NCBI GenBank assembly: GCA_021851325.1
Contig: JAJZDZ010000009.1
Span: 1 to 64,000 of the forward strand
From: Pseudomonadota bacterium
GTDB taxonomy: Bacteria; Pseudomonadota; Alphaproteobacteria; Micropepsales; Micropepsaceae
Direction: 5' to 3'
Length of the DNA: 64,000 nucleotides
The notes beneath the pieces were generated by a model. That model was not told the origin of the DNA, searched no databases, and saw only the letters and a program-made list of their open reading frames with translations. The position numbers and the translations under genes are program-made. Below are positions 1-64,000 of this stretch, piece by piece. Every line of letters begins with the position of its first letter. The stretch's first letter is position 1.

Positions 1-345
1 GGCTATCGGGGTTGACTTCGGCACCGCCGCATCGGCGCCAAATTTAAGAGCTGCGTTGAGCATATTGGGCTGTCCCAGGGAAGAACCACTGACTGATACA
101 ATCGCCGTATCTGGGAGTTGCGTGCGTGCTTTTAGCAACACTTCTATTCCGTCCATGCCAGGCATAAATATATCGAGCAAAATCGCATCCAGTTTACGAT
201 AGCGGATAACTGCCATCGCCTCAGTCCCGTCCTTAGCCGCAAACACCACCCAACCTGATCGTCCGAAAATGTACTCGTAAACGCCCCGTACTTCGGCAAA
301 ATCATCAACAATCAATATGCTTTTTCTACTACCTTTCTGGATCAC
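1..345 (-). CDS. Response regulator receiver-domain protein (partial, C-terminus outside window)
   Basis: Reading the minus strand from a GTG at 345 gives 115 codons with no stop before the window edge, so the C-terminus is missing. The frame has a receiver fold: ILIVDDF near residues 10-16 (acidic pocket), LLDIFMPGMDG with the phospho-acceptor Asp, an SVSGSS strand in place of the usual T/S loop, and a C-terminal AAVPKS lysine motif. Such proteins take a phosphoryl group from a histidine kinase in the cytoplasm. The next two genes are also two-component genes. Whether an output domain follows cannot be seen. The family is certain; the exact start is less so. Confidence 0.85.
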   Translation of the reverse strand, partial: MIQKGSRKSILIVDDFAEVRGVYEYIFGRSGWVVFAAKDGTEAMAVIRYRKLDAILLDIFMPGMDGIEVLLKARTQLPDTAIVSVSGSSLGQPNMLNAALKFGADAAVPKSTPIA

Positions 346-873
346 TGCGTCACCATCCTGTATCCGGATCCTGAAAATAGTTAGTTCTCGTCAAAGCTGG
401 CTAATCCGGGAAGTTCCAGAGTTTGAGGCGCCATTTCAGGATTATGGCGGTATTATCCATCTGCAGAAGACTTGCAAACCGAGCAAATGATCTGCCAGCG
501 GGGATATACATTTTCTCATTGGTTCTGCCTTCCGCCTATTCTCCAGGTGCGTCATATCGAGCGTACCGGGGCGGTCGAATAGATCTTTCGGGTACTGAGC
601 GATTTATGCAGGCATGCACGCGTGCAACATGGGAGGGTGTGGGTACTATTATTGTTACTTGCCGGGGGTGTCTCAGCGCGATACGGGTACCACGATTGCT
701 GATTACTGCGCTTAACCGGTAGCTATTGAGGCTACCCTTGGTACCCGCAATCGGCTTTCTATAGTCACTTCGTGACATAACGCGCCTGCCAATCGGACCG
801 ACACAATTGATGCTAAAGTGTCGGCACGCATGGCCGTTCGGTGCTATTAGTATATTTCCCGTAGCGCAGATTG
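346..873. other. Gene-free interval with several inverted repeats
   Basis: I see no convincing gene here; the open frames lack family features and good starts. Visible structures are GGTAGC...GCTACC at 718-736, GTCAC-TTC-GTGAC at 764-776, and CCGACAC...GTGTCGG at 798-824. The last sits just past the stop of the FixJ-like gene and could be its terminator or an operator. The interval must also carry the promoter of the partial receiver gene, which I could not place. Confidence 0.4.
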
Positions 874-1677
874 TCAGTCGGGTTCATGGCGGTTAATAGC
901 TGCTCTCAACTTATTCTTCTTACCGTGGAATTCTGCGTCATGTGCAAGCTGAAGTAGTTCGGCAAGGCCAGAGACATTAAGTTTTTGCTGAATGCGCGCG
1001 CGATGCGCTTCCACAGTTCGCGGTGAAATTCGGAGGCGCTGGGCAATCATTTTGTTGGAGTGGCCCGCGGTGAGATATCTGAAAATCTCTCGTTCGCGAT
1101 CGGTCAGACGCTCTATCTGGTTGCGTGCATGCTGCCGCAGCGTCGTATGGTCTCGCTCAATGTGCGCCCGTTCCAGCGCGCGTGAAACGGTTTTTTGCAA
1201 GGTGACTGCGTCGAAGGGTTTCTCTATAAAGTCATACGCGCCGGCCTTCATTGCCTCAACGGCAAGCGGTACATCGCCATAACCGGTAATCATTATTACC
1301 GGAACGATTACCCCCCTTTTATTGAGTTCATGATGAAGTGAAATGCCACTCATGTCTGGCATGCGTACATCCGTAATCAGGCAGTCGCCACTTCGTAGCT
1401 CGACCGTCGCAAGAAAAGCTTCGGCGCTTTGGTACGTAAGGACCGTATAAGTCTCCAAAAGCATCTCTATGGTGTCGCAGATTAACGGATCATCATCGAC
1501 AACAAACACCCTCTGCCCGGCCCGTGATATTCCATCATCGGTGGCCGGTAGAGCGACGCTGGCCGCAGCTTTACCACTCGCGCGATTGCCGGTGGCGTGC
1601 ATCTGATCACGCCGTGCGGAAATATGAGCCGACTTGTTGGCTGGAGTACGGCCGCCGAACCTAGTCGCAGCAACCAT
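874..1677 (-). CDS. FixJ/NarL-type two-component response regulator
   Basis: A receiver domain (about residues 55-170; FVVDDD acidic pocket, phospho-acceptor Asp in LITDVRMPD near residue 103, Lys in FIEKPF) is followed by a LuxR-type helix-turn-helix (about 188-250; LTDREREIF and SPRTVEAHRARI). This is the FixJ architecture: phosphorylation lets the C-terminal domain bind DNA and control transcription. The ATG at 1677 is chosen because GGAG lies six bases before it; an upstream ATG at 1722 lacks this. About 50 residues before the receiver are low in recognisable structure. The histidine kinase diverges from this gene and is the likely partner. The regulated genes are unknown. Confidence 0.88.
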   Translation of the reverse strand: MVAATRFGGRTPANKSAHISARRDQMHATGNRASGKAAASVALPATDDGISRAGQRVFVVDDDPLICDTIEMLLETYTVLTYQSAEAFLATVELRSGDCLITDVRMPDMSGISLHHELNKRGVIVPVIMITGYGDVPLAVEAMKAGAYDFIEKPFDAVTLQKTVSRALERAHIERDHTTLRQHARNQIERLTDREREIFRYLTAGHSNKMIAQRLRISPRTVEAHRARIQQKLNVSGLAELLQLAHDAEFHGKKNKLRAAINRHEPD

Positions 1678-1875
1678 TGTACGCTCCGGAGGTGAACGAG
1701 CCATGCCGACACCTGCTGGCATTACACATAGAAGTATAGTAGTTTTCGTCGGACGGGTAGGCTTTTCTCAACGCCAAGGCGCGATCGACAATATTTCGGA
1801 TCTCCTCAGCATGGCTTGATTGGGCATCCCGACGGGATCCCGCAACTCGACCGCGCCATAACTGGACAGCTAAGT

Positions 1876-3783
1876 ATGGCAGAAAGCTCGCCTAATCCCT
1901 CTTCAGGCTCGCAGGAGCATCTGCTGGGATCAGCTGACTTCATTCTGAGCAATACATTGGACTGCATTGCGGCGGTTGATCAAGATTGGCGATACATTTA
2001 CTTGAACGATCGCGCGCGATTGGCAATAGCCGGAGGACGCGACCTCGTTGGTATGAATTTTTGGGACGCCTTTCCCGGCGCCGCTGGCCATCCACTTGGT
2101 GACGCCTACAAGAAGACCATGTCCGACGGCGTGGTTCGGGAATTAGAGGCATTTTTCGAGCCACTGGACCAGTGGTTTGCCTGCCGTGTCGTTCGAATTG
2201 CGGAGGGCGTGGTCACGTTCTTCCGCGTAACGACTCGCGAACGGAAACAGGATTCTGCCCTGAGCGCGATAAGCGCACGCCTTCAGTCCATATTTGGCAA
2301 TTTGGATCTCGGTGTGACCGTCCTTGATAGTCGCGGCTTCATTCTTGAAGCCAATAGAGCGGCGGAGAAACTTCTTGGGATCCCGAATGATCAGCTGTGC
2401 GGTCTTTCGGTCAACAGCCCGGAGTGGCGCGCTATCGATGTAAATGGACGGCAGATTGCGGCTGGAGAATTTCCGGCGATGGTTGCGTTGCGAACGGGTA
2501 CTGTGGTTCGGCAGTTTGTCATGGGCGTATTTAATCCTGGGAGCGGTGACCGGCGCTGGCTGTCGGTAGACGCTTTTCCGATTCGAACTATCGGAAATGC
2601 GCCGCCGTCTCATGTTTATGTTATATTTTCTGACATTACCGAGAGGCAGGAGGAGGAAAATGAGCTGAGGCTCTCTCGCTCTTTCATGGAGATAGCGCAA
2701 AGAGTTACTTCCATTGGCAGTGCGGCAATCGATCTGCGTACCGGAAAGTGGAATTGGTCCGAAGAGACTTGCCGTATTTATGGGGTTGACCCACACGAAT
2801 TTATGCCGAGTGCCCAATCGATTGCACCGCTAATTCACCCCAGCGACCGTGAAGCAGTGCTTTGCGCTCCGGAGATGGCACAGAAAGGTCTTACGCCGCC
2901 GACTATCGAATATCGTATTCGTCGTCCGAACGGAGAAGAGCGGCTTTTGCGGCGAGACGCAGTCCTAATTTACGATGATCTGGGTCAAGTGATAGGGGTT
3001 GTTGGTGCGGTTCAGGATGTTACGGACATCCGCGCCAGAGAGCAGGAAAAGGAGCTTCTTCGAGCTCAACTCAATCATGCCCAAAGGCTGGACGCACTGG
3101 GAAGATTTGCCGGAGGCATTGCCCATGATTTGAATAACACGCTGGTGCCGGTTCTCACCCTGTCCGATGTGTTAGCTAGCTCATTTTCCGAGAATGACGA
3201 TCGGCGAAAGCTGATCGAAATGATAAAGAGGGCGGCCGAGAGAGGGCGCGATCTGGTCAGACAAGTTTTGACCTTTACGAGGCGTGATGCACCCAACCGG
3301 CAGCGAGTTGAGCTTGTGGAATTTCTGGAGTCCTCGATGGGCTTTATCCGAGCGAGCATTCCCAAAACCGTCGAAGTCGTATACCGCATCAGTCGTGTTC
3401 CACCGATTTTTGCTGACCCATCTCAAATACATCAGGTTCTGATGAACCTCGTGGCGAATGCGGCCCACGCCATCGGCGAGGGGCGGGGAACTATCGAAAT
3501 TGCATTGGCCGAGGGAAATCTGAATGGTGCCCCTGTGCTGGCGAATCGTGCAGCATCTTTTGCCATCATGTCCGTTATTGATACTGGTTGCGGGATGGAT
3601 GCTGAACTACAAGACCGTGTTTTCGAACCTTTTTTCACCACGAAGGGCGTCGGCGTAGGAACTGGACTTGGTTTATCGGTAGTTCATGGCATAGTAACCG
3701 CACATGGGGGGGCGATCACTGTAAAGAGTGCCCCGGGCGCAGGGGCGCGGTTCGACGTATACCTTCCCTTTGCGGAACGGTAA
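1876..3783 (+). CDS. PAS-domain sensor histidine kinase
   Basis: About 635 residues. At least three PAS-like segments come first (about 20-110, 135-250 and 270-390), then a HisKA dimerisation domain with the phospho-acceptor His near residue 417 (GGIAHDLNN). A HATPase domain follows, with the N-box near NLVANAAHA, DTGCGMD, and a G-box GTGLGLS near 596. No transmembrane segment is apparent, so sensing is probably cytoplasmic, by PAS ligand or redox. The frame is also open from a TTG at 1816; the ATG at 1876 is preferred. It is followed after 34 bases by a single receiver gene, its likely partner. The block is less GC-rich than the genes to its right. Confidence 0.87.
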   Translation: MAESSPNPSSGSQEHLLGSADFILSNTLDCIAAVDQDWRYIYLNDRARLAIAGGRDLVGMNFWDAFPGAAGHPLGDAYKKTMSDGVVRELEAFFEPLDQWFACRVVRIAEGVVTFFRVTTRERKQDSALSAISARLQSIFGNLDLGVTVLDSRGFILEANRAAEKLLGIPNDQLCGLSVNSPEWRAIDVNGRQIAAGEFPAMVALRTGTVVRQFVMGVFNPGSGDRRWLSVDAFPIRTIGNAPPSHVYVIFSDITERQEEENELRLSRSFMEIAQRVTSIGSAAIDLRTGKWNWSEETCRIYGVDPHEFMPSAQSIAPLIHPSDREAVLCAPEMAQKGLTPPTIEYRIRRPNGEERLLRRDAVLIYDDLGQVIGVVGAVQDVTDIRAREQEKELLRAQLNHAQRLDALGRFAGGIAHDLNNTLVPVLTLSDVLASSFSENDDRRKLIEMIKRAAERGRDLVRQVLTFTRRDAPNRQRVELVEFLESSMGFIRASIPKTVEVVYRISRVPPIFADPSQIHQVLMNLVANAAHAIGEGRGTIEIALAEGNLNGAPVLANRAASFAIMSVIDTGCGMDAELQDRVFEPFFTTKGVGVGTGLGLSVVHGIVTAHGGAITVKSAPGAGARFDVYLPFAER

Positions 3784-3817
3784 CCGCTCCTCAGCGTGAG
3801 GATACAGGGGCGATCTA

Positions 3818-4198
3818 ATGGATTGTCGTATTCTTGTCGTGGATGATGACGACGATGTGTGCTTCACCATCAAATATGTTCTGGAGCGAGCCGCATATTG
3901 TGTGCTGGTTGCAGGTAGCGCCGATCAGGCACTAAGGGCTTTTGTCGAGTTCAAACCTGAACTGGTGATCACCGATCTGATCATGCCCGGCGAAAGTGGA
4001 ATTGATCTTATCCGCAAGCTCAAGAAAGTTGCGCCGCAAGTCAAGGTTGTTGCGATATCGGGTGGAGAAAGAGTAACGGATCGTACCATTTTGGAAGACG
4101 CGCTGAGGGTCGGTGCGAGCCGGGCACTGCAAAAGCCCTTCAGGCATGCCGAATTGATGCAGATCGTGGTCAATCTTCTAAATTCATCGCGGGTTTAG
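3818..4198 (+). CDS. Single-domain response regulator (receiver only)
   Basis: The 126 residues are almost entirely one receiver domain: acidic cluster at residues 9-13, phospho-acceptor Asp53 in ITDLIMPGESG, Ser81 in the AISGG loop, and Lys106 in LQKPF. There is no DNA-binding or enzymatic output domain. It therefore probably acts through protein contacts or as a phosphate sink or relay, as CheY- and DivK-type proteins do. It lies 34 bases after the PAS kinase in the same direction and is probably co-transcribed. The pathway it serves cannot be told from sequence. Confidence 0.88.
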   Translation: MDCRILVVDDDDDVCFTIKYVLERAAYCVLVAGSADQALRAFVEFKPELVITDLIMPGESGIDLIRKLKKVAPQVKVVAISGGERVTDRTILEDALRVGASRALQKPFRHAELMQIVVNLLNSSRV

Positions 4199-4419
4199 GA
4201 GCGCTTGTCGACATTGTGCTTTATGCGATCTGTGGGAGATTGATTTCGATGCGTCGAGCTTGCAGCATTGTCCTGTTTTCCGGAAATGCAATCGTGCAAT
4301 TCGCGTCATTGAGGGGCGCGCGCAGAATTTTCTCGACCTTGCCTTTCTGAGTGGATTGATCGTTCCACGTCAGGGTGGGAAGGCAGATGCGCGGTGCAGT
4401 AAGTCTGTCCTGTATTTCC

Positions 4420-4785
4420 TTAGAAGATCTCGTGATCGTGTCCGAACCATAGCGGCGAGCGCGGCAGATCGATGAATTTGCGTTCATCGGCGAGCAGCGC
4501 GGCACCGGCCATGCTGCCTTCGGGGGATGTCATTGCTGCCTCGAGCTCGGCCAAGCTCTCCCACCATAGAAGAGCGACCCCGTCATACATTTCTGGTGCA
4601 GAACGACCCGCGCGCACGGCATCATTAAGCGCATCACTGAGAGCATGGCTCTGGACGTAGCGCCGGATGCGCAGGGCGCTTCGATGGCTTTCCACCAGCG
4701 GTGCATGCTGTTCGCGCCAATAGGTCTGGAACGCGCTGCGGCTCAGATGCGGCAGACGGTGCAGACAGAAGGTGAGCTTGATCAT
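4420..4785 (-). CDS. EthD family protein
   Basis: A 121-residue protein beginning MIKLTFCLHRLP, with FQTYWREQHAPLVE, the conserved core of EthD / dimeric alpha-beta barrel proteins. The family is named for a protein of the ethyl tert-butyl ether degradation operon; most members have no proven reaction and are thought to bind or modify small organic molecules. It ends with HDHEIF. It lies 69 bases downstream of the CoA-transferase gene in the same direction, so the two may form a small catabolic operon, but no substrate can be inferred. Start is the first Met and matches family length. Confidence 0.8.
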   Translation of the reverse strand: MIKLTFCLHRLPHLSRSAFQTYWREQHAPLVESHRSALRIRRYVQSHALSDALNDAVRAGRSAPEMYDGVALLWWESLAELEAAMTSPEGSMAGAALLADERKFIDLPRSPLWFGHDHEIF

Positions 4786-4854
4786 CAGGTCTCCTGTTCA
4801 CGAAATTCCCGGCCTTCGTAGAGTATGGCAGACCTTGCGCCATCTTTCGCGGCC

Positions 4855-6030
4855 TCAGGTGAGGCCGAATTCTTTCAGGATCGCGGCGCGTTGGCCATCC
4901 AGATCAGGAGCCGGCCGGCGCGTAAGGGGGTCGCTATAGGCCGAAAGCTTGACGGGATTGCCCTGCATGCGCCAGGGCCCGACATCGGGGTCGTCTGCGG
5001 TCACGATCATATTGCGGGCAAGGATTTGGGGGTCGACCACGACGTCGGCGACGCTGTTCAGAGGCGCGCAGGGAATCCCGTCGGCCTCGAGCAAAGCGAG
5101 CCACTCGCGCGCCGGGCGCTGCTTCAGTGCCAGTTCCATTTCGGTGGTCAGCGCATCAACATGGCGTACCCGCGCACCATTGCTCGCAAAGCGCGGATCT
5201 TGCGCGAGCTCGGGGCGGCCGAGGACCTGCGCGACCTTGGCAAAGAGGGCATCATTGCCCGCGGCGATGGCGAGGTACTTATCCTTGGCGGCAAAGCAGG
5301 CGAAGGGCGCGATCGAGGGATGACGGTTGCCCAGAGGTCCGGGCGTCTGTCCGGTGGCGACATAACGGGCGATGGCATTTTCGAGGAGTGCGACCTGACA
5401 ATCGAGCATGGCAACATCGACCTTCATGCCATGGCCGCTCTTGGTGCGGTCGTAGAGCGCGGTGGCGATGCCAATGGTGGCGAAAAGACCTGCGGCCAGA
5501 TCACCGACCGAGGAGCCGACGCGTGTCGGGGGAGAGCCCGGATGGCCGGTGAGGGACATGATCCCACCCATGGCCTGGACCACCATGTCGTAGGCGGGGC
5601 GTGTGGCATAGGGACCGCTGTGGCCAAACCCCGATACCGCGGCATAGACCAGACGCGGATAGCGGTCTTTGAGACTGTCCCAGCCATAACCGAGCTTCTC
5701 CATGGTGCCGCCGCGATAGTTTTCGACGAGAATGTCCGCGCGCTCCAGGAGGGCTTCAAAAATCTTCCGGTCAGCCGGGTTCTTCAGATCCAGGGCGATG
5801 GAGTCCTTGCCGCGGTTGATGCTCATGAAATAGCCCGACTTCTGGGCGCCGTCCCTGGTCGGCACAAAAGGACCTATGTGGCGGGCATCATCGCCGCGCT
5901 CGGGCGGTTCGATCTTGATCACGCGCGCGCCCAGCTCGGCGAGCATCAAGGCACAATAAGGACCGGCAAGAACGCGCGTCAGGTCAAGAACGAGAAGGCC
6001 CGAGAACGGACCGGTTGCGGCATCAGGCAA
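4855..6030 (-). CDS. CaiB/BaiF family (class III) CoA-transferase
   Basis: 391 residues, the usual length of class III CoA-transferases, which move CoA between carboxylic acids through an Asp-acyl anhydride intermediate. Visible family motifs are VLDLTRVLAGPYC at 14-26, GARVIKIEPPERGD near 35-47, the RGKDSIALDLK segment near 73-83, and the probable catalytic Asp177 in SSVGDLAAG. Substrate within the family (formyl, carnitine, succinyl, itaconyl, racemase-type) cannot be set by reading. It stands downstream of the DUF4169 gene and upstream of an EthD gene, which points to organic acid or xenobiotic catabolism rather than central metabolism. Confidence 0.88.
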   Translation of the reverse strand: MPDAATGPFSGLLVLDLTRVLAGPYCALMLAELGARVIKIEPPERGDDARHIGPFVPTRDGAQKSGYFMSINRGKDSIALDLKNPADRKIFEALLERADILVENYRGGTMEKLGYGWDSLKDRYPRLVYAAVSGFGHSGPYATRPAYDMVVQAMGGIMSLTGHPGSPPTRVGSSVGDLAAGLFATIGIATALYDRTKSGHGMKVDVAMLDCQVALLENAIARYVATGQTPGPLGNRHPSIAPFACFAAKDKYLAIAAGNDALFAKVAQVLGRPELAQDPRFASNGARVRHVDALTTEMELALKQRPAREWLALLEADGIPCAPLNSVADVVVDPQILARNMIVTADDPDVGPWRMQGNPVKLSAYSDPLTRRPAPDLDGQRAAILKEFGLT

Positions 6031-6117
6031 AGAACGTCTCCACTCCAGTCTAGAGGCGGGTGAGGGCAGAAGCGGCAGGCGATGAACGCATTGAGACAGA
6101 TGGCAGTGACAGGCAGC

Positions 6118-6321
6118 TCAGTCGCTAGCGGGATCTTCTGGCGGTCTGGACGTAAGGCGAAGGCCGTCGAGCGTCTGGCGAGCCTTGTCAGTGCGCGCTT
6201 GGCCAAGCTTCTTTTCGGCTTTGGTGCGACCGTGGCGCTCACGCTTGATTTTGGCCTCGGCTTCGCTTTGCGCTCGTATCCTGTTCTTGCGGACTGACCG
6301 CAGATTGATCAATTCCGCCAT
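6118..6321 (-). CDS. DUF4169 family small protein
   Basis: A 67-residue, highly charged protein beginning MAELINLRSVRK, followed by a basic helix with FGRTK-like HGRTKAEKKLGQAR and ending LDGLRL. This matches my recollection of the alphaproteobacterial DUF4169 family, which has no known function. The ATG at 6321 is chosen because the family starts with MAE-x-NLR; the frame is open further upstream but that part is low-complexity and overlaps the GST gene. In other alphaproteobacteria this gene commonly lies beside fumC, an RHH protein and sspB, all of which occur within 3.6 kb here. The predicted helix is probably cytoplasmic. Confidence 0.75.
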   Translation of the reverse strand: MAELINLRSVRKNRIRAQSEAEAKIKRERHGRTKAEKKLGQARTDKARQTLDGLRLTSRPPEDPASD

Positions 6322-6331
6322 GGCGAGATCC

Positions 6332-6919
6332 TTATTGTACGGAGGTGCGGTAGGCGGGACGATCGGTGATGCGGGCACAATAGGCGGCAAGCAGAGGTGT
6401 GTCGGTCATGAGTTTAAATTGAATCATCAGATGGATGCCGCCACCCACCACGATATCGGCCGCTGAAAAGCGCTCGCCCAGAAAATAGGGCCGGTCTTTC
6501 AGGTGGGCATTGAGGACATCTTCGACCTCTTCAGGCGGCGCCCAGCCCATCATGCCGAAGACATGGTTGATGTTGAGCCGGCGGGCGATAAAGGCTGGCT
6601 CAAGGACACCAGAACGATAGGCCAGCCAAGAAACATAGGCGCCGCGCTCCGGTGCGCCGACGGTGGGAGCAAGCCCTGCTTGCGGAAACTGATCGGTGAG
6701 GTAAAGCGCGATCGCAGCAGTTTCGAACACCACGTGTCCGTCATGCGACAAGGCCGGTACCTTGCCATGCGGATGGGGATTGTTGGGATCGCGGGCACCA
6801 CTGCCGTCAGCCCGGCGGATGTTCGAGACCGCGCGCGTCTCGTAGGGAACTTGCAGCTCTTCCAGGAGCCAGATGATGGTGCTGGAGCGCGAATTCGGCA
6901 GATGGTGCAGCGTGATCAT
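6332..6919 (-). CDS. Glutathione S-transferase family protein
   Basis: 195 residues with an N-terminal thioredoxin-like domain (MITLHHLPNSRSSTIIWLLEELQVPYE; the first Ser region is the expected glutathione-activating site). The cis-Pro motif GKVPAL is near 53-58, with ETAAIALYL glutathione contacts after it. The C-terminal part is helical with FSAADIVVGG, the usual GST N-capping box region. It is slightly short for the family. The reaction would be glutathione conjugation or a related thiol transfer in the cytoplasm; the substrate is unknown. It sits between the RHH gene and the DUF4169 gene on the same strand, ten bases before the latter. Confidence 0.88.
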   Translation of the reverse strand: MITLHHLPNSRSSTIIWLLEELQVPYETRAVSNIRRADGSGARDPNNPHPHGKVPALSHDGHVVFETAAIALYLTDQFPQAGLAPTVGAPERGAYVSWLAYRSGVLEPAFIARRLNINHVFGMMGWAPPEEVEDVLNAHLKDRPYFLGERFSAADIVVGGGIHLMIQFKLMTDTPLLAAYCARITDRPAYRTSVQ

Positions 6920-6995
6920 GGCTTTCCTACCTTGTGAGGCTGTATCGCGATCCAGTCTGTGCAGGCCTCAGGATCGCGCCAACGCTGAGAAGAGC

Positions 6996-7208
6996 CTAGA
7001 GGCCGCGCTGGGCGACGGCAAGCGCAGTGAGGCGCAGGGCGCTGGCCAGGGGATTTGTACCACGGGCCGCATCGATGTGACTGACATAAAGGGCAAGGCT
7101 TTGGCCGGTCCGTGCCGCCTCGAACTCGAGAACACGCCAGAATTCCGCTTCGAGTGCGACCGAAGTGCGGTGGCCGGAAAGCGTGAAGGAGCGTTTTTTG
7201 AGGCTCAC
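6996..7208 (-). CDS. Ribbon-helix-helix domain protein
   Basis: 70 residues: MSLKKRSFTLSGHRTSVALEAEFW...LEFEAARTG. A short beta strand carrying basic and polar residues is followed by two helices, typical of the RHH_4 group of ribbon-helix-helix proteins of alphaproteobacteria. Such proteins usually dimerise and bind DNA, but targets of this subgroup are not known to me. Its start overlaps the last four bases of the spermidine-synthase-like gene, indicating translational coupling. It belongs to the fumC/DUF4169/sspB neighbourhood. The short length and conserved start make this a real gene. Confidence 0.8.
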   Translation of the reverse strand: MSLKKRSFTLSGHRTSVALEAEFWRVLEFEAARTGQSLALYVSHIDAARGTNPLASALRLTALAVAQRGL

Positions 7209-7936
7209 GGTGTGCGATCCAGGAGTGGGCGGAATGCAAGGGTTTTGAGAGCGGCGGCAAGGCTGCGGGCACGGCGTTGCGGTGTCATCAAAAGACGGGG
7301 TCGGCGCAGCGCACCAACATGACCGGCGGCCAGAATGGCGTTGCGGTTGGTCCAGCCCGGCCGGTCGAGCAGACGCACCTGGCGGAACACTGTTTTCAGA
7401 CGGGCGCCAATGTCATGTGGGAACGGGTCATTGTCGTCGCCAACAATCAGGTTGAGGAGCACAAGACCGCGCGGGCGCAGCCGCGCCTTGACGCTGGCAA
7501 AGAACGCGGTGCTGAGCAGATGGTCCGGAATCTGCTGTCCCATATAGGCGTCAAGGACGATGGCGTCGAAACGCTGCCGCGTTCGCTTCAGGAATTCGGC
7601 GCCATCCCCTGCGCGCTGTTCGATCGCCGCAGGCATCTGGAAATAGTCCCGCGCGATCACGAAAGCGGCCGGATCAATATCTACCGCGACGAGCGATGCG
7701 CCTTTTTGGTACAGCATGCTCGCCAAGGTGCCGCCACCGCAGCCGATGAGCGCAATCCGCTGGGCCCGGCTCTGGCGGAGCAGTCCGTAAAGGGCATGAA
7801 CATAGTCGGCGAGGCTGACCCCGTTGCGGTCAGCCTCACTTTGATGACCGCCACCGCGCCAGTACGACACCGTTCCGGTGGCGTTGTTCTGCTCGATGAC
7901 CGCCGCAAGGGCTGTGGTCTGTGAGCTTTTGCGCAC
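7205..7936 (-). CDS. Spermidine synthase-like SAM-dependent enzyme
   Basis: 243 residues with a Rossmann methyltransferase core: glycine-rich motif I ALIGCGGGTLAS, an acidic end to strand two in VAVDIDPAAF, GDGAEFL, and VLDAYMG near the active site. This resembles spermidine-synthase-type proteins (polyamine propyltransferase fold), but the N-terminal tetramerisation strands look minimal. True polyamine synthesis is therefore uncertain; it may be a methyltransferase. It begins four bases after the fumC stop and overlaps the RHH gene at its own stop, so it is in one transcription unit with both. Confidence 0.75.
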   Translation of the reverse strand: MRKSSQTTALAAVIEQNNATGTVSYWRGGGHQSEADRNGVSLADYVHALYGLLRQSRAQRIALIGCGGGTLASMLYQKGASLVAVDIDPAAFVIARDYFQMPAAIEQRAGDGAEFLKRTRQRFDAIVLDAYMGQQIPDHLLSTAFFASVKARLRPRGLVLLNLIVGDDNDPFPHDIGARLKTVFRQVRLLDRPGWTNRNAILAAGHVGALRRPRLLMTPQRRARSLAAALKTLAFRPLLDRTP

Positions 7937-7939
7937 GCG

Positions 7940-9331
7940 TTACCTGGGTCCGATCATCTCTTCCGGGCGCACGATGGCATCGAATTCCTCAGCCGTCACA
8001 TAACCGCCCTTGACGGCTTCCTGCTTGAGGGTGGTGCCATTCTTATGCGCCGTCTTGGCGATCTTGGCAGCGTTGTCATAGCCGATCTTGGGCGCAAGCG
8101 CCGTAACCAGCATGAGCGAGCGCTCGAGACCTGCCTTGATGTTCTCCAGACGCGGTACGATGCCGACGACGCAATGATCGGTGAAGCTCTCGGCGGCATC
8201 TGAGAGAAGACGCACGCTTTGCAGGAAGTTGTAAGCCATCACCGGATTGAAGACGTTCAGTTCGAAATTGCCCTGGCTGTCGGCAAAGCTGAGGGCGGCA
8301 TGATTGCCGAAGATCTGCACCGCGACCTGGGTCATGGCCTCGCACTGGGTCGGATTGACCTTGCCCGGCATGATCGAGGAACCAGGCTCGTTTTCCGGCA
8401 GCGACAGTTCGCCCAGGCCCGAGCGCGGGCCGGAGGCCAGAAAGCGGATGTCCTGGGCGATCTTGAAGCAGGAGGCGGCCACGGTATTGATGGCGCCATG
8501 GGCAAAGACCATCGCGTCATGGGCGGCCAGGGCCTCGAACTTGTTGGGTGCGGTGACGAAGCCGAGCCCGGTGATCGCGGCAATGCGCGCCGCGACCTTC
8601 TCGGCAAAGCCGATGGGGGCATTGAGACCGGTACCAACCGCGGTCCCGCCCTGGGCCAGTTCCATCAGCCGCGGCAGGCTCTGTTCGATGCGCTCGATGC
8701 CATTGGCGATCTGCTGCGCATATCCCGAGAACTCCTGACCCAGTGTCAGCGGGGTTGCGTCCTGCGTGTGGGTACGGCCGATCTTGATGATGTCAGCGAA
8801 GGCCTCTGCTTTCTGTGCCAGCGCCCGCTGTAGCTTGCCGAGCGCCGGGAGCAGGCGGCGATGGATTTCCTCGGCGCAGGCCACGTGCATCGCAGTCGGA
8901 TAGGTGTCGTTGGACGACTGGCTCATATTGACGTGATCATTGGGATGGACCGGCTTCTTGGTTCCCATCTCGCCGCCCAGCATCTCGATGGCGCGATTGG
9001 ACACCACCTCATTGGCGTTCATGTTGGACTGGGTACCCGAACCGGTCTGCCACACCACCAGCGGGAAATGGTCGTCGAGCTTGCCGTCGATCACCTCCTG
9101 AGCAGCAGCAACGATGGCCTGGCCCAGTTTGGGATCGAGGCGTCCGAGTTCCATATTGGTCTCTGCGGCCGCCCGCTTGACGATGCCGAGGGCGCGGATG
9201 ATGGGCTGAGGCTGCTTTTCCCAGCCGATCTTGAAGTTACCGAGGCTGCGCTGGGCCTGGGCGCCCCAGTAGCGGTCGGCAGGCACGTCGATGGGGCCAA
9301 AGGTATCGGTTTCGGTGCGGGTTTTCGTCAT
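7940..9331 (-). CDS. fumC: Class II fumarate hydratase
   Basis: 463 residues, normal for the iron-independent homotetrameric fumarase that interconverts fumarate and L-malate in the citric acid cycle. The signature [13 protein letters not shown], bearing the catalytic serine loop, is near 318-330. [13 protein letters not shown] (substrate site, near 98-110) and [16 protein letters not shown] are also present. The N-terminus [18 protein letters not shown] is canonical. It follows sspB after 89 bases and leads directly into the spermidine-synthase-like gene. Pairing with sspB, RHH and DUF4169 genes is a familiar alphaproteobacterial arrangement. Confidence 0.97.
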
Positions 9332-9420
9332 GGGCGGGCCTCAGGGAATGTCACTGGGCCGCTCTTTAATCCCTAAGTCCCGACGCGTCCATCAGCGGCG
9401 CGGCGCGGGGAGCGCGCCGA

Positions 9421-9918
9421 CTATTTTTTGCGGAAGGCGTCCAGGCTGACGACTTCCCCTGGTGCGGCAGGCTTCTCGGCGGGCTTTTCCGCCGCTGCTG
9501 CGCCCGGCGCCGGCGGGCTAGGCAGGGGCGCGTTGCCAGCAGTTGCCGGGGACGGCTCGGCATCTGCAACCTTGAACTGCAGTCCGAACTGGACCCCCGG
9601 ATCGACGAACGCGGTCAGGGCGGCGAAGGGAATCACGAGTTCTGCGGGCAGCTTGCGAAAGGTCAGGGTGACCTTGAACTGATTTTCCTCGACCTTGAGG
9701 TCCCAGAACTGGTGCTGCAGGACGATGGTCATCTCGTCCGGATATTGCTCATGGAGAAATTGTGGAATCTCCACGCCGGGAAAATTGGTTTTGAAGGTCA
9801 GGTAGAAGTGATGGCTGCCAACCAGCGCTTGGCGTTCGACACGGCGCAAGGCTTCGCGCACCACCCCGCGCAGGGCGCTGTCCATGAGAGCTTCGTAACC
9901 GATGTAATCCTTGCTCAT
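9421..9918 (-). CDS. sspB: SspB-family ClpXP adaptor (alpha type)
   Basis: 165 residues: DYIGYEALMDSALRGVVREAL, then a beta-rich tag-binding domain (HHFYLTFKT, VEIPQFL, EMTIVLQHQFWDLKV), then LVIPFAALTAFVDPGVQFGL. A Pro/Ala/Glu-rich linker leads to a short C-terminal VSLDAFRKK, the likely ClpX-docking tail. The known role is to bind tmRNA-tagged peptides and deliver them to ClpXP for degradation. The tmRNA gene itself lies about 1.7 kb to the right on the same strand, a fitting neighbour. It is the first gene of the minus-strand fumC cluster. Confidence 0.93.
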   Translation of the reverse strand: MSKDYIGYEALMDSALRGVVREALRRVERQALVGSHHFYLTFKTNFPGVEIPQFLHEQYPDEMTIVLQHQFWDLKVEENQFKVTLTFRKLPAELVIPFAALTAFVDPGVQFGLQFKVADAEPSPATAGNAPLPSPPAPGAAAAEKPAEKPAAPGEVVSLDAFRKK

Positions 9919-10297
9919 TGGAAACCTTTATTGGCGCCACAGTAGGCACCGTGCGAGCGCTGTCAATGCGTGGCGATGGGCCCGTGCACCCTTCCTAGCG
10001 CGCCTTGCCGGGCCTGACTGGATTTGTCTCAAAGTAGGGCGCTCGCGGGCCAGAGCTGCGGCGCGCGACTCTGCCTCTGGCTGAGCCTGTGCACCAGTCT
10101 GCGCCGTGAAGAAGGCACCGATCCTCGGGACAGGCGCCGCGCCACTGGCCTGTAAACTTGGCTGTTTGTGTCGCATGTAGGACAAAAAAGCGCCAAAGCG
10201 GCGTTCTTCCCGCGCCGCCGGCGGCGGCGTGACGTGCAAGGGGGCTTAGTTTGTCGCGATTTGCATTTGTTGCTCACGACAGTCCTGTGAACATGAT
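9919..10297. other. Divergent spacer between sspB and the MFS gene
   Basis: No gene is supported here. The interval must hold the sspB promoter (minus) and the MFS-gene promoter (plus). A GC-only palindrome, CGCCGCCGGCGGCG, lies at 10213-10226. I could not place a convincing -35/-10 pair for either direction. Confidence 0.4.
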
Positions 10298-11614
10298 ATG
10301 CAGCTGCCGTCCGCCATGAACCAGCACGAGCCCGTTTCCACACCCAGCCCCGCGCCCGTCCCCCATCTGGACGAGCCGTCCTCGGCATTGGCGCTCTTGC
10401 GCGTCTTTCGCCACCGGAACTATCGGTTGTTCTTTTCCGGCCAGCTGGTCTCCTTGATGGGAACCTGGATCACCCAGGTCGCCCAGGGTTGGCTCGTCTA
10501 TGATCTCAGCCATTCGCCACTGCTGCTCGGCATTACCAGCTTTGCCGGCCAGGTTCCGGTGTTCTTCATCACCTCCTTTGGCGGCATGGTGGCAGATCGG
10601 GTTGACCGCCGCCGCACGCTCATGATTACCCAATCGCTTGCCATGCTGCAGGCGGCGACACTGGCGGTGCTGACGCTGAGTGGGCTGATCCAGGTGTGGG
10701 AGGTGGTGGCGCTTGCCCTCTTCAAAGGTCTTGTGAATGCTTTTGACGTGCCTACCCGTCAGGCTTTTACCGTCGACATGGTCGGGCGCGAAGACCTGCG
10801 CAACGCGATCTCGCTGAATTCCATTATGTTCAATCTCGCCCGCGTGGTCGGCCCCAGCCTTGCTGGTGTCATCATTGCCCTATGGGGCACAGGTGTATGT
10901 TTTTCGATCGATGCCATCTCCTATGGCGCGGTGCTGATCGGCATCTTCCTCATGGTCGTGCCGCCACGCCCCAAGCGTGCCGCCGGCAAACCCTTTACCG
11001 AACTGCGTGAAGGCTTCCGCTATGCCTGGAACTCCCACACCATCCGCCTCACGCTGCTCCTGGTGTCGGTGCTGGCAGCGTGCGGCGCTTCCTATGTCTC
11101 GCAGATGCCAGCGGTGGCGCGTGAAGTGCTGCATCAGAACGCGGCGGGGCTGGGCGCACTGATGGCCGCCATCGGGGTCGGAGCCCTGTTTGGCGCCTAT
11201 GGCCTTGCCCGGGTCCCTGACCGCCATCTGCTGCTGACGCCGATCCTGTCCGCGCTCAGCTTTGGCCTATCGCTGATTGCTTTTTCACAGTCCCACGTCC
11301 TGTGGCTGTCGATGCTGCTGCTGATGCCGGCGGGCTGCAGCCTGGTGCTGCTTGGTGGCGCGGTGAACACCATCATCCAGACGGTGAGTCATGATCATGT
11401 CCGTGGCCGCATCGTGGCTCTTTATACGATGTCGTTCATGGGGATGATGCCCTGGGGTTCACTGGCGCTGGGCTGGCTGGCCGATGAAATCGGCGTCGGC
11501 GAGGCCATTGGCCTTGGCGGAACGCTCTGTGTTGTGGCCGCGATCGTCGCCTATTTTCTCCGCGGCCCGCGCTATACACTGAACCAGCCGCTGCTCGAGC
11601 GCGAAATGACCTGA
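10298..11614 (+). CDS. MFS transporter (EntS-like exporter family)
   Basis: 438 residues with about twelve hydrophobic segments. The N-terminal LALLRVFRHRNYRLFFSGQLVSLMGTWITQVAQGWLVY region and the loop GGMVADRVDRRR (MFS motif A) are typical of the enterobactin-exporter-like MFS group. It would act in the inner membrane as a proton-driven exporter; the substrate is unknown. A second ATG at 10316 is an equally possible start, since neither shows a Shine-Dalgarno sequence. It stops just before the 3' end of the convergent tmRNA gene. Confidence 0.88.
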   Translation: MQLPSAMNQHEPVSTPSPAPVPHLDEPSSALALLRVFRHRNYRLFFSGQLVSLMGTWITQVAQGWLVYDLSHSPLLLGITSFAGQVPVFFITSFGGMVADRVDRRRTLMITQSLAMLQAATLAVLTLSGLIQVWEVVALALFKGLVNAFDVPTRQAFTVDMVGREDLRNAISLNSIMFNLARVVGPSLAGVIIALWGTGVCFSIDAISYGAVLIGIFLMVVPPRPKRAAGKPFTELREGFRYAWNSHTIRLTLLLVSVLAACGASYVSQMPAVAREVLHQNAAGLGALMAAIGVGALFGAYGLARVPDRHLLLTPILSALSFGLSLIAFSQSHVLWLSMLLLMPAGCSLVLLGGAVNTIIQTVSHDHVRGRIVALYTMSFMGMMPWGSLALGWLADEIGVGEAIGLGGTLCVVAAIVAYFLRGPRYTLNQPLLEREMT

Positions 11615-11625
11615 TGGGGTGAGGT

Positions 11626-11908
11626 GGGGAGCTTCTGTTGCCCGGTGCTCCCCGAACCGCGCTTGCCTAATTAGGCAGCGAGGGCCATTGCATTGTCGTT
11701 GGCACCTGTACGATCAGCCCGATAACGGCGGATACCATACCGGACGAAAGGTCAGCCTTTACACGTCTGTCGATCCTGTTTCGCCCCCACAGATACCCAC
11801 CGGGGCATAGGCCCCATGGGTATGTGGTGGAGGCGCCGGGTACCGCCCCCGGGTCCAGTCCGCTTATTGCGCAGCCGTTTATCGTCATAGTCAGGGCAAG
11901 CCCTGACC
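11626..11908 (-). ncRNA. ssrA: Permuted two-piece tmRNA (ssrA)
   Basis: Read on the minus strand, the acceptor piece comes first and ends in CGCCTCC-A-CCA (CCA at 11827-11825). It carries a T-arm-like stem CCGGG/CCCGG with a loop lacking TTC. After a short intervening hairpin, the coding piece starts GGGGGCGAAACAGGATCGAC at 11788. Its first seven bases pair with CGCCTCC to make the acceptor stem with one G-U pair. The coding piece holds the tag frame at 11703-11671. A strong GGGGAGC/GCTCCCC hairpin (11626-11653) follows. This order is the known alphaproteobacterial circular permutation. The outer ends are approximate. It rescues stalled ribosomes and marks products for ClpXP. Confidence 0.93.
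11671..11703 (-). other. ssrA: tmRNA tag-peptide reading frame (ANDNAMALAA, stop TAA)
   Basis: Ten codons from the resume codon GCC read A-N-D-N-A-M-A-L-A-A, then TAA. With the alanine carried by tmRNA the tag would be AANDNAMALAA. The AND start matches the SspB-recognised end and the terminal ALAA/LAA matches the ClpX degron of other tags. The stop lies in a 14-base palindrome TGCCTAATTAGGCA (11664-11677). Confidence 0.92.
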
Positions 11909-11913
11909 CGGCT

Positions 11914-11942
11914 AATATAGGCCCCAAGGCGCCAGACTTAAA
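11914..11942 (-). promoter_or_regulatory. Probable ssrA promoter
   Basis: On the minus strand TATATT (11919-11914) is a good -10. A weaker TTTAAG (11942-11937) stands 17 bases upstream. Transcription would begin near 11908, just before a TCAGGGC/GCCCTGA hairpin at the start of the acceptor piece. Confidence 0.5.
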
Positions 11943-12083
11943 GAGTGCCAGGATCGCGCTCCCAAACCCGCCCCCAAGCTCCCAACCTTTTCTGTGATCA
12001 GTGGCGCGAGTCCCCCTCGCCACTGTCGCCCCAGCCGCCGCAAGCTTGCTACAGTCCGCCCGCAGTTAGCGTTGCGATTCACG

Positions 12084-12878
12084 ATGCAGCAATACCACGA
12101 CCTGATGGCACGCGTTCTCCAAGAGGGGGTCGAAAAGCGCGACCGCACCGGCACCGGCACCCGCTCGATCTTCGGCCATCAGATGCGCTTCGATCTGGCG
12201 GCCGGATTTCCGCTCGTGACCACCAAGAAGCTCTTCACCAAGGCGATTATCGTCGAATTGCTGTGGTTTTTGCGGGGTGACACCAATATCGCCTATCTGC
12301 ACGAGCACAAGGTCACGATCTGGGACGAATGGGCCGATGCCGCCGGTGAACTGGGGCCGGTCTATGGTCACCAGTGGCGCTCCTGGCCTGACGGCGCAGG
12401 TGGGCACATCGACCAGATGGCCGATCTCGTCGCCGCCATCAAAACCAATCCTGATTCGCGCCGTCTGATCGTCACCGCCTGGAATCCGGCCGACGTCCCG
12501 AAGATGGCGCTGCCCCCCTGCCACTGCCTGTTCCAATTCTATGTCGCGGAGGGACGGCTCTCCTGTCAGCTCTATCAGCGCTCGGCCGACATATTTCTTG
12601 GCGTTCCCTTCAATATCGCCTCTTACGCACTCCTGACGTTGATGCTGGCGCAGGTGTGCGGCCTCAAGCCGGGTGAATTCATCCACAGCCTGGGGGATGC
12701 GCACCTTTATCTCAATCATCTCGAGCAGGCTCGCGAGCAGCTGCGCCGCGAGCCCTTCCCTCTGCCCTCGATGCGCATCAATCCTGAGGTCACGGATCTG
12801 TTTGCCTTCCGCCTTGAGGATTTCGAACTCGTGAACTATCGCGCCCATCCCCACATCAAGGCCGAGGTAGCAGTGTGA
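12084..12878 (+). CDS. thyA: Thymidylate synthase
   Basis: 264 residues, exactly the usual ThyA length when started at the ATG at 12084 (MQQYHDLM); the frame is open upstream but that part has no family match. Catalytic Cys146 sits in [16 protein letters not shown], the DxxG-type folate and dUMP contacts, [23 protein letters not shown] and the C-terminal HIKAEVAV are all present. It methylates dUMP to dTMP with methylene-tetrahydrofolate, producing dihydrofolate. The downstream folA recycles that dihydrofolate, so the three-gene overlap thyA-GNAT-folA makes biochemical sense. Confidence 0.97.
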
Positions 12879-13366
12879 GCCTTCTGATCCGCCCGGCCCG
12901 GCCCGAGGATGCGGCCCTCGTTTTCGATTTCATCCAGGAACTGGCCGACTATGAACGGATGGCGTCGGAGGTGCGCGCGACGCCCGAGGAGATTGCGGCG
13001 GCGCTGTTTGCGCCCGCCCCGCGGGTGTTTTGTTCGCTTGCTGAGTGGCAGGGAGAGGCCGCGGGCTTTGCCCTCTGGTTCTATAATTTTTCCACCTTTC
13101 GCGGCCGCCACGGGATCTATCTGGAGGACCTTTTCGTGCGTCCGCAGCTGCGTGGGCGGGGTATTGGCAAGGCACTGCTCGGCGAGCTTGCAACGCGGGC
13201 CGTTCGCGAAGGCTGCGCCCGCCTGGAGTGGAGCGTCCTGGCCTGGAACAGCCCCTCAATCGCCTTTTATGAAGGACTGGGGGCAAAACGGCAGGACGGT
13301 TGGCACGTCTACCGGCTGAGCGACGCAGCGCTGCTGAAGCTGGCGGGTAAAGGAACGAGGCTATGA
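12875..13366 (+). CDS. GNAT family N-acetyltransferase
   Basis: 163 residues, starting at a GTG that overlaps the thyA stop by four bases. The GNAT fold shows in [17 protein letters not shown] at the start, [20 protein letters not shown] (acetyl-CoA-binding motif A with RGRGIG near 92-97), and [21 protein letters not shown] near the end. This resembles the diamine/aminoglycoside-acetyltransferase-like subgroup, but the substrate is unknown. Its stop overlaps the folA start by four bases. It is therefore translationally coupled into the thymidylate/folate operon, although no obvious metabolic link exists. Confidence 0.9.
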
Positions 13367-13899
13367 CTGCGGCCGGCCCCGATGTTGTTCTGATCCTGGC
13401 GCGGGCGCGTAATGGGGTCATCGGCAGGGACAACCGTCTGCCCTGGCGCTTGCCCGACGATATGCGCCGGTTCAAGGCGCTGACCTTGGGTAAGCCTGTC
13501 ATTATGGGGCGCAAGACCTTTGAGTCCCTGCCCCAAAAGCCGTTGCCCGGACGCACCAACATCGTTCTCAGTCATACGCTGAAGGTAAGCGACCCTGCGG
13601 TGCTGGTAGCGCAGACGCCGTTGCAGGCGCTGGCGCTGGCGCGTGCGCAGGCCCCCACGGAGATCGCAATCATCGGCGGAGCAGAGGTCTATGCCGCTTT
13701 CCTGCCTTTTGCCGCGCGCATCGAATTGACGGAAATTGATGCCGATGTAGCGGGTGACACCTTCATGCCCGCTTTCGCACCGCAAAGCTGGCACGAAACC
13801 GCGCGCGCCGCACATGAGACCCCCGACGGGCTGAAATATGCCTTCGTCACCCTGGCCCGCGTCCACAGCGGCCCTTGCCTTCAGCCTCGAACGGATTAG
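13363..13899 (+). CDS. folA: Dihydrofolate reductase
   Basis: 178 residues with the DHFR fold: VLILARARNGVIGRDNRLPWRLPDDMRRFK (substrate/NADPH loop with the conserved Trp and the acidic Asp that protonates folate), GKPVIMGRKTFESL, PLPGRTNIVLS, and IAIIGGAEVYAAFLP. It reduces dihydrofolate to tetrahydrofolate with NADPH, supplying one-carbon carriers after thymidylate synthesis. It begins inside the stop of the GNAT gene. The length is slightly greater than E. coli FolA but normal for alphaproteobacteria. Confidence 0.96.
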   Translation: MTAAGPDVVLILARARNGVIGRDNRLPWRLPDDMRRFKALTLGKPVIMGRKTFESLPQKPLPGRTNIVLSHTLKVSDPAVLVAQTPLQALALARAQAPTEIAIIGGAEVYAAFLPFAARIELTEIDADVAGDTFMPAFAPQSWHETARAAHETPDGLKYAFVTLARVHSGPCLQPRTD

Positions 13900-13928
13900 C
13901 TTCGTGGTGAAGGTGGAAGGGGGTGCGC

Positions 13929-14843
13929 ATGAGCATTCGAGAATTTGCAACCGGGCTTAAATTTCCGGAAGGTCCCGTGGCCATGGATGATGGCTCGGTC
14001 ATCCTCGTCGAGATCCAGTCCAAGAAGATCACTCGGGTCAAGGCAAACGGCAAAACCCAGACCATCGCGCAGTGTAAAGGCGGGCCCAACGGCGCAGCGA
14101 TCGGACCGGACGGGGCGCTTTACGTCTGCAATAACGGCGAGAATTTCGTCTATCATCGCCGTCAGGGCCTGACTATCCCGGGCCACGCGCCGGCTTCCCA
14201 TCAGGGCGGCTGGATCGAGCGCGTCGATTTGTCGACCGGAAAGGTCGAGCGGCTTTACAGCGACTGCGACGGCGTAGCGTTGACTGCACCCAATGACATC
14301 GTCTTCGATACCACCGGCGGCTTCTGGTTCACCGATCATGGCACCACGACGGCCGAGTATCGTACACACGGGGCGCTCTATTATGCGCGCGCCGACGGCA
14401 GCAAGATCACCCGTGTGCTGCGCGAGCTGGTCACACCCAACGGTGTTGGCCTCTCCCCGGATGGAAAGAATGTCTATTACGCCGAAACCTTCACTGGCCG
14501 CCTCTACAGGTTGCCGCTGAAGGGAGCTGGGCGGCCGCAGAAGGTCGAAGGCTTCACACCGGGCCTCTTCGTCGGGGCTTTTCCAGGACTGGCTTATTTC
14601 GATTCACTGGGCGTGCAGGCTGATGGCGGGGTGTGCTGCGCCACCATCCTGGCTGGCGGCATTACCACCTTCCATCCGGACACCGGCAAGGCGAAGCATT
14701 TTGCCATCGCCGATCCGCTTGTCACCAATATCTGCTGGGGTGGAAAGGCAATGAAGACCGCCTTTATCACCGCCTCCGGCACCGGCAAGCTTCTGGCCGT
14801 GGATTGGCCTAAGCCGGGCCTGCGCCTTGCCTATAACGCCTAA
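13929..14843 (+). CDS. SMP-30/gluconolactonase-family protein
   Basis: 304 residues beginning MSIREFATGLKFPEGPVAMDDGSV, where the Glu of FPEGP is the usual first metal ligand of this six-bladed beta-propeller family. Further blades carry LTAPNDIVFD (second ligand Asn), GGFWFTDHG and TPNGVGLSPDGKNVYYAET (ligand Asn and Asp). Known members are Ca/Zn lactonases such as gluconolactonase; the substrate here is unknown. A GTG six bases upstream is an alternative start. The gene is not coupled to folA and converges on a MarR regulator across a shared hairpin. Confidence 0.88.
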   Translation: MSIREFATGLKFPEGPVAMDDGSVILVEIQSKKITRVKANGKTQTIAQCKGGPNGAAIGPDGALYVCNNGENFVYHRRQGLTIPGHAPASHQGGWIERVDLSTGKVERLYSDCDGVALTAPNDIVFDTTGGFWFTDHGTTTAEYRTHGALYYARADGSKITRVLRELVTPNGVGLSPDGKNVYYAETFTGRLYRLPLKGAGRPQKVEGFTPGLFVGAFPGLAYFDSLGVQADGGVCCATILAGGITTFHPDTGKAKHFAIADPLVTNICWGGKAMKTAFITASGTGKLLAVDWPKPGLRLAYNA

Positions 14844-14863
14844 GAAGATCATTGCGCGGGCAT

Positions 14864-14893
14864 GGGGCCGGGCTGATCGCCTCAGCCGGCCCC
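14864..14893. terminator. Hairpin shared by two convergent genes
   Basis: GGGGCCG (14864-14870) pairs with CGGCCCC (14887-14893), and inside it GCTGA (14872-14876) pairs with TCAGC (14882-14886) around a five-base loop. The stop codon of the MarR gene lies within the stem. There is no strong T-run, so it may work as a bidirectional or Rho-assisted terminator. Confidence 0.55.
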
Positions 14894-15364
14894 GTTCTGT
14901 GTCCTGCGCTTTGGGGCGGCGCCCAGTTGTGCCAGCAGAGGCTTGAGCAGCGGGGTCAGGCGCTGCAACTCGTCGCGATGGATGGCCGACAGCGCGGCGA
15001 GCTTCTTTTCACCAGCCCGGGTTAGCACCAGGAAGATCCGGCGTCCGTCATGGGGGTCGGTACGGCGCCTCAGATAGCCGCTCGCCACCAGACGGTCCGC
15101 AAGACCTACGGCGCTGTGGTGGCGAATATTGAGGCGCTCGGCAAGCTCGCCAACGCTGACATCACGGCCATCGGCAAAGCCCTTGATGGCGAGCAGGGCC
15201 TGATGCTGGCGCGGCGAAAGTCCCGCATCCTGTGCCGCCGCCTCACTGAAGGCGAGGAATTTGGCGAGCAGATAGCGAAACTCAGCAAGCAGACGATAGT
15301 CCTGCGCGCTGAGCGCGCTGGCTGGAAGGGACCGGGCGCGGGAATTTGACACCTTCGCCGTCAC
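14882..15364 (-). CDS. MarR-family transcriptional regulator
   Basis: 160 residues with a winged helix-turn-helix: LSPRQHQALLAIKGF, VSVGELAERLNIRHHSAVGLADRLVASGYL (recognition region) and the wing RRTDPHDGRRIFLVLTRAGEKKL. MarR proteins dimerise and are usually repressors released by small aromatic ligands. The GTG at 15364 is chosen because GGAGG lies nine bases before it; the frame is open further upstream without a ribosome site. The neighbour upstream is Mrp, not an obvious target. The converging SMP-30 gene is also not an obvious target. Confidence 0.87.
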   Translation of the reverse strand: MTAKVSNSRARSLPASALSAQDYRLLAEFRYLLAKFLAFSEAAAQDAGLSPRQHQALLAIKGFADGRDVSVGELAERLNIRHHSAVGLADRLVASGYLRRRTDPHDGRRIFLVLTRAGEKKLAALSAIHRDELQRLTPLLKPLLAQLGAAPKRRTQNGAG

Positions 15365-15507
15365 CTCAGGGTTCCTCCCCCAAGCATGGCCTGCGTCCAC
15401 CGGGGTAGGCGGCCTGGCGCCCCCATCGCCGGGCGGATGGCAGATGAGGCCGGAGTGATGCGGCCCCAAAAGGGACAGAGCCGGGACCGGAGGCTCAGCA
15501 TCTGCGG

Positions 15508-16605
15508 CTATTCCATGACAATGCGTGGTGCTGCGCGCGTGGCGCCCTTCAGGCTCGCCGCAACCTTGCGGGCCAGAGCAAGAAAGGCCTCAGCCTCCGG
15601 ACTTTGCGGCGCCTCGGCAACGATGGGGGTGCCGGCATCGGAAAGGGCGCGGATCTGCGGCACCAGCGGGATCTCGCCCAGGAAGGGAACCTTGAGTTCC
15701 TCTGCCGTCTGACGGGCGCCGCCGTGACCGAAGATGTGGCTGGACTGACCGCAATGCGGGCACAGAAATACACTCATGTTTTCGATCAGCCCCAGGATCG
15801 GTACATGGGTCTTCTCAAACATGGCGATGCCCCGACGGGCATCGATGAGGGCAAGATCCTGCGGCGTCGAGACGATCACGGCGCCTTTCAGCGGCACCTG
15901 CTGGGCCATTGTCAGCTGGGCATCGCCGGTGCCGGGGGGCATGTCTACCACCAGCACATCAAGGGGCGCCCAGGCGACATCACCCAGCATTTGCGTCAGG
16001 GCGCTCTGTACCATCGGGCCGCGCCAGATCATCGCCTGGTCGGGGGGCACGAGAAAACCGATCGACATGGTCTTGATGCCAAATTTGGTGATCGGCAGCA
16101 GCTTCTTGCCCTCCGCCTTGGGCTTGGTATCGATGGCAAAAAGCCGTGGCAGTGAGGGTCCATAAATATCGGCGTCGAGGAGCCCGACCTTAAGACCAAG
16201 ACGGGCCAGCGCCAGCGCCAGATTGGCGGCGACGGTGGACTTGCCCACACCACCCTTGCCGCTTGCCACGGCGATAATGGCGGCAACACCGTCGAGACCT
16301 CCGCGGGGTGCGGGCTTGGCCGAAGGGGCGGGTTGCTCCGGTGCCGCCGGACCCTCGCGATGGGCCGTGAGCACCGCGGTGACGGAGGTCACCCCGGCCA
16401 GTGCTGCCACAGCCTCTTCGCAGGCCTTGCGCAGCGGCTCGGCCCTGGGTCCGCGTGACGGCGCGACCTCGAGGGCAAACCCGACATTCGAGCCTTTGAT
16501 GACGAGGCCCTGAATGAGTCCGGCCTCGGTCACCGAACGGCCGCTGTCCGGATCACGCACCTGGGCGAGGGCGGCAAGTACTGCATCTTGTGTCAGCTGA
16601 GACAT
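15508..16605 (-). CDS. Mrp/ApbC iron-sulfur cluster carrier ATPase
   Basis: 365 residues from the ATG at 16605 (MSQLTQDAV). An N-terminal DUF59/MIP18-like domain (4-75; VRDPDSGRSVTEAGL) precedes an Ala/Pro linker. The Mrp ATPase follows, with deviant Walker A GKGGVGKS at 116-123, DADIYGPS, DMPPGTGD near 221-228, and CPHC at 282-285 that binds the bridging [4Fe-4S] cluster. It carries Fe-S clusters to target proteins in the cytoplasm. In alphaproteobacteria Mrp often precedes hflK-hflC and a Do-type protease; here those genes diverge from it across a 212-base spacer. Confidence 0.94.
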   Translation of the reverse strand: MSQLTQDAVLAALAQVRDPDSGRSVTEAGLIQGLVIKGSNVGFALEVAPSRGPRAEPLRKACEEAVAALAGVTSVTAVLTAHREGPAAPEQPAPSAKPAPRGGLDGVAAIIAVASGKGGVGKSTVAANLALALARLGLKVGLLDADIYGPSLPRLFAIDTKPKAEGKKLLPITKFGIKTMSIGFLVPPDQAMIWRGPMVQSALTQMLGDVAWAPLDVLVVDMPPGTGDAQLTMAQQVPLKGAVIVSTPQDLALIDARRGIAMFEKTHVPILGLIENMSVFLCPHCGQSSHIFGHGGARQTAEELKVPFLGEIPLVPQIRALSDAGTPIVAEAPQSPEAEAFLALARKVAASLKGATRAAPRIVME

Positions 16606-16817
16606 GTCAGAAGGCCTCGAAAATATATGAGATGCGGCGACGATCAGCGCCGCGGCGCGCAGATGAGGGGCACCGCGGGTACCAAATTTGCACCGCCGCA
16701 ACGATGCACATATAACCGGCGGACCTCGCGAAACCAAGGAAGGGGCCTGAGCTTGGTACAGCGACGATCTGCAATGCAGTCTTGGGCTGAGGTTTCTTCC
16801 GCCACGTAGGATCGAGC

Positions 16818-18005
16818 ATGCCCTGGACACAAAAAAATGGTGGCTCGTCCGGTGAGCCGGGTGGCCCCTGGGGACGGGGTCCTTCCGGTGGCCCTATGGG
16901 TTCAGGAGGCAATGGCTCGGGCGGTGGACCGCGCAGCACGCCTCCGGGCGGTGGGCCGGACCTGGAGGCATGGTTGCGGCGTCTGCGCGAGGGCTTGCGT
17001 CGGCTTCTGTCTGGTCGCGGCGGCGGGCTTGGGGCTCCGGCTTTCGCCCTGGGAGGTCTTGTCCTGATCGTGCTCTGGCTGCTGTCAGGGATTTATTCGG
17101 TAGGGGCCGACGAACAGGGCGTGGTGCTGCGTTTTGGCAAATTCGTCGCCCGCACCGCTCCGGGCATCAATTATCACCTGCCATGGCCGATCGAGACCGT
17201 GGAAACCCCTAAGGTCACGGTCGAGCACCAGATCAACATCGGCGCCGGCGAAACCGGAGATCTGCCGAGTGAAAGCTTGATGCTCACCGGTGACGAAAAC
17301 ATCGTCGACATCAACTTCACGGTCTATTGGGTGATCAAGAACGCGGCGGACTATCTCTTCAATGTCCAGCACCCCAATCGCACCATCAAAGCGGTTGCCG
17401 AAAGCGCCATGCGGGAAGTTGTGGGTGAGACGGCGCTCGAGCCTATCCTCACCGAGGATCGAGGGCCGATCCAGGTTGCGGTCCGCCGCCTGATGCAGAA
17501 GACCCTCGATTCCTATGGCGAGGGCGTGACGATTACCCGGGTGCAATTGCAGAAGGCCGATCCGCCGGAGCAGGTCATCGCCGCCTATCGTGATGTCCAG
17601 GCCGCCCGGGCCGATCAGGAAGGCATGCGCAACCGCGGCGAGACCTATGCCAACCAGGTCATTCCCGAAGCCCGCGGCCGCGCCGCCCAGATCGTCCAGA
17701 ACGCCATTGCCTACAAGCAGCAGGCCATCGCTGAGGCAACGGGCGAGGCCAATCGCTTTCTTTCGGTGCTTGCCGCCTATCGCCTGACCCCGGCGGTCAC
17801 CGAGCAGCGCCTTTATCTGGAAACCATGTCGACCATCCTCGCGCACGCCCCCAAGATCATCATCGATCCGGCGGCGGCCAGAGCGGGCGTAGTGCCCTAC
17901 CTGCCACTGCCGGCCTTGAAAGCATCCCGCCGGCCGGCCCGGCCCACGGTCAGCGTCAGCGAAGGAGCGGCAGCGGCCCAAACGGCAAAGGCGGATGGCC
18001 AATGA
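16818..18005 (+). CDS. hflK: FtsH protease modulator HflK
   Basis: 395 residues. A Gly/Pro-rich N-terminus (8-46), a short basic helix, one transmembrane segment at about 76-93 (LVLIVLWLLSGIYSV), then the SPFH/band-7 domain beginning GADEQGVVLRFGKF. A long helical region with QAARADQEGMRN follows. HflK forms a membrane cage with HflC around FtsH and modulates its proteolysis of membrane proteins. It overlaps hflC by four bases (ATGA). The Ala/Lys-rich C-terminus is typical. The start follows GGATCGAGC. Confidence 0.95.
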   Translation: MPWTQKNGGSSGEPGGPWGRGPSGGPMGSGGNGSGGGPRSTPPGGGPDLEAWLRRLREGLRRLLSGRGGGLGAPAFALGGLVLIVLWLLSGIYSVGADEQGVVLRFGKFVARTAPGINYHLPWPIETVETPKVTVEHQINIGAGETGDLPSESLMLTGDENIVDINFTVYWVIKNAADYLFNVQHPNRTIKAVAESAMREVVGETALEPILTEDRGPIQVAVRRLMQKTLDSYGEGVTITRVQLQKADPPEQVIAAYRDVQAARADQEGMRNRGETYANQVIPEARGRAAQIVQNAIAYKQQAIAEATGEANRFLSVLAAYRLTPAVTEQRLYLETMSTILAHAPKIIIDPAAARAGVVPYLPLPALKASRRPARPTVSVSEGAAAAQTAKADGQ

Positions 18006-18892
18006 ACCGCAACGCTCTCGTAATTTTAGCGGTCGTGGTGGGTGTTCTCGCCATCATCGGCCTGTCCAGCGTCTTTACCGTCAACATGACCGAGCAGGTT
18101 CTGGTGCTGCAGTTCGGCAAGCCCATCAGGGTGGTCTCGACCCCTGGGCTGCACACCAAGCTGCCCTTCGTGCAGGAAGTGGTTTACCTGCCCAAGCAGC
18201 TGCTGGCGCTCAATGCTCCGGCGGAAGAGGTGATTGCGGCTGACAAGAAGCGCATGGTGGTGGACGCCTTCGCCCGCTATCGCGTGACCAATCCGCTGCT
18301 GTTTTATCAGTCCCTGACCAATGAAGCGACCGCCGCAGTGCGGCTGTCACCGCTGCTGTCCTCGAACGTGCGTCGTGTCCTCGGGTCCCAGGATCTCAGC
18401 GTCGTCCTGTCGGCACAGCGCGCCCTCCTGATGGAGGATATCACCCGCAACATGAATGCCGATGCCACAGGCTTCGGAGTTCGTGTGGTTGATGTGCGCA
18501 TTCGTCGGGCCGATCTTCCCGAGCAGAATTCGGACGCGATCTACAAGCGCATGCAGACCGAACGTGAGCGGCAGGCGGCGCATTTCCGCGCCGAAGGCCA
18601 GGAAACCGAACAGCGCATCAAGGCCCGTGCCGACCGCGAGGTCACGGTGATCCTCGCGGAGGCGCGTCGCGAAGCCGATATCCTGCGTGGCGAGGGCGAT
18701 GCCGAGAAAACCAAGATTCTCGGTGCGGCCTATGGCCAGGACCCGAAATTCTTCGCGTTCTATCGTTCGCTGCGGGCCTATCGCCGCGCCTTCGCCCATG
18801 GCAGCACCCGCCTTGTCCTTTCCCCTTCAAGCCCGTTCTTCCACTATTTCGAGCGGCTGCCAGCGGCCGCGCCCAAAGGACCGCGACATTAG
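18002..18892 (+). CDS. hflC: FtsH protease modulator HflC
   Basis: 296 residues: MNRNALVILAVVVGVLAIIGL (membrane segment 6-25), then a band-7 domain beginning VNMTEQVLVLQFGKPI and a coiled coil with RMQTERERQAAHFRAEG. The partner SPFH protein of HflK, with most of its mass in the periplasm, it modulates the FtsH AAA protease. Its start codon overlaps the hflK stop, so the two subunits are made together. The C-terminal YFERLPAAAP is poorly conserved. A Do-type protease gene follows after about 225 bases. Confidence 0.95.
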   Translation: MNRNALVILAVVVGVLAIIGLSSVFTVNMTEQVLVLQFGKPIRVVSTPGLHTKLPFVQEVVYLPKQLLALNAPAEEVIAADKKRMVVDAFARYRVTNPLLFYQSLTNEATAAVRLSPLLSSNVRRVLGSQDLSVVLSAQRALLMEDITRNMNADATGFGVRVVDVRIRRADLPEQNSDAIYKRMQTERERQAAHFRAEGQETEQRIKARADREVTVILAEARREADILRGEGDAEKTKILGAAYGQDPKFFAFYRSLRAYRRAFAHGSTRLVLSPSSPFFHYFERLPAAAPKGPRH

Positions 18893-19117
18893 AAGCTCCG
18901 GGCGCTACCGTTGCGCAGGGGCGAATGCGCTTGGCGCGCCCATGTGGTGTATGCAAGGCAGCTGGCGCGATGACGCGGATGGGATTGCTTGGACATCCAG
19001 GCGATCTTGCCGCAATTTCCTCACGATCTGCCGCCATATCCGGCATGAAAGGCTCTGATTTCTGTGTTCTTGCCTAGACTGGCGGGACGATCACTGATTC
19101 GCTGTTTGAGGTTCCTC

Positions 19118-20602
19118 ATGCGCCTAGCATTCGTCACCGCATTGGTTGTGCCGCCCCGCAGGCTGCTGGCCAGCGCGTTTGCCGCAATGCTGCTCATGGC
19201 CTGCCCGGGGCTGCCAGTGATGGGGGCGGGAAGCGCCCTGGCGCGCCCGGCGCCGGACAGCTTTGCTGATCTTGCGGCGCGGCTGCTGCCAACGGTGGTC
19301 AACATCGCCACCCAGCAGACCTTGAAGGGAAGCGCAGTTGGTGATCAGAACCTGCCCGACCTGCCGCCAGGCTCGCCGCTCGAGAAGCTGTTCAAGAACT
19401 TTATGGGCCGCAACCGCGCCGCACCGCAGCATGTAACCTCGCTGGGCTCAGGCTTCATCATTGATCCCTCCGGGCTCATCGTCACCAACAATCACGTCAT
19501 CAAGGATGCCGATTCCATCACCGTGACGTTGAACGATGGGACGTCTCTGCCGGCACGGCTGATCGGTCGCGATGTCAAGACCGATCTTGCTCTTCTCAAG
19601 GTGAATGCGCGCCATCCCTTGCCGTTCGTCAGATTTGGCAATTCGGATCATGCCCGCATCGGTGACTGGGTGATCGCGATCGGCAATCCCTTCGGCCTGG
19701 GCTCAACGGTTACCGCCGGGATCGTTTCGGCGCGCAACCGCGATATCAATGCCGGTCCTTATGACGATTTCATCCAGACCGACGCACCGATCAATCGGGG
19801 TAATTCAGGCGGACCGCTGGTTGACATGAACGGCAATGTGATCGGGGTCAATTCGGCGATCTATTCGCCCAGTGGAGGCTCGGTCGGCATCGGCTTTGCC
19901 ATCCCCTCCAACATGGTCAAGCTGGTGGTGGCCCAACTGCGTCGCTATGGCGAAGTGCGTCGCGGCTATATCGGCGTGCGCATTCAGGCCATCACTCCGG
20001 ATCTTGCCGCCGGTTTCGGGTTAAAGACCACCCAAGGGGCCCTTGTAGCCGAGGTAACGCCAGGTGGTCCGGCGGCGCGGGCCGGCATCAGGAAGGGCGA
20101 TCTGATTATTGGCTATGACGGGCGGCCGGTGCCAGACTCGCGGACCTTGCCGCGCATTGTCGCTGACACGCCGATCGGTCGCAGCGTGCCGGTTGAGATT
20201 ATCCGTAATGGCCGACGCCTGATCCTGCATGTGGCTTCGGTCTTGATGAAGGGCACCCCGCCGCCAAGGCCGGTCGCGCCGCGACGGGCGTTTGCACCGA
20301 CGCGGCATTCACGCCTTGGTCTTGCGCTGGCGCGGATCGATGCTGCAACCCGCAGTCGCTTTCATCTGGCGTGGCAGACCCATGGCGTTGTGGTCACCCA
20401 TGTTGATCCGAACAGCGAGGCCGGCCAGAAGGATTTTCGTCCCGGCGATGTCATCGTCGACGTACAAAACCAGCCCGTATCCACGCCCAAGGCCTTCGCG
20501 CTGCTGATCGATCAGGCCAAGCGTAGCGGCAAGAAGGTGGTTGTGATGCTGGTCAATCGCGCCGGCAATCTGACCTTCGTGGGGGTGCGGCTCGGCGGTT
20601 AG
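19118..20602 (+). CDS. Do-family periplasmic serine protease (DegP/HtrA-like)
   Basis: 494 residues from the ATG at 19118; a GTG at 19064 in frame is less likely. An Arg-containing hydrophobic signal peptide spans about 1-43 (cleavage near SALARP). The trypsin-like domain has His126 (TNNHVI), Asp156 (KTDLALL) and Ser230 (RGNSGGP), followed by two PDZ domains (about 285-375 and 405-490). Such proteases degrade or refold damaged envelope proteins. Its stop overlaps the convergent dus stop by four bases. Placement after hflKC is common in alphaproteobacteria. Confidence 0.93.
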   Translation: MRLAFVTALVVPPRRLLASAFAAMLLMACPGLPVMGAGSALARPAPDSFADLAARLLPTVVNIATQQTLKGSAVGDQNLPDLPPGSPLEKLFKNFMGRNRAAPQHVTSLGSGFIIDPSGLIVTNNHVIKDADSITVTLNDGTSLPARLIGRDVKTDLALLKVNARHPLPFVRFGNSDHARIGDWVIAIGNPFGLGSTVTAGIVSARNRDINAGPYDDFIQTDAPINRGNSGGPLVDMNGNVIGVNSAIYSPSGGSVGIGFAIPSNMVKLVVAQLRRYGEVRRGYIGVRIQAITPDLAAGFGLKTTQGALVAEVTPGGPAARAGIRKGDLIIGYDGRPVPDSRTLPRIVADTPIGRSVPVEIIRNGRRLILHVASVLMKGTPPPRPVAPRRAFAPTRHSRLGLALARIDAATRSRFHLAWQTHGVVVTHVDPNSEAGQKDFRPGDVIVDVQNQPVSTPKAFALLIDQAKRSGKKVVVMLVNRAGNLTFVGVRLGG

Positions 20603-21585
20603 GCTGCGGCCCGCCACAGGGCGCAGAGGCCATCTTCAATCGCCTTGGGCTCACTTAAGCGGCACAGCTTGGCCCGCGCCGCCCGCCTTGATGTATCGCT
20701 CGGGGCAAAGCCGTCGATGTACCAGCCGAGGTGCTTGCGGAAGATCCGCACGCCGTGATGATCGCCATGAAAGCGGAGGCTTTCGGCAAAGTGTTGAAGT
20801 GCGATGTCAAGCTGCGCCGAGCGATCGGGCGCGGCGCTGGGACACTCACCGTTGAGCGCGGCGTCAAGCTCGGCGGCAATCCAGGGCCGGCCATAGCTGC
20901 CGCGACCGACCATGATGGCATCAGCGCCTGACTGCTCAAGGGCGGCACGCGCGCTAGCGAGATCCACGATGTCACCATTGACAATGACCGGAATGCGGAC
21001 AGCGCGCTTGACCGCTGCGACCGCGGACCAGTCAGCCTTGCCGGTATAGAATTGCTGGCGGGTGCGGCCATGAACCGTCACAGCCTGGATGCCGGCGCTT
21101 TGGGCGCGGACGGCAAGTTCTGGGGCAGTATGCTGAGCGTCATCCCAGCCCAGCCGCATCTTGAGCGTGACCGGTCGGCGCGTGGCCGTGACTGCGGCTT
21201 CGAGAATGCGCGTCGCAAGGTCTAGATCGCGCATCAGGGCCGCACCGGCGAGGCTCCCCGTTACCTCCTTGGCCGGACAGCCCATGTTGAGATCGATGAT
21301 ATCGGCACCGGCCGCTTGCGCGAGTGCGGCGCCCTCTGCCACCCAGTGAGGATCTCGTCCCACCAGCTGGATCACCATCAGTGGCAGGCCAACGCCGATC
21401 GCCGCGCGCCGCACCACATCGGGTCGCCCCCGCGCAAAGCTGTCGCAGGCGACCATCTCGGTGGCGACATAGGCAGCGCCGCACTGGCTGGCAATGCGCC
21501 GGAAGGGAAGGTCGGAGACCCCGGTCATAGGCGCCAGCAAGACCCGCGCCGGAATCACCACATCACCAATGGCAAGGCCAGTCAC
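20599..21585 (-). CDS. tRNA-dihydrouridine synthase (DusB-like)
   Basis: 328 residues, an FMN TIM barrel plus helical domain: VLLAPMTGVSDLPFRR, LNMGCPAKEVTGSLAGAAL with the proton-donating Cys103, LKMRLGWDD, VHGRTRQQFYTG, VNGDI and MVGRGSYGRPW. The enzyme reduces specific uridines to dihydrouridine in the tRNA D-loop using NADPH. The motif set fits the DusB branch, common beside nifR3-type contexts, but DusA/C cannot be wholly excluded. Its start overlaps the serB stop, so serB and dus are coupled on the minus strand. Confidence 0.92.
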   Translation of the reverse strand: MTGLAIGDVVIPARVLLAPMTGVSDLPFRRIASQCGAAYVATEMVACDSFARGRPDVVRRAAIGVGLPLMVIQLVGRDPHWVAEGAALAQAAGADIIDLNMGCPAKEVTGSLAGAALMRDLDLATRILEAAVTATRRPVTLKMRLGWDDAQHTAPELAVRAQSAGIQAVTVHGRTRQQFYTGKADWSAVAAVKRAVRIPVIVNGDIVDLASARAALEQSGADAIMVGRGSYGRPWIAAELDAALNGECPSAAPDRSAQLDIALQHFAESLRFHGDHHGVRIFRKHLGWYIDGFAPSDTSRRAARAKLCRLSEPKAIEDGLCALWRAAA

Positions 21586-22472
21586 GTCACGAACTCCGTG
21601 GTGCGATAGCCCTGTAGGTACAGAAGCCCAAGGAGATCGGCGTGATCAAGGCGCGCTGCGGCAGCCTCTGCGACCACGGTCTTGGCGTGAAAGGCGACGC
21701 CAAGACCGGCACGTTCAATCATGGCAAGATCATTGGCGCCATCTCCGACGGCCAGCGTGTCACTTTCCTTCAGGCCGAGACGGGCGGCCTCGGATTCGAG
21801 CGCTTCGAGTTTGGCTTGCCGCCCCAGAATGGGTTCGCCCACCAGTCCGGTGAGAAACGCACCATCATCCATGAGATGATTGGCGCGCTGGGCGTCAAAT
21901 CCGGCCGCCAGGGCGACGCGCTGGGTGAAGAAGGTGAACCCGCCTGATACCAGCAAGGTGCGGGCGCCGTGATGGCGCATGGTCATGACGAGGGTGCGGG
22001 CGCCTGCGGTCAGGCGGATGCGTTCGCGCATCACCTGTTCGAGGGCGTCAAGGCGCAGCCCCTTCAGCATCGCAACGCGTTCGCGCAAAGCCGGCTCGAA
22101 GGCGATTTCACCGCGCATGGCCCGCTCGGTAATCGCCGCAATCTCAGCCTTCAGGCCGAGCATGTCGGCGATCTCGTCGAGACACTCGACGGTGATGATG
22201 GTCGAGTCCATATCCGCGACAAGCAGCCGCTTGCGGCGTCTGGCTGCCGACACGACGTTGATATCGGCAGTGAGGCCTTCGGCTGCTAGGCGGGCCTCGG
22301 CAAGAACGGCTTTGGGGTCACCGGCAAAGAGGATGTCGAAGGCTTCGCCATCACGCAGCCAGTCGATGTCGCTGGCCGCACCATGGGCGGCGGCGATCGC
22401 CCGCAGCGGCCCGGCCAGTTCATCGGCAGTGCGGGCGATGACATTGAGGACAAAGGCAAAGGGCTGGGCCAC
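21582..22472 (-). CDS. serB: Phosphoserine phosphatase
   Basis: 296 residues with a HAD core: DMDSTIITVEC (Asp87 nucleophile, Asp89), the MRGEIAF helix, LVSGGFTFF (motif II Ser), GVAFHAK and GDGANDLAMI (motif III/IV Asp). An N-terminal ACT-like region of about 75 residues precedes it, as in other SerB proteins. It converts phosphoserine to serine, the last step of serine synthesis. It overlaps the dus start by four bases; both diverge from miaA. The length is usual for alphaproteobacterial SerB. Confidence 0.95.
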   Translation of the reverse strand: MAQPFAFVLNVIARTADELAGPLRAIAAAHGAASDIDWLRDGEAFDILFAGDPKAVLAEARLAAEGLTADINVVSAARRRKRLLVADMDSTIITVECLDEIADMLGLKAEIAAITERAMRGEIAFEPALRERVAMLKGLRLDALEQVMRERIRLTAGARTLVMTMRHHGARTLLVSGGFTFFTQRVALAAGFDAQRANHLMDDGAFLTGLVGEPILGRQAKLEALESEAARLGLKESDTLAVGDGANDLAMIERAGLGVAFHAKTVVAEAAAARLDHADLLGLLYLQGYRTTEFVT

Positions 22473-22669
22473 GGTTCACCGCACACATCAGTGTTCAACA
22501 CACGGGCCGGGCAGCTAAGCCACAGCCAATTGGCGCGTGGTTTGACAGAAAAGGTGCAGCCGCTGCAACCGTTTTGCCGGCTCCGGGCCGCTGCTGTGCC
22601 CAGAGCCTTGCGGTCATGGCCAAATGGGAGGCTTCGACCCGACGCCAAAGGCGTTTATAGAACGCCGTC

Positions 22670-23596
22670 ATGGTGCGCCCCGACCGCTCTTCTCGTTCCT
22701 TTGACGCCGTGCTGCTGGCCGGACCGACCGCCAGCGGCAAGAGCGCTTCTGCCCTGGCATTGGCCGAGGCGATCAACGGGGCCATCATCAATGCCGATTC
22801 CATGCAGATCTATCGTGAACTCGCGCTGCTGAGTGCCGCGCCTAGTCCCGCTGATCGGGCCCGCTCGCCGCATCACCTGTTCGGCCATGTCGGGGTCCGT
22901 GAGTCCTATTCGGTGGGGCGCTATGCGCAGGAGGCTGAAACGGCCCTGGCGCAGGTGCGGGCCGAGGGCCGCGTGCCCATTTTCTGCGGCGGCACCGGCC
23001 TCTATTTTATGGCTCTGGTGTCGGGCATCGCCCGGATCCCGGCAGTGCCGCCCCAGACCCGTGCCGCGGTCGCCAAGTCTCGCCTTGAGCTGGGAGCGGT
23101 TCGCTTTCACGCTGAACTGGTGCGCCGGGATCCTGCCAGCGCCGGGCTCAATCCGGCCGACACCCAGCGCACCTTGAGGGCCATGGAGGTCCTCGCGGCC
23201 AGTGGCAGACCTCTCAGCTTCTGGCAGCGCCATCCCGCGCCAGCCGTATTGGCCGGCCTGCGGCTCAAGCGCTTTGTACTCTCGCCGCCGCGCGAGGAGC
23301 TTTACGAGCGTATCGATGCACGCTTTTTGCGCATGCTCGACAGCGGCGCCCTTGCGGAAGCCAGCGCGCTTGCGGATCTCGATCCCGGCCTGCCGGCGGC
23401 CAAGGCTCTTGGACTGCGTCCGCTCAAGGATCATCTGGCCGGCCGCATGAGCCTTGCCGATGCGGTGGCGCAAAGCCAAACCGCGACGCGCAACTACGCC
23501 AAGCGTCAGCTAACCTGGTTCCGCCACCGTATGGCCGACTGGACCTGGGTGGTTGATGGCAACATTATTATCACAAATTCGCTATCAGATACATGA
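22670..23596 (+). CDS. miaA: tRNA dimethylallyltransferase
   Basis: 308 residues: P-loop GPTASGKS at 18-25, IINADSMQIYREL (DSxQ tRNA/substrate motif), HHLFGHV, FCGGTGLYF, NPADTQRTLRAMEV and a C-terminal QLTWFRHRM. The enzyme adds an isopentenyl group to A37 of tRNAs reading UNN codons. The modification affects translation efficiency, and MiaA genes upstream of attenuated biosynthetic operons are of interest because A37 modification alters leader-peptide translation. An ilv attenuator follows directly downstream. Confidence 0.95.
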   Translation: MVRPDRSSRSFDAVLLAGPTASGKSASALALAEAINGAIINADSMQIYRELALLSAAPSPADRARSPHHLFGHVGVRESYSVGRYAQEAETALAQVRAEGRVPIFCGGTGLYFMALVSGIARIPAVPPQTRAAVAKSRLELGAVRFHAELVRRDPASAGLNPADTQRTLRAMEVLAASGRPLSFWQRHPAPAVLAGLRLKRFVLSPPREELYERIDARFLRMLDSGALAEASALADLDPGLPAAKALGLRPLKDHLAGRMSLADAVAQSQTATRNYAKRQLTWFRHRMADWTWVVDGNIIITNSLSDT

Positions 23597-23602
23597 AATT
23601 GC

Positions 23603-23631
23603 TTGACGCGACCAGTTCGGAGTCCTAGCTT
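23603..23631 (+). promoter_or_regulatory. Probable ilvB promoter
   Basis: TTGACG (23603-23608) and TAGCTT (23626-23631) are separated by 17 bases. Transcription would start near 23638, giving a leader of about 165 bases that includes the leader peptide and the attenuator hairpin. The -35 is strong and the -10 is poor. Confidence 0.5.
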
Positions 23632-23656
23632 GCGCCGCAGCAACAGAGGCATCTTC

Positions 23657-23704
23657 ATGCTGTCGATGGTACTTATTAACGCGCCGCTGGATGGGAGAGG
23701 CTGA
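23657..23704 (+). CDS. ilv operon leader peptide
   Basis: A 15-codon frame M-L-S-M-V-L-I-N-A-P-L-D-G-R-G with TGA at 23702, preceded by AGAGG about seven bases before the ATG. Five of the residues are Leu, Val or Ile, and Leu-x-x-Val-Leu-Ile are clustered at the front. It lies between a promoter-like pair and a factor-independent terminator, in front of the branched-chain amino acid genes. This is the layout of ribosome-mediated attenuation: shortage of a branched-chain tRNA would stall translation and prevent the terminator. The inference rests on layout and composition; no experiment is implied. Confidence 0.72.
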   Translation: MLSMVLINAPLDGRG

Positions 23705-23734
23705 CACCTCTTCCTCACCGGCGGCGTGCGATCA

Positions 23735-23762
23735 GGGGCGGAGACGCCCCTTTTTCTTTTTT
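23735..23762 (+). terminator. Attenuator terminator upstream of ilvB
   Basis: GGGGCG (23735-23740), loop GAGA, CGCCCC (23745-23750), then TTTTTCTTTTTT. This is a textbook intrinsic terminator placed 42 bases before ilvB. An upstream hairpin GGGAGAGG...CCTCTTCC (23693-23716) follows the leader peptide, and GCGGCG near 23721 can pair with CGCCGC near 23682, so mutually exclusive folds are plausible. Confidence 0.85.
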
Positions 23763-23803
23763 CCCACGTCACAACCCGCCTCACCGAGCAAGGACCTTAA
23801 GTC

Positions 23804-25609
23804 ATGTATGCCGAGACTGCGCGTGCCCGTCCCCAGGAGCCGGCTGCTGCCGGGGCCCTCAGCCTGAGTGGGGCCAAGATCGTGATCCGGGCGCTCAAGG
23901 AGCAGGGCGTCACGCATATCTTTGGTTATCCGGGCGGAGCCGTGCTGCCGATCTATGACGCGCTGTTCGAGAGCGAGGGTATCATTCATGTGCTGTGCCG
24001 TCACGAGCAGGGCGCGGCCCATGCCGCTGAGGGGTATGCGCGCTCGACCGGAAAGGCGGGAGTGGTGCTGGTGACCTCAGGGCCGGGTGCCACCAATGCG
24101 GTGACCGGCCTCACCGATGCGCTGATGGATTCGGTTCCAGTGGTGATGCTGTCGGGCCAGGTGGCAAGCCATCTGATCGGCACCGACGCCTTTCAGGAAT
24201 GTGACACGGTGGGGATCACCAGGCCGTGCACCAAGCACAACTGGCTGGTCAAGGATGTCAACCAGCTGGCCCGTACCATTCACCAGGCCTTCCAGATCGC
24301 AACCACCGGCCGTCCAGGTCCTGTCGTCGTCGACATTCCGAAGGACGTTCAGGTCAAGACCGGCATCTATGAGAGCAAGGAGAGTTCCCGTCATCCTGGC
24401 ATCCGGCCCAAGCTCGAGCCCGAACTTGTCAGCATCGTGCGGGCCGTCGAGATGATGGCGGCGGCACGCAAGCCGATCTTTTACACCGGCGGCGGGATCA
24501 TCAATGCGGGGGCTGAAGCGAGCCGCTATCTGCGCGAGCTTGTCAAGCTGACCGGGTTTCCGGTGACTTCGACCTTGATGGGGCTGGGCGCGTTTCCGGC
24601 ATCCGATCCCCAATGGCTCGGCATGCTCGGCATGCACGGCACCGTCGAGGCCAATCACGCCATGCATGATTGCGACCTGATGGTCTGCATCGGCGCACGC
24701 TTCGATGACCGCGTCACCGGGCGTATCGATGCCTTCTCGCCGCGCTCGCGCAAGATCCACATCGATATCGATGCCTCGCAGATCAACAAGATCGTGCCAG
24801 TTGATCTTGCAATCGTTGCCGATGCCGGACGGGCAATCAAGGAAATGCTGCACTTCTGGAAGACACAGAACCGTGCCGCCGATGCCGGCGCGCTGGCGCA
24901 GTGGTGGAACGAGATCGAGGGCTGGCGGCGTCGTCGCTGCCTCGAGTATCGGCCGAGCGCGACCCAGATCAAGCCGCAGCTGGCGATCGATCGGCTCTAT
25001 GCCGCGACCCGCGGACGCGATCTTTATATCACCACGGAAGTAGGTCAGCATCAGATGTGGGCAGCCCAGCGCTTTGGCATTGATGGCCCCAATCGCTGGA
25101 TGACCAGTGGCGGACTGGGCACCATGGGCTATGGTCTGCCGGCGGCGATCGGCGTGCAGGCGGCCCATCCCGAGGCGCTGGTGATCGACATCGCCGGCGA
25201 GGCCTCGGTGCAGATGACAATTCAGGAAATGTCGACCGCAGTGCAGTACAATCTGCCGATCAAGATCTTCATCCTCAACAATGAGTGGATGGGCATGGTC
25301 CGCCAGTGGCAGCAGCTGCTCCATGGGGAACGTTATTCACAGAGTTATTCAGCTGCGCTGCCGGACTTCGTCAAGCTTGCAGAAGCCTATGGCTGCGTCG
25401 GCCTGCGCTGCAATACTCCGGACGAACTCGATGACAAGATTGCGCAGATGCTGGCGGTCAATGCGCCGGTCCTGTTTGATTGCCGGGTCGATCCCAAGGA
25501 AAATGTCTATCCTATGATCCCGTCGGGTGCAGCACATAACGAGATGATCCTGTCAGGCACCGATGAAGAGGCGCCGGTGATCGACGAAGATGGAAAGATG
25601 CTGGTGTGA
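23804..25609 (+). CDS. ilvB: Acetolactate synthase, large catalytic subunit
   Basis: 601 residues of the ThDP enzyme that makes acetolactate or acetohydroxybutyrate, the first committed step to valine, leucine and isoleucine. Catalytic Glu68 lies in CRHEQGAAHAAEGYAR; FQECDTVGITRPCTKHNWLV, GARFDDRVTGR (FAD region) and MVRQWQQLLHGERYSQSY are all present. The usual ThDP/Mg motif GDG reads GEAS at 465-468, a departure discussed under findings. It starts 42 bases after the attenuator and touches ilvN (TGATG). Length and the N-terminal FGYPGGAVLPIYDAL are normal. Confidence 0.96.
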   Translation: MYAETARARPQEPAAAGALSLSGAKIVIRALKEQGVTHIFGYPGGAVLPIYDALFESEGIIHVLCRHEQGAAHAAEGYARSTGKAGVVLVTSGPGATNAVTGLTDALMDSVPVVMLSGQVASHLIGTDAFQECDTVGITRPCTKHNWLVKDVNQLARTIHQAFQIATTGRPGPVVVDIPKDVQVKTGIYESKESSRHPGIRPKLEPELVSIVRAVEMMAAARKPIFYTGGGIINAGAEASRYLRELVKLTGFPVTSTLMGLGAFPASDPQWLGMLGMHGTVEANHAMHDCDLMVCIGARFDDRVTGRIDAFSPRSRKIHIDIDASQINKIVPVDLAIVADAGRAIKEMLHFWKTQNRAADAGALAQWWNEIEGWRRRRCLEYRPSATQIKPQLAIDRLYAATRGRDLYITTEVGQHQMWAAQRFGIDGPNRWMTSGGLGTMGYGLPAAIGVQAAHPEALVIDIAGEASVQMTIQEMSTAVQYNLPIKIFILNNEWMGMVRQWQQLLHGERYSQSYSAALPDFVKLAEAYGCVGLRCNTPDELDDKIAQMLAVNAPVLFDCRVDPKENVYPMIPSGAAHNEMILSGTDEEAPVIDEDGKMLV

Positions 25610-26124
25610 TGCTGCAGAAATCCTCCCCCATCGAACGCCATACCATCGCGGTTCTGGTCGATAACGAAGCCGGTGTCCTGGCTCGTGTCGTCGGTCTGTT
25701 TTCCGGTCGTGGATACAATATCGAAAGCCTGACGGTCGCGGAAACCGATCATGCCGCCCGCACCAGCCGGATCACAGTCGTCACCTCCGGAACCCGCCAG
25801 GTGATCGAACAGATCGAGGCCCAGCTCGGCCGGATCGTGTCGGTGCATCGCGTCGTCAACTGGACCATCGCCAAGCCAGGCATTGAGCGCGAGATGGCTC
25901 TCGTCAAGGTTGCCGGTCAGGGCGAGAAGCGTACCGAAGCGATGCGCATCGCCGAAATCTTCCGCGCCCGCGTGGTCGACACAACGCTCTCCAGCTTCGT
26001 GTTCGAGATCACCGGTCCGCCCGACAAGCTCGATACCTTCATCGATCTGATGCGTCCGCTGGGCCTGCTCGACATGTCGCGCACCGGAGTGGCGGCAATT
26101 GCACGAGGTGAGGGCGCAATGTGA
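25609..26124 (+). CDS. ilvN: Acetolactate synthase, small regulatory subunit
   Basis: 171 residues. The N-terminal ACT domain (HTIAVLVDNEAGVLARVVGLFSGRGYNIESLTV) carries the Gly that binds valine and gives feedback control. The C-terminal half (REMALVKVAG..., FEITGPPDKLDTFIDLMRP) activates the large subunit. This long form is the IlvH/IlvN type of most alphaproteobacteria. Its ATG overlaps the ilvB TGA by one base; a GTG three bases earlier is also possible. The two subunits are translationally coupled. The ilvC gene follows after about 140 bases. Confidence 0.95.
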   Translation: MLQKSSPIERHTIAVLVDNEAGVLARVVGLFSGRGYNIESLTVAETDHAARTSRITVVTSGTRQVIEQIEAQLGRIVSVHRVVNWTIAKPGIEREMALVKVAGQGEKRTEAMRIAEIFRARVVDTTLSSFVFEITGPPDKLDTFIDLMRPLGLLDMSRTGVAAIARGEGAM

Positions 26125-26134
26125 AGGCTCACGC

Positions 26135-27281
<1,147 letters not shown>

Positions 27282-27322
27282 CCTTCACGACTACACGCGC
27301 CTAATCCCAAAGCTAGCCCTGT

Positions 27323-27358
27323 GCCCGGTTCGCGCGCCTGAAGGCGGGCGAACCGGGC
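27323..27358 (+). terminator. Terminator hairpin after ilvC
   Basis: GCCCGGTTCG (27323-27332) pairs with CGAACCGGGC (27349-27358), and CGCC/GGCG pair inside around TGAA. AGGGGCCTTTTC follows, so there is only a short T-run after a few bases. It separates ilvC from purT. Confidence 0.7.
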
Positions 27359-27399
27359 AGGGGCCTTTTCGCTGCCGGTCATCTTTGGAGGCCATAGAC

Positions 27400-28605
27400 A
27401 TGGTGACGCTGGGAACGCCTCTGAGCGCTACTGCCACGCGGGTGATGCTTCTGGGGGCAGGTGAACTCGGCAAGGAAGTGGCAATTGAGCTGCAGCGACT
27501 GGGCGTGGAGGTGATCGCCGTGGATCGCTACGCGGGTGCCCCGGCACAGCAGGTTGCCCACCGTGCCCATGTCATCGACATGACCGATGCTGCCGCCCTG
27601 CGGGCTCTCGTTGAGCAGGAGCGGCCGCATCTGATCGTTCCGGAAATCGAAGCCATCGCCACCGACGAGCTGCTACGTATCGAGGCCGATGGGCTGGCGA
27701 CGGTTATCCCCACCGCCTTTGCCGCGCACACCACCATGAACCGCGAGCGGATCCGGGTTCTGGCCGCGGAAGAGCTGAAACTGCCGACCTCGCCCTATGC
27801 CTTTGTTGCCTCCCTTGAAGAGCTGCGTGCAGCCGCCCTCAGGCTGGGATTTCCCTGCTACGTAAAGCCGGTGATGTCGTCCTCGGGCAAGGGACAAAGC
27901 CGGCTGCAGAGGTCTGCCGACGTCGATGCAGCCTGGCAGACGGCCCTCGATGCCGGCCGCGTGCGCAGTCCGCGCATGATCGTGGAAGGGGAAGTTGAAT
28001 TTGAGTCCGAAATCACGCTTCTGACCGTCCGTGCCGTCAGTGGTGGGCAGATCACGACACAATTCTGTGCTCCCATCGGCCATCGTCAGGTTGCTGGCGA
28101 TTATGTGGAAAGCTGGCAGCCGCAGGCTCTGTCGGCGCTCGCACGGGCGCGGGCCGAGGAGATCGCCGGCAAGGTCACGGATGCGCTGGGCGGTCTGGGC
28201 ATCTTCGGGGTCGAGCTGTTCATCAAGGGCGACGAGGTCTGGTTCAGCGAAGTATCTCCGCGTCCGCATGATACCGGGCTCGTGACCCTCGTCAGCCAGT
28301 ACCAGAGCGAGTTTGCCCTCCACGCTCGGGCCATCCTCCGGCTTCCGGTGTCAACCGCGCTGCTCGCTCCCGGTGCGTCGGCGGTGATCTATGGCGGCTG
28401 CGATGCGCGCGCGATCGGCTTTGAAGGCATTGATGCGGCGCTAGCGGTACCGCAAAGCCAGCTGCGGCTGTTTGGCAAGCCTCAGTCCTATGTCAAACGG
28501 CGCATGGGCGTTGCCCTGGCACAGGGCAGCAATGTTGACGAAGCCCGGGCGCGGGCACGCAGCTGTGCCGCCGAGGTAAAGCCGCGGGTCATCGCCCAAG
28601 ACTGA
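27400..28605 (+). CDS. purT: Formate-dependent phosphoribosylglycinamide formyltransferase
   Basis: 401 residues from the ATG at 27400, which follows TGGAGG. An ATP-grasp enzyme of purine synthesis: it joins formate to GAR with ATP, an alternative to folate-dependent PurN. Seen are GAGELGKE at 19-26, [19 protein letters not shown], the ATP-grasp stretch [43 protein letters not shown] with Mg-binding residues, and a C-terminal RRMGVALA. Length is near that of E. coli PurT. It is convergent with the ABC transporter genes. Confidence 0.95.
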
Positions 28606-28606
28606 G

Positions 28607-28626
28607 GGCCGCGGCAGATGCCGGCC
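28607..28626. terminator. Hairpin between convergent purT and ABC transporter genes
   Basis: GGCC (28607-28610) and GGCA (28613-28616) pair with TGCC (28619-28622) and GGCC (28623-28626), with a two-base bulge and a tiny loop. CTGAG/CTCAG flanks extend it. There is no T-run. It is a candidate bidirectional terminator. Confidence 0.4.
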
Positions 28627-28635
28627 GGGCGCTTC

Positions 28636-29949
28636 TCAGCTCGGGTTTTCCAGGCTGAAGGTTTCGCGCTCGTCATCATAGGCGAAGAGCTCGGCAAAGC
28701 GCGCCCAGCTGACGACGGCGCGCAGGGTTTCTTCGGCGGCATCCTCGGACATATGGTCTTCCAGCTCGTCGAGAAACCGGCTCCACGGCGCGGTGTGGCT
28801 TGTCCGTTCGTCAAGTACACGCCGAATGTGGGCGGCCAGCGGCACGTTGAGACTTACGGCGCGGGCAAAGATGCGTTTGCGCTCATCCAGCTCGGCATTG
28901 ACGAAGCTTCGCCCCAGTTCGGTCAGACGGATGTCGCCACCCTCGATTTCGGCCAGGCGCAGCAATTGCAGGGCCTCGGCGACGGGAAATAGTTCATCGA
29001 TTTCAAACTGCAGGTCGGAGGCGATATCGGGAAGGTCAGCCTTGCCATTATAAGGCGGAGCCTCAACCGCCTCGAGCAAACCTGAGAGCACGTTGGCCGA
29101 GACCCGCGGCAGCAGCGTGCCGATGGTGGTGGTGGGAACCCGCTCGGGTAATTTGGTGCCGCGCTCACGCCGCGCCGTCATCTCGACATAGATGCGATCA
29201 ACCAGCGCCAGGAATTTGGGGTCGTTGCGATCTCGCGGCTTGGGCAGATCAACCTTGATCTCGGTGACGATCCGTCCCGGATTGGTGGAGAAGATCAGGA
29301 TCCGGTCGCACATCAAGACGGCTTCCTCGATGTTATGCGTGACCAGGATGATGCCCTTGATGGGCAGCTGGCCCTCGCCCCACAGTTCGAGCAGGTCGGT
29401 ACGCAGGTTTTCCGCGGTCAGCACGTCCAGCGCCGAGAAGGGCTCGTCCATCAAAAGGATGTTGGGATGGACCACGAGGGCGCGGGCGAAGCCGACGCGC
29501 TGGCGCATGCCTCCGGAAAGCTCGCGCGGGTAAGCGCTTTCATAGCCGTCCAGGCCAATGAGGTCGATTCCGGCCAGGGCCCGCTGACGGATCTCCTTGG
29601 CGGGAAGGGCAAGAGCCTCAAGACCGAGCTCGACATTTTCGAGCACGGTCAGCCAGGGAAAGAGGGCAAAGCTCTGAAACACCATGGCGATGCCGCGGGC
29701 CGGGCCGCTGACCTTCTGGCCAAGGTACTCGACATTGCCGCCGGTCGGAGAAGAAAGGCCGGCGATCAGACGCAAAAGCGTCGACTTGCCGGAACCCGAG
29801 CGCCCCAGAAGTCCGACCAGCTCATTGTCGTGCAGGGTCAGATTGACCCCGTCCAGGACGAGGAGCTCGGCGCCGCCCGGACGCGGAAAGGCTTGCCGGA
29901 CATTGCGCACATCAAGCAGTGGCGGGGCCTTCATCACGGTATCGGACAT
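28636..29949 (-). CDS. ABC transporter ATPase with AAA-associated C-terminal domain
   Basis: 437 residues. The first about 260 are a nitrate/sulfonate/taurine-type ATPase: Walker A GRSGSGKST, LSGGMRQRVGFARAL signature, ILLMDEPFSALD Walker B and the VTHNIEEAV switch. The last about 150 residues (EAPPYNGKADLPDIASDLQFEIDELFPV..., ending FSLENPS) are not ATPase. They match the AAA-associated domain of unknown role often fused to such ATPases, perhaps a winged-helix regulatory unit. It lies 14 bases downstream of its fused permease gene. It powers import across the inner membrane; the substrate is undetermined. Confidence 0.9.
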   Translation of the reverse strand: MSDTVMKAPPLLDVRNVRQAFPRPGGAELLVLDGVNLTLHDNELVGLLGRSGSGKSTLLRLIAGLSSPTGGNVEYLGQKVSGPARGIAMVFQSFALFPWLTVLENVELGLEALALPAKEIRQRALAGIDLIGLDGYESAYPRELSGGMRQRVGFARALVVHPNILLMDEPFSALDVLTAENLRTDLLELWGEGQLPIKGIILVTHNIEEAVLMCDRILIFSTNPGRIVTEIKVDLPKPRDRNDPKFLALVDRIYVEMTARRERGTKLPERVPTTTIGTLLPRVSANVLSGLLEAVEAPPYNGKADLPDIASDLQFEIDELFPVAEALQLLRLAEIEGGDIRLTELGRSFVNAELDERKRIFARAVSLNVPLAAHIRRVLDERTSHTAPWSRFLDELEDHMSEDAAEETLRAVVSWARFAELFAYDDERETFSLENPS

Positions 29950-29963
29950 GATTGTCGGCTCCT

Positions 29964-31691
29964 TCAGGTGAGGCGGAATTTGCGTTCGGCATAGTTATAG
30001 AGCGGGCGCCACAGCACCCGGTTGACGACGACAACGAAGCCGCTCATCACCAGTGTACCAAGCACGATGCGATGAAAATCACCATCGTTGCTCGCTTGCA
30101 TGATGTAGGCGCCAAGTCCGTGGGCCTCCACCGTACGGCTGCCCCAGCTTGCCAGTTCGGCGACGACGGCTGCGTTCCACGAGCCGCCCGAGGCGGTAAT
30201 GGCGCCGGTTACGTAATAGGGAAAGACCGTCGGCAGCGCCACTTTGCGCCACCACAGCCAGCCATCGACATGCAGGTTCTGACTGGCATCGCGAAGTTCG
30301 CGTGGCAGGGCGGAGGCCCCGGCAATCACATTGAAGAGGATGTACCACTGGGTGCCCAGGATCATCAGGGGCGAGAGCCAGATGTCGGGGTTAAGCCGGA
30401 AAGTGACGATCACGTAGACCGCGATCGGGAAGAACAGGTTGGAAGGAAAGGCGGCGAGAAATTGGGCCACCGGCTGGACCACGCTCGTCAGCCGCGGACG
30501 CAGGCCGACATAGATGCCGATCGGGGTCCAGATCAAACTGGCCAGACCGATCAGGACAAAGACCCGGAGCGCGGTCAAAAAACCCAGAAAGACGGCGTCG
30601 CCCACATCGGCCAGGCTGAGACTTTGGGCGATGAAGCGGACGGCCTGCCACAGCGCCAGCGCCAGGCAGAGGCCGAGTACGCCATAGATGATCAGCTGTC
30701 CGCTGCGGCCACGCTCCTCGGAGCGGGTAGCGCCGCCGGCCAAAAATCTGGGCGGACGGATGCGATAGGTGCGCCGCATCGCAGCGCCGAAGGGGGCGGT
30801 CATCCGGTCCAGCAGACGCGAACGGCGATAGACCATGAGGGCCCAGGATTCGGGGGCATCGACGCTCGGCTCGACATCGATCTTGAAGCGGTCGGCCCAG
30901 CTGACCAGCGGGCGAAAGAGCAGCTGGTCGTAGATCACGATGACGACCGCCATGGCGGCGATCGCCCAGCCGATGGCGGGCAGATTGCGCTGGCTGATGG
31001 CCAGGGCAATGTAGGAACCGATACCGGGCACCGCGAAATTGATATGTCCGACGCTGATCGCCTCGGCCACGGTGATGAAGAACCATGCTCCGGACATGGA
31101 CATCATCATGTTCCAGATGAGGGCGGGCATGGCGAACGGTACTTCGATCCGCCAGAACCGGCCCCAGCCGGTCAGGCCGAACATGCGGCCGGCTTCTACC
31201 AGCTCTTCGGGAACGGTGCGCAGGGACTGGTAGAAACTGAAGGCCATGTTCCAGGCCTGGCTGGTGAAGATGGCAAAGATCACGACGAATTCGGCACCCA
31301 GCTCCATTCCCGGCGCAAGGGAGAGGAAAAACAGCGTCGTCACCGAAATGAAGCTGAGGATGGGGACCGACTGCAGGATGTCGAGCAGCGGGATGAGGAA
31401 GGCCCCGGCGCGCGCCGACTTGGCCGCGAGTGTGGCGTAAGTGAATGTAAAGACTAGCGAAACCCCGAGCGCGATGAGCATGCGCAAGGCCGTCAGGAGA
31501 GCGTAATAGGGCAGGGCCGAGGGCGCGAGGCTGAGGGGCTCGGCCTGGAGCCTGGAGAGCGGCAGAACGACGGTTTGGCTGGCACCGGCGAGGGCGACGA
31601 GGAAGCCGATGACGAGGAGGGCCGCCACCACATCCCATTTGTCCGGCACGAAACGCCGGGTTTCGATGGAGACGGGCGGCAGTATTTTCAT
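29964..31691 (-). CDS. ABC transporter permease, two fused permease domains
   Basis: 575 residues from the ATG at 31691 (MKILPPVSIETRR). Two binding-protein-dependent permease domains are joined in one chain. Each has its own ATPase-coupling EAA-type loop: EELVEAGRMFGLTGWGRFWRIEVP near the middle of the first and ELRDASQNLHVDGWLWWRKVALP in the second. About ten to twelve membrane segments can be seen. A single chain could thus supply both halves of the channel. The ATPase follows 14 bases later. No periplasmic substrate-binding protein gene is adjacent, so the substrate (nitrate, sulfonate, bicarbonate or other) is open. Confidence 0.88.
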   Translation of the reverse strand: MKILPPVSIETRRFVPDKWDVVAALLVIGFLVALAGASQTVVLPLSRLQAEPLSLAPSALPYYALLTALRMLIALGVSLVFTFTYATLAAKSARAGAFLIPLLDILQSVPILSFISVTTLFFLSLAPGMELGAEFVVIFAIFTSQAWNMAFSFYQSLRTVPEELVEAGRMFGLTGWGRFWRIEVPFAMPALIWNMMMSMSGAWFFITVAEAISVGHINFAVPGIGSYIALAISQRNLPAIGWAIAAMAVVIVIYDQLLFRPLVSWADRFKIDVEPSVDAPESWALMVYRRSRLLDRMTAPFGAAMRRTYRIRPPRFLAGGATRSEERGRSGQLIIYGVLGLCLALALWQAVRFIAQSLSLADVGDAVFLGFLTALRVFVLIGLASLIWTPIGIYVGLRPRLTSVVQPVAQFLAAFPSNLFFPIAVYVIVTFRLNPDIWLSPLMILGTQWYILFNVIAGASALPRELRDASQNLHVDGWLWWRKVALPTVFPYYVTGAITASGGSWNAAVVAELASWGSRTVEAHGLGAYIMQASNDGDFHRIVLGTLVMSGFVVVVNRVLWRPLYNYAERKFRLT

Positions 31692-31878
31692 GCCCAGCGA
31701 CTTTCGTTGCGTTGGGGCGGCAGATGGGGGCCGGTTGGTCGGGAGGCCGTAACATTCGGTGCGGCCGGGCGCAAATAACCACGGCTCGGCGCCCCGGCCA
31801 AGCGCTTTTTGCTGGTTGCAGGCGGGAAAACGCGGGCCCGTGCGAGGATCCAATTCGCCGCTATTTGCTGGGGGAATC

Positions 31879-32007
31879 ATGCGCCCCGCTATTGCCAGTG
31901 TCACCGGCTTTGCCCTAAATGCTGATGACGAACCCGAGGGCTTGCCGCATTGGTGGCCAAGGGCATTCGTTAAGTTTCTTCGAATAGTGTTCGAGAAACG
32001 GATGTGA
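31879..32007 (+). CDS. Possible 42-residue small protein
   Basis: An ATG nine bases after GGGGG opens a 42-codon frame, M-R-P-A-I-A-S-V-T-G-F..., ending EKRM and a TGA. The C-terminal half (HWWPRAFVKFLRIVF) is amphipathic and could lie on the membrane. I do not recognise the family, and the frame could be chance. The good ribosome site is the main argument for it. Confidence 0.25.
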   Translation: MRPAIASVTGFALNADDEPEGLPHWWPRAFVKFLRIVFEKRM

Positions 32008-32058
32008 GATCGTGTGGGCACGCTTGTGTCGGCGCGACGGGCGAAACGGATCCAATTC

Positions 32059-32193
32059 ATGGCGATGCGCGCAACCTCAAGGACGATCACGGGCACGGAC
32101 GGCCTGTGCCTTGCCGCGCGCTCGTCATCCCAGCTCCGTCCTTCTAACGGCTCGCCGCAGGTCTCTAGCCTTCTGCTCCTTATCAGCCCCTGA
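32059..32193 (+). CDS. Possible leuA leader peptide
   Basis: A 44-codon frame starts at ATG 32059 (or 32065) and ends S-L-L-L-L-I-S-P before TGA at 32191. Four consecutive leucine codons, CTT CTG CTC CTT, and then ATC, stand just before the stop. About 95 bases later comes leuA, the leucine pathway entry gene. Leucine runs near the end of a short frame ahead of leuA are typical of attenuation leaders. Against it, the ribosome site is weak and no T-tailed terminator is visible. Translation-based control by stalling is therefore only a suggestion. Confidence 0.42.
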   Translation: MAMRATSRTITGTDGLCLAARSSSQLRPSNGSPQVSSLLLLISP

Positions 32194-32232
32194 GTTCCGT
32201 CAGGCCGCAAATCGTGGCTGGGCGCTCAGGGG
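32187..32232 (+). promoter_or_regulatory. Hairpin spanning the leader-peptide stop codon, upstream of leuA
   Basis: CCCCTGAG (32187-32194) covers the leader stop codon and is complementary to CTCAGGGG (32225-32232), 30 bases on. A ribosome stalled on the leucine run would block the first arm. The second arm is about 55 bases before leuA. It may govern leuA expression. Confidence 0.4.
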
Positions 32233-32286
32233 ATGGATCGGAGAAGAAGCAGTAGACCGCAACGGCTGATGGAAGGACAAATAGCC

Positions 32287-34964
<2,678 letters not shown>

Positions 34965-35014
34965 CCGAAGGGGCGCCGACACGACGATGTAGCGGAGAAA
35001 GAGCGGATCGGCTT

Positions 35015-36292
35015 ATGCCGCAGGGCAGCTTCAAGATCACAAGAGGCAAGGGGAGCGGTCAGCTTCCGCTTGCGGTTGTCGCGATCCTCGCCGTGATCTT
35101 GGTGCTGGTGGGCAAGGCGCAGTCGCCCTTCTTTAACCGGATCCGCGCCGGCTTTTCAGATCTGAGCCGGCCGGTTCTGGAGGCCGCGCGCACGCCCTTC
35201 GATATCGGTGCGCGCTGGGCCTCCGGGCTCGGCAACGTGTTTGATGTCTACCAGGAAAATCTGGCGCTGACGGCGCAAAATCAGCGCTTGCGGCACTGGC
35301 AGACGGCGGCGCTGCTGCTGGATAAGCGCATCAAGCGCTACCAGCAACTCCTGCATGTGGTGCCCGACCCGGCGCTGAAGACCGTGACCGCACGGGTCAT
35401 TGGTCATGTGGCGCGGCCCTTCGTTCAGACCCTGATCTTGGATGCGGGCGCGCACAATGGCCTGCACCCGGGTGAAGCGGTGATCGCTCCCAGTGGCATG
35501 GTCGGACGGATTTTTGTCACCGGTCAGCGTACCTCCTGGGTGATCCTGCTGACCGACCTGAATTCGCGGGTGCCGGTTCGCACGGTCAAAGGGGATGTTC
35601 ACGCCATTCTGACCGGTGACAATACGCCGACGCCTTTGCTCGATACCGTCAGCGATCCGGCCAAGCTCAAGGCTGGAGATCAGGTGGTCACAAGTGGCGA
35701 TGGTGGCGTTCTGCCGCCAAACCTGCCGATCGGGGTTGTGGTCAAGGACGGAGAGGTGATGCGGGTGGTGCTGTTTGCCGATCCCTCAACCACCGATGAT
35801 GTCTCCATTGTCACCTACAAACACCGGCCAGGCGCGGTGCCAAAGCCGGGTACGAGCGGCCTGCCAAAGACCCCACTCTCCGTTGAGGCCGCATCAGCAA
35901 GGTCTACTCTTGCGCCCGCGCCTGTGCCGCCCATTCCGGGCAGCACCGCAACGAACCCCGGGCAGGGCTTGACGGCCACCGCTGCAGCAGCGTCCGCGGG
36001 CGCAGTGGCGCCGTCCGCGACCAATGCCACGGCGGTCGCCGGTGGCGAAGCTACAGCCAGTCCTATCGCCGCGGGCCATGGAACGGCAGCCGGCAGTGGG
36101 ACCGCTATGGCCAGCGGGACCGCGCAACAGAATGCCGCGCCGCCTCTAACTGCGGGGCAAGCTGCGCCGGGCGCGGTCCGCACAGGTGGCAATAACTCTG
36201 GCGCGGCGTCCGCGCGTGGAGCTGGGCAAACAGCGGCGCCGGCTACAGCAAAGACGGGTCCTAGTGCGCAGCCGTCGACGACGGGAGGCTGA
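35015..36292 (+). CDS. mreC: Rod shape-determining protein MreC
   Basis: 425 residues, longer than usual. A short cytoplasmic basic start and one membrane segment (about 15-34; VVAILAVILVLVG) precede a coiled coil (QENLALTAQNQRLRHWQ). Then comes the periplasmic beta-barrel domain, to about 275, with GLHPGEAVIAPSGMVGRI. The last about 140 residues are an Ala/Thr/Gly/Pro-rich low-complexity tail with little other sequence. MreC links MreB to PBP2 and the wall machinery. It is separated from mreB by 50 bases and from mreD by six. Confidence 0.93.
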   Translation: MPQGSFKITRGKGSGQLPLAVVAILAVILVLVGKAQSPFFNRIRAGFSDLSRPVLEAARTPFDIGARWASGLGNVFDVYQENLALTAQNQRLRHWQTAALLLDKRIKRYQQLLHVVPDPALKTVTARVIGHVARPFVQTLILDAGAHNGLHPGEAVIAPSGMVGRIFVTGQRTSWVILLTDLNSRVPVRTVKGDVHAILTGDNTPTPLLDTVSDPAKLKAGDQVVTSGDGGVLPPNLPIGVVVKDGEVMRVVLFADPSTTDDVSIVTYKHRPGAVPKPGTSGLPKTPLSVEAASARSTLAPAPVPPIPGSTATNPGQGLTATAAAASAGAVAPSATNATAVAGGEATASPIAAGHGTAAGSGTAMASGTAQQNAAPPLTAGQAAPGAVRTGGNNSGAASARGAGQTAAPATAKTGPSAQPSTTGG

Positions 36293-36298
36293 GACGGC

Positions 36299-36820
36299 AT
36301 GGAACGCTCCGGCCTTTTCGTGACACCACTGTCGAGCGCCATTCCGGCGTTCATCGGCGTTTGCGCCGTGATCTTGGCCAACCTGCCGCTTGAGCCGCTT
36401 GGCGGGTTTTTGCCGGCCCCTTTGCTGGCCCTGATGCCTGTCTATTTCTGGGGGCTCGTCCGTCCGGACCTGATGCCGCCTGCGGTCGCGTTTGGCCTTG
36501 GCGTGCTGCAGGATTTGTTTTCGGGCGGCCCGCCAGGGGTGTGGGCTATGGCTTTTGTTGCCGTCTACGCGCTCATCGACACCCAGCGCGATTTTTTTGC
36601 CGGCCTATCAGGCCTTGGGGCCATTCTTGGCTTTGCCCTGGCGATGGTGATTGCAGGCATTAGCGCCTATGCGGTCAGCGCCTTTTATGACTGGCAACTG
36701 CCGCCGTCATTGCCTGTGCTGGCCGAGATTGTCGTGAGTGTCGTCGTCTACATTCCGGTCGCCCTGCTCTTTGGTGTCATCCACCGCCGTCTGGTGGGAG
36801 CAAGGCGGAGCGAACTCTGA
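36299..36820 (+). CDS. mreD: Rod shape-determining protein MreD
   Basis: 173 residues with about five hydrophobic segments (for example AFIGVCAVILANLPL, LPAPLLALMPVYFWGLV, FGLGVLQDLFSGGPPGVWAMAFVAVYALI). The GLLQDLLSG-like motif GVLQDLFSGGPPG is typical of MreD. This inner-membrane protein completes the MreBCD complex. Its TGA shares its last base with the mrdA ATG (TGATG). The short gap after mreC indicates one transcript. Weak sequence conservation is normal for this family; position supports the name. Confidence 0.9.
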   Translation: MERSGLFVTPLSSAIPAFIGVCAVILANLPLEPLGGFLPAPLLALMPVYFWGLVRPDLMPPAVAFGLGVLQDLFSGGPPGVWAMAFVAVYALIDTQRDFFAGLSGLGAILGFALAMVIAGISAYAVSAFYDWQLPPSLPVLAEIVVSVVVYIPVALLFGVIHRRLVGARRSEL

Positions 36821-38709
36821 TGCCGCTGTTCGACCGCAAGGACAAGAGCCGATATAACGTGTTCACGCGGCGTACGCTCATCGCCGGTGGCGGAATGGCC
36901 GCGGTCTTTGCCACATTGGCCGGCCGTCTCTACCAGTTGCAGATCGTGGAAGGGCAGACCTTCATGACGCGGGCGGAGGATAACCGCGTCAATCAGCGTC
37001 TTCTGGCACCACTGCGTGGGCTTATTCTCGACCGCTTCGGTGTTGCGCTCGCCGACAATCGGCGCAATTACCGTGTCCTGATCGTCAAGGAGCAGGCCAG
37101 CGAAGGGGTTGAAACCGCACTCGAAAACCTATCCCGCATCATCACGCTGAGCCCTGAGGATCGCGAACGGGTGTTGCGGCAGATAAGGGACAATCGCGCT
37201 TTCGTGCCGGTGACGGTGATCGAAAACCTCAACTGGGAAGCGTTTTCCAGCATCAATCTGCATCTTCCGTATCTGCCGGGAATCGTGCCGGACGTCGGCG
37301 AAACCCGCAGCTATCCCTTTGGCGCCGAGATGAGCCACATCATCGGCTATGTCGGGGCGGTAACGGAAGCAGACATAAAGCGTGACCCCAACCCGCTGCT
37401 GTCCTTGCCGGGCTTCCGGATTGGAAAACGTGGGATCGAAAAGCAGTTTGATCCCGAGATCCGGGGCAGTGCCGGTACCGATCGCGTTGAGGTCAATGCC
37501 TATGGCCGCGTCATACGCGAGCTGTCGCGGGATCCTGGAATTCCCGGGGACAATGTCTATTTGACCATCGACAGCCAGGTTCAGGATGTTCTTACCCGCG
37601 CACTGGGGGATCAAAGTGCGGCCTCAGTGGTCATGGACGTGGAAACCGGGGACGTTCTGGCGCTCGCCTCCACGCCAGGCTACGACCCCAATCTCTTCAA
37701 TGTCGGGATCAGCGAGACGCAGTGGCGGGCGTTGACGACGAACGATCATGACCCGCTTCTGAACAAGGCCATCGCCGGGGTCTATCCGCCGGGATCAACC
37801 TTCAAGCCGAGCGTCGCGCTCGGCGGTATCGAGGCGGGATTTGGCGATCTGCAGGTGTTTTGCACCGGCTCCCTGCGCCTTGGTGATCATGTATTCCATT
37901 GCTGGAAGCATTCCGGTCATGGGCTCATGACGGTGACAACGGCCCTGCAGCAGTCCTGCGATGTCTTTTTCTACACCATGGCCATGAAGCTCGGCATTGA
38001 CGGCATCGATGCCAGCACCCATGCCCTGGGCCTTGGCCAGCCGACGGGTATCGAGCTTCCGGGCGAGCGCGCCGGACTGATACCTTCGCCGACCTGGAAA
38101 AGGTCTGTTCTGGGGCGGCCGTGGGAAGAAGGTGAAACCCTCGTGACCGGTATTGGTCAGGGCTATGTTCTGGCTACGCCGGTGCAGCTCTGCACTCTTG
38201 CCGCCCGCATTGCCAGCGGCCGGGCCGTCGTGCCCCGGCTCACCCGCTATATCGGGCAGACACCACAGCCGCATACCCCAGCGCCGCGATTGCCGTTTTC
38301 TCCAGAGGCGTTCAAGCTCGTCCGTGAAGGCATGCGCATGGCGGTCAATGTTCCAGGTGGAACCGCTTATGCGCGACGGATCACCAAGCCCGGCTTCGAG
38401 ATGGCCGGAAAAACCGGTACCGCGCAGGTGCTGCGCATCACCATGGCGGAACGGGCGGCTGGCGAGACGCGGACCAACGGACTGCCGTGGAAATACCGCG
38501 ACCACGCACTCTTCATCTCGTTTGCCCCGGTCGAGGCTCCACGATATGCCTGTGCTGTGGTAATCGAGCATGGTGGCCCCTTGGAACCCCTCCAGGTCCA
38601 GGTGGCTCATGAAGCGCTGCTGTTTACCCAGGAACGCGACCCGGCCCGCCTGCCGCCAGCAAAGCCCGCTACTGTCGCTGATCTGCGTCGGACCTATGCC
38701 CTGAAATGA
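36820..38709 (+). CDS. mrdA: Penicillin-binding protein 2 (elongasome transpeptidase)
   Basis: 629 residues. An N-terminal membrane anchor (about 23-42) is followed by the pedestal domain and a class B transpeptidase domain. Active-site motifs are SxxK in YPPGSTFKP, SxD/N in QQSCDVFFYT, and KTGTAQV. It cross-links peptidoglycan during cell elongation, partnered by RodA, encoded immediately downstream with a four-base overlap. Length and the opening DRKDKSRYNVFTRRTLI are typical of alphaproteobacterial PBP2. There are no signs of damage. Confidence 0.95.
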   Translation: MPLFDRKDKSRYNVFTRRTLIAGGGMAAVFATLAGRLYQLQIVEGQTFMTRAEDNRVNQRLLAPLRGLILDRFGVALADNRRNYRVLIVKEQASEGVETALENLSRIITLSPEDRERVLRQIRDNRAFVPVTVIENLNWEAFSSINLHLPYLPGIVPDVGETRSYPFGAEMSHIIGYVGAVTEADIKRDPNPLLSLPGFRIGKRGIEKQFDPEIRGSAGTDRVEVNAYGRVIRELSRDPGIPGDNVYLTIDSQVQDVLTRALGDQSAASVVMDVETGDVLALASTPGYDPNLFNVGISETQWRALTTNDHDPLLNKAIAGVYPPGSTFKPSVALGGIEAGFGDLQVFCTGSLRLGDHVFHCWKHSGHGLMTVTTALQQSCDVFFYTMAMKLGIDGIDASTHALGLGQPTGIELPGERAGLIPSPTWKRSVLGRPWEEGETLVTGIGQGYVLATPVQLCTLAARIASGRAVVPRLTRYIGQTPQPHTPAPRLPFSPEAFKLVREGMRMAVNVPGGTAYARRITKPGFEMAGKTGTAQVLRITMAERAAGETRTNGLPWKYRDHALFISFAPVEAPRYACAVVIEHGGPLEPLQVQVAHEALLFTQERDPARLPPAKPATVADLRRTYALK

Positions 38710-39860
38710 TCGCTCGCCCCTACGCCACGGCCCGTCGCACCCTCTCGCTCTCCGACAAGCTGATGGAGATCAACTGGGGCCTTGTGATGCTCATCACCGT
38801 CATCGCCTGTGTGGGCTTTGCGATGATGTATTCCGTGGCCGGTGGCCACCTGTCGCCCTGGGCGGGCAAGCAGATGGTCCGCTTTGTTGCCGGGCTCGTG
38901 ATCATGGTGGCGATTGCCTGCGTCGATATCCGGACCTGGATGGAATGGGCCTATCCCGCCTATGCCCTGGCGCTGCTGCTGCTTGTTGCGACCACTGTGG
39001 TCGGCAAGGTGGGTGGCCTCGGGGCGCAGCGCTGGATCGCCTTGGGCCCGGTCGAGCTGCAGCCTTCGGAACTGATGAAGATCAGCCTGGTGCTTGCGCT
39101 CGCCCGTTACCTGCACGGCCTTGGTGTCGAGGAAGTTTCGTCGCCGACCAAACTCGCCATTCCGCTGGCGATGATCGGAGTACCGGTGGTGCTGGTGCTG
39201 ATGCAGCCCAATCTCGGCACGGCCACGATCATCGGCCTCAACGGAGTATCCCTGCTGTTTCTTGCCGGCCTCTCGTGGTGGTGGATCCTGCCTGCACTCG
39301 GTGGTGCGATCGCATCGGTGCCGATTGCCTGGCGGTTTCTGCACCCCTATCAAAAGCAGCGGATTTTGACCTTCCTTAACCCCGCGCGCGATGCGCTTGG
39401 CGCCGGATGGAACATATCCCAGGCGGAAATTGCACTTGGCTCCGGCGGGCTTCTGGGCAAGGGGTTCCTGCATGGTACCCAGAGCCGCCTCAATTTCCTG
39501 CCAGAAAAGCAGACTGACTTCATCTGGACCGTAATCGGCGAGGAGTTTGGCCTGATCGGCTGCATCGCTTTGCTCGTGCTGTTTGCGGTTGTGATTGGCT
39601 ATGGGGTACGCATAGCAATGTCGTCGCGTAGCCAGTTTGGCCGTCTCCTTGCCATCGGTGTGACGCTCAATTTCTTCTTCTACATCATGATCAATGCCTC
39701 GATGGTGATGGGGCTTATTCCGGTGGTTGGCATTCCCATGCCGCTGATTTCCTACGGTGGAACGGCCATGCTCTCGGTGATGGTGGGCTTTGGCCTTCTG
39801 CTCAGCGTGCATGTCCACCGCCAGGTCGAAATACCCCGCGGTTCGGGCTCCATACTTTGA
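38706..39860 (+). CDS. rodA: Rod shape-determining protein RodA (SEDS glycosyltransferase)
   Basis: 384 residues, ten or so membrane segments. SEDS motifs appear: GPVELQPSELMKISLVLALARYLHG, MQPNLGTA (catalytic-region Asp is the QPDLGT position, here Asn), FLNPARDALGAGWNISQAEIALGSGGLLGKG, PEKQTDFIWTVIGEEFGL, and GIPMPLISYGGTAM near the end. RodA polymerises glycan strands with PBP2. It overlaps mrdA by four bases. The Asn in QPNLGTA where many SEDS proteins have Asp is visible; it also occurs in other family members as I recall, so I do not treat it as a defect. Confidence 0.94.
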   Translation: MIARPYATARRTLSLSDKLMEINWGLVMLITVIACVGFAMMYSVAGGHLSPWAGKQMVRFVAGLVIMVAIACVDIRTWMEWAYPAYALALLLLVATTVVGKVGGLGAQRWIALGPVELQPSELMKISLVLALARYLHGLGVEEVSSPTKLAIPLAMIGVPVVLVLMQPNLGTATIIGLNGVSLLFLAGLSWWWILPALGGAIASVPIAWRFLHPYQKQRILTFLNPARDALGAGWNISQAEIALGSGGLLGKGFLHGTQSRLNFLPEKQTDFIWTVIGEEFGLIGCIALLVLFAVVIGYGVRIAMSSRSQFGRLLAIGVTLNFFFYIMINASMVMGLIPVVGIPMPLISYGGTAMLSVMVGFGLLLSVHVHRQVEIPRGSGSIL

Positions 39861-39930
39861 GCATTGATGATGGACAGGGTAGGGCGAGCATGATACATGC
39901 CCGCTTCTTCTTCGGCCCGTGGGCCCGAGG

Positions 39931-40006
<76 letters not shown>

Positions 40007-40472
40007 ATCAAATCAAAGACTTATGATTTAATGGGGTGGCCCCAATCGGCGCTTGGGGACATTTCGGGGTAGCGCGGGCCCTAACTGCCCAACTGCAGCG
40101 ACAAAATTCTTGAAATCGGCTTCATCGCTCGGTGCGGATGGCATCTCTGAGGCCTGTCCCGTCCCCAAAGGAGGTGGTCTCCTATCAATGCCCGTGATAG
40201 CGGGCACGGCTGATACTTGCGAGTTGGCCCATGCCGTTGCTTCCGGGCCGGTCGCGCGCCGGTGACATCCTCATAACTTCAATGAGGGCATGGACGCCGT
40301 CCCACCAGGCTCGCCGCTCTCTGGTGTTGTGCTCCTACTTGCTGCAAGGCTTGCTGAAAATCGGCTACGGAGTGTGACCGCTGGAGGCGCAGTGTTTGGG
40401 TGCAGCATTGGTCAGGGGTTGAACCCGCCACTAAGCACCATATAATACTTTTCAGCCATATAGCGTGCAGGG
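40007..40472. other. Gene-poor interval after tRNA-Lys
   Basis: No gene is supported. TGGGG-TGG-CCCCA at 40032-40044 could be a weak terminator hairpin for the tRNA. The rest shows no family-like frame on either strand and no integrase remnant I can recognise. I did not find a copy of the tRNA 3' end elsewhere in the window. Confidence 0.4.
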
Positions 40473-40694
40473 ATGGCCGTGACCGTTCGCAAAACCAGGC
40501 AACGTTCTGCGCATTTGTGGATCTACGTCCTTACGCTCAGTTGTATAACACTGATTCCTTTGGGATGGTATTTGCTGAAGCCTTGGTGGCCTTGGGAGCA
40601 TTCGCTATTGGCGGCCGTACTGGGAGCAACCGCCGTGCTGGTCGCGCGTGTTGCAACGCGCATCGTTGGCAGTTCCAATACGCGCGCTGAGTAA
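40473..40694 (+). CDS. Small hypothetical membrane protein
   Basis: 73 residues: a basic N-terminus (MAVTVRKTRQR), a hydrophobic segment about 14-32, a WWPWEH turn, a second hydrophobic segment about 46-62, and a charged tail. Two membrane passes with positive N-terminus make it look like a genuine small inner-membrane protein. I do not recognise a family. The ribosome site is weak, with GCAGGG just before the ATG. It stands alone between the tRNA and the sigma54 activator gene. It could be chance, but composition and topology argue for a gene. Confidence 0.5.
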   Translation: MAVTVRKTRQRSAHLWIYVLTLSCITLIPLGWYLLKPWWPWEHSLLAAVLGATAVLVARVATRIVGSSNTRAE

Positions 40695-41008
40695 CCAGAC
40701 CCTACATTTGTTCGCCGACGCTATCGGGTCAAGAGTTGCTCCTCGACCTGGCCATCTCTGAGCTTTTCTGAGGCGGGGTGCCCCCACCCAGTTCCGGACA
40801 CCTGGACGTGGAAAACTGCTTCGTTCCGCCCCTTCGATGACGAACACGGGAGTGACGTGGTTCGGTCAGTATGTGGAACGCACGCCATCATAGGCTGCGT
40901 CCGCAACGGCGAAAGCAAATACCTGAGCCCGTTGTACCAACCGACGTTCCCGCAAAATCATTGTCAAGGTAATGCAGGCACCGCAGCGTTACCTAGGCGC
41001 AGGCAGTC
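40695..41008. other. Gene-free spacer downstream of the sigma54 activator gene
   Basis: I see no gene, RNA or clear terminator here. Short open frames have no family features and poor starts. Confidence 0.35.
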
Positions 41009-42988
41009 TTAAGGTGATGGTCGCAGCGCGCGGTAGATGGTGTTGCGTGAGACGCCAAGCGCGCGCGCCGCGGCCGAGATGTTTCCATCATGACGCTGCA
41101 GCGCTGCTGCTACCGCTCCTGCGCGCAGCGCCCGCAAACCCGCTTCATCGCCGGGATCCGGATCGTAGGGTGCATTTGAGCGATCCTGCAGCGGAAGATC
41201 TTCGAGGAGATCCTCCGGTAACTCGGCCAGACCGATAAGGCAGGTATCCCGGGCCATAATGGCGGCGGTGCGCAGCATATTGGTGAGCTGACGAATATTG
41301 CCTGGCCAGTGGTAGCGCCGGAATGCTTCGAATACCTCCGGAGCGATCTTGAGCATGGCACCGCCTTGGGCGGAAAGAATGCGCGCGATGAGAGTCTCAA
41401 TGTCCGTGCGTTCACGCAAGGCCGGCAGGCGAACCACCAGCCCGTTCAAACGGTAGTAAAGATCCTGGCGGAATTCTCCGCGCCGCATCATGTCCTTGAG
41501 ATCGCGATGCGTGGCGCAGATGACGGTGATGTCAACCGGACGTTCCCGGGTTGCCCCGAGCGGCAATACCACCCGTTCCTGCAGGACACGCAGCAGACGG
41601 GTCTGCAGCGTCAGCGGCATGTCGCCGATTTCATCGAGAAACAGCGTGCCACCGTCGGCCAGAAGAATCTTCCCCGGACTGCCACGCCGCCGAGCCCCGG
41701 TGAACGCACCTTCTTCGTAGCCGAACAGCTCGGACTCGATCAGCGATTCGGGAAGGGAGGCACAGTCGATGGCAACGAACGGCCCGGAGCGTCGCTCCGA
41801 TTCGCTGTGAATGGCATGTGCCAGCAGTTCCTTACCCGTGCCGGTTTCGCCAAGGATGATGGTCGGGATGGCATGGCCCCGTGTCATGCGCAGCTTGCCG
41901 ATCACCGCGGCGATCGCCGGATCGCCGGTATCGAGATCGGCCAGCGTCGGCTCGCCGCTGGGCGCGGCCTTTGCACTGCCGCTCCGGCTTGCCCGTGTAT
42001 CGCTCTCCGACCCAAGGTCCGTCTTTGGCCTGTCGGACCCGCACGCCGTCTCCGCCGGTATCGCCTTATGGAGGCCGTCACCACAATTGACCTCGATGCG
42101 TGCGAGCAGCGCCTGCCCATTGCGTAAATTTAGCCGCACCAGAGCGCCCGCGGTACCACGCCGCTGCAGCAGTGCCGGCACGTCAATGTCGAACAGTGAT
42201 ACCAGTGAGTGTTCGGTAATCTGTCTGGTGTCACCCTTGATGCCGAGGAGCGCCAGCGCATTGGGATTGGCCGCAAGCACCCGTCCATGGGCATCGAATG
42301 CGACGATGCCTTCAAGCAGCGTACCGAGCAGTTCGGGGCGGGCATGAAAGTGGACCCGCAGGGCGTCCGAAAAGGCCTCAATGAACAGCTGGTTCTCGAT
42401 CATGCGCGTCGACATGCGAACCAGTTCCATGGTGTGGGGATGATAGTGCTCCTGGGGCCCGGACACGTCGAGCGCGCCGATCAATTCCCCGCGCGGACCG
42501 ATGATCGGGCAGCACGAGCAGGTCAGAATGCGATTGACCGAAAGAATATGCTCATCCCCGTGTACCAGGGTCGCGCGTCGGTCCGCGAGTGCGGTACCGA
42601 TGGCATTGGTTCCCTTGCTGTCTTCCGACCAGAGAACGCCGGGTTTGAGCGCGACCTGCTCGGCCTTCTGCAGAAAATCACCGTTGCCGAGGGAATGCAT
42701 GATCAGACCGCGCTGGTCGGTGAGCAGAACCACGCTATGGGTATTGAGGATCTGCTGGTGCAGCAGCTCCATCACCGGTTGGGCATGGGTAAACAGGGAC
42801 CGGTGCTGTTCTGCCAGTTCGACGAGCGCACTGCGACTGAGCGCGCTGTAATCCGGTCGCAAGCGCTCTGATAGTCCCAGCCTGCGTGCCCGTTCATGCC
42901 ACAGGGACACTACTTCAGCCCGCTCGGCAACCGGCAGTGCCGCCCCTGGGTTTAGCGCCGACTGCATGACAGTCGATCCGTTTCCCAT
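41009..42988 (-). CDS. Sigma54-dependent transcriptional activator (AcoR-like: GAF, AAA+, Fis HTH)
   Basis: 659 residues. An N-terminal GAF-type sensor (about 65-215; [35 protein letters not shown]) and a PAS-like stretch precede the AAA+ domain (about 355-595). Walker A GETGTGKE is near 380, the sigma54 contact loop GAFTGA near 423, and Walker [14 protein letters not shown] near 442. A Fis-type HTH ([20 protein letters not shown]) ends the chain. This is the architecture of AcoR-type acetoin/alcohol regulators. The divergent alcohol and aldehyde dehydrogenase genes nearby have strong -24/-12 promoters, so it very probably activates them. Confidence 0.93.
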
Positions 42989-43112
42989 CAGCCCCCCTTC
43001 ACGGCGCGTGCAGCCTATGAATGGCGGATTTCGCCGTGGGTCTCAGCCTAATGCGGGGTTATTTGTAGCGTATAGTACGGGTTTTCCCTTAGCCCAGCAG
43101 GCTCAGGCAGCG

Positions 43113-43130
43113 CGCGGGCTCGGGCCCGCG
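43113..43130 (-). terminator. Hairpin after the cytochrome c gene
   Basis: CGCGGGC-TCGG-GCCCGCG gives a seven-base perfect stem downstream of the minus-strand cytochrome c gene and upstream of the activator gene. No T-run follows. It is a probable terminator or boundary of the dehydrogenase operon. Confidence 0.45.
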
Positions 43131-43195
43131 GCTAGCTGAACGCAAATTCATGTGCCGGTTACCTATTCGGAAGAAAGCGTTAGAGATTTGTGCCC

Positions 43196-43705
43196 TTAGG
43201 GTGACTGTTTGCAATGGGAAGAGGGGTTGCTGACTGAACCAGTCGCCGCCGGCGGGCAGGTTGCGGCAACTCCAGGGGATGCCTGAACAGCTTTCGGGCC
43301 ATGATACAGCAGCGGCACGGTGCTGCTGCTGGCCAGCTTGCTGGTCAGCGCTGACTGGCCCGCCGGGAAGCCATTTTGTCGGAGCAGAAACGCCATGATG
43401 TCCACGTACTGCTTAGGGGTGAGCGAACCTGGCGCATAGGCGGGCATGTTCACGGACATAAAAAGATAAATATCCTCGACCTTGTAGTTGGCCTTCTTCG
43501 AGGCAAAAATTGGTCCTTTCAGGGCTGGGCCAACCATCCCCTGTTCGTGTTTGCCATGGCACATGGCGCATTTCTGCTCATAGGTCGCATGTCCCGTGTG
43601 GGCTTGGGCGGCGGTGTACAGTGCCGGCACCGCCGCCTCGCCGCGCTGGCTACCCAGCGCGGCGAAGCCCAGGGATAACGCGAGCAATGCTCGACGTAAC
43701 CGCAT
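43196..43705 (-). CDS. Periplasmic c-type cytochrome
   Basis: 169 residues from the ATG at 43705. A signal peptide (RRALLALSLGFAALG, about 1-24) precedes a single haem c domain with CAMCH at 46-50 and probable axial Met87 in SVNMPAYAPGSLT. The C-terminal 50 residues are Ser/Pro-rich with two Cys. It starts 17 bases after the PQQ alcohol dehydrogenase stop, so it should be its co-transcribed periplasmic electron acceptor, analogous in role to cytochrome c550/cL. Family assignment beyond class I cytochrome c cannot be made by eye. Confidence 0.9.
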   Translation of the reverse strand: MRLRRALLALSLGFAALGSQRGEAAVPALYTAAQAHTGHATYEQKCAMCHGKHEQGMVGPALKGPIFASKKANYKVEDIYLFMSVNMPAYAPGSLTPKQYVDIMAFLLRQNGFPAGQSALTSKLASSSTVPLLYHGPKAVQASPGVAATCPPAATGSVSNPSSHCKQSP

Positions 43706-43721
43706 CAGAGCACCACTCCTC

Positions 43722-45431
43722 TCAACGCAGTGCGAAGACATAGAGGTGACCGCCGCGAGGAATACTCTTCACGACAGGAACCATCTTGCCGCCCCAGATC
43801 GGTGTACCACCGCCCCAGCCAGCAAGAATCGCTACGTACTGCTTGCCGTTGACCATGAAGGTCGAGGGCGGTGCGATGATGCCGGAGGAAAGCTTGGGGC
43901 TGCGCCACAGGATCTTGCCAGTTTGTGCATCGAAGGCATAGAGATGCCCGCGGGCCGAGCCACTGAACACCAGTCCCCCGGCCGTGCTCATTGCACCAGC
44001 ATCCCACGGCAGGGCGCTGTCGTGATTCCAGGCCTGGCGACCGGTATCGACGTTGATGGCCTGCAGCGCACCCCAGCTGTGGTCGGCCGGATCGTGCACC
44101 ACCTCGAAGCTTTCACCGAGGTAGGGCAGGCCGGCGTGGTAGAACGTCGGAGCGCCCTTCATGGTCATGCAGGTGTGCATGGTCGGCACATAGGCCATAT
44201 GTGTCTGGGGGTCTACCGAGATTGGCCACCAGTTCTTGCCGCCGAGGAAACTCGGGCAGGTGAAGATCTGCTTGGTCATGGTCGGCCGCAGCGCGTTGTT
44301 GGTGTATGGCAGGCCGTCTTTGAAGCCCTCGACCGAAGTGGCACGGGTAAACGGCTCGGCGTAGATCAGCTTGCCGTTGACCCGGTTGATTGCATAGAAC
44401 CAGCCGTTGCGGTCAGCGTGAACGATGGCCTTATATTCCTTGCCATGATAGCTCAGGCTGGTGAGCACCGGCGTGTTCACACCGTCGTAATCCCATGAGT
44501 CATGTGGCGTGTACTGGTAGTACCACTTGATCTTGCCGGTGCTTGGGTCGAGCGCCAAAAGCGAGTCGGTAAAGAGGTTCAGACCCGGGCGCAGCTTGGC
44601 GAGCCAGGGGCTGGGATTGCCGACGCCCCAGAACAGCGTATTCGTGCTCGCATCATAGGTACCGGTGAGCCAGGCCGAACCGCCGCCGTGCTTGTACATG
44701 CCTTTCGGCCAGGTGTTGCCGCCGAGATGTCCCGGGGCAGCGGTGGTCCACCGGCGCCAGAGCAGGGCACCGGTCTTCGCGTCCAGAGCCTGGATGAAGT
44801 CGCGCGCACCATACTCGCCACCTGACTCTCCGACGATGACCATGCCTTTGAGGATCATTGGCGCAAGCGTCATCGCATAGCCGACGTCGGCCGGCTTTAA
44901 CTCACGCTGCCAGACCACCTTGCCGGTCATGGCGTTCAACGCAACAACATAGTTGTCAAGCGTGGCCATGTAGACATTGTCGCCGTAGAGGGCGACACCG
45001 CGATTGACGACGTCACAGCAAACCGTCTTGAAGCCAACGCCCTTCATGGGCTTGACATACTTCCAAAGGACCTTACCGGTGACCGCATTAAGCGCGATCA
45101 GATGGTCCTTTGGGGTGGTGATGAACATGTACTGCCCATTCACGATCGGAGTTGATTCATAGCCCTGCTTCAGGTGGCTTTGGTAACTCCATACTTCATG
45201 CAGCGTGTTGACGTTCGCGGTATTGATCTGCTTGAAAGGCGCATAGCTCCGACCGGCGTAGTCCCGCCGGAACATCAGCCAGCCATTGTCGTTCTGGGCT
45301 GCAGCCAGACGGGCATTGGTGACCTGTGGATAGCCGGCAGCCAGCGCAGCTGTGGCAGGTGCTAGCGCAACGGCCAGCGAGACCCCGAGCCACAGCCGGC
45401 TGAGCCGGTGTTTTGTCTGGTTAACCTTCAT
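43722..45431 (-). CDS. PQQ-dependent alcohol dehydrogenase, lanthanide-type signature
   Basis: 569 residues from ATG 45431 (GGGGAG ahead). A signal peptide spans about 1-32 (AALAA end), then an eight-bladed quinoprotein propeller. Seen are adjacent Cys138-Cys139 (disulfide over PQQ), metal-ligand Glu206 in GGEYGARDF, Asn272 in GNPSPW, and catalytic Asp314 in HDSWDYDG. The extra Asp316, two residues after the catalytic Asp, is the signature of XoxF/PedH-type enzymes that use a lanthanide instead of calcium. It oxidises a primary alcohol in the periplasm; which alcohol is unknown. It is co-transcribed with the cytochrome c gene from a -24/-12 promoter at 45512-45529. Confidence 0.93.
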   Translation of the reverse strand: MKVNQTKHRLSRLWLGVSLAVALAPATAALAAGYPQVTNARLAAAQNDNGWLMFRRDYAGRSYAPFKQINTANVNTLHEVWSYQSHLKQGYESTPIVNGQYMFITTPKDHLIALNAVTGKVLWKYVKPMKGVGFKTVCCDVVNRGVALYGDNVYMATLDNYVVALNAMTGKVVWQRELKPADVGYAMTLAPMILKGMVIVGESGGEYGARDFIQALDAKTGALLWRRWTTAAPGHLGGNTWPKGMYKHGGGSAWLTGTYDASTNTLFWGVGNPSPWLAKLRPGLNLFTDSLLALDPSTGKIKWYYQYTPHDSWDYDGVNTPVLTSLSYHGKEYKAIVHADRNGWFYAINRVNGKLIYAEPFTRATSVEGFKDGLPYTNNALRPTMTKQIFTCPSFLGGKNWWPISVDPQTHMAYVPTMHTCMTMKGAPTFYHAGLPYLGESFEVVHDPADHSWGALQAINVDTGRQAWNHDSALPWDAGAMSTAGGLVFSGSARGHLYAFDAQTGKILWRSPKLSSGIIAPPSTFMVNGKQYVAILAGWGGGTPIWGGKMVPVVKSIPRGGHLYVFALR

Positions 45432-45511
45432 AGTCGAATACTCCCCACTGTATTGCTGACGGGCGCGACAGGTCCGGTAGCCCACCGGCAACCCGTCACA
45501 AGCCACGATCC

Positions 45512-45529
45512 TGCAAGGCACGTGCCACG
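45512..45529 (-). promoter_or_regulatory. Sigma54 (-24/-12) promoter of the PQQ alcohol dehydrogenase operon
   Basis: Minus-strand TGGCAC (45527-45522), five bases, then TTGC (45516-45513) followed by A: a full match to the TGGCAC-N5-TTGC consensus. The -12 GC is about 82 bases upstream of the dehydrogenase ATG. Confidence 0.82.
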
Positions 45530-45537
45530 CCGAGGCA

Positions 45538-45556
45538 TTGCGCAGAAGTCGCGCAA
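45538..45556. promoter_or_regulatory. Palindrome TTGCGC-N7-GCGCAA, candidate activator site
   Basis: Perfect six-base arms, nine bases upstream of the minus-strand sigma54 promoter. It shares the TTGCG/CGCAA half-site with the palindrome at 45626-45642. The position is close for an enhancer but possible. Confidence 0.45.
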
Positions 45557-45625
45557 ACATAGTCATGTTCGTGATCTCCTGGTGGTTGAAATCAAGTTTT
45601 GCAGGTGCGAAGGCAGCAGCTCAGG

Positions 45626-45642
45626 TGTTGCGCTTCGCAACA
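45626..45642. promoter_or_regulatory. Palindrome TGTTGCG-CTT-CGCAACA, candidate activator binding site
   Basis: Perfect seven-base arms around three bases. It lies about 100 bases upstream of the minus promoter and about 235 bases upstream of the plus promoter, a usual enhancer distance for a sigma54 activator. A related GCAACGTTGC palindrome lies at 45724-45733. Confidence 0.6.
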
Positions 45643-45723
45643 ATTGTCCGAAACGACTGCTACGCTGCGATACACCGCTGGCCTCTTGCTGCATGCGCGA
45701 CACGCGGGCGCGGACGTTTTCCC

Positions 45724-45733
45724 GCAACGTTGC
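45724..45733. promoter_or_regulatory. Palindrome GCAACGTTGC, candidate activator half-site pair
   Basis: A perfect ten-base palindrome of the same GCAAC/GTTGC words, about 145 bases upstream of the plus-strand sigma54 promoter. Confidence 0.4.
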
Positions 45734-45875
45734 AGGTGAGAGGCCCCGATCCCCGCGTGACGATCCGATTGCCTGTAGATCAGCTATTGCGTTTCGGCAC
45801 ACCCCTGTCGCTGCATAGCGCAACCCCTTCGCTCAAAGGCTGGTCTCAGCGAGCAGAAGTCCGCGCAGTCTGGAG

Positions 45876-45892
45876 TTGGCACGTCGCTTGCA
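45876..45892 (+). promoter_or_regulatory. Sigma54 (-24/-12) promoter of the aldehyde dehydrogenase operon
   Basis: TTGGCAC (45876-45882), five bases, then TTGCA (45888-45892), a full consensus -24/-12 element. The start codon of the aldehyde dehydrogenase is about 50 bases downstream. Confidence 0.85.
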
Positions 45893-45940
45893 GAACATCT
45901 CTTGCAAATCGTCGATTCGCGTCGACTCAACAGTGGGGCC

Positions 45941-47467
45941 ATGCTCATGTCGCTAAATCCAAGTAATCACGGACGCGTCAAAATCCAACTCAAGCCGCGC
46001 TACGAGAATTATATCGGCGGCAAGTGGGTGCCGCCGGTCAAAGGCCAGTACTTCACGAATACCACTCCGGTAACGGGTGGCGCGTTGTGCGATGTGCCAC
46101 GCTCTGGGGCCGAGGATATCGAGTTGGCCCTTGATGCGGCACATGCGGCGAAAGCTGCCTGGGGCAAGACCTCTGCGGCCGAGCGCGCGGTATTGATGAA
46201 CAAGATTGCCGACCGGATGCAGGAGAAGCTTGAATATCTTGCTACGATCGAGACCTGGGACAACGGCAAGCCGATCCGCGAGACGATGGCGGCTGATGTG
46301 CCGCTCGCGATTGACCACTGGCGTTATTTCGCCGGCTGCATCCGCGCTCAGGAAGGTGCCGTGAGCCAGATCGACGACGATACCGTGGCCTATCATTATC
46401 ACGAACCGCTCGGCGTGGTCGGGCAGATCATTCCCTGGAACTTCCCGCTCCTGATGGCGACCTGGAAGCTCGCTCCCGCGGTTGCGGCTGGCAATTGCGT
46501 GGTACTGAAGCCCGCCGAGCAGACACCACTGTCGATCCTGCTGCTGATGGAAGTGATCGGTGACCTGCTTCCGCCCGGCGTGGTGAATGTGGTGAACGGC
46601 TTCGGCGTGGAGGCTGGAAAGCCGCTTGCTTCGAGCCCGCGGATTGCCAAGATCGCCTTCACCGGCGAGACCACCACGGGCCGGCTGATCATGCAGTATG
46701 CGGCTCAGAACCTTATACCGGTAACGCTTGAACTCGGTGGCAAGTCTCCGAACGTTTTCTTCGAGGATATCTGCCGCAAGGACGATGAGTTCCTCGACAA
46801 GGCGATCGAAGGCTTTGTACTGTTCGCCCTGAACCAGGGGGAGGTCTGCACCTGCCCGTCGCGTGCGCTGATCCAGGAATCGATCTATGACAGGTTCATG
46901 GAACGGGCCCTGAAGCGTGTTGCGGCGATCAAGCAGGGCGATCCGCTTGATCCGACGACCATGATCGGTGCTCAGGCTTCCCAGGAGCAGCTCGAGAAGA
47001 TCCTCACCTACCTCGACCTCGGTAAGAAGGAAGGTGCCCAGTGCCTCGCTGGTGGCGAACGCAACCAGCTTGGGGGGGACTTCAAGGATGGCTTCTACAT
47101 CAAGCCGACGGTATTCAAAGGTCACAATCGTATGCGCATCTTCCAGGAGGAAATCTTCGGACCGGTGGTATCGGTTACGACCTTCAAGGACATGGACGAA
47201 GCGCTCGCGATCGCCAATGATACGCTCTATGGCCTCGGCGCTGGCGTGTGGTCGCGGGAAGCGAATATCTGCTACCGCATGGGCCGGGCCATAAAGGCCG
47301 GACGAGTGTGGACCAACTGCTATCATGCCTATCCGGCACATGCGGCTTTTGGTGGCTATAAACAGTCCGGTATCGGGCGCGAGACGCACAAAATGATGCT
47401 TGATCACTATCAGCAGACCAAGAACCTTCTGGTAAGCTACTCACCCAATGCACTTGGGTTCTTCTGA
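45941..47467 (+). CDS. NAD-dependent aldehyde dehydrogenase (ExaC/AcoD type)
   Basis: 508 residues. Catalytic Cys303 lies in [15 protein letters not shown] and the general-base Glu in [10 protein letters not shown]; the nucleotide-site stretch [16 protein letters not shown] and the C-terminal [30 protein letters not shown] follow the family pattern. This group oxidises acetaldehyde or longer aldehydes made from alcohols. It diverges from the PQQ alcohol dehydrogenase operon and has its own sigma54 promoter, so both steps of alcohol oxidation are likely controlled together. ATG 45941 is used; ATG 45947 is nearly as good. Confidence 0.94.
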
Positions 47468-47475
47468 GGTAAGCC

Positions 47476-47856
47476 ATGGATGCTGGCCGTGTCAGTGCTA
47501 CGGAAGCGGCGTTGGAGCTGATCGCCGAGCTCGTGGGGCTGCACGGCCCACTCATGTTTCATCAATCGGGGGGCTGCTGCGATGGCAGCGCCCCGATGTG
47601 CCTGCGGCGGGGTGAACTTGTGATCGGTGCGCAGGACGTTTACCTCGGCCAGATTGGTGGCCAGCCCTTTTACATGGGAGCTGCGCAGTTCGAGTACTGG
47701 CAGCACACCTACCTGATCATCGATGTGGTCCCTGGCCGTGGCGGCATGTTCTCACTTGAGGGGCCACTCGGCAGGCGCTTCATCACCCGCTCGCGGCTGT
47801 ACACTGAGGACGAGGAAGCCCTTTTGCCACCGGTCCACTACGGTCCGGTGGGGTGA
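47476..47856 (+). CDS. DUF779 family protein
   Basis: 126 residues: ATEAALELIAELVGLHGPLMFHQSGGCCDGSAPMCL near the start, with the paired Cys and later Cys typical of the DUF779 family, and FYMGAAQFEYW. Its biochemical role is not established. Members usually sit beside acetaldehyde-dehydrogenase-like genes, as here: it starts nine bases after the aldehyde dehydrogenase stop and is surely co-transcribed. The Cys/His content suggests metal binding, which is an inference. Length matches the family. Confidence 0.87.
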   Translation: MDAGRVSATEAALELIAELVGLHGPLMFHQSGGCCDGSAPMCLRRGELVIGAQDVYLGQIGGQPFYMGAAQFEYWQHTYLIIDVVPGRGGMFSLEGPLGRRFITRSRLYTEDEEALLPPVHYGPVG

Positions 47857-48044
47857 GCGTCCTCGCCTGTGGGTCAAGGGTGCTGTACGAAGGGCGCAGG
47901 CGACACGTCGGGCCAGCTCTCCTCTGCGCTAAGCATTGGTCGCGGCAAGGGTGCGCCGGGCACTCCCGGTGCCGCTCACCCGCGAGAGCCATTGAGCAGA
48001 GAGCTGGGAATTACAGTTCTAAAAGCCTGGTACCTGCTGCCGCC

Positions 48045-49895
48045 TCAGCGCTGGCCGTTCTCTAAGTCCCTGACCGCACCTCTTGCCGCGCTGGTTGTAA
48101 ACGCCGCGTAGGCCTTGAGCGCCTGAGACACATGCCGCGTGCGCGCATCAGGCTTGAAGGCCTTGGTACCCTTGGCAAGCATTGCAGTGCGACGTCGGGT
48201 GAGAACTGCCTCATCTACGTCAAGTTCGATCGAACGCTTCGGGATGTCGATGGCGATGGTGTCGCCATCTTCGACCAGACCGATCAGGCCGCCTTCTGCA
48301 GCTTCGGGCGATATATGACCGATCGAGAGGCCCGAGGTGCCACCGGAGAAGCGTCCGTCGGTAATCAGCGCGCAATCTTTGCCCAGGCCCTTGGATTTCA
48401 GGTAGCTTGTGGGATAGAGCATTTCCTGCATTCCTGGTCCACCGCGTGGGCCCTCATAGCGGATTACCACGACATCGCCGGCCTTGATCTTCCCGGTGAG
48501 AATGGCGCTGACCGCCGTGTCCTGGCTTTCAAAGACCCGCGCAGGTCCGCGGAAAGTGAGGATGCGCTCATCCACGCCGGCGGTCTTCACAATGCAGCCG
48601 TCCGCGGCGAGATTGCCATAGAGCACGGCCAGTCCGCCGTCTTTGGAAAAGGCATGTGCCGCTTCCCGGATCACGCCTGCTTCACGATCCAGATCCAGCG
48701 TTTTCCAACGATTGGCCTGGCTGAATGCCACCTGCGTGGGAATACCACCTGGTGCCGCTTTGTAGAACTCATGCACCGACGGGTTATTGGTGCGACGAAC
48801 GTCCCAGCGCTGTAACGCCTCAGCCAGTGTCGCAGCATGAACCGTAGGGACGTCACTATGAATCAGGCCAGCACGCTCCAGCTCGCCAAGTATCGCCATG
48901 ATACCACCGGCACGGTGCACGTCTTCCAGATGCACGTCTGATTTGGACGGGGCAACCTTGCACAGACAAGGAACGCGGCGCGAGAGGCGATCAATATCGG
49001 CCATGGTGAAATCTACCTGGCCTTCATGAGCGGCTGCCAGCAGGTGCAGTACCGTGTTGGTCGACCCACCCATGGCGATATCGAGACTCATTGCATTTTC
49101 AAATGCAGCAAAACTGGCGACACTGCGCGGCAGCACGCTGTGGTCGTCCTGTTCGTAATAGCGCCGGGTGTTGGCAACAATCAGGCGCCCGGCCTCGCGG
49201 AACAGCTTTTCGCGGTCAGCATGGGTCGCCAGCACTGATCCATTGCCGGGAAGCGACAGGCCGAGAGCTTCGGTTAGGCAGTTCATCGAATTGGCGGTGA
49301 ACATGCCTGAACACGAGCCGCAAGTGGGGCAGGCTGAGCGCTCAATGACCTTGACTTCCTCGTCACTTATTTTTTCGTCAGCAGCTGCAACCATCGCATC
49401 GATAAGATCGAGTGCAACTTCTTTACCCTTGACCGTAATCTTGCCGGCTTCCATGGGCCCGCCAGATACGAATACCGCCGGAATGTTGAGGCGCAGTGCT
49501 GCCATCAGCATGCCGGGCGTGATCTTGTCGCAGTTGGAAATACACACCATCGCATCCACGCAATGGGCGTTGCACATATATTCGACACTGTCGGCGATCA
49601 GCTCGCGCGAAGGCAAACTATAAAGCATGCCGTCATGGCCCATGGCGATGCCGTCATCGACCGCGATGGTGTTGAACTCGCGCCCGACCCCACCTGCAGC
49701 TTCAATTTCCCGGGCAACCAGCTGGCCAAGGTCCTTGAGATGGACATGTCCGGGCACAAACTGTGTGAAGGAATTGACCACGGCAATAATCGGTTTGCCG
49801 AAGTCCGCATCCTTCATGCCGGTCGCACGCCACAATCCACGGGCGCCTGCCATGTTGCGGCCGTGGGTGGTGGTTCGAGATCTGTAAGTTGGCAC
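48045..49895 (-). CDS. ilvD: Dihydroxy-acid dehydratase
   Basis: 616 residues from a GTG at 49895 with GGAG seven bases ahead; the family begins [26 protein letters not shown], which fits this start. Upstream in-frame sequence has no match. Fe-S ligand Cys122 ([11 protein letters not shown]) and the [16 protein letters not shown] stretch (Cys189-195) are present, as are [14 protein letters not shown] and the C-terminal ALKAYA. It dehydrates dihydroxy-isovalerate to ketoisovalerate for valine, leucine and pantothenate. It stands apart from ilvBNC, between the DUF779 gene and an AT-rich spacer. Confidence 0.96.
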
Positions 49896-50427
49896 CGCGA
49901 AACTCCTAAGGCTGGACGCTGAGCGTGTTCTGGCAAATGGCAGGGTGTCGATACAAGAATTCTCCTGGCCGCAACAGCTATGCAGCATGCGATTGCCGGC
50001 GATGGCGATGGCTTCAGCATGCCACGATCGCGCCACGCGCCTATCGCGAAAGCATCGGCGGAGGAAAATCACGGTGATATCTATAATAAAATTACGTAAC
50101 AATGTAAAAGCAATGGAAAAAATTTATCTATATTCATTTGGCTCAAATAAAAATAAACAATAAATGGTGCTGTAATCGGAAAATGACATCAAATTACTTT
50201 TACGTCCAAGTTTATTTTAACAATAACAGCAGGTGTACTGGCCATCATTTGAGCTTGATATCCAAATTTGAATTATGTGGCATCATTCTGCGTGTGCCTG
50301 GGGCCGGAAGACCTGGCTGCTCTCGGCTCCCACGTCGCCGAAAGGCGAGGGCGCGCGTATCGTTGTCCTTGCGGGAGGGGGCTGCGATCTGGGGCTGGGT
50401 CTTGGCGCGTCATGCCAAGCGCCTCGA
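49896..50427. other. Spacer with a sharply AT-rich patch upstream of ilvD
   Basis: About 50070-50280 is strikingly AT-rich (runs such as ATAATAAAATTACG, AAATAAAAATAAAC), unlike anything else in the window. Frames through it look non-coding. It may hold the ilvD promoter, a bound-protein (xenogeneic silencer or MucR-like) region, or be recently acquired. The remainder, to 50427, is GC-rich without a recognisable gene. Confidence 0.55.
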
Positions 50428-50661
50428 TCAGCCCCGTGCAGACTGTTTGTCTTCTTCGTTCTCGGCGGTCAGAATTTCGAAAACACGGGCAGCCTTGCCG
50501 TTCAGGTTGTGCCCGGACTTGGCGAGCGCATCTGCCTCTCCCTCTGCCCACAATACCGCCTCTTCGACTTCCGCGAACGTGGGAGACAGCGCCAAGATCT
50601 CCATCAGCGTCGCATCGTCCACTTTCCCCACGAGATGGAGCAGCTCATCTTTGGTAATCAT
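50428..50661 (-). CDS. Small conserved-looking hypothetical protein
   Basis: 77 residues: MITKDELLHLVGKVDDATLMEIL, then ALSPTFAEVEEAVLWAEGEADALAKSG and a C-terminal acidic AENEEDKQ. It is acidic and helical, with an EF-hand-like look in KVDDATLMEI but no full calcium loop. I recall similar short proteins annotated only as hypothetical in alphaproteobacteria, but I cannot name a function. ATG follows an AAAGGAGG-like purine stretch only weakly. It is probably a real cytoplasmic protein. Confidence 0.6.
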   Translation of the reverse strand: MITKDELLHLVGKVDDATLMEILALSPTFAEVEEAVLWAEGEADALAKSGHNLNGKAARVFEILTAENEEDKQSARG

Positions 50662-51062
50662 GGGACCTGTCTTTCAGGGCAAAAGCCCGCGTCGCCAGCT
50701 CTTCCACCTTTGAGTTTCCTCTGAGGCGCTTGGGCCTGGCGATCGCGAGCCCTCCATCATGCATCTGCGGCAGAATTGGTACCTCGCATGGGCAGATCCC
50801 CATCCCGTAGGAACGGTTCACTACCGTACTTCTCCATTCTTGCCTCCGCATGAAGGCAGCTTCATGCTGATACACTGGTCGCTAGAGTTGTTGACCTGTC
50901 TCAAGTGGCTGCAAGCCAACGTGAATGTGCTATGTCATATGATGTCGATGGACGGTACGCCCAGCTTTGCAAAGCGTGACAGACCGTAGCGTCCTGCCTT
51001 ACGTCGACAAATCAGCAGCAAAATATCCCAGGCCGGCCGGGAACTCCGAGCACAGGTGTGGT
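50662..51062. other. Gene-free spacer
   Basis: Between the small hypothetical gene and pncA I find no supported gene or RNA. The longer frames on both strands lack family features. Promoter of the small minus-strand gene should lie near its right end. Confidence 0.35.
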
Positions 51063-51701
51063 TCAATCAATGTCATTGCAGCTCAGCATGCGCGCCCCGA
51101 GGCGGCGAAATTCTGCCTCAGCCTCAGCACTGGAGCCGTTGACGTCGATGGGACGGCAGCAATCGTGCACCACAACCACTTCCATCCCATGGACTGAGGC
51201 GTCTTCGGCTGAATAACGGATGCAGAAGTCTAGAGCCAGACCGGCAAGAAATATCCGCGACAAGCCGCGCTCCTTGAGATAGCCGACGAGACCTGTGGGC
51301 GTAACGCGATCATTCTCATAAAAGGTTGAATAAGAATCGATCCGGCGATCTGTACCTTTGCGAATGATTGCTGCGGCGTGGGGGATATGGAGCTGGGGAT
51401 GAAAGTCCGCACCCGCGGACGATTGTATGCAATGCTCTGGCCATAGGGTCTGCGGACCGTAAGGCATCATGATCGTATCGTAGACTTTATGACCGGGATG
51501 GATCCGGGCAAACGAGGTGTGATCCGAAGGGTGCCAGTCCTGGGTGAGGATGACATGAGTAAATGATCGGGCCAGATGATTGATCGGCGCCACGACATGG
51601 TCTGCGTCCGGTACGGCGAGGCTGCCACCTGCGCAGAAATCGCGTTGTACATCTACCACAATCAGTACGTCTCGGAGGGTGGGAATAAGCTTGGGGCTCA
51701 T
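51063..51701 (-). CDS. pncA: Nicotinamidase
   Basis: 212 residues of the isochorismatase-like fold. Asp17 (VVDVQRDFCAGG), Lys115 and Cys160 (ALDFCIRYSA) form the catalytic triad. Asp55, His57 and His61 in TQDWHPSDHTSF bind the metal. It deamidates nicotinamide to nicotinate, which the preceding pncB gene product takes on toward NAD. The ATG overlaps the pncB stop by four bases, so the two NAD-salvage enzymes are translationally coupled. Length is normal. Confidence 0.95.
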   Translation of the reverse strand: MSPKLIPTLRDVLIVVDVQRDFCAGGSLAVPDADHVVAPINHLARSFTHVILTQDWHPSDHTSFARIHPGHKVYDTIMMPYGPQTLWPEHCIQSSAGADFHPQLHIPHAAAIIRKGTDRRIDSYSTFYENDRVTPTGLVGYLKERGLSRIFLAGLALDFCIRYSAEDASVHGMEVVVVHDCCRPIDVNGSSAEAEAEFRRLGARMLSCNDID

Positions 51702-53056
51702 TTTGATGCTCCCCGTGGCCCGGTCAGATGCTGATCGAAGGCGGTGGCGAGGGTACGCAGAGTATCGCTAATCGTGACAGGGTAGGGCGCCGCCGGCTCA
51801 AGCTCGCGCAGGGCAGGAGGAAGCCGACGCAGTTCAGAGGCAGCGTGCGCACGGGCTGTTTCAAGCGTTGCATGAGGGCCGAGCCGTGAACCCTGCCGCA
51901 TCACACAGTCAAGCAGGGGGACGCCCTCCTGGCGGTCGTCTTCCAGGGAAATGATGTCGCCTGTCATGCGTTCGCCCACTGCATAGCGACGCCAAACCTG
52001 CTTTCGTCCGGGCAAGGTCTCTTTGCCAGGTGAGCGCTTGCGGCGAGGAAGTCCGGCATATTCCTGAAGCTTATAGGCGCAATCGAGCGCTGGCGCGTCC
52101 GATGAGGTCGTCAGAGCGGTACCTATACCAAAGCCGCTGATCGGTGCGCCGGCCTTTGCCGCCGCGCGAAGATCACGCTCATCAAGACCTCCGCTGACAA
52201 AGATGGTCACGCTTTCAAGGCCGCCCACATCGAGAATCCTGCGGACCTGTTGCGACTGCGCTATGATATCGCCACTGTCGATGCGGACGCCATGGATGTG
52301 AATGCCTTCCGCGCTCAGCCTGGGAGCCAGAGCAACGATCTTTTCTGCGGCTCCTTCAGTGTCATAGGTGTCAATGAGCAGGATCACGTTCCTGGGACGC
52401 GAGCGGGCAAAAGCCGCAAATGCATCTTCTTCGTTGACGAAGGCCTGAATAAAAGAGTGAGCCATGGTGCCGTAGGTGGGGATACCATAGATCTTCTGGG
52501 CGGCGAGCGTTGCGGTTCCTGAAAACCCGACGAGGTAGCTTGCCCTAGCCGCCAGAAGTCCGGCCTCCGCGCCGTGGGCTCGGCGCAGACCGAAATCTAC
52601 GAGCGTTTTTCCTGGTGCAGCCAGCACCATGCGGGCAGCCTTTGAGGCAATCATGGACTGAAAATGCAGTATGTTGATGATCCTTGTCTCAACAAGCTGG
52701 GCCTCCATCAGCGGGGCAGTTACCCGCAGGATCGGTTCCTGGGCAAAGAACAGCGTGCCTTCCGCCATGGCATGGACGTCGCCAGTGAAATGGAACGCCG
52801 CCAAGTAATCGAGAAAGTCTTTGCTGAAGTCGCCTCTTTCGGCGAGCCACTCGAGCTCGCCCTGGGAAAACCGCAGGACTTGGAGGTACTCGAGAACCTG
52901 CTCGAGCCCCGCCGCCACGAGAAAGCTGCGTTGCGGCGGCAGCTGACGTACAAAGAATTCAAATACCGCAGTCTTGTTCATGCTGTGCTCCAGATAGGCC
53001 TGAAGCATGTTCAACTGATAGAAATCCGTGAGCAGCGGGGTGGAACGAAGATCCAT
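51698..53056 (-). CDS. pncB: Nicotinate phosphoribosyltransferase
   Basis: 452 residues. The N-terminus LLTDFYQLNMLQAYLEHSMNKTAVFEFFVRQLPPQRSFLVAAGLEQVLEYL is typical. GTMAHSFIQAF holds the His phosphorylated in this family, and VRIDSGDIIAQSQQVRRILD and VSGGLDERDL bind phosphate and PRPP. It joins nicotinate and PRPP to nicotinate mononucleotide, coupled to ATP hydrolysis. It overlaps pncA by four bases. A PRPP-synthetase gene lies 2.2 kb away, which may help supply its co-substrate. Confidence 0.95.
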   Translation of the reverse strand: MDLRSTPLLTDFYQLNMLQAYLEHSMNKTAVFEFFVRQLPPQRSFLVAAGLEQVLEYLQVLRFSQGELEWLAERGDFSKDFLDYLAAFHFTGDVHAMAEGTLFFAQEPILRVTAPLMEAQLVETRIINILHFQSMIASKAARMVLAAPGKTLVDFGLRRAHGAEAGLLAARASYLVGFSGTATLAAQKIYGIPTYGTMAHSFIQAFVNEEDAFAAFARSRPRNVILLIDTYDTEGAAEKIVALAPRLSAEGIHIHGVRIDSGDIIAQSQQVRRILDVGGLESVTIFVSGGLDERDLRAAAKAGAPISGFGIGTALTTSSDAPALDCAYKLQEYAGLPRRKRSPGKETLPGRKQVWRRYAVGERMTGDIISLEDDRQEGVPLLDCVMRQGSRLGPHATLETARAHAASELRRLPPALRELEPAAPYPVTISDTLRTLATAFDQHLTGPRGASK

Positions 53057-53176
53057 GTCGAAATCCGGGTGTGCGCCACTGCATGCTTGATGGTCTTGCG
53101 GACAGGTTGCTGATGTGAATCAAGGCCCCGGGCCGGGCTTCACGCCACCCTTGGACTGTTTCGAGGACGCAGGGTC

Positions 53177-54163
53177 ATGGCACGGCTCGCTTTTGTCGGT
53201 GACGTGATGCTGGGGCGGTTGGTGAACGCGCGTCTTAGGGCAGGATTGAAGCCAGCGCAGTGCTGGGGCGACGTGGGTCCGCTGCTGCAGGCCACCGACG
53301 GGGTGATCGCCAATCTTGAATGTGCGCTTACGACCAGTCGCGCGCGCTGGTTGAGGACACCCAAAGCCTTCCACTTTCGGGCAGATCCCAAGGCCGTCGA
53401 CGTGCTGAAGGCTGGAAACATTCGCGCTGTCTGCCTCGCCAATAATCACATCCTCGATTTTGAAGTGACTGGGCTCAGCGATACCCTGAAAAATCTTGAT
53501 CAGGCAGGCATCGCCCACGCCGGGGCCGGAATTGACCTCACCGCGGCCCATGCCGCTGCCCGCTTCTCCTGTGCAGACCTAAAGATCGCCCTTCTTGCCG
53601 TCACCGATAACGAACCCGGCTTTGCCGCCGGGGTTGCAAGCCCGGGGACGGCCCATCTCGAACTCGGCACGGGGGAAGCAGAGCTTTGGCCAACTGCGGA
53701 AGAAATCAAGGCTTTGCGTAAGAATGGCGCCGAACTGATCGTTCTGTCTTCGCATCTTGGACCGAACATGGTGGAGGAGCCCTCGGCACAAATCCGCAGC
53801 TATCGCCATGCCTGCGTTGGTCGCGGCGTCGACGTTGTCCATGGTCACTCTGCGCATATCGTCCAGGGCATCGAGCGGCAGGGCAAGGCCCTCATCCTCC
53901 ATGATACCGGCGATATCCTTGATGACTATGCGGTTGATCCGGTCCACCGGAACGACTGGTCCTTTGTCTTTTTCCTCGAGCTCGAACGTAACCTTATCCG
54001 TCGCATTACCCTTTGTCCGGTAGAGCTGGTGCTGGCGCAGGTACGACGGGCTCCGGCCAGCGCCGCTGATGCGATCTGCACGCGGATGCTGACGCTATGC
54101 GCCCGCCTGGGCACGAGGCTGACGCGAGTCCCGGAGGGGCTGGATCTGATTCTTGCGAGCTGA
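53177..54163 (+). CDS. CapA-family protein (metallophosphatase-like)
   Basis: 328 residues beginning MARLAFVGDVMLGRLVNARL, the GDVMLGR signature of CapA/PgsA proteins. LECALTTSRARW, VCLANNHILDFE (Asn-His metal site), GAGIDL, LSSHLGPNM and DVVHGHSAHIVQG follow. In Bacillus CapA takes part in poly-gamma-glutamate formation; most homologues elsewhere are uncharacterised metallophosphatase-like enzymes. No signal peptide is visible, so it is probably cytoplasmic. It diverges from pncB-pncA, and no other capsule gene is nearby. Function stays open. Confidence 0.85.
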   Translation: MARLAFVGDVMLGRLVNARLRAGLKPAQCWGDVGPLLQATDGVIANLECALTTSRARWLRTPKAFHFRADPKAVDVLKAGNIRAVCLANNHILDFEVTGLSDTLKNLDQAGIAHAGAGIDLTAAHAAARFSCADLKIALLAVTDNEPGFAAGVASPGTAHLELGTGEAELWPTAEEIKALRKNGAELIVLSSHLGPNMVEEPSAQIRSYRHACVGRGVDVVHGHSAHIVQGIERQGKALILHDTGDILDDYAVDPVHRNDWSFVFFLELERNLIRRITLCPVELVLAQVRRAPASAADAICTRMLTLCARLGTRLTRVPEGLDLILAS

Positions 54164-54249
54164 AGCATGAACCACCCCGATAGCGCCCACAGGTGGAGTC
54201 AACACGCAAAGGTTCGTGGCAGACGTGGGCGGTTGCCGGGGCGGTGTGA

Positions 54250-55422
54250 ATGACGGCAAGAGAGGCGACACCTGCAGACAGCCTCGCGGCCAAGATCCGC
54301 TTCTTGCGTCAAGCCGGCGTTCTGGGTGCACGAGGCGTGACGGTCGACTGCAAGGAGACCCATATGTCCTGTGTCTTCCTTACCAAGGACAGGGCCTTCA
54401 AGCTCAAAAAACCGATCAAGCTGCCGTATTTGGACTTTTCAACCCTGGCGCGGCGTGAGCGGGTATGCCGGGCCGAACTCGAGATCAATCGCCGGCTGGC
54501 CACAGATGTCTATCTGGGGCTTGTTCCGGTGACCCGAAGCGAACATGGTTTGGAAATCGCAGGGGCAGGTGAAGTAGTTGAGTGGCTGATCGAGATGCGC
54601 CGTCTTGATGAGACGCGCATGCTCGACCGGGCCATCATCGATGGCTGGATCGGGGAGGCCGACATCGCCCGGCTAAGCCGGCGTCTGGTTCAATTCTACC
54701 GTCACGCGCGGCGCAGTTACCTCTCGGCGGAAGCCTCGATCGAGAGGTGGCGGCAGGAAATTTCTGATAATTACGCGGTGCTGCGCAATCAGCAGTTTGG
54801 TCTGCCTCCAGCAATTCCGGCAAGGCTTTTCCATATCCAGAGACGCTTTGTGGAAGCCCAGCGAGCGCTTTTTGCCCAGCTTATCTGCGCGCATAGACTG
54901 GTAGATGGCCATGGCGATCTGCGTCCGGAGCATATCTGGCTTGGTACACCTATCTGGATCATCGACGCGCTGGAGTTTGATCCCCGTCTGCGCCGCCTCG
55001 ACCCCTTCGATGAAGTGGCCTATCTGAGCGTCGAATGCGAACGGCTAGGTGCAGGCTGGATCGGTGAACGGATTCGCGCAGCGATGTTTGAGGCCCTCGG
55101 TGATGGACCGAGCGAGCAGCTGTTTACGTTTTATCGGTGCTATCGCGCAACGCTACGGGCACGTCTTGCCGTGGCACATCTGCTGACGCCTGAGGTGCGG
55201 ACGCCCCATAAATGGAGACCATTGGCACTCAGCTACCTGAAGCTGGCGCTGGCCGATGGGTTTCGTCTAGAGCAAAGCCTCAGAATACCAGGAGGTCCTC
55301 GGTTGCTCCGCCCTGATGCAGCCGGCAAATCGCTTCGCCCAAGAGGGGCGCGCAGGGCAGCACGTCGAGCTTGGCCGCAACCCGCGCATCTTCGAGGCGC
55401 GAGGGTGGTACCGCGTCAGTAA
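54250..55422 (+). CDS. Aminoglycoside-phosphotransferase-like kinase (COG2187 type)
   Basis: 390 residues with a protein-kinase-like fold: VFLTKDRAFKLKKPIKLPYLDFS (ATP-site Lys near 51-53), then VDGHGDLRPEHIWL (catalytic HGD near 221-223) and IIDALEFDPRLRRLDPFDEVAYLSVE (metal-binding Asp). The order matches the COG2187 group, which has no proven substrate. The last about 47 codons are the antisense of the convergent prs-like gene, so the frame overlaps it by 143 bases. A real earlier stop lost by mutation could explain that. Its neighbour CapA is in the same direction. Confidence 0.82.
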   Translation: MTAREATPADSLAAKIRFLRQAGVLGARGVTVDCKETHMSCVFLTKDRAFKLKKPIKLPYLDFSTLARRERVCRAELEINRRLATDVYLGLVPVTRSEHGLEIAGAGEVVEWLIEMRRLDETRMLDRAIIDGWIGEADIARLSRRLVQFYRHARRSYLSAEASIERWRQEISDNYAVLRNQQFGLPPAIPARLFHIQRRFVEAQRALFAQLICAHRLVDGHGDLRPEHIWLGTPIWIIDALEFDPRLRRLDPFDEVAYLSVECERLGAGWIGERIRAAMFEALGDGPSEQLFTFYRCYRATLRARLAVAHLLTPEVRTPHKWRPLALSYLKLALADGFRLEQSLRIPGGPRLLRPDAAGKSLRPRGARRAARRAWPQPAHLRGARVVPRQ

Positions 55423-56326
55423 TGACTATGCGGTCGATGGCCGGATCTGCCAGTGCCTCCTGAGCGCCGGTCATGAAGAGGGCGTGCGTGACCAGGGCAA
55501 CGACACGCCTGGCACCAGCGGCGCGCGCCGCCCGGGCAGCGCGCTGGAGTGTACCGCCAGTACTCAGCAGATCGTCGATGACAAGGGCGGTGGCGTCTTT
55601 TACCTCACCGACCAGAAGAGTACCGCTGACCACGCCACTGCTGCGATGTTTGTCGACGAAGCCCTTGCCCACCGGCTGACCGCTTGCGCCTTCAAGGGCC
55701 TCGCGGAACAGTTCGGCCCGTTTGACGCCGCCTGGATCCGGCGAGATCACGCACAAGGGGCTCGGTTTCAGCTCCAATGCGTATTCGACGAAGAGCGGGA
55801 TGGCGGTGAGCGCTACCGTCGGGCGTCGAAAGGCATTCTCGAACGCGGCGGGATTGTGCACATCGAGACTGAGAACGAGATCTGCGCCGGCGGCTTCAAG
55901 CAGAGTACCAACGTAGCGGCTGGTTAGTGGATCGTTGGCTTTGGTGCGACGGTCCTTCCGGGCATAGCAGAGATAAGGCACAACTGCCGTGACGCAGGTG
56001 GCACCGGCGTCCTTGAGGGTGTTGATGAAAAACAGGAGCCGACAGAGCTTGTCGTTGGCACTTTGACCGGGCTCGCCATAAAGGCTGTGCAGGACATAGA
56101 CGTTGCGCCCGCGCACCGGGGTAAGGGGACGAACCTTATGCTCGCCATCTTCGAATTCGCGTTCTTCCAATTGCGCCAGCTCGATGCCAAGGACGCGGGC
56201 GACGGCCTCGGCAATGGTGCGACTGCTCCCGAGCGCGAACAGCGGCAGATGTTCGGTCTTGAGGCCGTGGCCGCGCGTCCGGCTTGGCGACCAGAGGCTG
56301 AATTGAGCGGACGAGGCAAGCGACAT
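55280..56326 (-). CDS. Ribose-phosphate pyrophosphokinase-like protein (divergent)
   Basis: 348 residues. Two PRTase-like domains: EREFEDGEHKVRPLTPVRGRNVYVLHSL, then YARKDRRTKANDPLTSRY (flexible active loop), DVHNPAAFENAF (metal site HN rather than HAGQ), and the PRPP loop VIDDLLSTGGTL. These are all Prs hallmarks, but spacing and residues differ from housekeeping Prs (no SGNANRPLA start). It may make PRPP, or be a second, regulatory or archaeal-like type. Its position near pncB suggests PRPP supply for NAD salvage. The start could be internal; the first 24 residues look unlike the family. Confidence 0.82.
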   Translation of the reverse strand: MSLASSAQFSLWSPSRTRGHGLKTEHLPLFALGSSRTIAEAVARVLGIELAQLEEREFEDGEHKVRPLTPVRGRNVYVLHSLYGEPGQSANDKLCRLLFFINTLKDAGATCVTAVVPYLCYARKDRRTKANDPLTSRYVGTLLEAAGADLVLSLDVHNPAAFENAFRRPTVALTAIPLFVEYALELKPSPLCVISPDPGGVKRAELFREALEGASGQPVGKGFVDKHRSSGVVSGTLLVGEVKDATALVIDDLLSTGGTLQRAARAARAAGARRVVALVTHALFMTGAQEALADPAIDRIVITDAVPPSRLEDARVAAKLDVLPCAPLLGEAICRLHQGGATEDLLVF

Positions 56327-56605
56327 CGAGTCTGGCTTTCCGGAGCATCCATGGGCGGACCCAAGCGTGAAACTCCGGTCAAAAAAGGTCTTGACCTGGA
56401 TCAGCGTGGGTTATCCAGGAAGCGGGAAAACGCGGCCGCAGCGATGGTGGTGGCGCTCAAAGTCGTGAGTGCGTGCCTGTCTTGCTGTTGCGTGGCTATG
56501 GGCTTCGGGACCGTAGGGGTATGCGGGTGTGGTCAGGAGGCGTGATGCGACCCGAAGGGGTGTGCCCCTCAGGCCGCGGATCACGGTACACGCGCGTGCG
56601 GTCGC

Positions 56606-57730
56606 CTATTCGGCGGCGACCATGCTGCTTTCGGTCTGACGGGCGCGGTTGACCACGCGGGCGATTTCGGCACGGCGCGCATCATATTGGCGGGCGATAT
56701 GATCGTCTTCGTCCTGCAGCGCTTGCACGTCGGCATCGGCGTAGCCCATCACTCCCATCTTCTCATAACCGTTACGAACCGTTTCCCCCCAAAGGCCGAT
56801 ATCCTTGACGATGGGTACGATGCGGCTGAAGAGTGAATTGCGGAAGCGATCCATAAAGCCGCTTTCATACATGGCGGTAGCGCATTCCTCGATCGGAAGA
56901 TCAAGGTGACGCCATAGCTCAATGGCATCGAAGCGATCGCGCATGAGATAGGACGCCTCAAGCAGGAATTGCTCGCGTTCGTCACGTTCTTTCTGGGTCA
57001 GTGTGGGATAGTAATCCCTGAGAGCGAGGCGGCCGAAGGCGACGTGACGGGATTCATCCTGCATCACGTAGGCATTGACCTGTTTGCACAGTTCATTGGT
57101 GGCATGGTCACGAATGGTACCGAAACTCGCCAGGGCAAGTCCCTCGATCACCACCTGCATGCCCAAATAGGTCATGTCCCAGCGTGAATCGCGCAAGGTC
57201 TGGTCGATCAGGTCGGCCAGGGGCTTGGTCATGGGATAGACGGCGTCAAATTTCTTGAGCAGAAGCTTATAGGCTTCGACGTGACGGGCTTCATCGATGG
57301 TCTGGGTTGCGGCGTAGAACTTGGAATCCGCATCCGGCACCTGGGTCACGATCTTGGCAGCACAGATCAGTGCGCCCTGTTCACCCTGCATGAACTGTGA
57401 CAGTTGCCAGGCCTGGAAGTGCCGCCGGACTTCGCCCTTTTCGTTTTCATTCATGGACTGAAAGCAGGCCGCGGCGTGAATGGGCAGCGATTCATCGGGC
57501 ATGCCCTGCGGGTTGATGGGATCGAGTTCCTGGGCCCAGTCGATGCGCGTCTGCGCATCCCACTGCATCTGCTTGCCCTTCTCGTAGAGGCCAATCATTC
57601 CGGCTCGACCCTCGTCATAGGTCCAGTCGAAACAGGCCTGAAATTCCTGATCGATGGTCCAGTGCGAGCCATCTGTCGCCAGCACGTAATAATCTTTGAA
57701 CTTGCGTGTGCCCTGCTCAGTGTTTTGCAT
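56606..57730 (-). CDS. Ferritin-like diiron protein (possible oxygenase)
   Basis: 374 residues from the ATG at 57730, preceded by GGGAGGC. A four-helix ferritin-like bundle with all six diiron ligands visible: Glu117, Glu147-x-x-His150 (DEARH), Glu196, Glu226-x-x-His229 (DESRH). This is the pattern of R2-like and AurF-like proteins that activate oxygen. The substrate is unknown; candidates include N-oxygenation, acyl desaturation or R2-lox-like chemistry. It lies 81 bases downstream of a MerR gene on the same strand, with an operator-like palindrome between. The 120-residue N-terminal part is unusual for simple ferritins. Confidence 0.85.
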   Translation of the reverse strand: MQNTEQGTRKFKDYYVLATDGSHWTIDQEFQACFDWTYDEGRAGMIGLYEKGKQMQWDAQTRIDWAQELDPINPQGMPDESLPIHAAACFQSMNENEKGEVRRHFQAWQLSQFMQGEQGALICAAKIVTQVPDADSKFYAATQTIDEARHVEAYKLLLKKFDAVYPMTKPLADLIDQTLRDSRWDMTYLGMQVVIEGLALASFGTIRDHATNELCKQVNAYVMQDESRHVAFGRLALRDYYPTLTQKERDEREQFLLEASYLMRDRFDAIELWRHLDLPIEECATAMYESGFMDRFRNSLFSRIVPIVKDIGLWGETVRNGYEKMGVMGYADADVQALQDEDDHIARQYDARRAEIARVVNRARQTESSMVAAE

Positions 57731-57768
57731 TACCGCCTCCCGTTCGCGCTCTGACATCATGGTCAAAA

Positions 57769-57787
57769 TGCGTAGTTATAGTACGCA
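57769..57787. promoter_or_regulatory. Palindrome TGCGTA-N7-TACGCA, candidate MerR operator
   Basis: Perfect six-base arms, spanning 19 bases in the 81-base gap between the merR stop and the ferritin-like ATG (39 bases ahead). MerR-type regulators bind dyads inside long promoter spacers, so this fits; I could not fix -35/-10 boxes with certainty. Confidence 0.55.
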
Positions 57788-57811
57788 AAATGAACCGCAT
57801 TGTTTACGCCG

Positions 57812-58534
57812 TCAAGAGGCCGGTGATGGCGGGGCTGAGGGCTTAAGGGTCCGCTGCGCCACTTCTTCCAGGAGGAAGCGGGTGCGCAACGCGGCAATCA
57901 GGGCATTGATGATCTCAACGCCGGCCTGGGCCTTTTCGGCGGCATCACCCTGGTCGATCCGCCCTTCGAAGCCGGCAAAAAAGCGGGCGACTTCCTCTGT
58001 CGCCATGGGACGCAGGGCATCCATGTAAAGTTTGATATATTCCACCGGAAAGGCGCCCGGATCGTAGCCGGCGCGGCGGATATCTCGCCACAGAGCGATG
58101 ATACGGGCATCGAGACGGCTCACAACCGAGGTGCCGTCTTGATCGCGCACGCTGATGGTCCCCAAATCGCACATGTCCCTGACATCCTGCGCGGCCTGTG
58201 CGTCCGCGGCGATCAGCGTCTGCAGCTCAACCGGCGGTTCGTCCACGCCCACTCCGAGGCGGGCCGCGAGCAGCGGCGCCAGTTCGCCAAAGGGATCGGC
58301 TGTGGCCGGAAGAGCCGTCGGATCGCCCCTCAGGATCCGGCGAATAATGTCGAGCGGTAAAAAGCGCTCTTCTTTCAGGCGCCGGATCATCCGCAGCCGC
58401 TGGACATGAATATCGCTGTAGACCGCAACATTGCGGGCCCGCCGCTGAGGTTCGGGAAGAAGGCCCTCGCGGATGTAAAAGCGTATGGTCTCGCGTCCCA
58501 CGCCTGTTCGTTGTTCCAGCTCGTTCATCTTCAT
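57812..58534 (-). CDS. MerR-family transcriptional regulator
   Basis: 240 residues from the ATG at 58534 (MKMNELEQRTGVGRETIRFYIREGLL), preceded by GAGGATC. The winged HTH (about 1-70; NVAVYSDIHVQRLRMIRRLKEERFLPLDIIRRIL) is standard MerR; the 160-residue C-terminal part is longer than metal-sensing MerR and more TetR-like in appearance. It lacks the Cys pattern of metal sensors, so an organic effector is more likely. It precedes the ferritin-like gene in the same direction, which it probably controls via the palindrome at 57769-57787. Confidence 0.88.
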   Translation of the reverse strand: MKMNELEQRTGVGRETIRFYIREGLLPEPQRRARNVAVYSDIHVQRLRMIRRLKEERFLPLDIIRRILRGDPTALPATADPFGELAPLLAARLGVGVDEPPVELQTLIAADAQAAQDVRDMCDLGTISVRDQDGTSVVSRLDARIIALWRDIRRAGYDPGAFPVEYIKLYMDALRPMATEEVARFFAGFEGRIDQGDAAEKAQAGVEIINALIAALRTRFLLEEVAQRTLKPSAPPSPAS

Positions 58535-58917
58535 CGCGGATCCTCGCGCCTCGGTCCATTTTACGGGCCACCCAGAAGGCGCGTTGTCTTCCCGTGTGGG
58601 CAAGCCTGCCATGCGCCTGACGGCGGCAAAAGCCGGACTGGCCACCCCCGCGATTTTAACCCCAGATAAAGAGGGCAGCAGGGCGCGATCGCGCAGGCTC
58701 CTTCTATGCCCGAGCTCCGGGATCCCGATAACACCCTTGCCATTCTCCTTGAGAGGCGCAGCTCGCTGGCCAAAGGCTGTAGGCTGCTATGGCCTTGCAG
58801 GAAACCGGAGCCGCAGCTCTCACGAGCGCGTGATCTGAGGCGAAGACAAGGCTGTCCGCTTGGAGTTGCCCTATCAAGAGGCTAGCGTGCGCGCTGAATT
58901 TGACTTCGGGGGGTACC
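58535..58917. other. Divergent spacer, MerR gene and propeller-protein gene
   Basis: No gene supported. A TTGGAG (58860-58865), 17 bases, TAGCGT (58883-58888) pair could be the promoter for the propeller gene. The minus-strand promoter of the MerR gene could not be placed. Confidence 0.35.
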
Positions 58918-61900
58918 GTGAGCTCGATTGCGCGCAACGTCCTGACCGCCGCTGCGGTCGTCATGGCCGCGACCACAACCCTGGCGGTCGCTGCGACGCC
59001 GACACCGCAGCTCTATAGCGCCATGCGCTGGCGGCTATTGGGACCGTTCCGCGGTGGCTGGGCGACGTTTGTGACCGGCGTGCCGCAACAGCCGAACACA
59101 TTTTATTTTGGTGGCGCCGGTGGCGGGGTGTGGAAGACGGACAATGCCGGGCGTACCTGGAAGCCGGTCTTCAATCACGAACCGGCCGCAGCCATCGGGG
59201 CGCTGGCGGTCGCGCCATCAGATCCGAACATCGTCTATGCCGGAACCGGGCAGGTGACACTGCGCTACGATTCTGGCGCAGGCTATGGTCTGTTCAAGTC
59301 AACTGATGGCGGCAAACACTGGCACTCGGTCGGTCTTAAAAATACTCATCACATCGGCGCAATCTGGATTGATCCCCATAATCCAAACATCGTCATTGTC
59401 GGTGCCCAGGGGCATTTTTTTGCTCCCAGTGCAGCACGCGGAGTGTTTCGTACGACCGATGGCGGGGTTCACTGGACGCGGGTCCTGAAAATCAATGACT
59501 GGACCGGGGTGTCCAGCATCGCGAGCGATCCGCAGGCGCCCAAGGTTCTCTTCGCGGCGGCCTGGCAGGCCCGCCAATATCCCTGGCTCAGCTATTTCAC
59601 GCCGACCAGCGGCCCTGGCAGTGCAATCTACAAGTCTGTCGATGGCGGGGTTCACTGGACGCGCCTGAGCGGAGGCGGCTGGCCCACGGGAAATCTGGGG
59701 CGGATTTCCCTCGCCGTGACGCATGTCAAGACCGGCACGCGCATCTATGCGACCGTTTCTTCGCTCAAGTCAGGCGGTCTGTGGCGCTCGGATGACGGTG
59801 GCAGCCATTGGCAGCGCGTCTACGCCAGTCGTGCAATTTCAAACCAGTATGCGAGCCGGATCACGGTCTCCCCCAGAAATCCGGACGTTGTCTATACCGT
59901 GGGGCAGTCCATTCGGCGCTGCGATGACGGTGGCCAGCATTGCACCATCATCAAGGGTGCCCCAGGTGGCGATGATTACCACGATATCTGGATCAATCCG
60001 CTGCATCCCAATGACATCATCACCGGCTCCGATCAGGGCGCCGTCGTCAGCGTTGACCACTGGAAGAGTTGGAGCAGCTGGTACAATCAGCCAACCGCGC
60101 AGTTCTATCACCTGGCGGCAGACAACCGCTTTCCCTTCTGGATCTATGCTGGACAACAGGATTCCGGAACCGTCGCCATCGCAAGTCGCAGCGACTATGG
60201 GCAGATCACCTATCGTGACTGGCACCCGGTTGGTGGTGATGAACGCGATTACGACATTCCGGACCAGACCGATCCGAACATCGTATTTGCTTCTGGCCTG
60301 GGCGGACGCGTCACCAAATGGAATGCCGCTACCGGACAGGTTGAGGACGTGACGCCGTGGCCGGAAGAGGACTATGGCAAACGCCCCACCAAGACACGTT
60401 ATCGCTATCTGTGGATGACACCCTTGGTTGGTTCAAAGGTGGGTACTCCCTCCCTTTATCTTGGTGCGCAGGTACTCTTCCGCACCAGCGATCGCGGCGC
60501 GCACTGGCAGGTGATCAGTCCGGATCTGACGGGCAAGGTGGCCGGAGCCAAAAACTGCAATGGCAACGTCACCCTTGAGGAAGCCAAGGACTGTGGCTAC
60601 GGGGTGATTTCAGCCATCGAGCCTTCGCCGCGTCATGCCCGCGAAATCTGGGTCGGTACCGATGATGGGCTGATCCAGCTGACCCGCGATGGTGGCGCGC
60701 ATTGGACCAATGTCACGCCGCCGCAGGTTCCACTCTGGGGCAAGGTGCGTGAGATCTCGGTCTCGGCGCTGAAGGACGGCGTTGCCTATGCCACCATTGA
60801 CACGCACCGTCTCGGGCAGTTCCGGCCGCTTGTCTTGCGCACCCGCGATTACGGGCGTCACTGGACGGAAATTGATCGCGGTCTGCCGGCGGACCATTAC
60901 ACCTCGGTGGTACGGGCTGATCCGGTGCGCGCCGGTCTGCTTTACGCCGGTACCAATACGGGGGTCTATGTCTCCTTCGACGATGGCGGTCAGTGGCAGC
61001 CTCTGCAGCTCAACCTGCCAACGGCCTGGGTCACGGACCTTCTGGTTCATGATGGAGATCTGGTGGCGGGCACGGAGGGACGCGGAATCTGGATCCTTGA
61101 TGATCTCAGTGTGTTGCGCCAGATCCGTAGTCATATGGCGACCAACGCCGTGCACCTGTTTACTCCGGCGCTGGCCTACCGCGTCCACCCCGACAACAAT
61201 AAGGATACCCCGCTGCCGCCGGAAACACCCACAGGGCAGAACCCGCCTTCTGGCGCACTCATCGACTACTGGCTGCCGGCTCACACCAAAGGGCCGGTCA
61301 CCCTTCAGATCCGGGATGCCAAAGGCAGGCTCGTGCGCAGCTATTCCAGCGCGGACCTGCAAACCGATCCGCCCGCGAACCGATACTTTGCCAAGGGCTG
61401 GATCAAACCACCCCAGCAATTGTCGGCGGCAGCGGGCGCGCATCGCTTTGTCTGGAATCTGCGCTACCCCCGTCCCAAGGTGGTGTCCTACAGCTATTCG
61501 ATCGCAGCTGTGTGGGGCAGAGGAACGCCAATCGATCCACAAGGCGCCTTTGTTCTTCCTGGAACCTACCAGGTCAGCTTGAGTGCTGACGGTGTAACCC
61601 AGACCGTGCCACTGACCGTCAGGGAAGATCCGCGGGTAGGGGTTTCTGAGGCTGCGCTCAAGGCCGAACTCGCCCTGTCCATGAAGATTGCCACCGCCTC
61701 CGCGGAGGCAACTGGAGATTATAACCAGGAGGCGTATCTCCGCCATCGGCTGGATACGCTTGCGCATGCGAGCTCCAGTCCCGAACTGGTGGCGCTGCGC
61801 TCTGCGCTTGCCAGCACCGGAGTACCGAGTTTTGCCAATGCCGACTCGAAGCTGGTTCGCATCGAGGTTGCTCTCGAATCCGCCGATGCAGCGCCGACAG

Positions 61901-62097
61901 AGGTACAGGAGAAATTTGTCGGAGACGCAATCGTTGAACTCAAGGCCGCCGAGCGTAATTTTGCGGCAGTCCTAAAGGGACCGCTCGCACGGTTCAATGT
62001 GGTGCGCCAGCATCAGGGGCTTGCCCCCGTCATTGTGCCCTCGGCAAGCCAGGCGCCGCGTGCGAAGGCACTTGGCACTGGCGCGGACCTGCCTTGA
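58918..62097 (+). CDS. Large secreted Asp-box (BNR/VPS10-like) beta-propeller protein
   Basis: 1059 residues from a GTG at 58918 with GGGGGG ahead (a TTG at 58900 is in frame). A signal peptide spans about 1-28 (ending AVAATP). At least five Asp-box-like repeats recur: TDNAGRTWKPV, STDGGKHWHSV, TTDGGVHWTRV, SDDGGSHWQRV, TRDGGAHWTNV, DDGGQWQPL. These place it with the sialidase/VPS10-type propellers of unknown substrate. A C-terminal region from about residue 760 contains a beta-sandwich-like segment and a helical end. It is likely periplasmic or exported; binding or glycan hydrolysis is not shown. Confidence 0.85.
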   Translation: MSSIARNVLTAAAVVMAATTTLAVAATPTPQLYSAMRWRLLGPFRGGWATFVTGVPQQPNTFYFGGAGGGVWKTDNAGRTWKPVFNHEPAAAIGALAVAPSDPNIVYAGTGQVTLRYDSGAGYGLFKSTDGGKHWHSVGLKNTHHIGAIWIDPHNPNIVIVGAQGHFFAPSAARGVFRTTDGGVHWTRVLKINDWTGVSSIASDPQAPKVLFAAAWQARQYPWLSYFTPTSGPGSAIYKSVDGGVHWTRLSGGGWPTGNLGRISLAVTHVKTGTRIYATVSSLKSGGLWRSDDGGSHWQRVYASRAISNQYASRITVSPRNPDVVYTVGQSIRRCDDGGQHCTIIKGAPGGDDYHDIWINPLHPNDIITGSDQGAVVSVDHWKSWSSWYNQPTAQFYHLAADNRFPFWIYAGQQDSGTVAIASRSDYGQITYRDWHPVGGDERDYDIPDQTDPNIVFASGLGGRVTKWNAATGQVEDVTPWPEEDYGKRPTKTRYRYLWMTPLVGSKVGTPSLYLGAQVLFRTSDRGAHWQVISPDLTGKVAGAKNCNGNVTLEEAKDCGYGVISAIEPSPRHAREIWVGTDDGLIQLTRDGGAHWTNVTPPQVPLWGKVREISVSALKDGVAYATIDTHRLGQFRPLVLRTRDYGRHWTEIDRGLPADHYTSVVRADPVRAGLLYAGTNTGVYVSFDDGGQWQPLQLNLPTAWVTDLLVHDGDLVAGTEGRGIWILDDLSVLRQIRSHMATNAVHLFTPALAYRVHPDNNKDTPLPPETPTGQNPPSGALIDYWLPAHTKGPVTLQIRDAKGRLVRSYSSADLQTDPPANRYFAKGWIKPPQQLSAAAGAHRFVWNLRYPRPKVVSYSYSIAAVWGRGTPIDPQGAFVLPGTYQVSLSADGVTQTVPLTVREDPRVGVSEAALKAELALSMKIATASAEATGDYNQEAYLRHRLDTLAHASSSPELVALRSALASTGVPSFANADSKLVRIEVALESADAAPTEVQEKFVGDAIVELKAAERNFAAVLKGPLARFNVVRQHQGLAPVIVPSASQAPRAKALGTGADLP

Positions 62098-62114
62098 GCG
62101 GAAGTGAAAGAGCG

Positions 62115-62134
62115 CCCCGGGCCAAGGCCCGGGG
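62115..62134. terminator. Perfect GC hairpin between convergent genes
   Basis: CCCCGGGCC-AA-GGCCCGGGG: nine-base perfect arms. No T-run follows. Located 18 bases after the propeller-protein stop and 73 bases before the NUDIX stop, it is a likely bidirectional terminator. Confidence 0.5.
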
Positions 62135-62206
62135 ACCATCCTCGGCCCGGAGGCGGACGTTAGCGCGAAGGCGTGACGCGAAGGGCTGAAAGGACGCGCG
62201 CGTTGC

Positions 62207-62782
62207 TCAAGGACAGCTCGCGAAGAGTTCCGGGCGCTTCAGCAGCAATGCCTGCAGCAGCGCCAGGGTCTTCAGGTCATCGATCTGACCGTCCTTCAGC
62301 CTTTGCGAGAGACTGGCGAGAGGCAGTTCCAGAACCGTAATGTTTTCGTGTTCGCCTTCCGCACCACCGCCGGCCGTGCGCCGGTCGATCGCACGATATT
62401 CGGCAAGAAAAAGCGAAAAGCGTTCGGTCGTGAATCCTGGTGAAGTCCATACGTCGGCTATGTGCTCCAGGGTCCCGAGCTCCACGCCAGCTTCTTCGAA
62501 AGCTTCGCGTCGGGCGCAGGTTTGCGCCGTCTCGCCTTCGACTTTGCCGGCCACGGTTTCGACCACGCCATCGACGCCGGCGCGATAGAACGCCGGAGCC
62601 CGGAATTGCTGCACGAGCAGGGCGCATTTGCGCTCTGGATCATAGGCAAGAACGGTGGCCGCATCGCCATGATCTTCAATCACCCGCTCGAGCCTGGTGC
62701 CGTCAGCCAGACACACCCGGGCAAGCGACAGCGTCGTCCAGCCGGAATAGATGATTGTGCGCGACTCAATGGTAATACTCAT
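62207..62782 (-). CDS. NUDIX hydrolase (NudK/GDP-mannose or ADP-ribose pyrophosphatase-like)
   Basis: 191 residues with a clear NUDIX box (GKVEGETAQTCARREAFEEAGVELG). The preceding QQFRAPAFYRAGVDGVVETVAG segment, and the ELPLASLSQRLKDGQIDDLKTLALLQAL end, match the NudK/ADP-ribose pyrophosphatase group. It would split a nucleotide-diphosphate sugar such as GDP-mannose or ADP-ribose in the cytoplasm. Its ATG overlaps the amidohydrolase stop by four bases, so it is coupled to that gene. The substrate cannot be told from the motif. Confidence 0.87.
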   Translation of the reverse strand: MSITIESRTIIYSGWTTLSLARVCLADGTRLERVIEDHGDAATVLAYDPERKCALLVQQFRAPAFYRAGVDGVVETVAGKVEGETAQTCARREAFEEAGVELGTLEHIADVWTSPGFTTERFSLFLAEYRAIDRRTAGGGAEGEHENITVLELPLASLSQRLKDGQIDDLKTLALLQALLLKRPELFASCP

Positions 62783-64000
62783 GAGCTTCCCATGGGACGA
62801 CGATGAATAACGCCGTCCTTGATCACAAGGGTGACGCGGCGCAGCGCACTGATATCACGGGTGGGATCACCGCTGACCGCGATCAGATCAGCGCAGAACC
62901 CCGGGGCCAGCCGTCCCAGACTGCTGTCAGAGCGAAGAATGCGGGCGTTGATCGCTGTGGCGCTCAGCAAAGCCTGATGGGGGCTCATCCCGAGGCGCAC
63001 CATCCATTCCAGTTCGCGATAATTGGTGCCGTGGGCAAAGACCCCGACATCACTGCCACAGCCGATGGTGACGCCTTCATCGAGCGCCACACGAAAAGTG
63101 AGGGCGAGCGGACGCATGGCCTCGCTCAAGGCGTCGTCGCTGGTGTGTCCGCCACGATAGCTCGCGATCGCGTCCCGCGCCGTCAGGGTGGGAAGAAAGG
63201 CGCAGCCCTGGCGCGCCATCAGCGCGAAGGTTTTCCGGCTGCCGTCATAGCCGTGTTCGATGCTGTCACATCCGGCCTCAAGGGCGCGGCGGATGGCTTC
63301 GTCACTGGTGGCATGGACAGCGACCGGCCGGTTCAGATCATGGGCGCAGGTGATGGCGGCCCGCAGCTCATGGAGCCCAAAGGTGGGGCGGGTTTCACCG
63401 TCCGGACCGACGCGATAGTCAGCATAGAGCTTGATCCAGTCTGCGCCATGCGCCGCCTGATGGCGGACTGCCCGGACGATTTCATCACAGCCGCTGACTT
63501 CCTCAGCGCCTTGAGGCAGACAGCAATCGGGCCGGAACAGCCTGCGCGCTGGGCCGTAGCAACCGCTCGCAACGATGGCGCGGCCCGCGACCTTGAGGCG
63601 GGGGCCGGGGATCAGGTCCTCGGCAATCGCGCGCTGGAGCGCAATGTCCGCGTAGCCGGCTCCTTCGGTGCCAAGATCGCGCAGAGCCGTGAAGCCCGAA
63701 AGGAGCGTCGCCTTGGCATGGCGAACCGCACGTATGGTGCGGTAGGCCTCCGCCTCGTTGAGGACCTGCTCGTTCCAGCTGGTTTCGTTGTAGGGATGAA
63801 GGAAGAGGTGGGCATGGGCATCGATGAGGCCCGGCAGCAGCGTCGCCTGGGGCAGGTCGATGATCTCACAGTTTTCTGGGGGCGCGTTGGAGGCACCAAT
63901 CGCGGTGATGCGGCGGCCTTCAATGAGGAGGGCCAAGCCGTCTTGGGCTGGCTTGCCGTCGCCGCACCACATCCGCCCGGGACGGATGAAGATCGGCGTG
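62779..64000 (-). CDS. Amidohydrolase-family protein (5' end beyond the window)
   Basis: At least 406 codons, continuing past the right edge: sequence in frame upstream of the ATG at 63972 reads TPIFIRPGRM, as in related proteins, so the true start lies outside. The metal-dependent hydrolase fold shows in LLPGLIDAHAHLFLHP (HxH), the Lys site DWIKLYADY, VAVHATSD, DSIEHGYDG and GCGSDVGVFAHG (Asp). Related enzymes are imidazolonepropionase-like or Xaa-Pro dipeptidase-like. Substrate unknown. It overlaps the NUDIX gene by four bases. Confidence 0.87.
   Translation of the reverse strand, partial: TPIFIRPGRMWCGDGKPAQDGLALLIEGRRITAIGASNAPPENCEIIDLPQATLLPGLIDAHAHLFLHPYNETSWNEQVLNEAEAYRTIRAVRHAKATLLSGFTALRDLGTEGAGYADIALQRAIAEDLIPGPRLKVAGRAIVASGCYGPARRLFRPDCCLPQGAEEVSGCDEIVRAVRHQAAHGADWIKLYADYRVGPDGETRPTFGLHELRAAITCAHDLNRPVAVHATSDEAIRRALEAGCDSIEHGYDGSRKTFALMARQGCAFLPTLTARDAIASYRGGHTSDDALSEAMRPLALTFRVALDEGVTIGCGSDVGVFAHGTNYRELEWMVRLGMSPHQALLSATAINARILRSDSSLGRLAPGFCADLIAVSGDPTRDISALRRVTLVIKDGVIHRRPMGSS

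Follow-up and report, generated by a model that had tools for sequence, protein, structure and literature searches.

A probable divergent sigma54 control region between alcohol and acetaldehyde dehydrogenase genes in an alphaproteobacterium of the Micropepsaceae

The 515-bp gap between a PQQ-dependent alcohol dehydrogenase (ADH) gene and an acetaldehyde dehydrogenase (ALDH) gene is, in our reading of the sequence, a divergent sigma54 control region at which the AcoR-like activator encoded in the same cluster would switch both arms on together. We put the probability of this reading at roughly 0.85. Support is good for the two promoters and extends to one of three palindromes noted earlier; two further candidate sites have been added, and the function of the region is what we infer from these features. 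Coordinates refer to the window, by which we mean the whole stretch of 64,000 nucleotides that was analysed.

Gene cluster and outward-facing promoters

The minus strand of the cluster carries the ADH gene (43722-45431; TIGR03075, 565 bits against a cut-off of 480), a c-type cytochrome gene (43196-43741; PF13442) and a gene for a sigma54-dependent, AcoR-like activator with the domain order GAF - AAA+ - Fis HTH (41009-42988; PF01590, PF00158, PF02954). On the plus strand are the ALDH gene, of the ExaC type (45947-47467; NF050026 ExaC equivalog, 957 bits against a cut-off of 900), and a DUF779 protein gene (47476-47856; PF05610). The longest ADH reading frame begins at 45566; the start was assigned to 45431 because a signal-peptide-like start lies there and because of the starts in relatives, and the protein probably carries a signal peptide, as judged by eye. 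The ATG of the ALDH is at 45947. By Pfam, the activator is the sole regulator among the five cluster genes. The original prediction had placed its gene next in the cluster, and it does belong to the cluster, but it is not directly adjacent, lying beyond the ADH and cytochrome c genes.

A scan of genome contigs for the ADH gave 12 loci, among which L041-L047 and L050 share one layout: DUF779 and ALDH on the same strand, opposite ADH, cytochrome c and activator (to contig ends). Seven of these clusters were counted, L050 being left out as coming from the same assembly as L042; the promoter count also omits L048, L049, L051 and L052, for want of the divergent arrangement or because they are remotely related (ADH 28-66% identical). 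Identity to the window in the seven clusters is 83-86% for ADH, 84-90% for ALDH and 71-73% for the activator, and the gap overall is 57-62% identical between the window and each relative. The activator stands beside the cluster in six of the seven, and for L042, whose contig ends past ADH, it is found on L050. Close groups are present (L041/L042/L045, L043/L044 and L046/L047), such that a count of seven out of seven amounts to about three lineages plus the window.

Two exact TGGCAC-N5-TTGC motifs facing opposite genes had been predicted, and both were confirmed as the sole exact matches in the 64 kb. The motif of the ADH arm, TGGCACGTGCCTTGC (45513-45527, minus strand), lies 96 bp upstream of the ADH start, and that of the ALDH arm, TGGCACGTCGCTTGC (45877-45891, plus strand), lies 70 bp upstream of the ALDH start. 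Allowing one mismatch, the window contains five occurrences against a mean of 6.73 expected, which is chance level, and the motif by itself is therefore no evidence. In the 3.53-Mb genome there are 33 occurrences of TGGCAY-N5-TTGC versus 5 of a reversed control, and 2 of the 33 fall within the 515-bp gap, pointing outward. The reading of the motifs as divergent sigma54 promoters is upheld by their presence in all seven related divergent clusters, by an RpoN encoded in the host genome (PF00309, PF04552), and by the GAFTGA motif of the activator. A simple scan of 45400-45960 for sigma70-like promoters saw none.

Spacing is also retained. In all seven relatives TGGCAY-N5-TTGC points toward ADH at 93-98 bp from the start (93-95 bp if the ATG three bases upstream is used in L043 and L044), and toward ALDH at 56 bp from the ATG, compared with 70 bp in the window. 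An imperfect 14-bp tandem repeat (11/14) spans the -12 region of the window's ALDH promoter (45881-45908, plus strand), and since its length equals the 14 bp by which the leader exceeds those of the relatives, the ALDH leader probably grew in the window while the spacing upstream of the -24 element stayed. In pairwise global alignments the ALDH promoter bases match in 79% of cells, a blunt measure because gap lengths differ and the promoter is misplaced in some relatives; direct scanning, which we preferred, finds the motif in every relative. In the rearranged cluster L048 no sigma54 site reaches a score of 9. In L043:13661-15698, a second sigma54 motif (14970, minus strand) was seen at the start of an ORF that has no Pfam match, resembles an outer-membrane protein by eye, and is divergent from a second sigma54-activator fragment.

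Palindromic sites, the activator and alternative explanations

Three palindromes had been proposed as control elements in the gap, and all three are present: TGTTGCG-CTT-CGCAACA (TGTTGCGCTTCGCAACA, 45626-45642), TTGCGC-N7-GCGCAA (45538-45556) and GCAACGTTGC (45724-45733). The first was borne out by a pattern search and a matrix built from relatives, while the other two were not. Among 53,248 palindromic patterns searched in six relatives, with the window excluded and promoters masked (L042 was omitted, its gap being nearly identical to that of L041), TGTTGC-N5-GCAACA came top with 18 sites at two mismatches or fewer, versus maxima of 8-15 in 12 simulated sets; the simulated sets are unrelated sequences, and the shared ancestry of the relatives inflates this comparison. 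We then built a matrix on 20 sites taken from these six relatives. The window took no part in it, but the sites had been picked with the same pattern family, on which the test therefore still depends. Run over the 64 kb, the matrix placed 45626, 45785 and 45809 at ranks 1, 2 and 5 (scores 23.7, 16.7 and 8.1), all inside the gap. No 17-mer overlapping TTGCGC-N7-GCGCAA or GCAACGTTGC scored above -0.6. These two palindromes also occur at chance frequency in the window (7 found versus 9.28 expected at two mismatches, and 5 versus 3.48 at one mismatch, respectively). The conservation looked for in relatives holds for the TGTTGC-type sites, which are kept, but not for TTGCGC-N7-GCGCAA (62%) or GCAACGTTGC (59%), which compare with 58% for the remainder of the gap.

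The window thus has three supported enhancer-like sites, two of which, both on the ALDH side, were absent from the original prediction. Measured upstream from the -24 T, site 1 (45626-45642) is 115 bp from the ADH promoter, and site 2, TATTGCGTTTCGGCACA (45785-45801), and site 3, CGCTGCATAGCGCAACC (45809-45825), are 92 and 68 bp from the ALDH promoter. Sites 2 and 3 each deviate from TGTTGC-N5-GCAACA at 3 of 12 bases. Site 1 is the sole perfect TGTTGC-N5-GCAACA in the 3.53-Mb genome. At two mismatches or fewer there are 210 genomic places, compared with 61 for the reversed control, and loose matches therefore lack specificity; in the window there are 6 versus 2.78 expected, one of the six in the gap. 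The inner ALDH-side site is found 66-69 bp upstream of the -24 T with 0-2 mismatches in all seven relatives, and the outer one at 89-92 bp, again in all seven, with three mismatches in L046 and L047 and two in the other five. On the ADH side, five of seven relatives have sites at 79-81 and 111-113 bp, the inner of which was not found in the window. In L043 and L044 no site with two mismatches or fewer was seen on the ADH side, and the ADH arm there would accordingly depend on ALDH-side sites 267-345 bp off. Enhancers of sigma54 promoters typically lie at such upstream distances (about 70, 90 and 115 bp). IHF-like matches with one and two mismatches also occur in the gap.

The activator encodes GETGTGKE at residue 380 and GAFTGA, the sigma54-contact motif, at residue 427, and RpoN was detected in seven of the eight genomes of L041-L048, with no match in G423, an assembly of unstated completeness. 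Among 25 of the 27 NCBIfam models matched by the activator, none scores up to its cut-off and no AcoR model is present; we call the protein AcoR-like for its order of domains and its ExaC neighbour, as in PMC4676750. The host genome matches the activator at seven places, one of them its own gene; among the matches listed, the other places align with the AAA+/HTH part. Across 61 genomes (the host and 60 relatives, 36 same-genus), no same-genus match among those listed begins before residue 301; as far as these matches go, same-genus genomes resemble the activator at its AAA+/HTH part only. A search of 385 class-level genomes, which include the host and overlap the 61, gave nine at E <=1e-75, host included, and the class-level matches are 32-39% identical across most of the length.

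From these elements a mechanism can be proposed. RNA polymerase with RpoN would occupy the two outward -24/-12 promoters, and the cluster-encoded activator, its GAF domain probably having sensed an alcohol or aldehyde, would bind the 17-bp palindromes, about TGTTSC-N5-GSAACA, that precede the ALDH promoter by roughly 70 and 90 bp and the ADH promoter by roughly 115 bp. It would then open both promoters through ATP hydrolysis, such that one signal could lead together to periplasmic alcohol oxidation (PQQ-ADH and cytochrome c) and cytoplasmic aldehyde removal (ExaC and DUF779). Binding of the activator to these sites, co-induction of both arms and the nature of the inducer are what we infer.

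Other readings of the same region deserve weighing. The sigma54 promoters might be real and another activator, for instance of the LuxR type, might drive one or both arms, leaving the cluster's activator in control of the ALDH arm only. Such control has precedent in the PQQ-ADH gene exaA of Azospirillum brasilense, reported to depend on sigma54 and a LuxR-type regulator (cited in PMC12826043), and the idea gains from the seven activator-like places in the host, the activator's own included, and from L043 and L044, where enhancer sites with two mismatches or fewer are confined to the ALDH side. We nevertheless think it unlikely: the activator keeps its place next to the genes for ADH and cytochrome c, and a site lies 111-115 bp from the ADH promoter in the window and in five of seven relatives.

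The palindromes might instead bind a repressor or some other dimeric factor, as a perfect 17-bp palindrome suits many regulators. This seems quite improbable given that the sites, at about 70, 90 and 115 bp upstream, fit the usual positions of enhancers, that another AcoR-like gene (locus L116) has a similar TGTCGC-N5-GCGACA near it, 93 bp upstream of a sigma54 motif, and that no regulator other than the activator is encoded among the five cluster genes. That the -24/-12 matches and palindromes arose by chance, with the genes using promoters we did not see, is scarcely credible; the chance-level count of one-mismatch promoters in the window and the failure of TTGCGC-N7-GCGCAA and GCAACGTTGC speak for it, but both promoter motifs recur in seven of seven relatives, and the palindrome and matrix tests built on relatives only recovered sites inside the gap. 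A divergent region switched by the cluster's own activator remains our preferred explanation, and it would give one branch of AcoR-like activators a candidate enhancer motif, about TGTTSC-N5-GSAACA, while the gap itself would be a compact two-way promoter suited to tests in a laboratory strain.

Cofactor supply and apparent horizontal movement

In PQQ-ADHs of the lanthanide type a second Asp is found two residues past the catalytic Asp. The ADH of the window has WDYD at residues 313-316, aligning to WDFD of PedH (6zcw) and WDFS of ExaA (1flg), and WDYD is present in all nine other ADHs examined (L041-L049). By the second Asp, the enzyme would be classed as lanthanide-type (PedH/XoxF-like). Neither PqqC nor PqqE was found above cut-off in the host genome, which is 98% complete. 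Each of the two was above cut-off in one of nine cluster-bearing genomes (G425), the remaining eight being without. Among 69 genomes of the genus, the host being one, 7 have PqqE, which indicates that the search was able to find it. A TonB receptor gene adjoins the activator convergently in L041 and L043-L047, but not in the window, and the receptor of L046 (L046:11254-13425) matches E. coli YncD/PqqU, a PQQ importer (PMC12124388), at 518 bits. No clear PqqU was found in the host genome, where there are weak matches only (best 54.9 bits). If the PQQ observation holds, the cluster is an example of a PQQ enzyme under regulation whose host has to take the cofactor up from outside.

The left edge of a host-specific segment is marked by a tRNA-Lys(CTT) gene (39931-40006, plus strand). 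Similarity to same-genus genomes ends at 40015 in G005 and 40006 in G013, i.e. at the end of the tRNA-Lys, and earlier, at the end of rodA, in G027 (39864) and G448 (39839). It resumes in G005 at about 48066 (48045-48066), in ilvD, on a different contig, which left the empty site out of view. Compared with the nearest same-genus genome searched, the host-specific segment between the tRNA-Lys end and ilvD is about 8 kb. We noticed no integrase between 40 and 41 kb, and no attachment-site repeat of the tRNA-Lys end was found elsewhere in the window.

Host RodA is 71-95% identical in seven same-genus genomes. Its best matches are 40-44% identical in the genomes of L042-L048, one of which also has a 52% match over a 106-residue piece, and the L041 genome has a 31% match that is apparently to a paralogue only. 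The cluster proteins are nevertheless 71-90% identical in L041-L047, a contrast that relies on RodA as a single marker. Judged from these sequences, the module, including its cis sites, appears to have moved horizontally between distant lineages. A broader picture, which we put forward tentatively and rate as somewhat doubtful, is of a complete self-regulating cassette (lanthanide-type PQQ-ADH, cytochrome c, ExaC and DUF779, together with a sigma54 activator, enhancers and promoters of its own) that may move between distant proteobacterial lineages, land at a tRNA gene, and work in hosts unable to make PQQ, using the cofactor of their neighbours. If that were true, its control would be a portable, host-independent circuit requiring only RpoN.

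Comparison with known systems

Among the closest published arrangements is that of Ralstonia solanacearum, in which the AcoR-like RSc3129 is predicted to control the ExaC acetaldehyde dehydrogenase RSc3128 and RpoN1 is required for growth on ethanol (PMC4676750). It shares with the window an AcoR-like sigma54 activator paired with ExaC, but the term PQQ is absent from the text of that paper, and its passages on this system describe neither a second, divergent promoter nor the sequence of an enhancer. In Azospirillum brasilense, exaA is reported to be a PQQ-ADH gene under sigma54 control, as proposed for the window, but the regulator is of the LuxR type rather than AcoR-like (Singh et al., 2017, cited in PMC12826043). 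The BmoR - Pbmo system of Thauera butanivorans likewise combines an enhancer-binding protein, here alcohol-responsive, with a sigma54 promoter and an upstream inverted repeat (PMC8899819). It differs in its target, an alkane monooxygenase (PMC6366067), and in an enhancer 193 bp upstream, where deletion of the repeat kept wild-type activation in E. coli (PMC8899819). The Pseudomonas ped/exa cluster also brings a PQQ-ADH and an ExaC-type ALDH together, and its PedH is lanthanide-dependent, but control is by PedS2-PedR2 and AgmR, and the pqq operon is described as present in all Pseudomonas species carrying the cluster (PMC12997753).

Six stretches around class-level AcoR-like genes (L116-L121) were scanned for comparable designs. 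In L119 (G301) the activator is divergent from an ALDH (75%) and DUF779 (70%), as in the window, with TGGCAT-N5-TTGC 92 bp before the aligned ALDH start; it has a single sigma54 arm, however, and no PQQ-ADH match in the stretch examined. L117 (G382) carries an AcoR-like gene, an exact TGGCAC-N5-TTGC and a PQQ-ADH (39%) about 0.8 kb downstream on the divergent side. The palindromes upstream of the sigma54 motifs in L117, L118 and L119 differ from those of the window, while L120 has the palindrome TGCGACACCTGTCGCA 91 bp upstream of its motif, and no full sigma54 motif was present in the L121 stretch.

The literature searched yielded no published enhancer of this sequence and no divergent sigma54 PQQ-ADH/ALDH region, which is no proof of absence. 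The control design is of a known kind, AcoR-ExaC units and sigma54 control of PQQ-ADH having already been published; less usual are a host in which no pqqC, pqqE or clear PqqU was found, the lanthanide-type Asp, the tRNA-Lys neighbour, and the apparent mobility of the module together with its cis sites.
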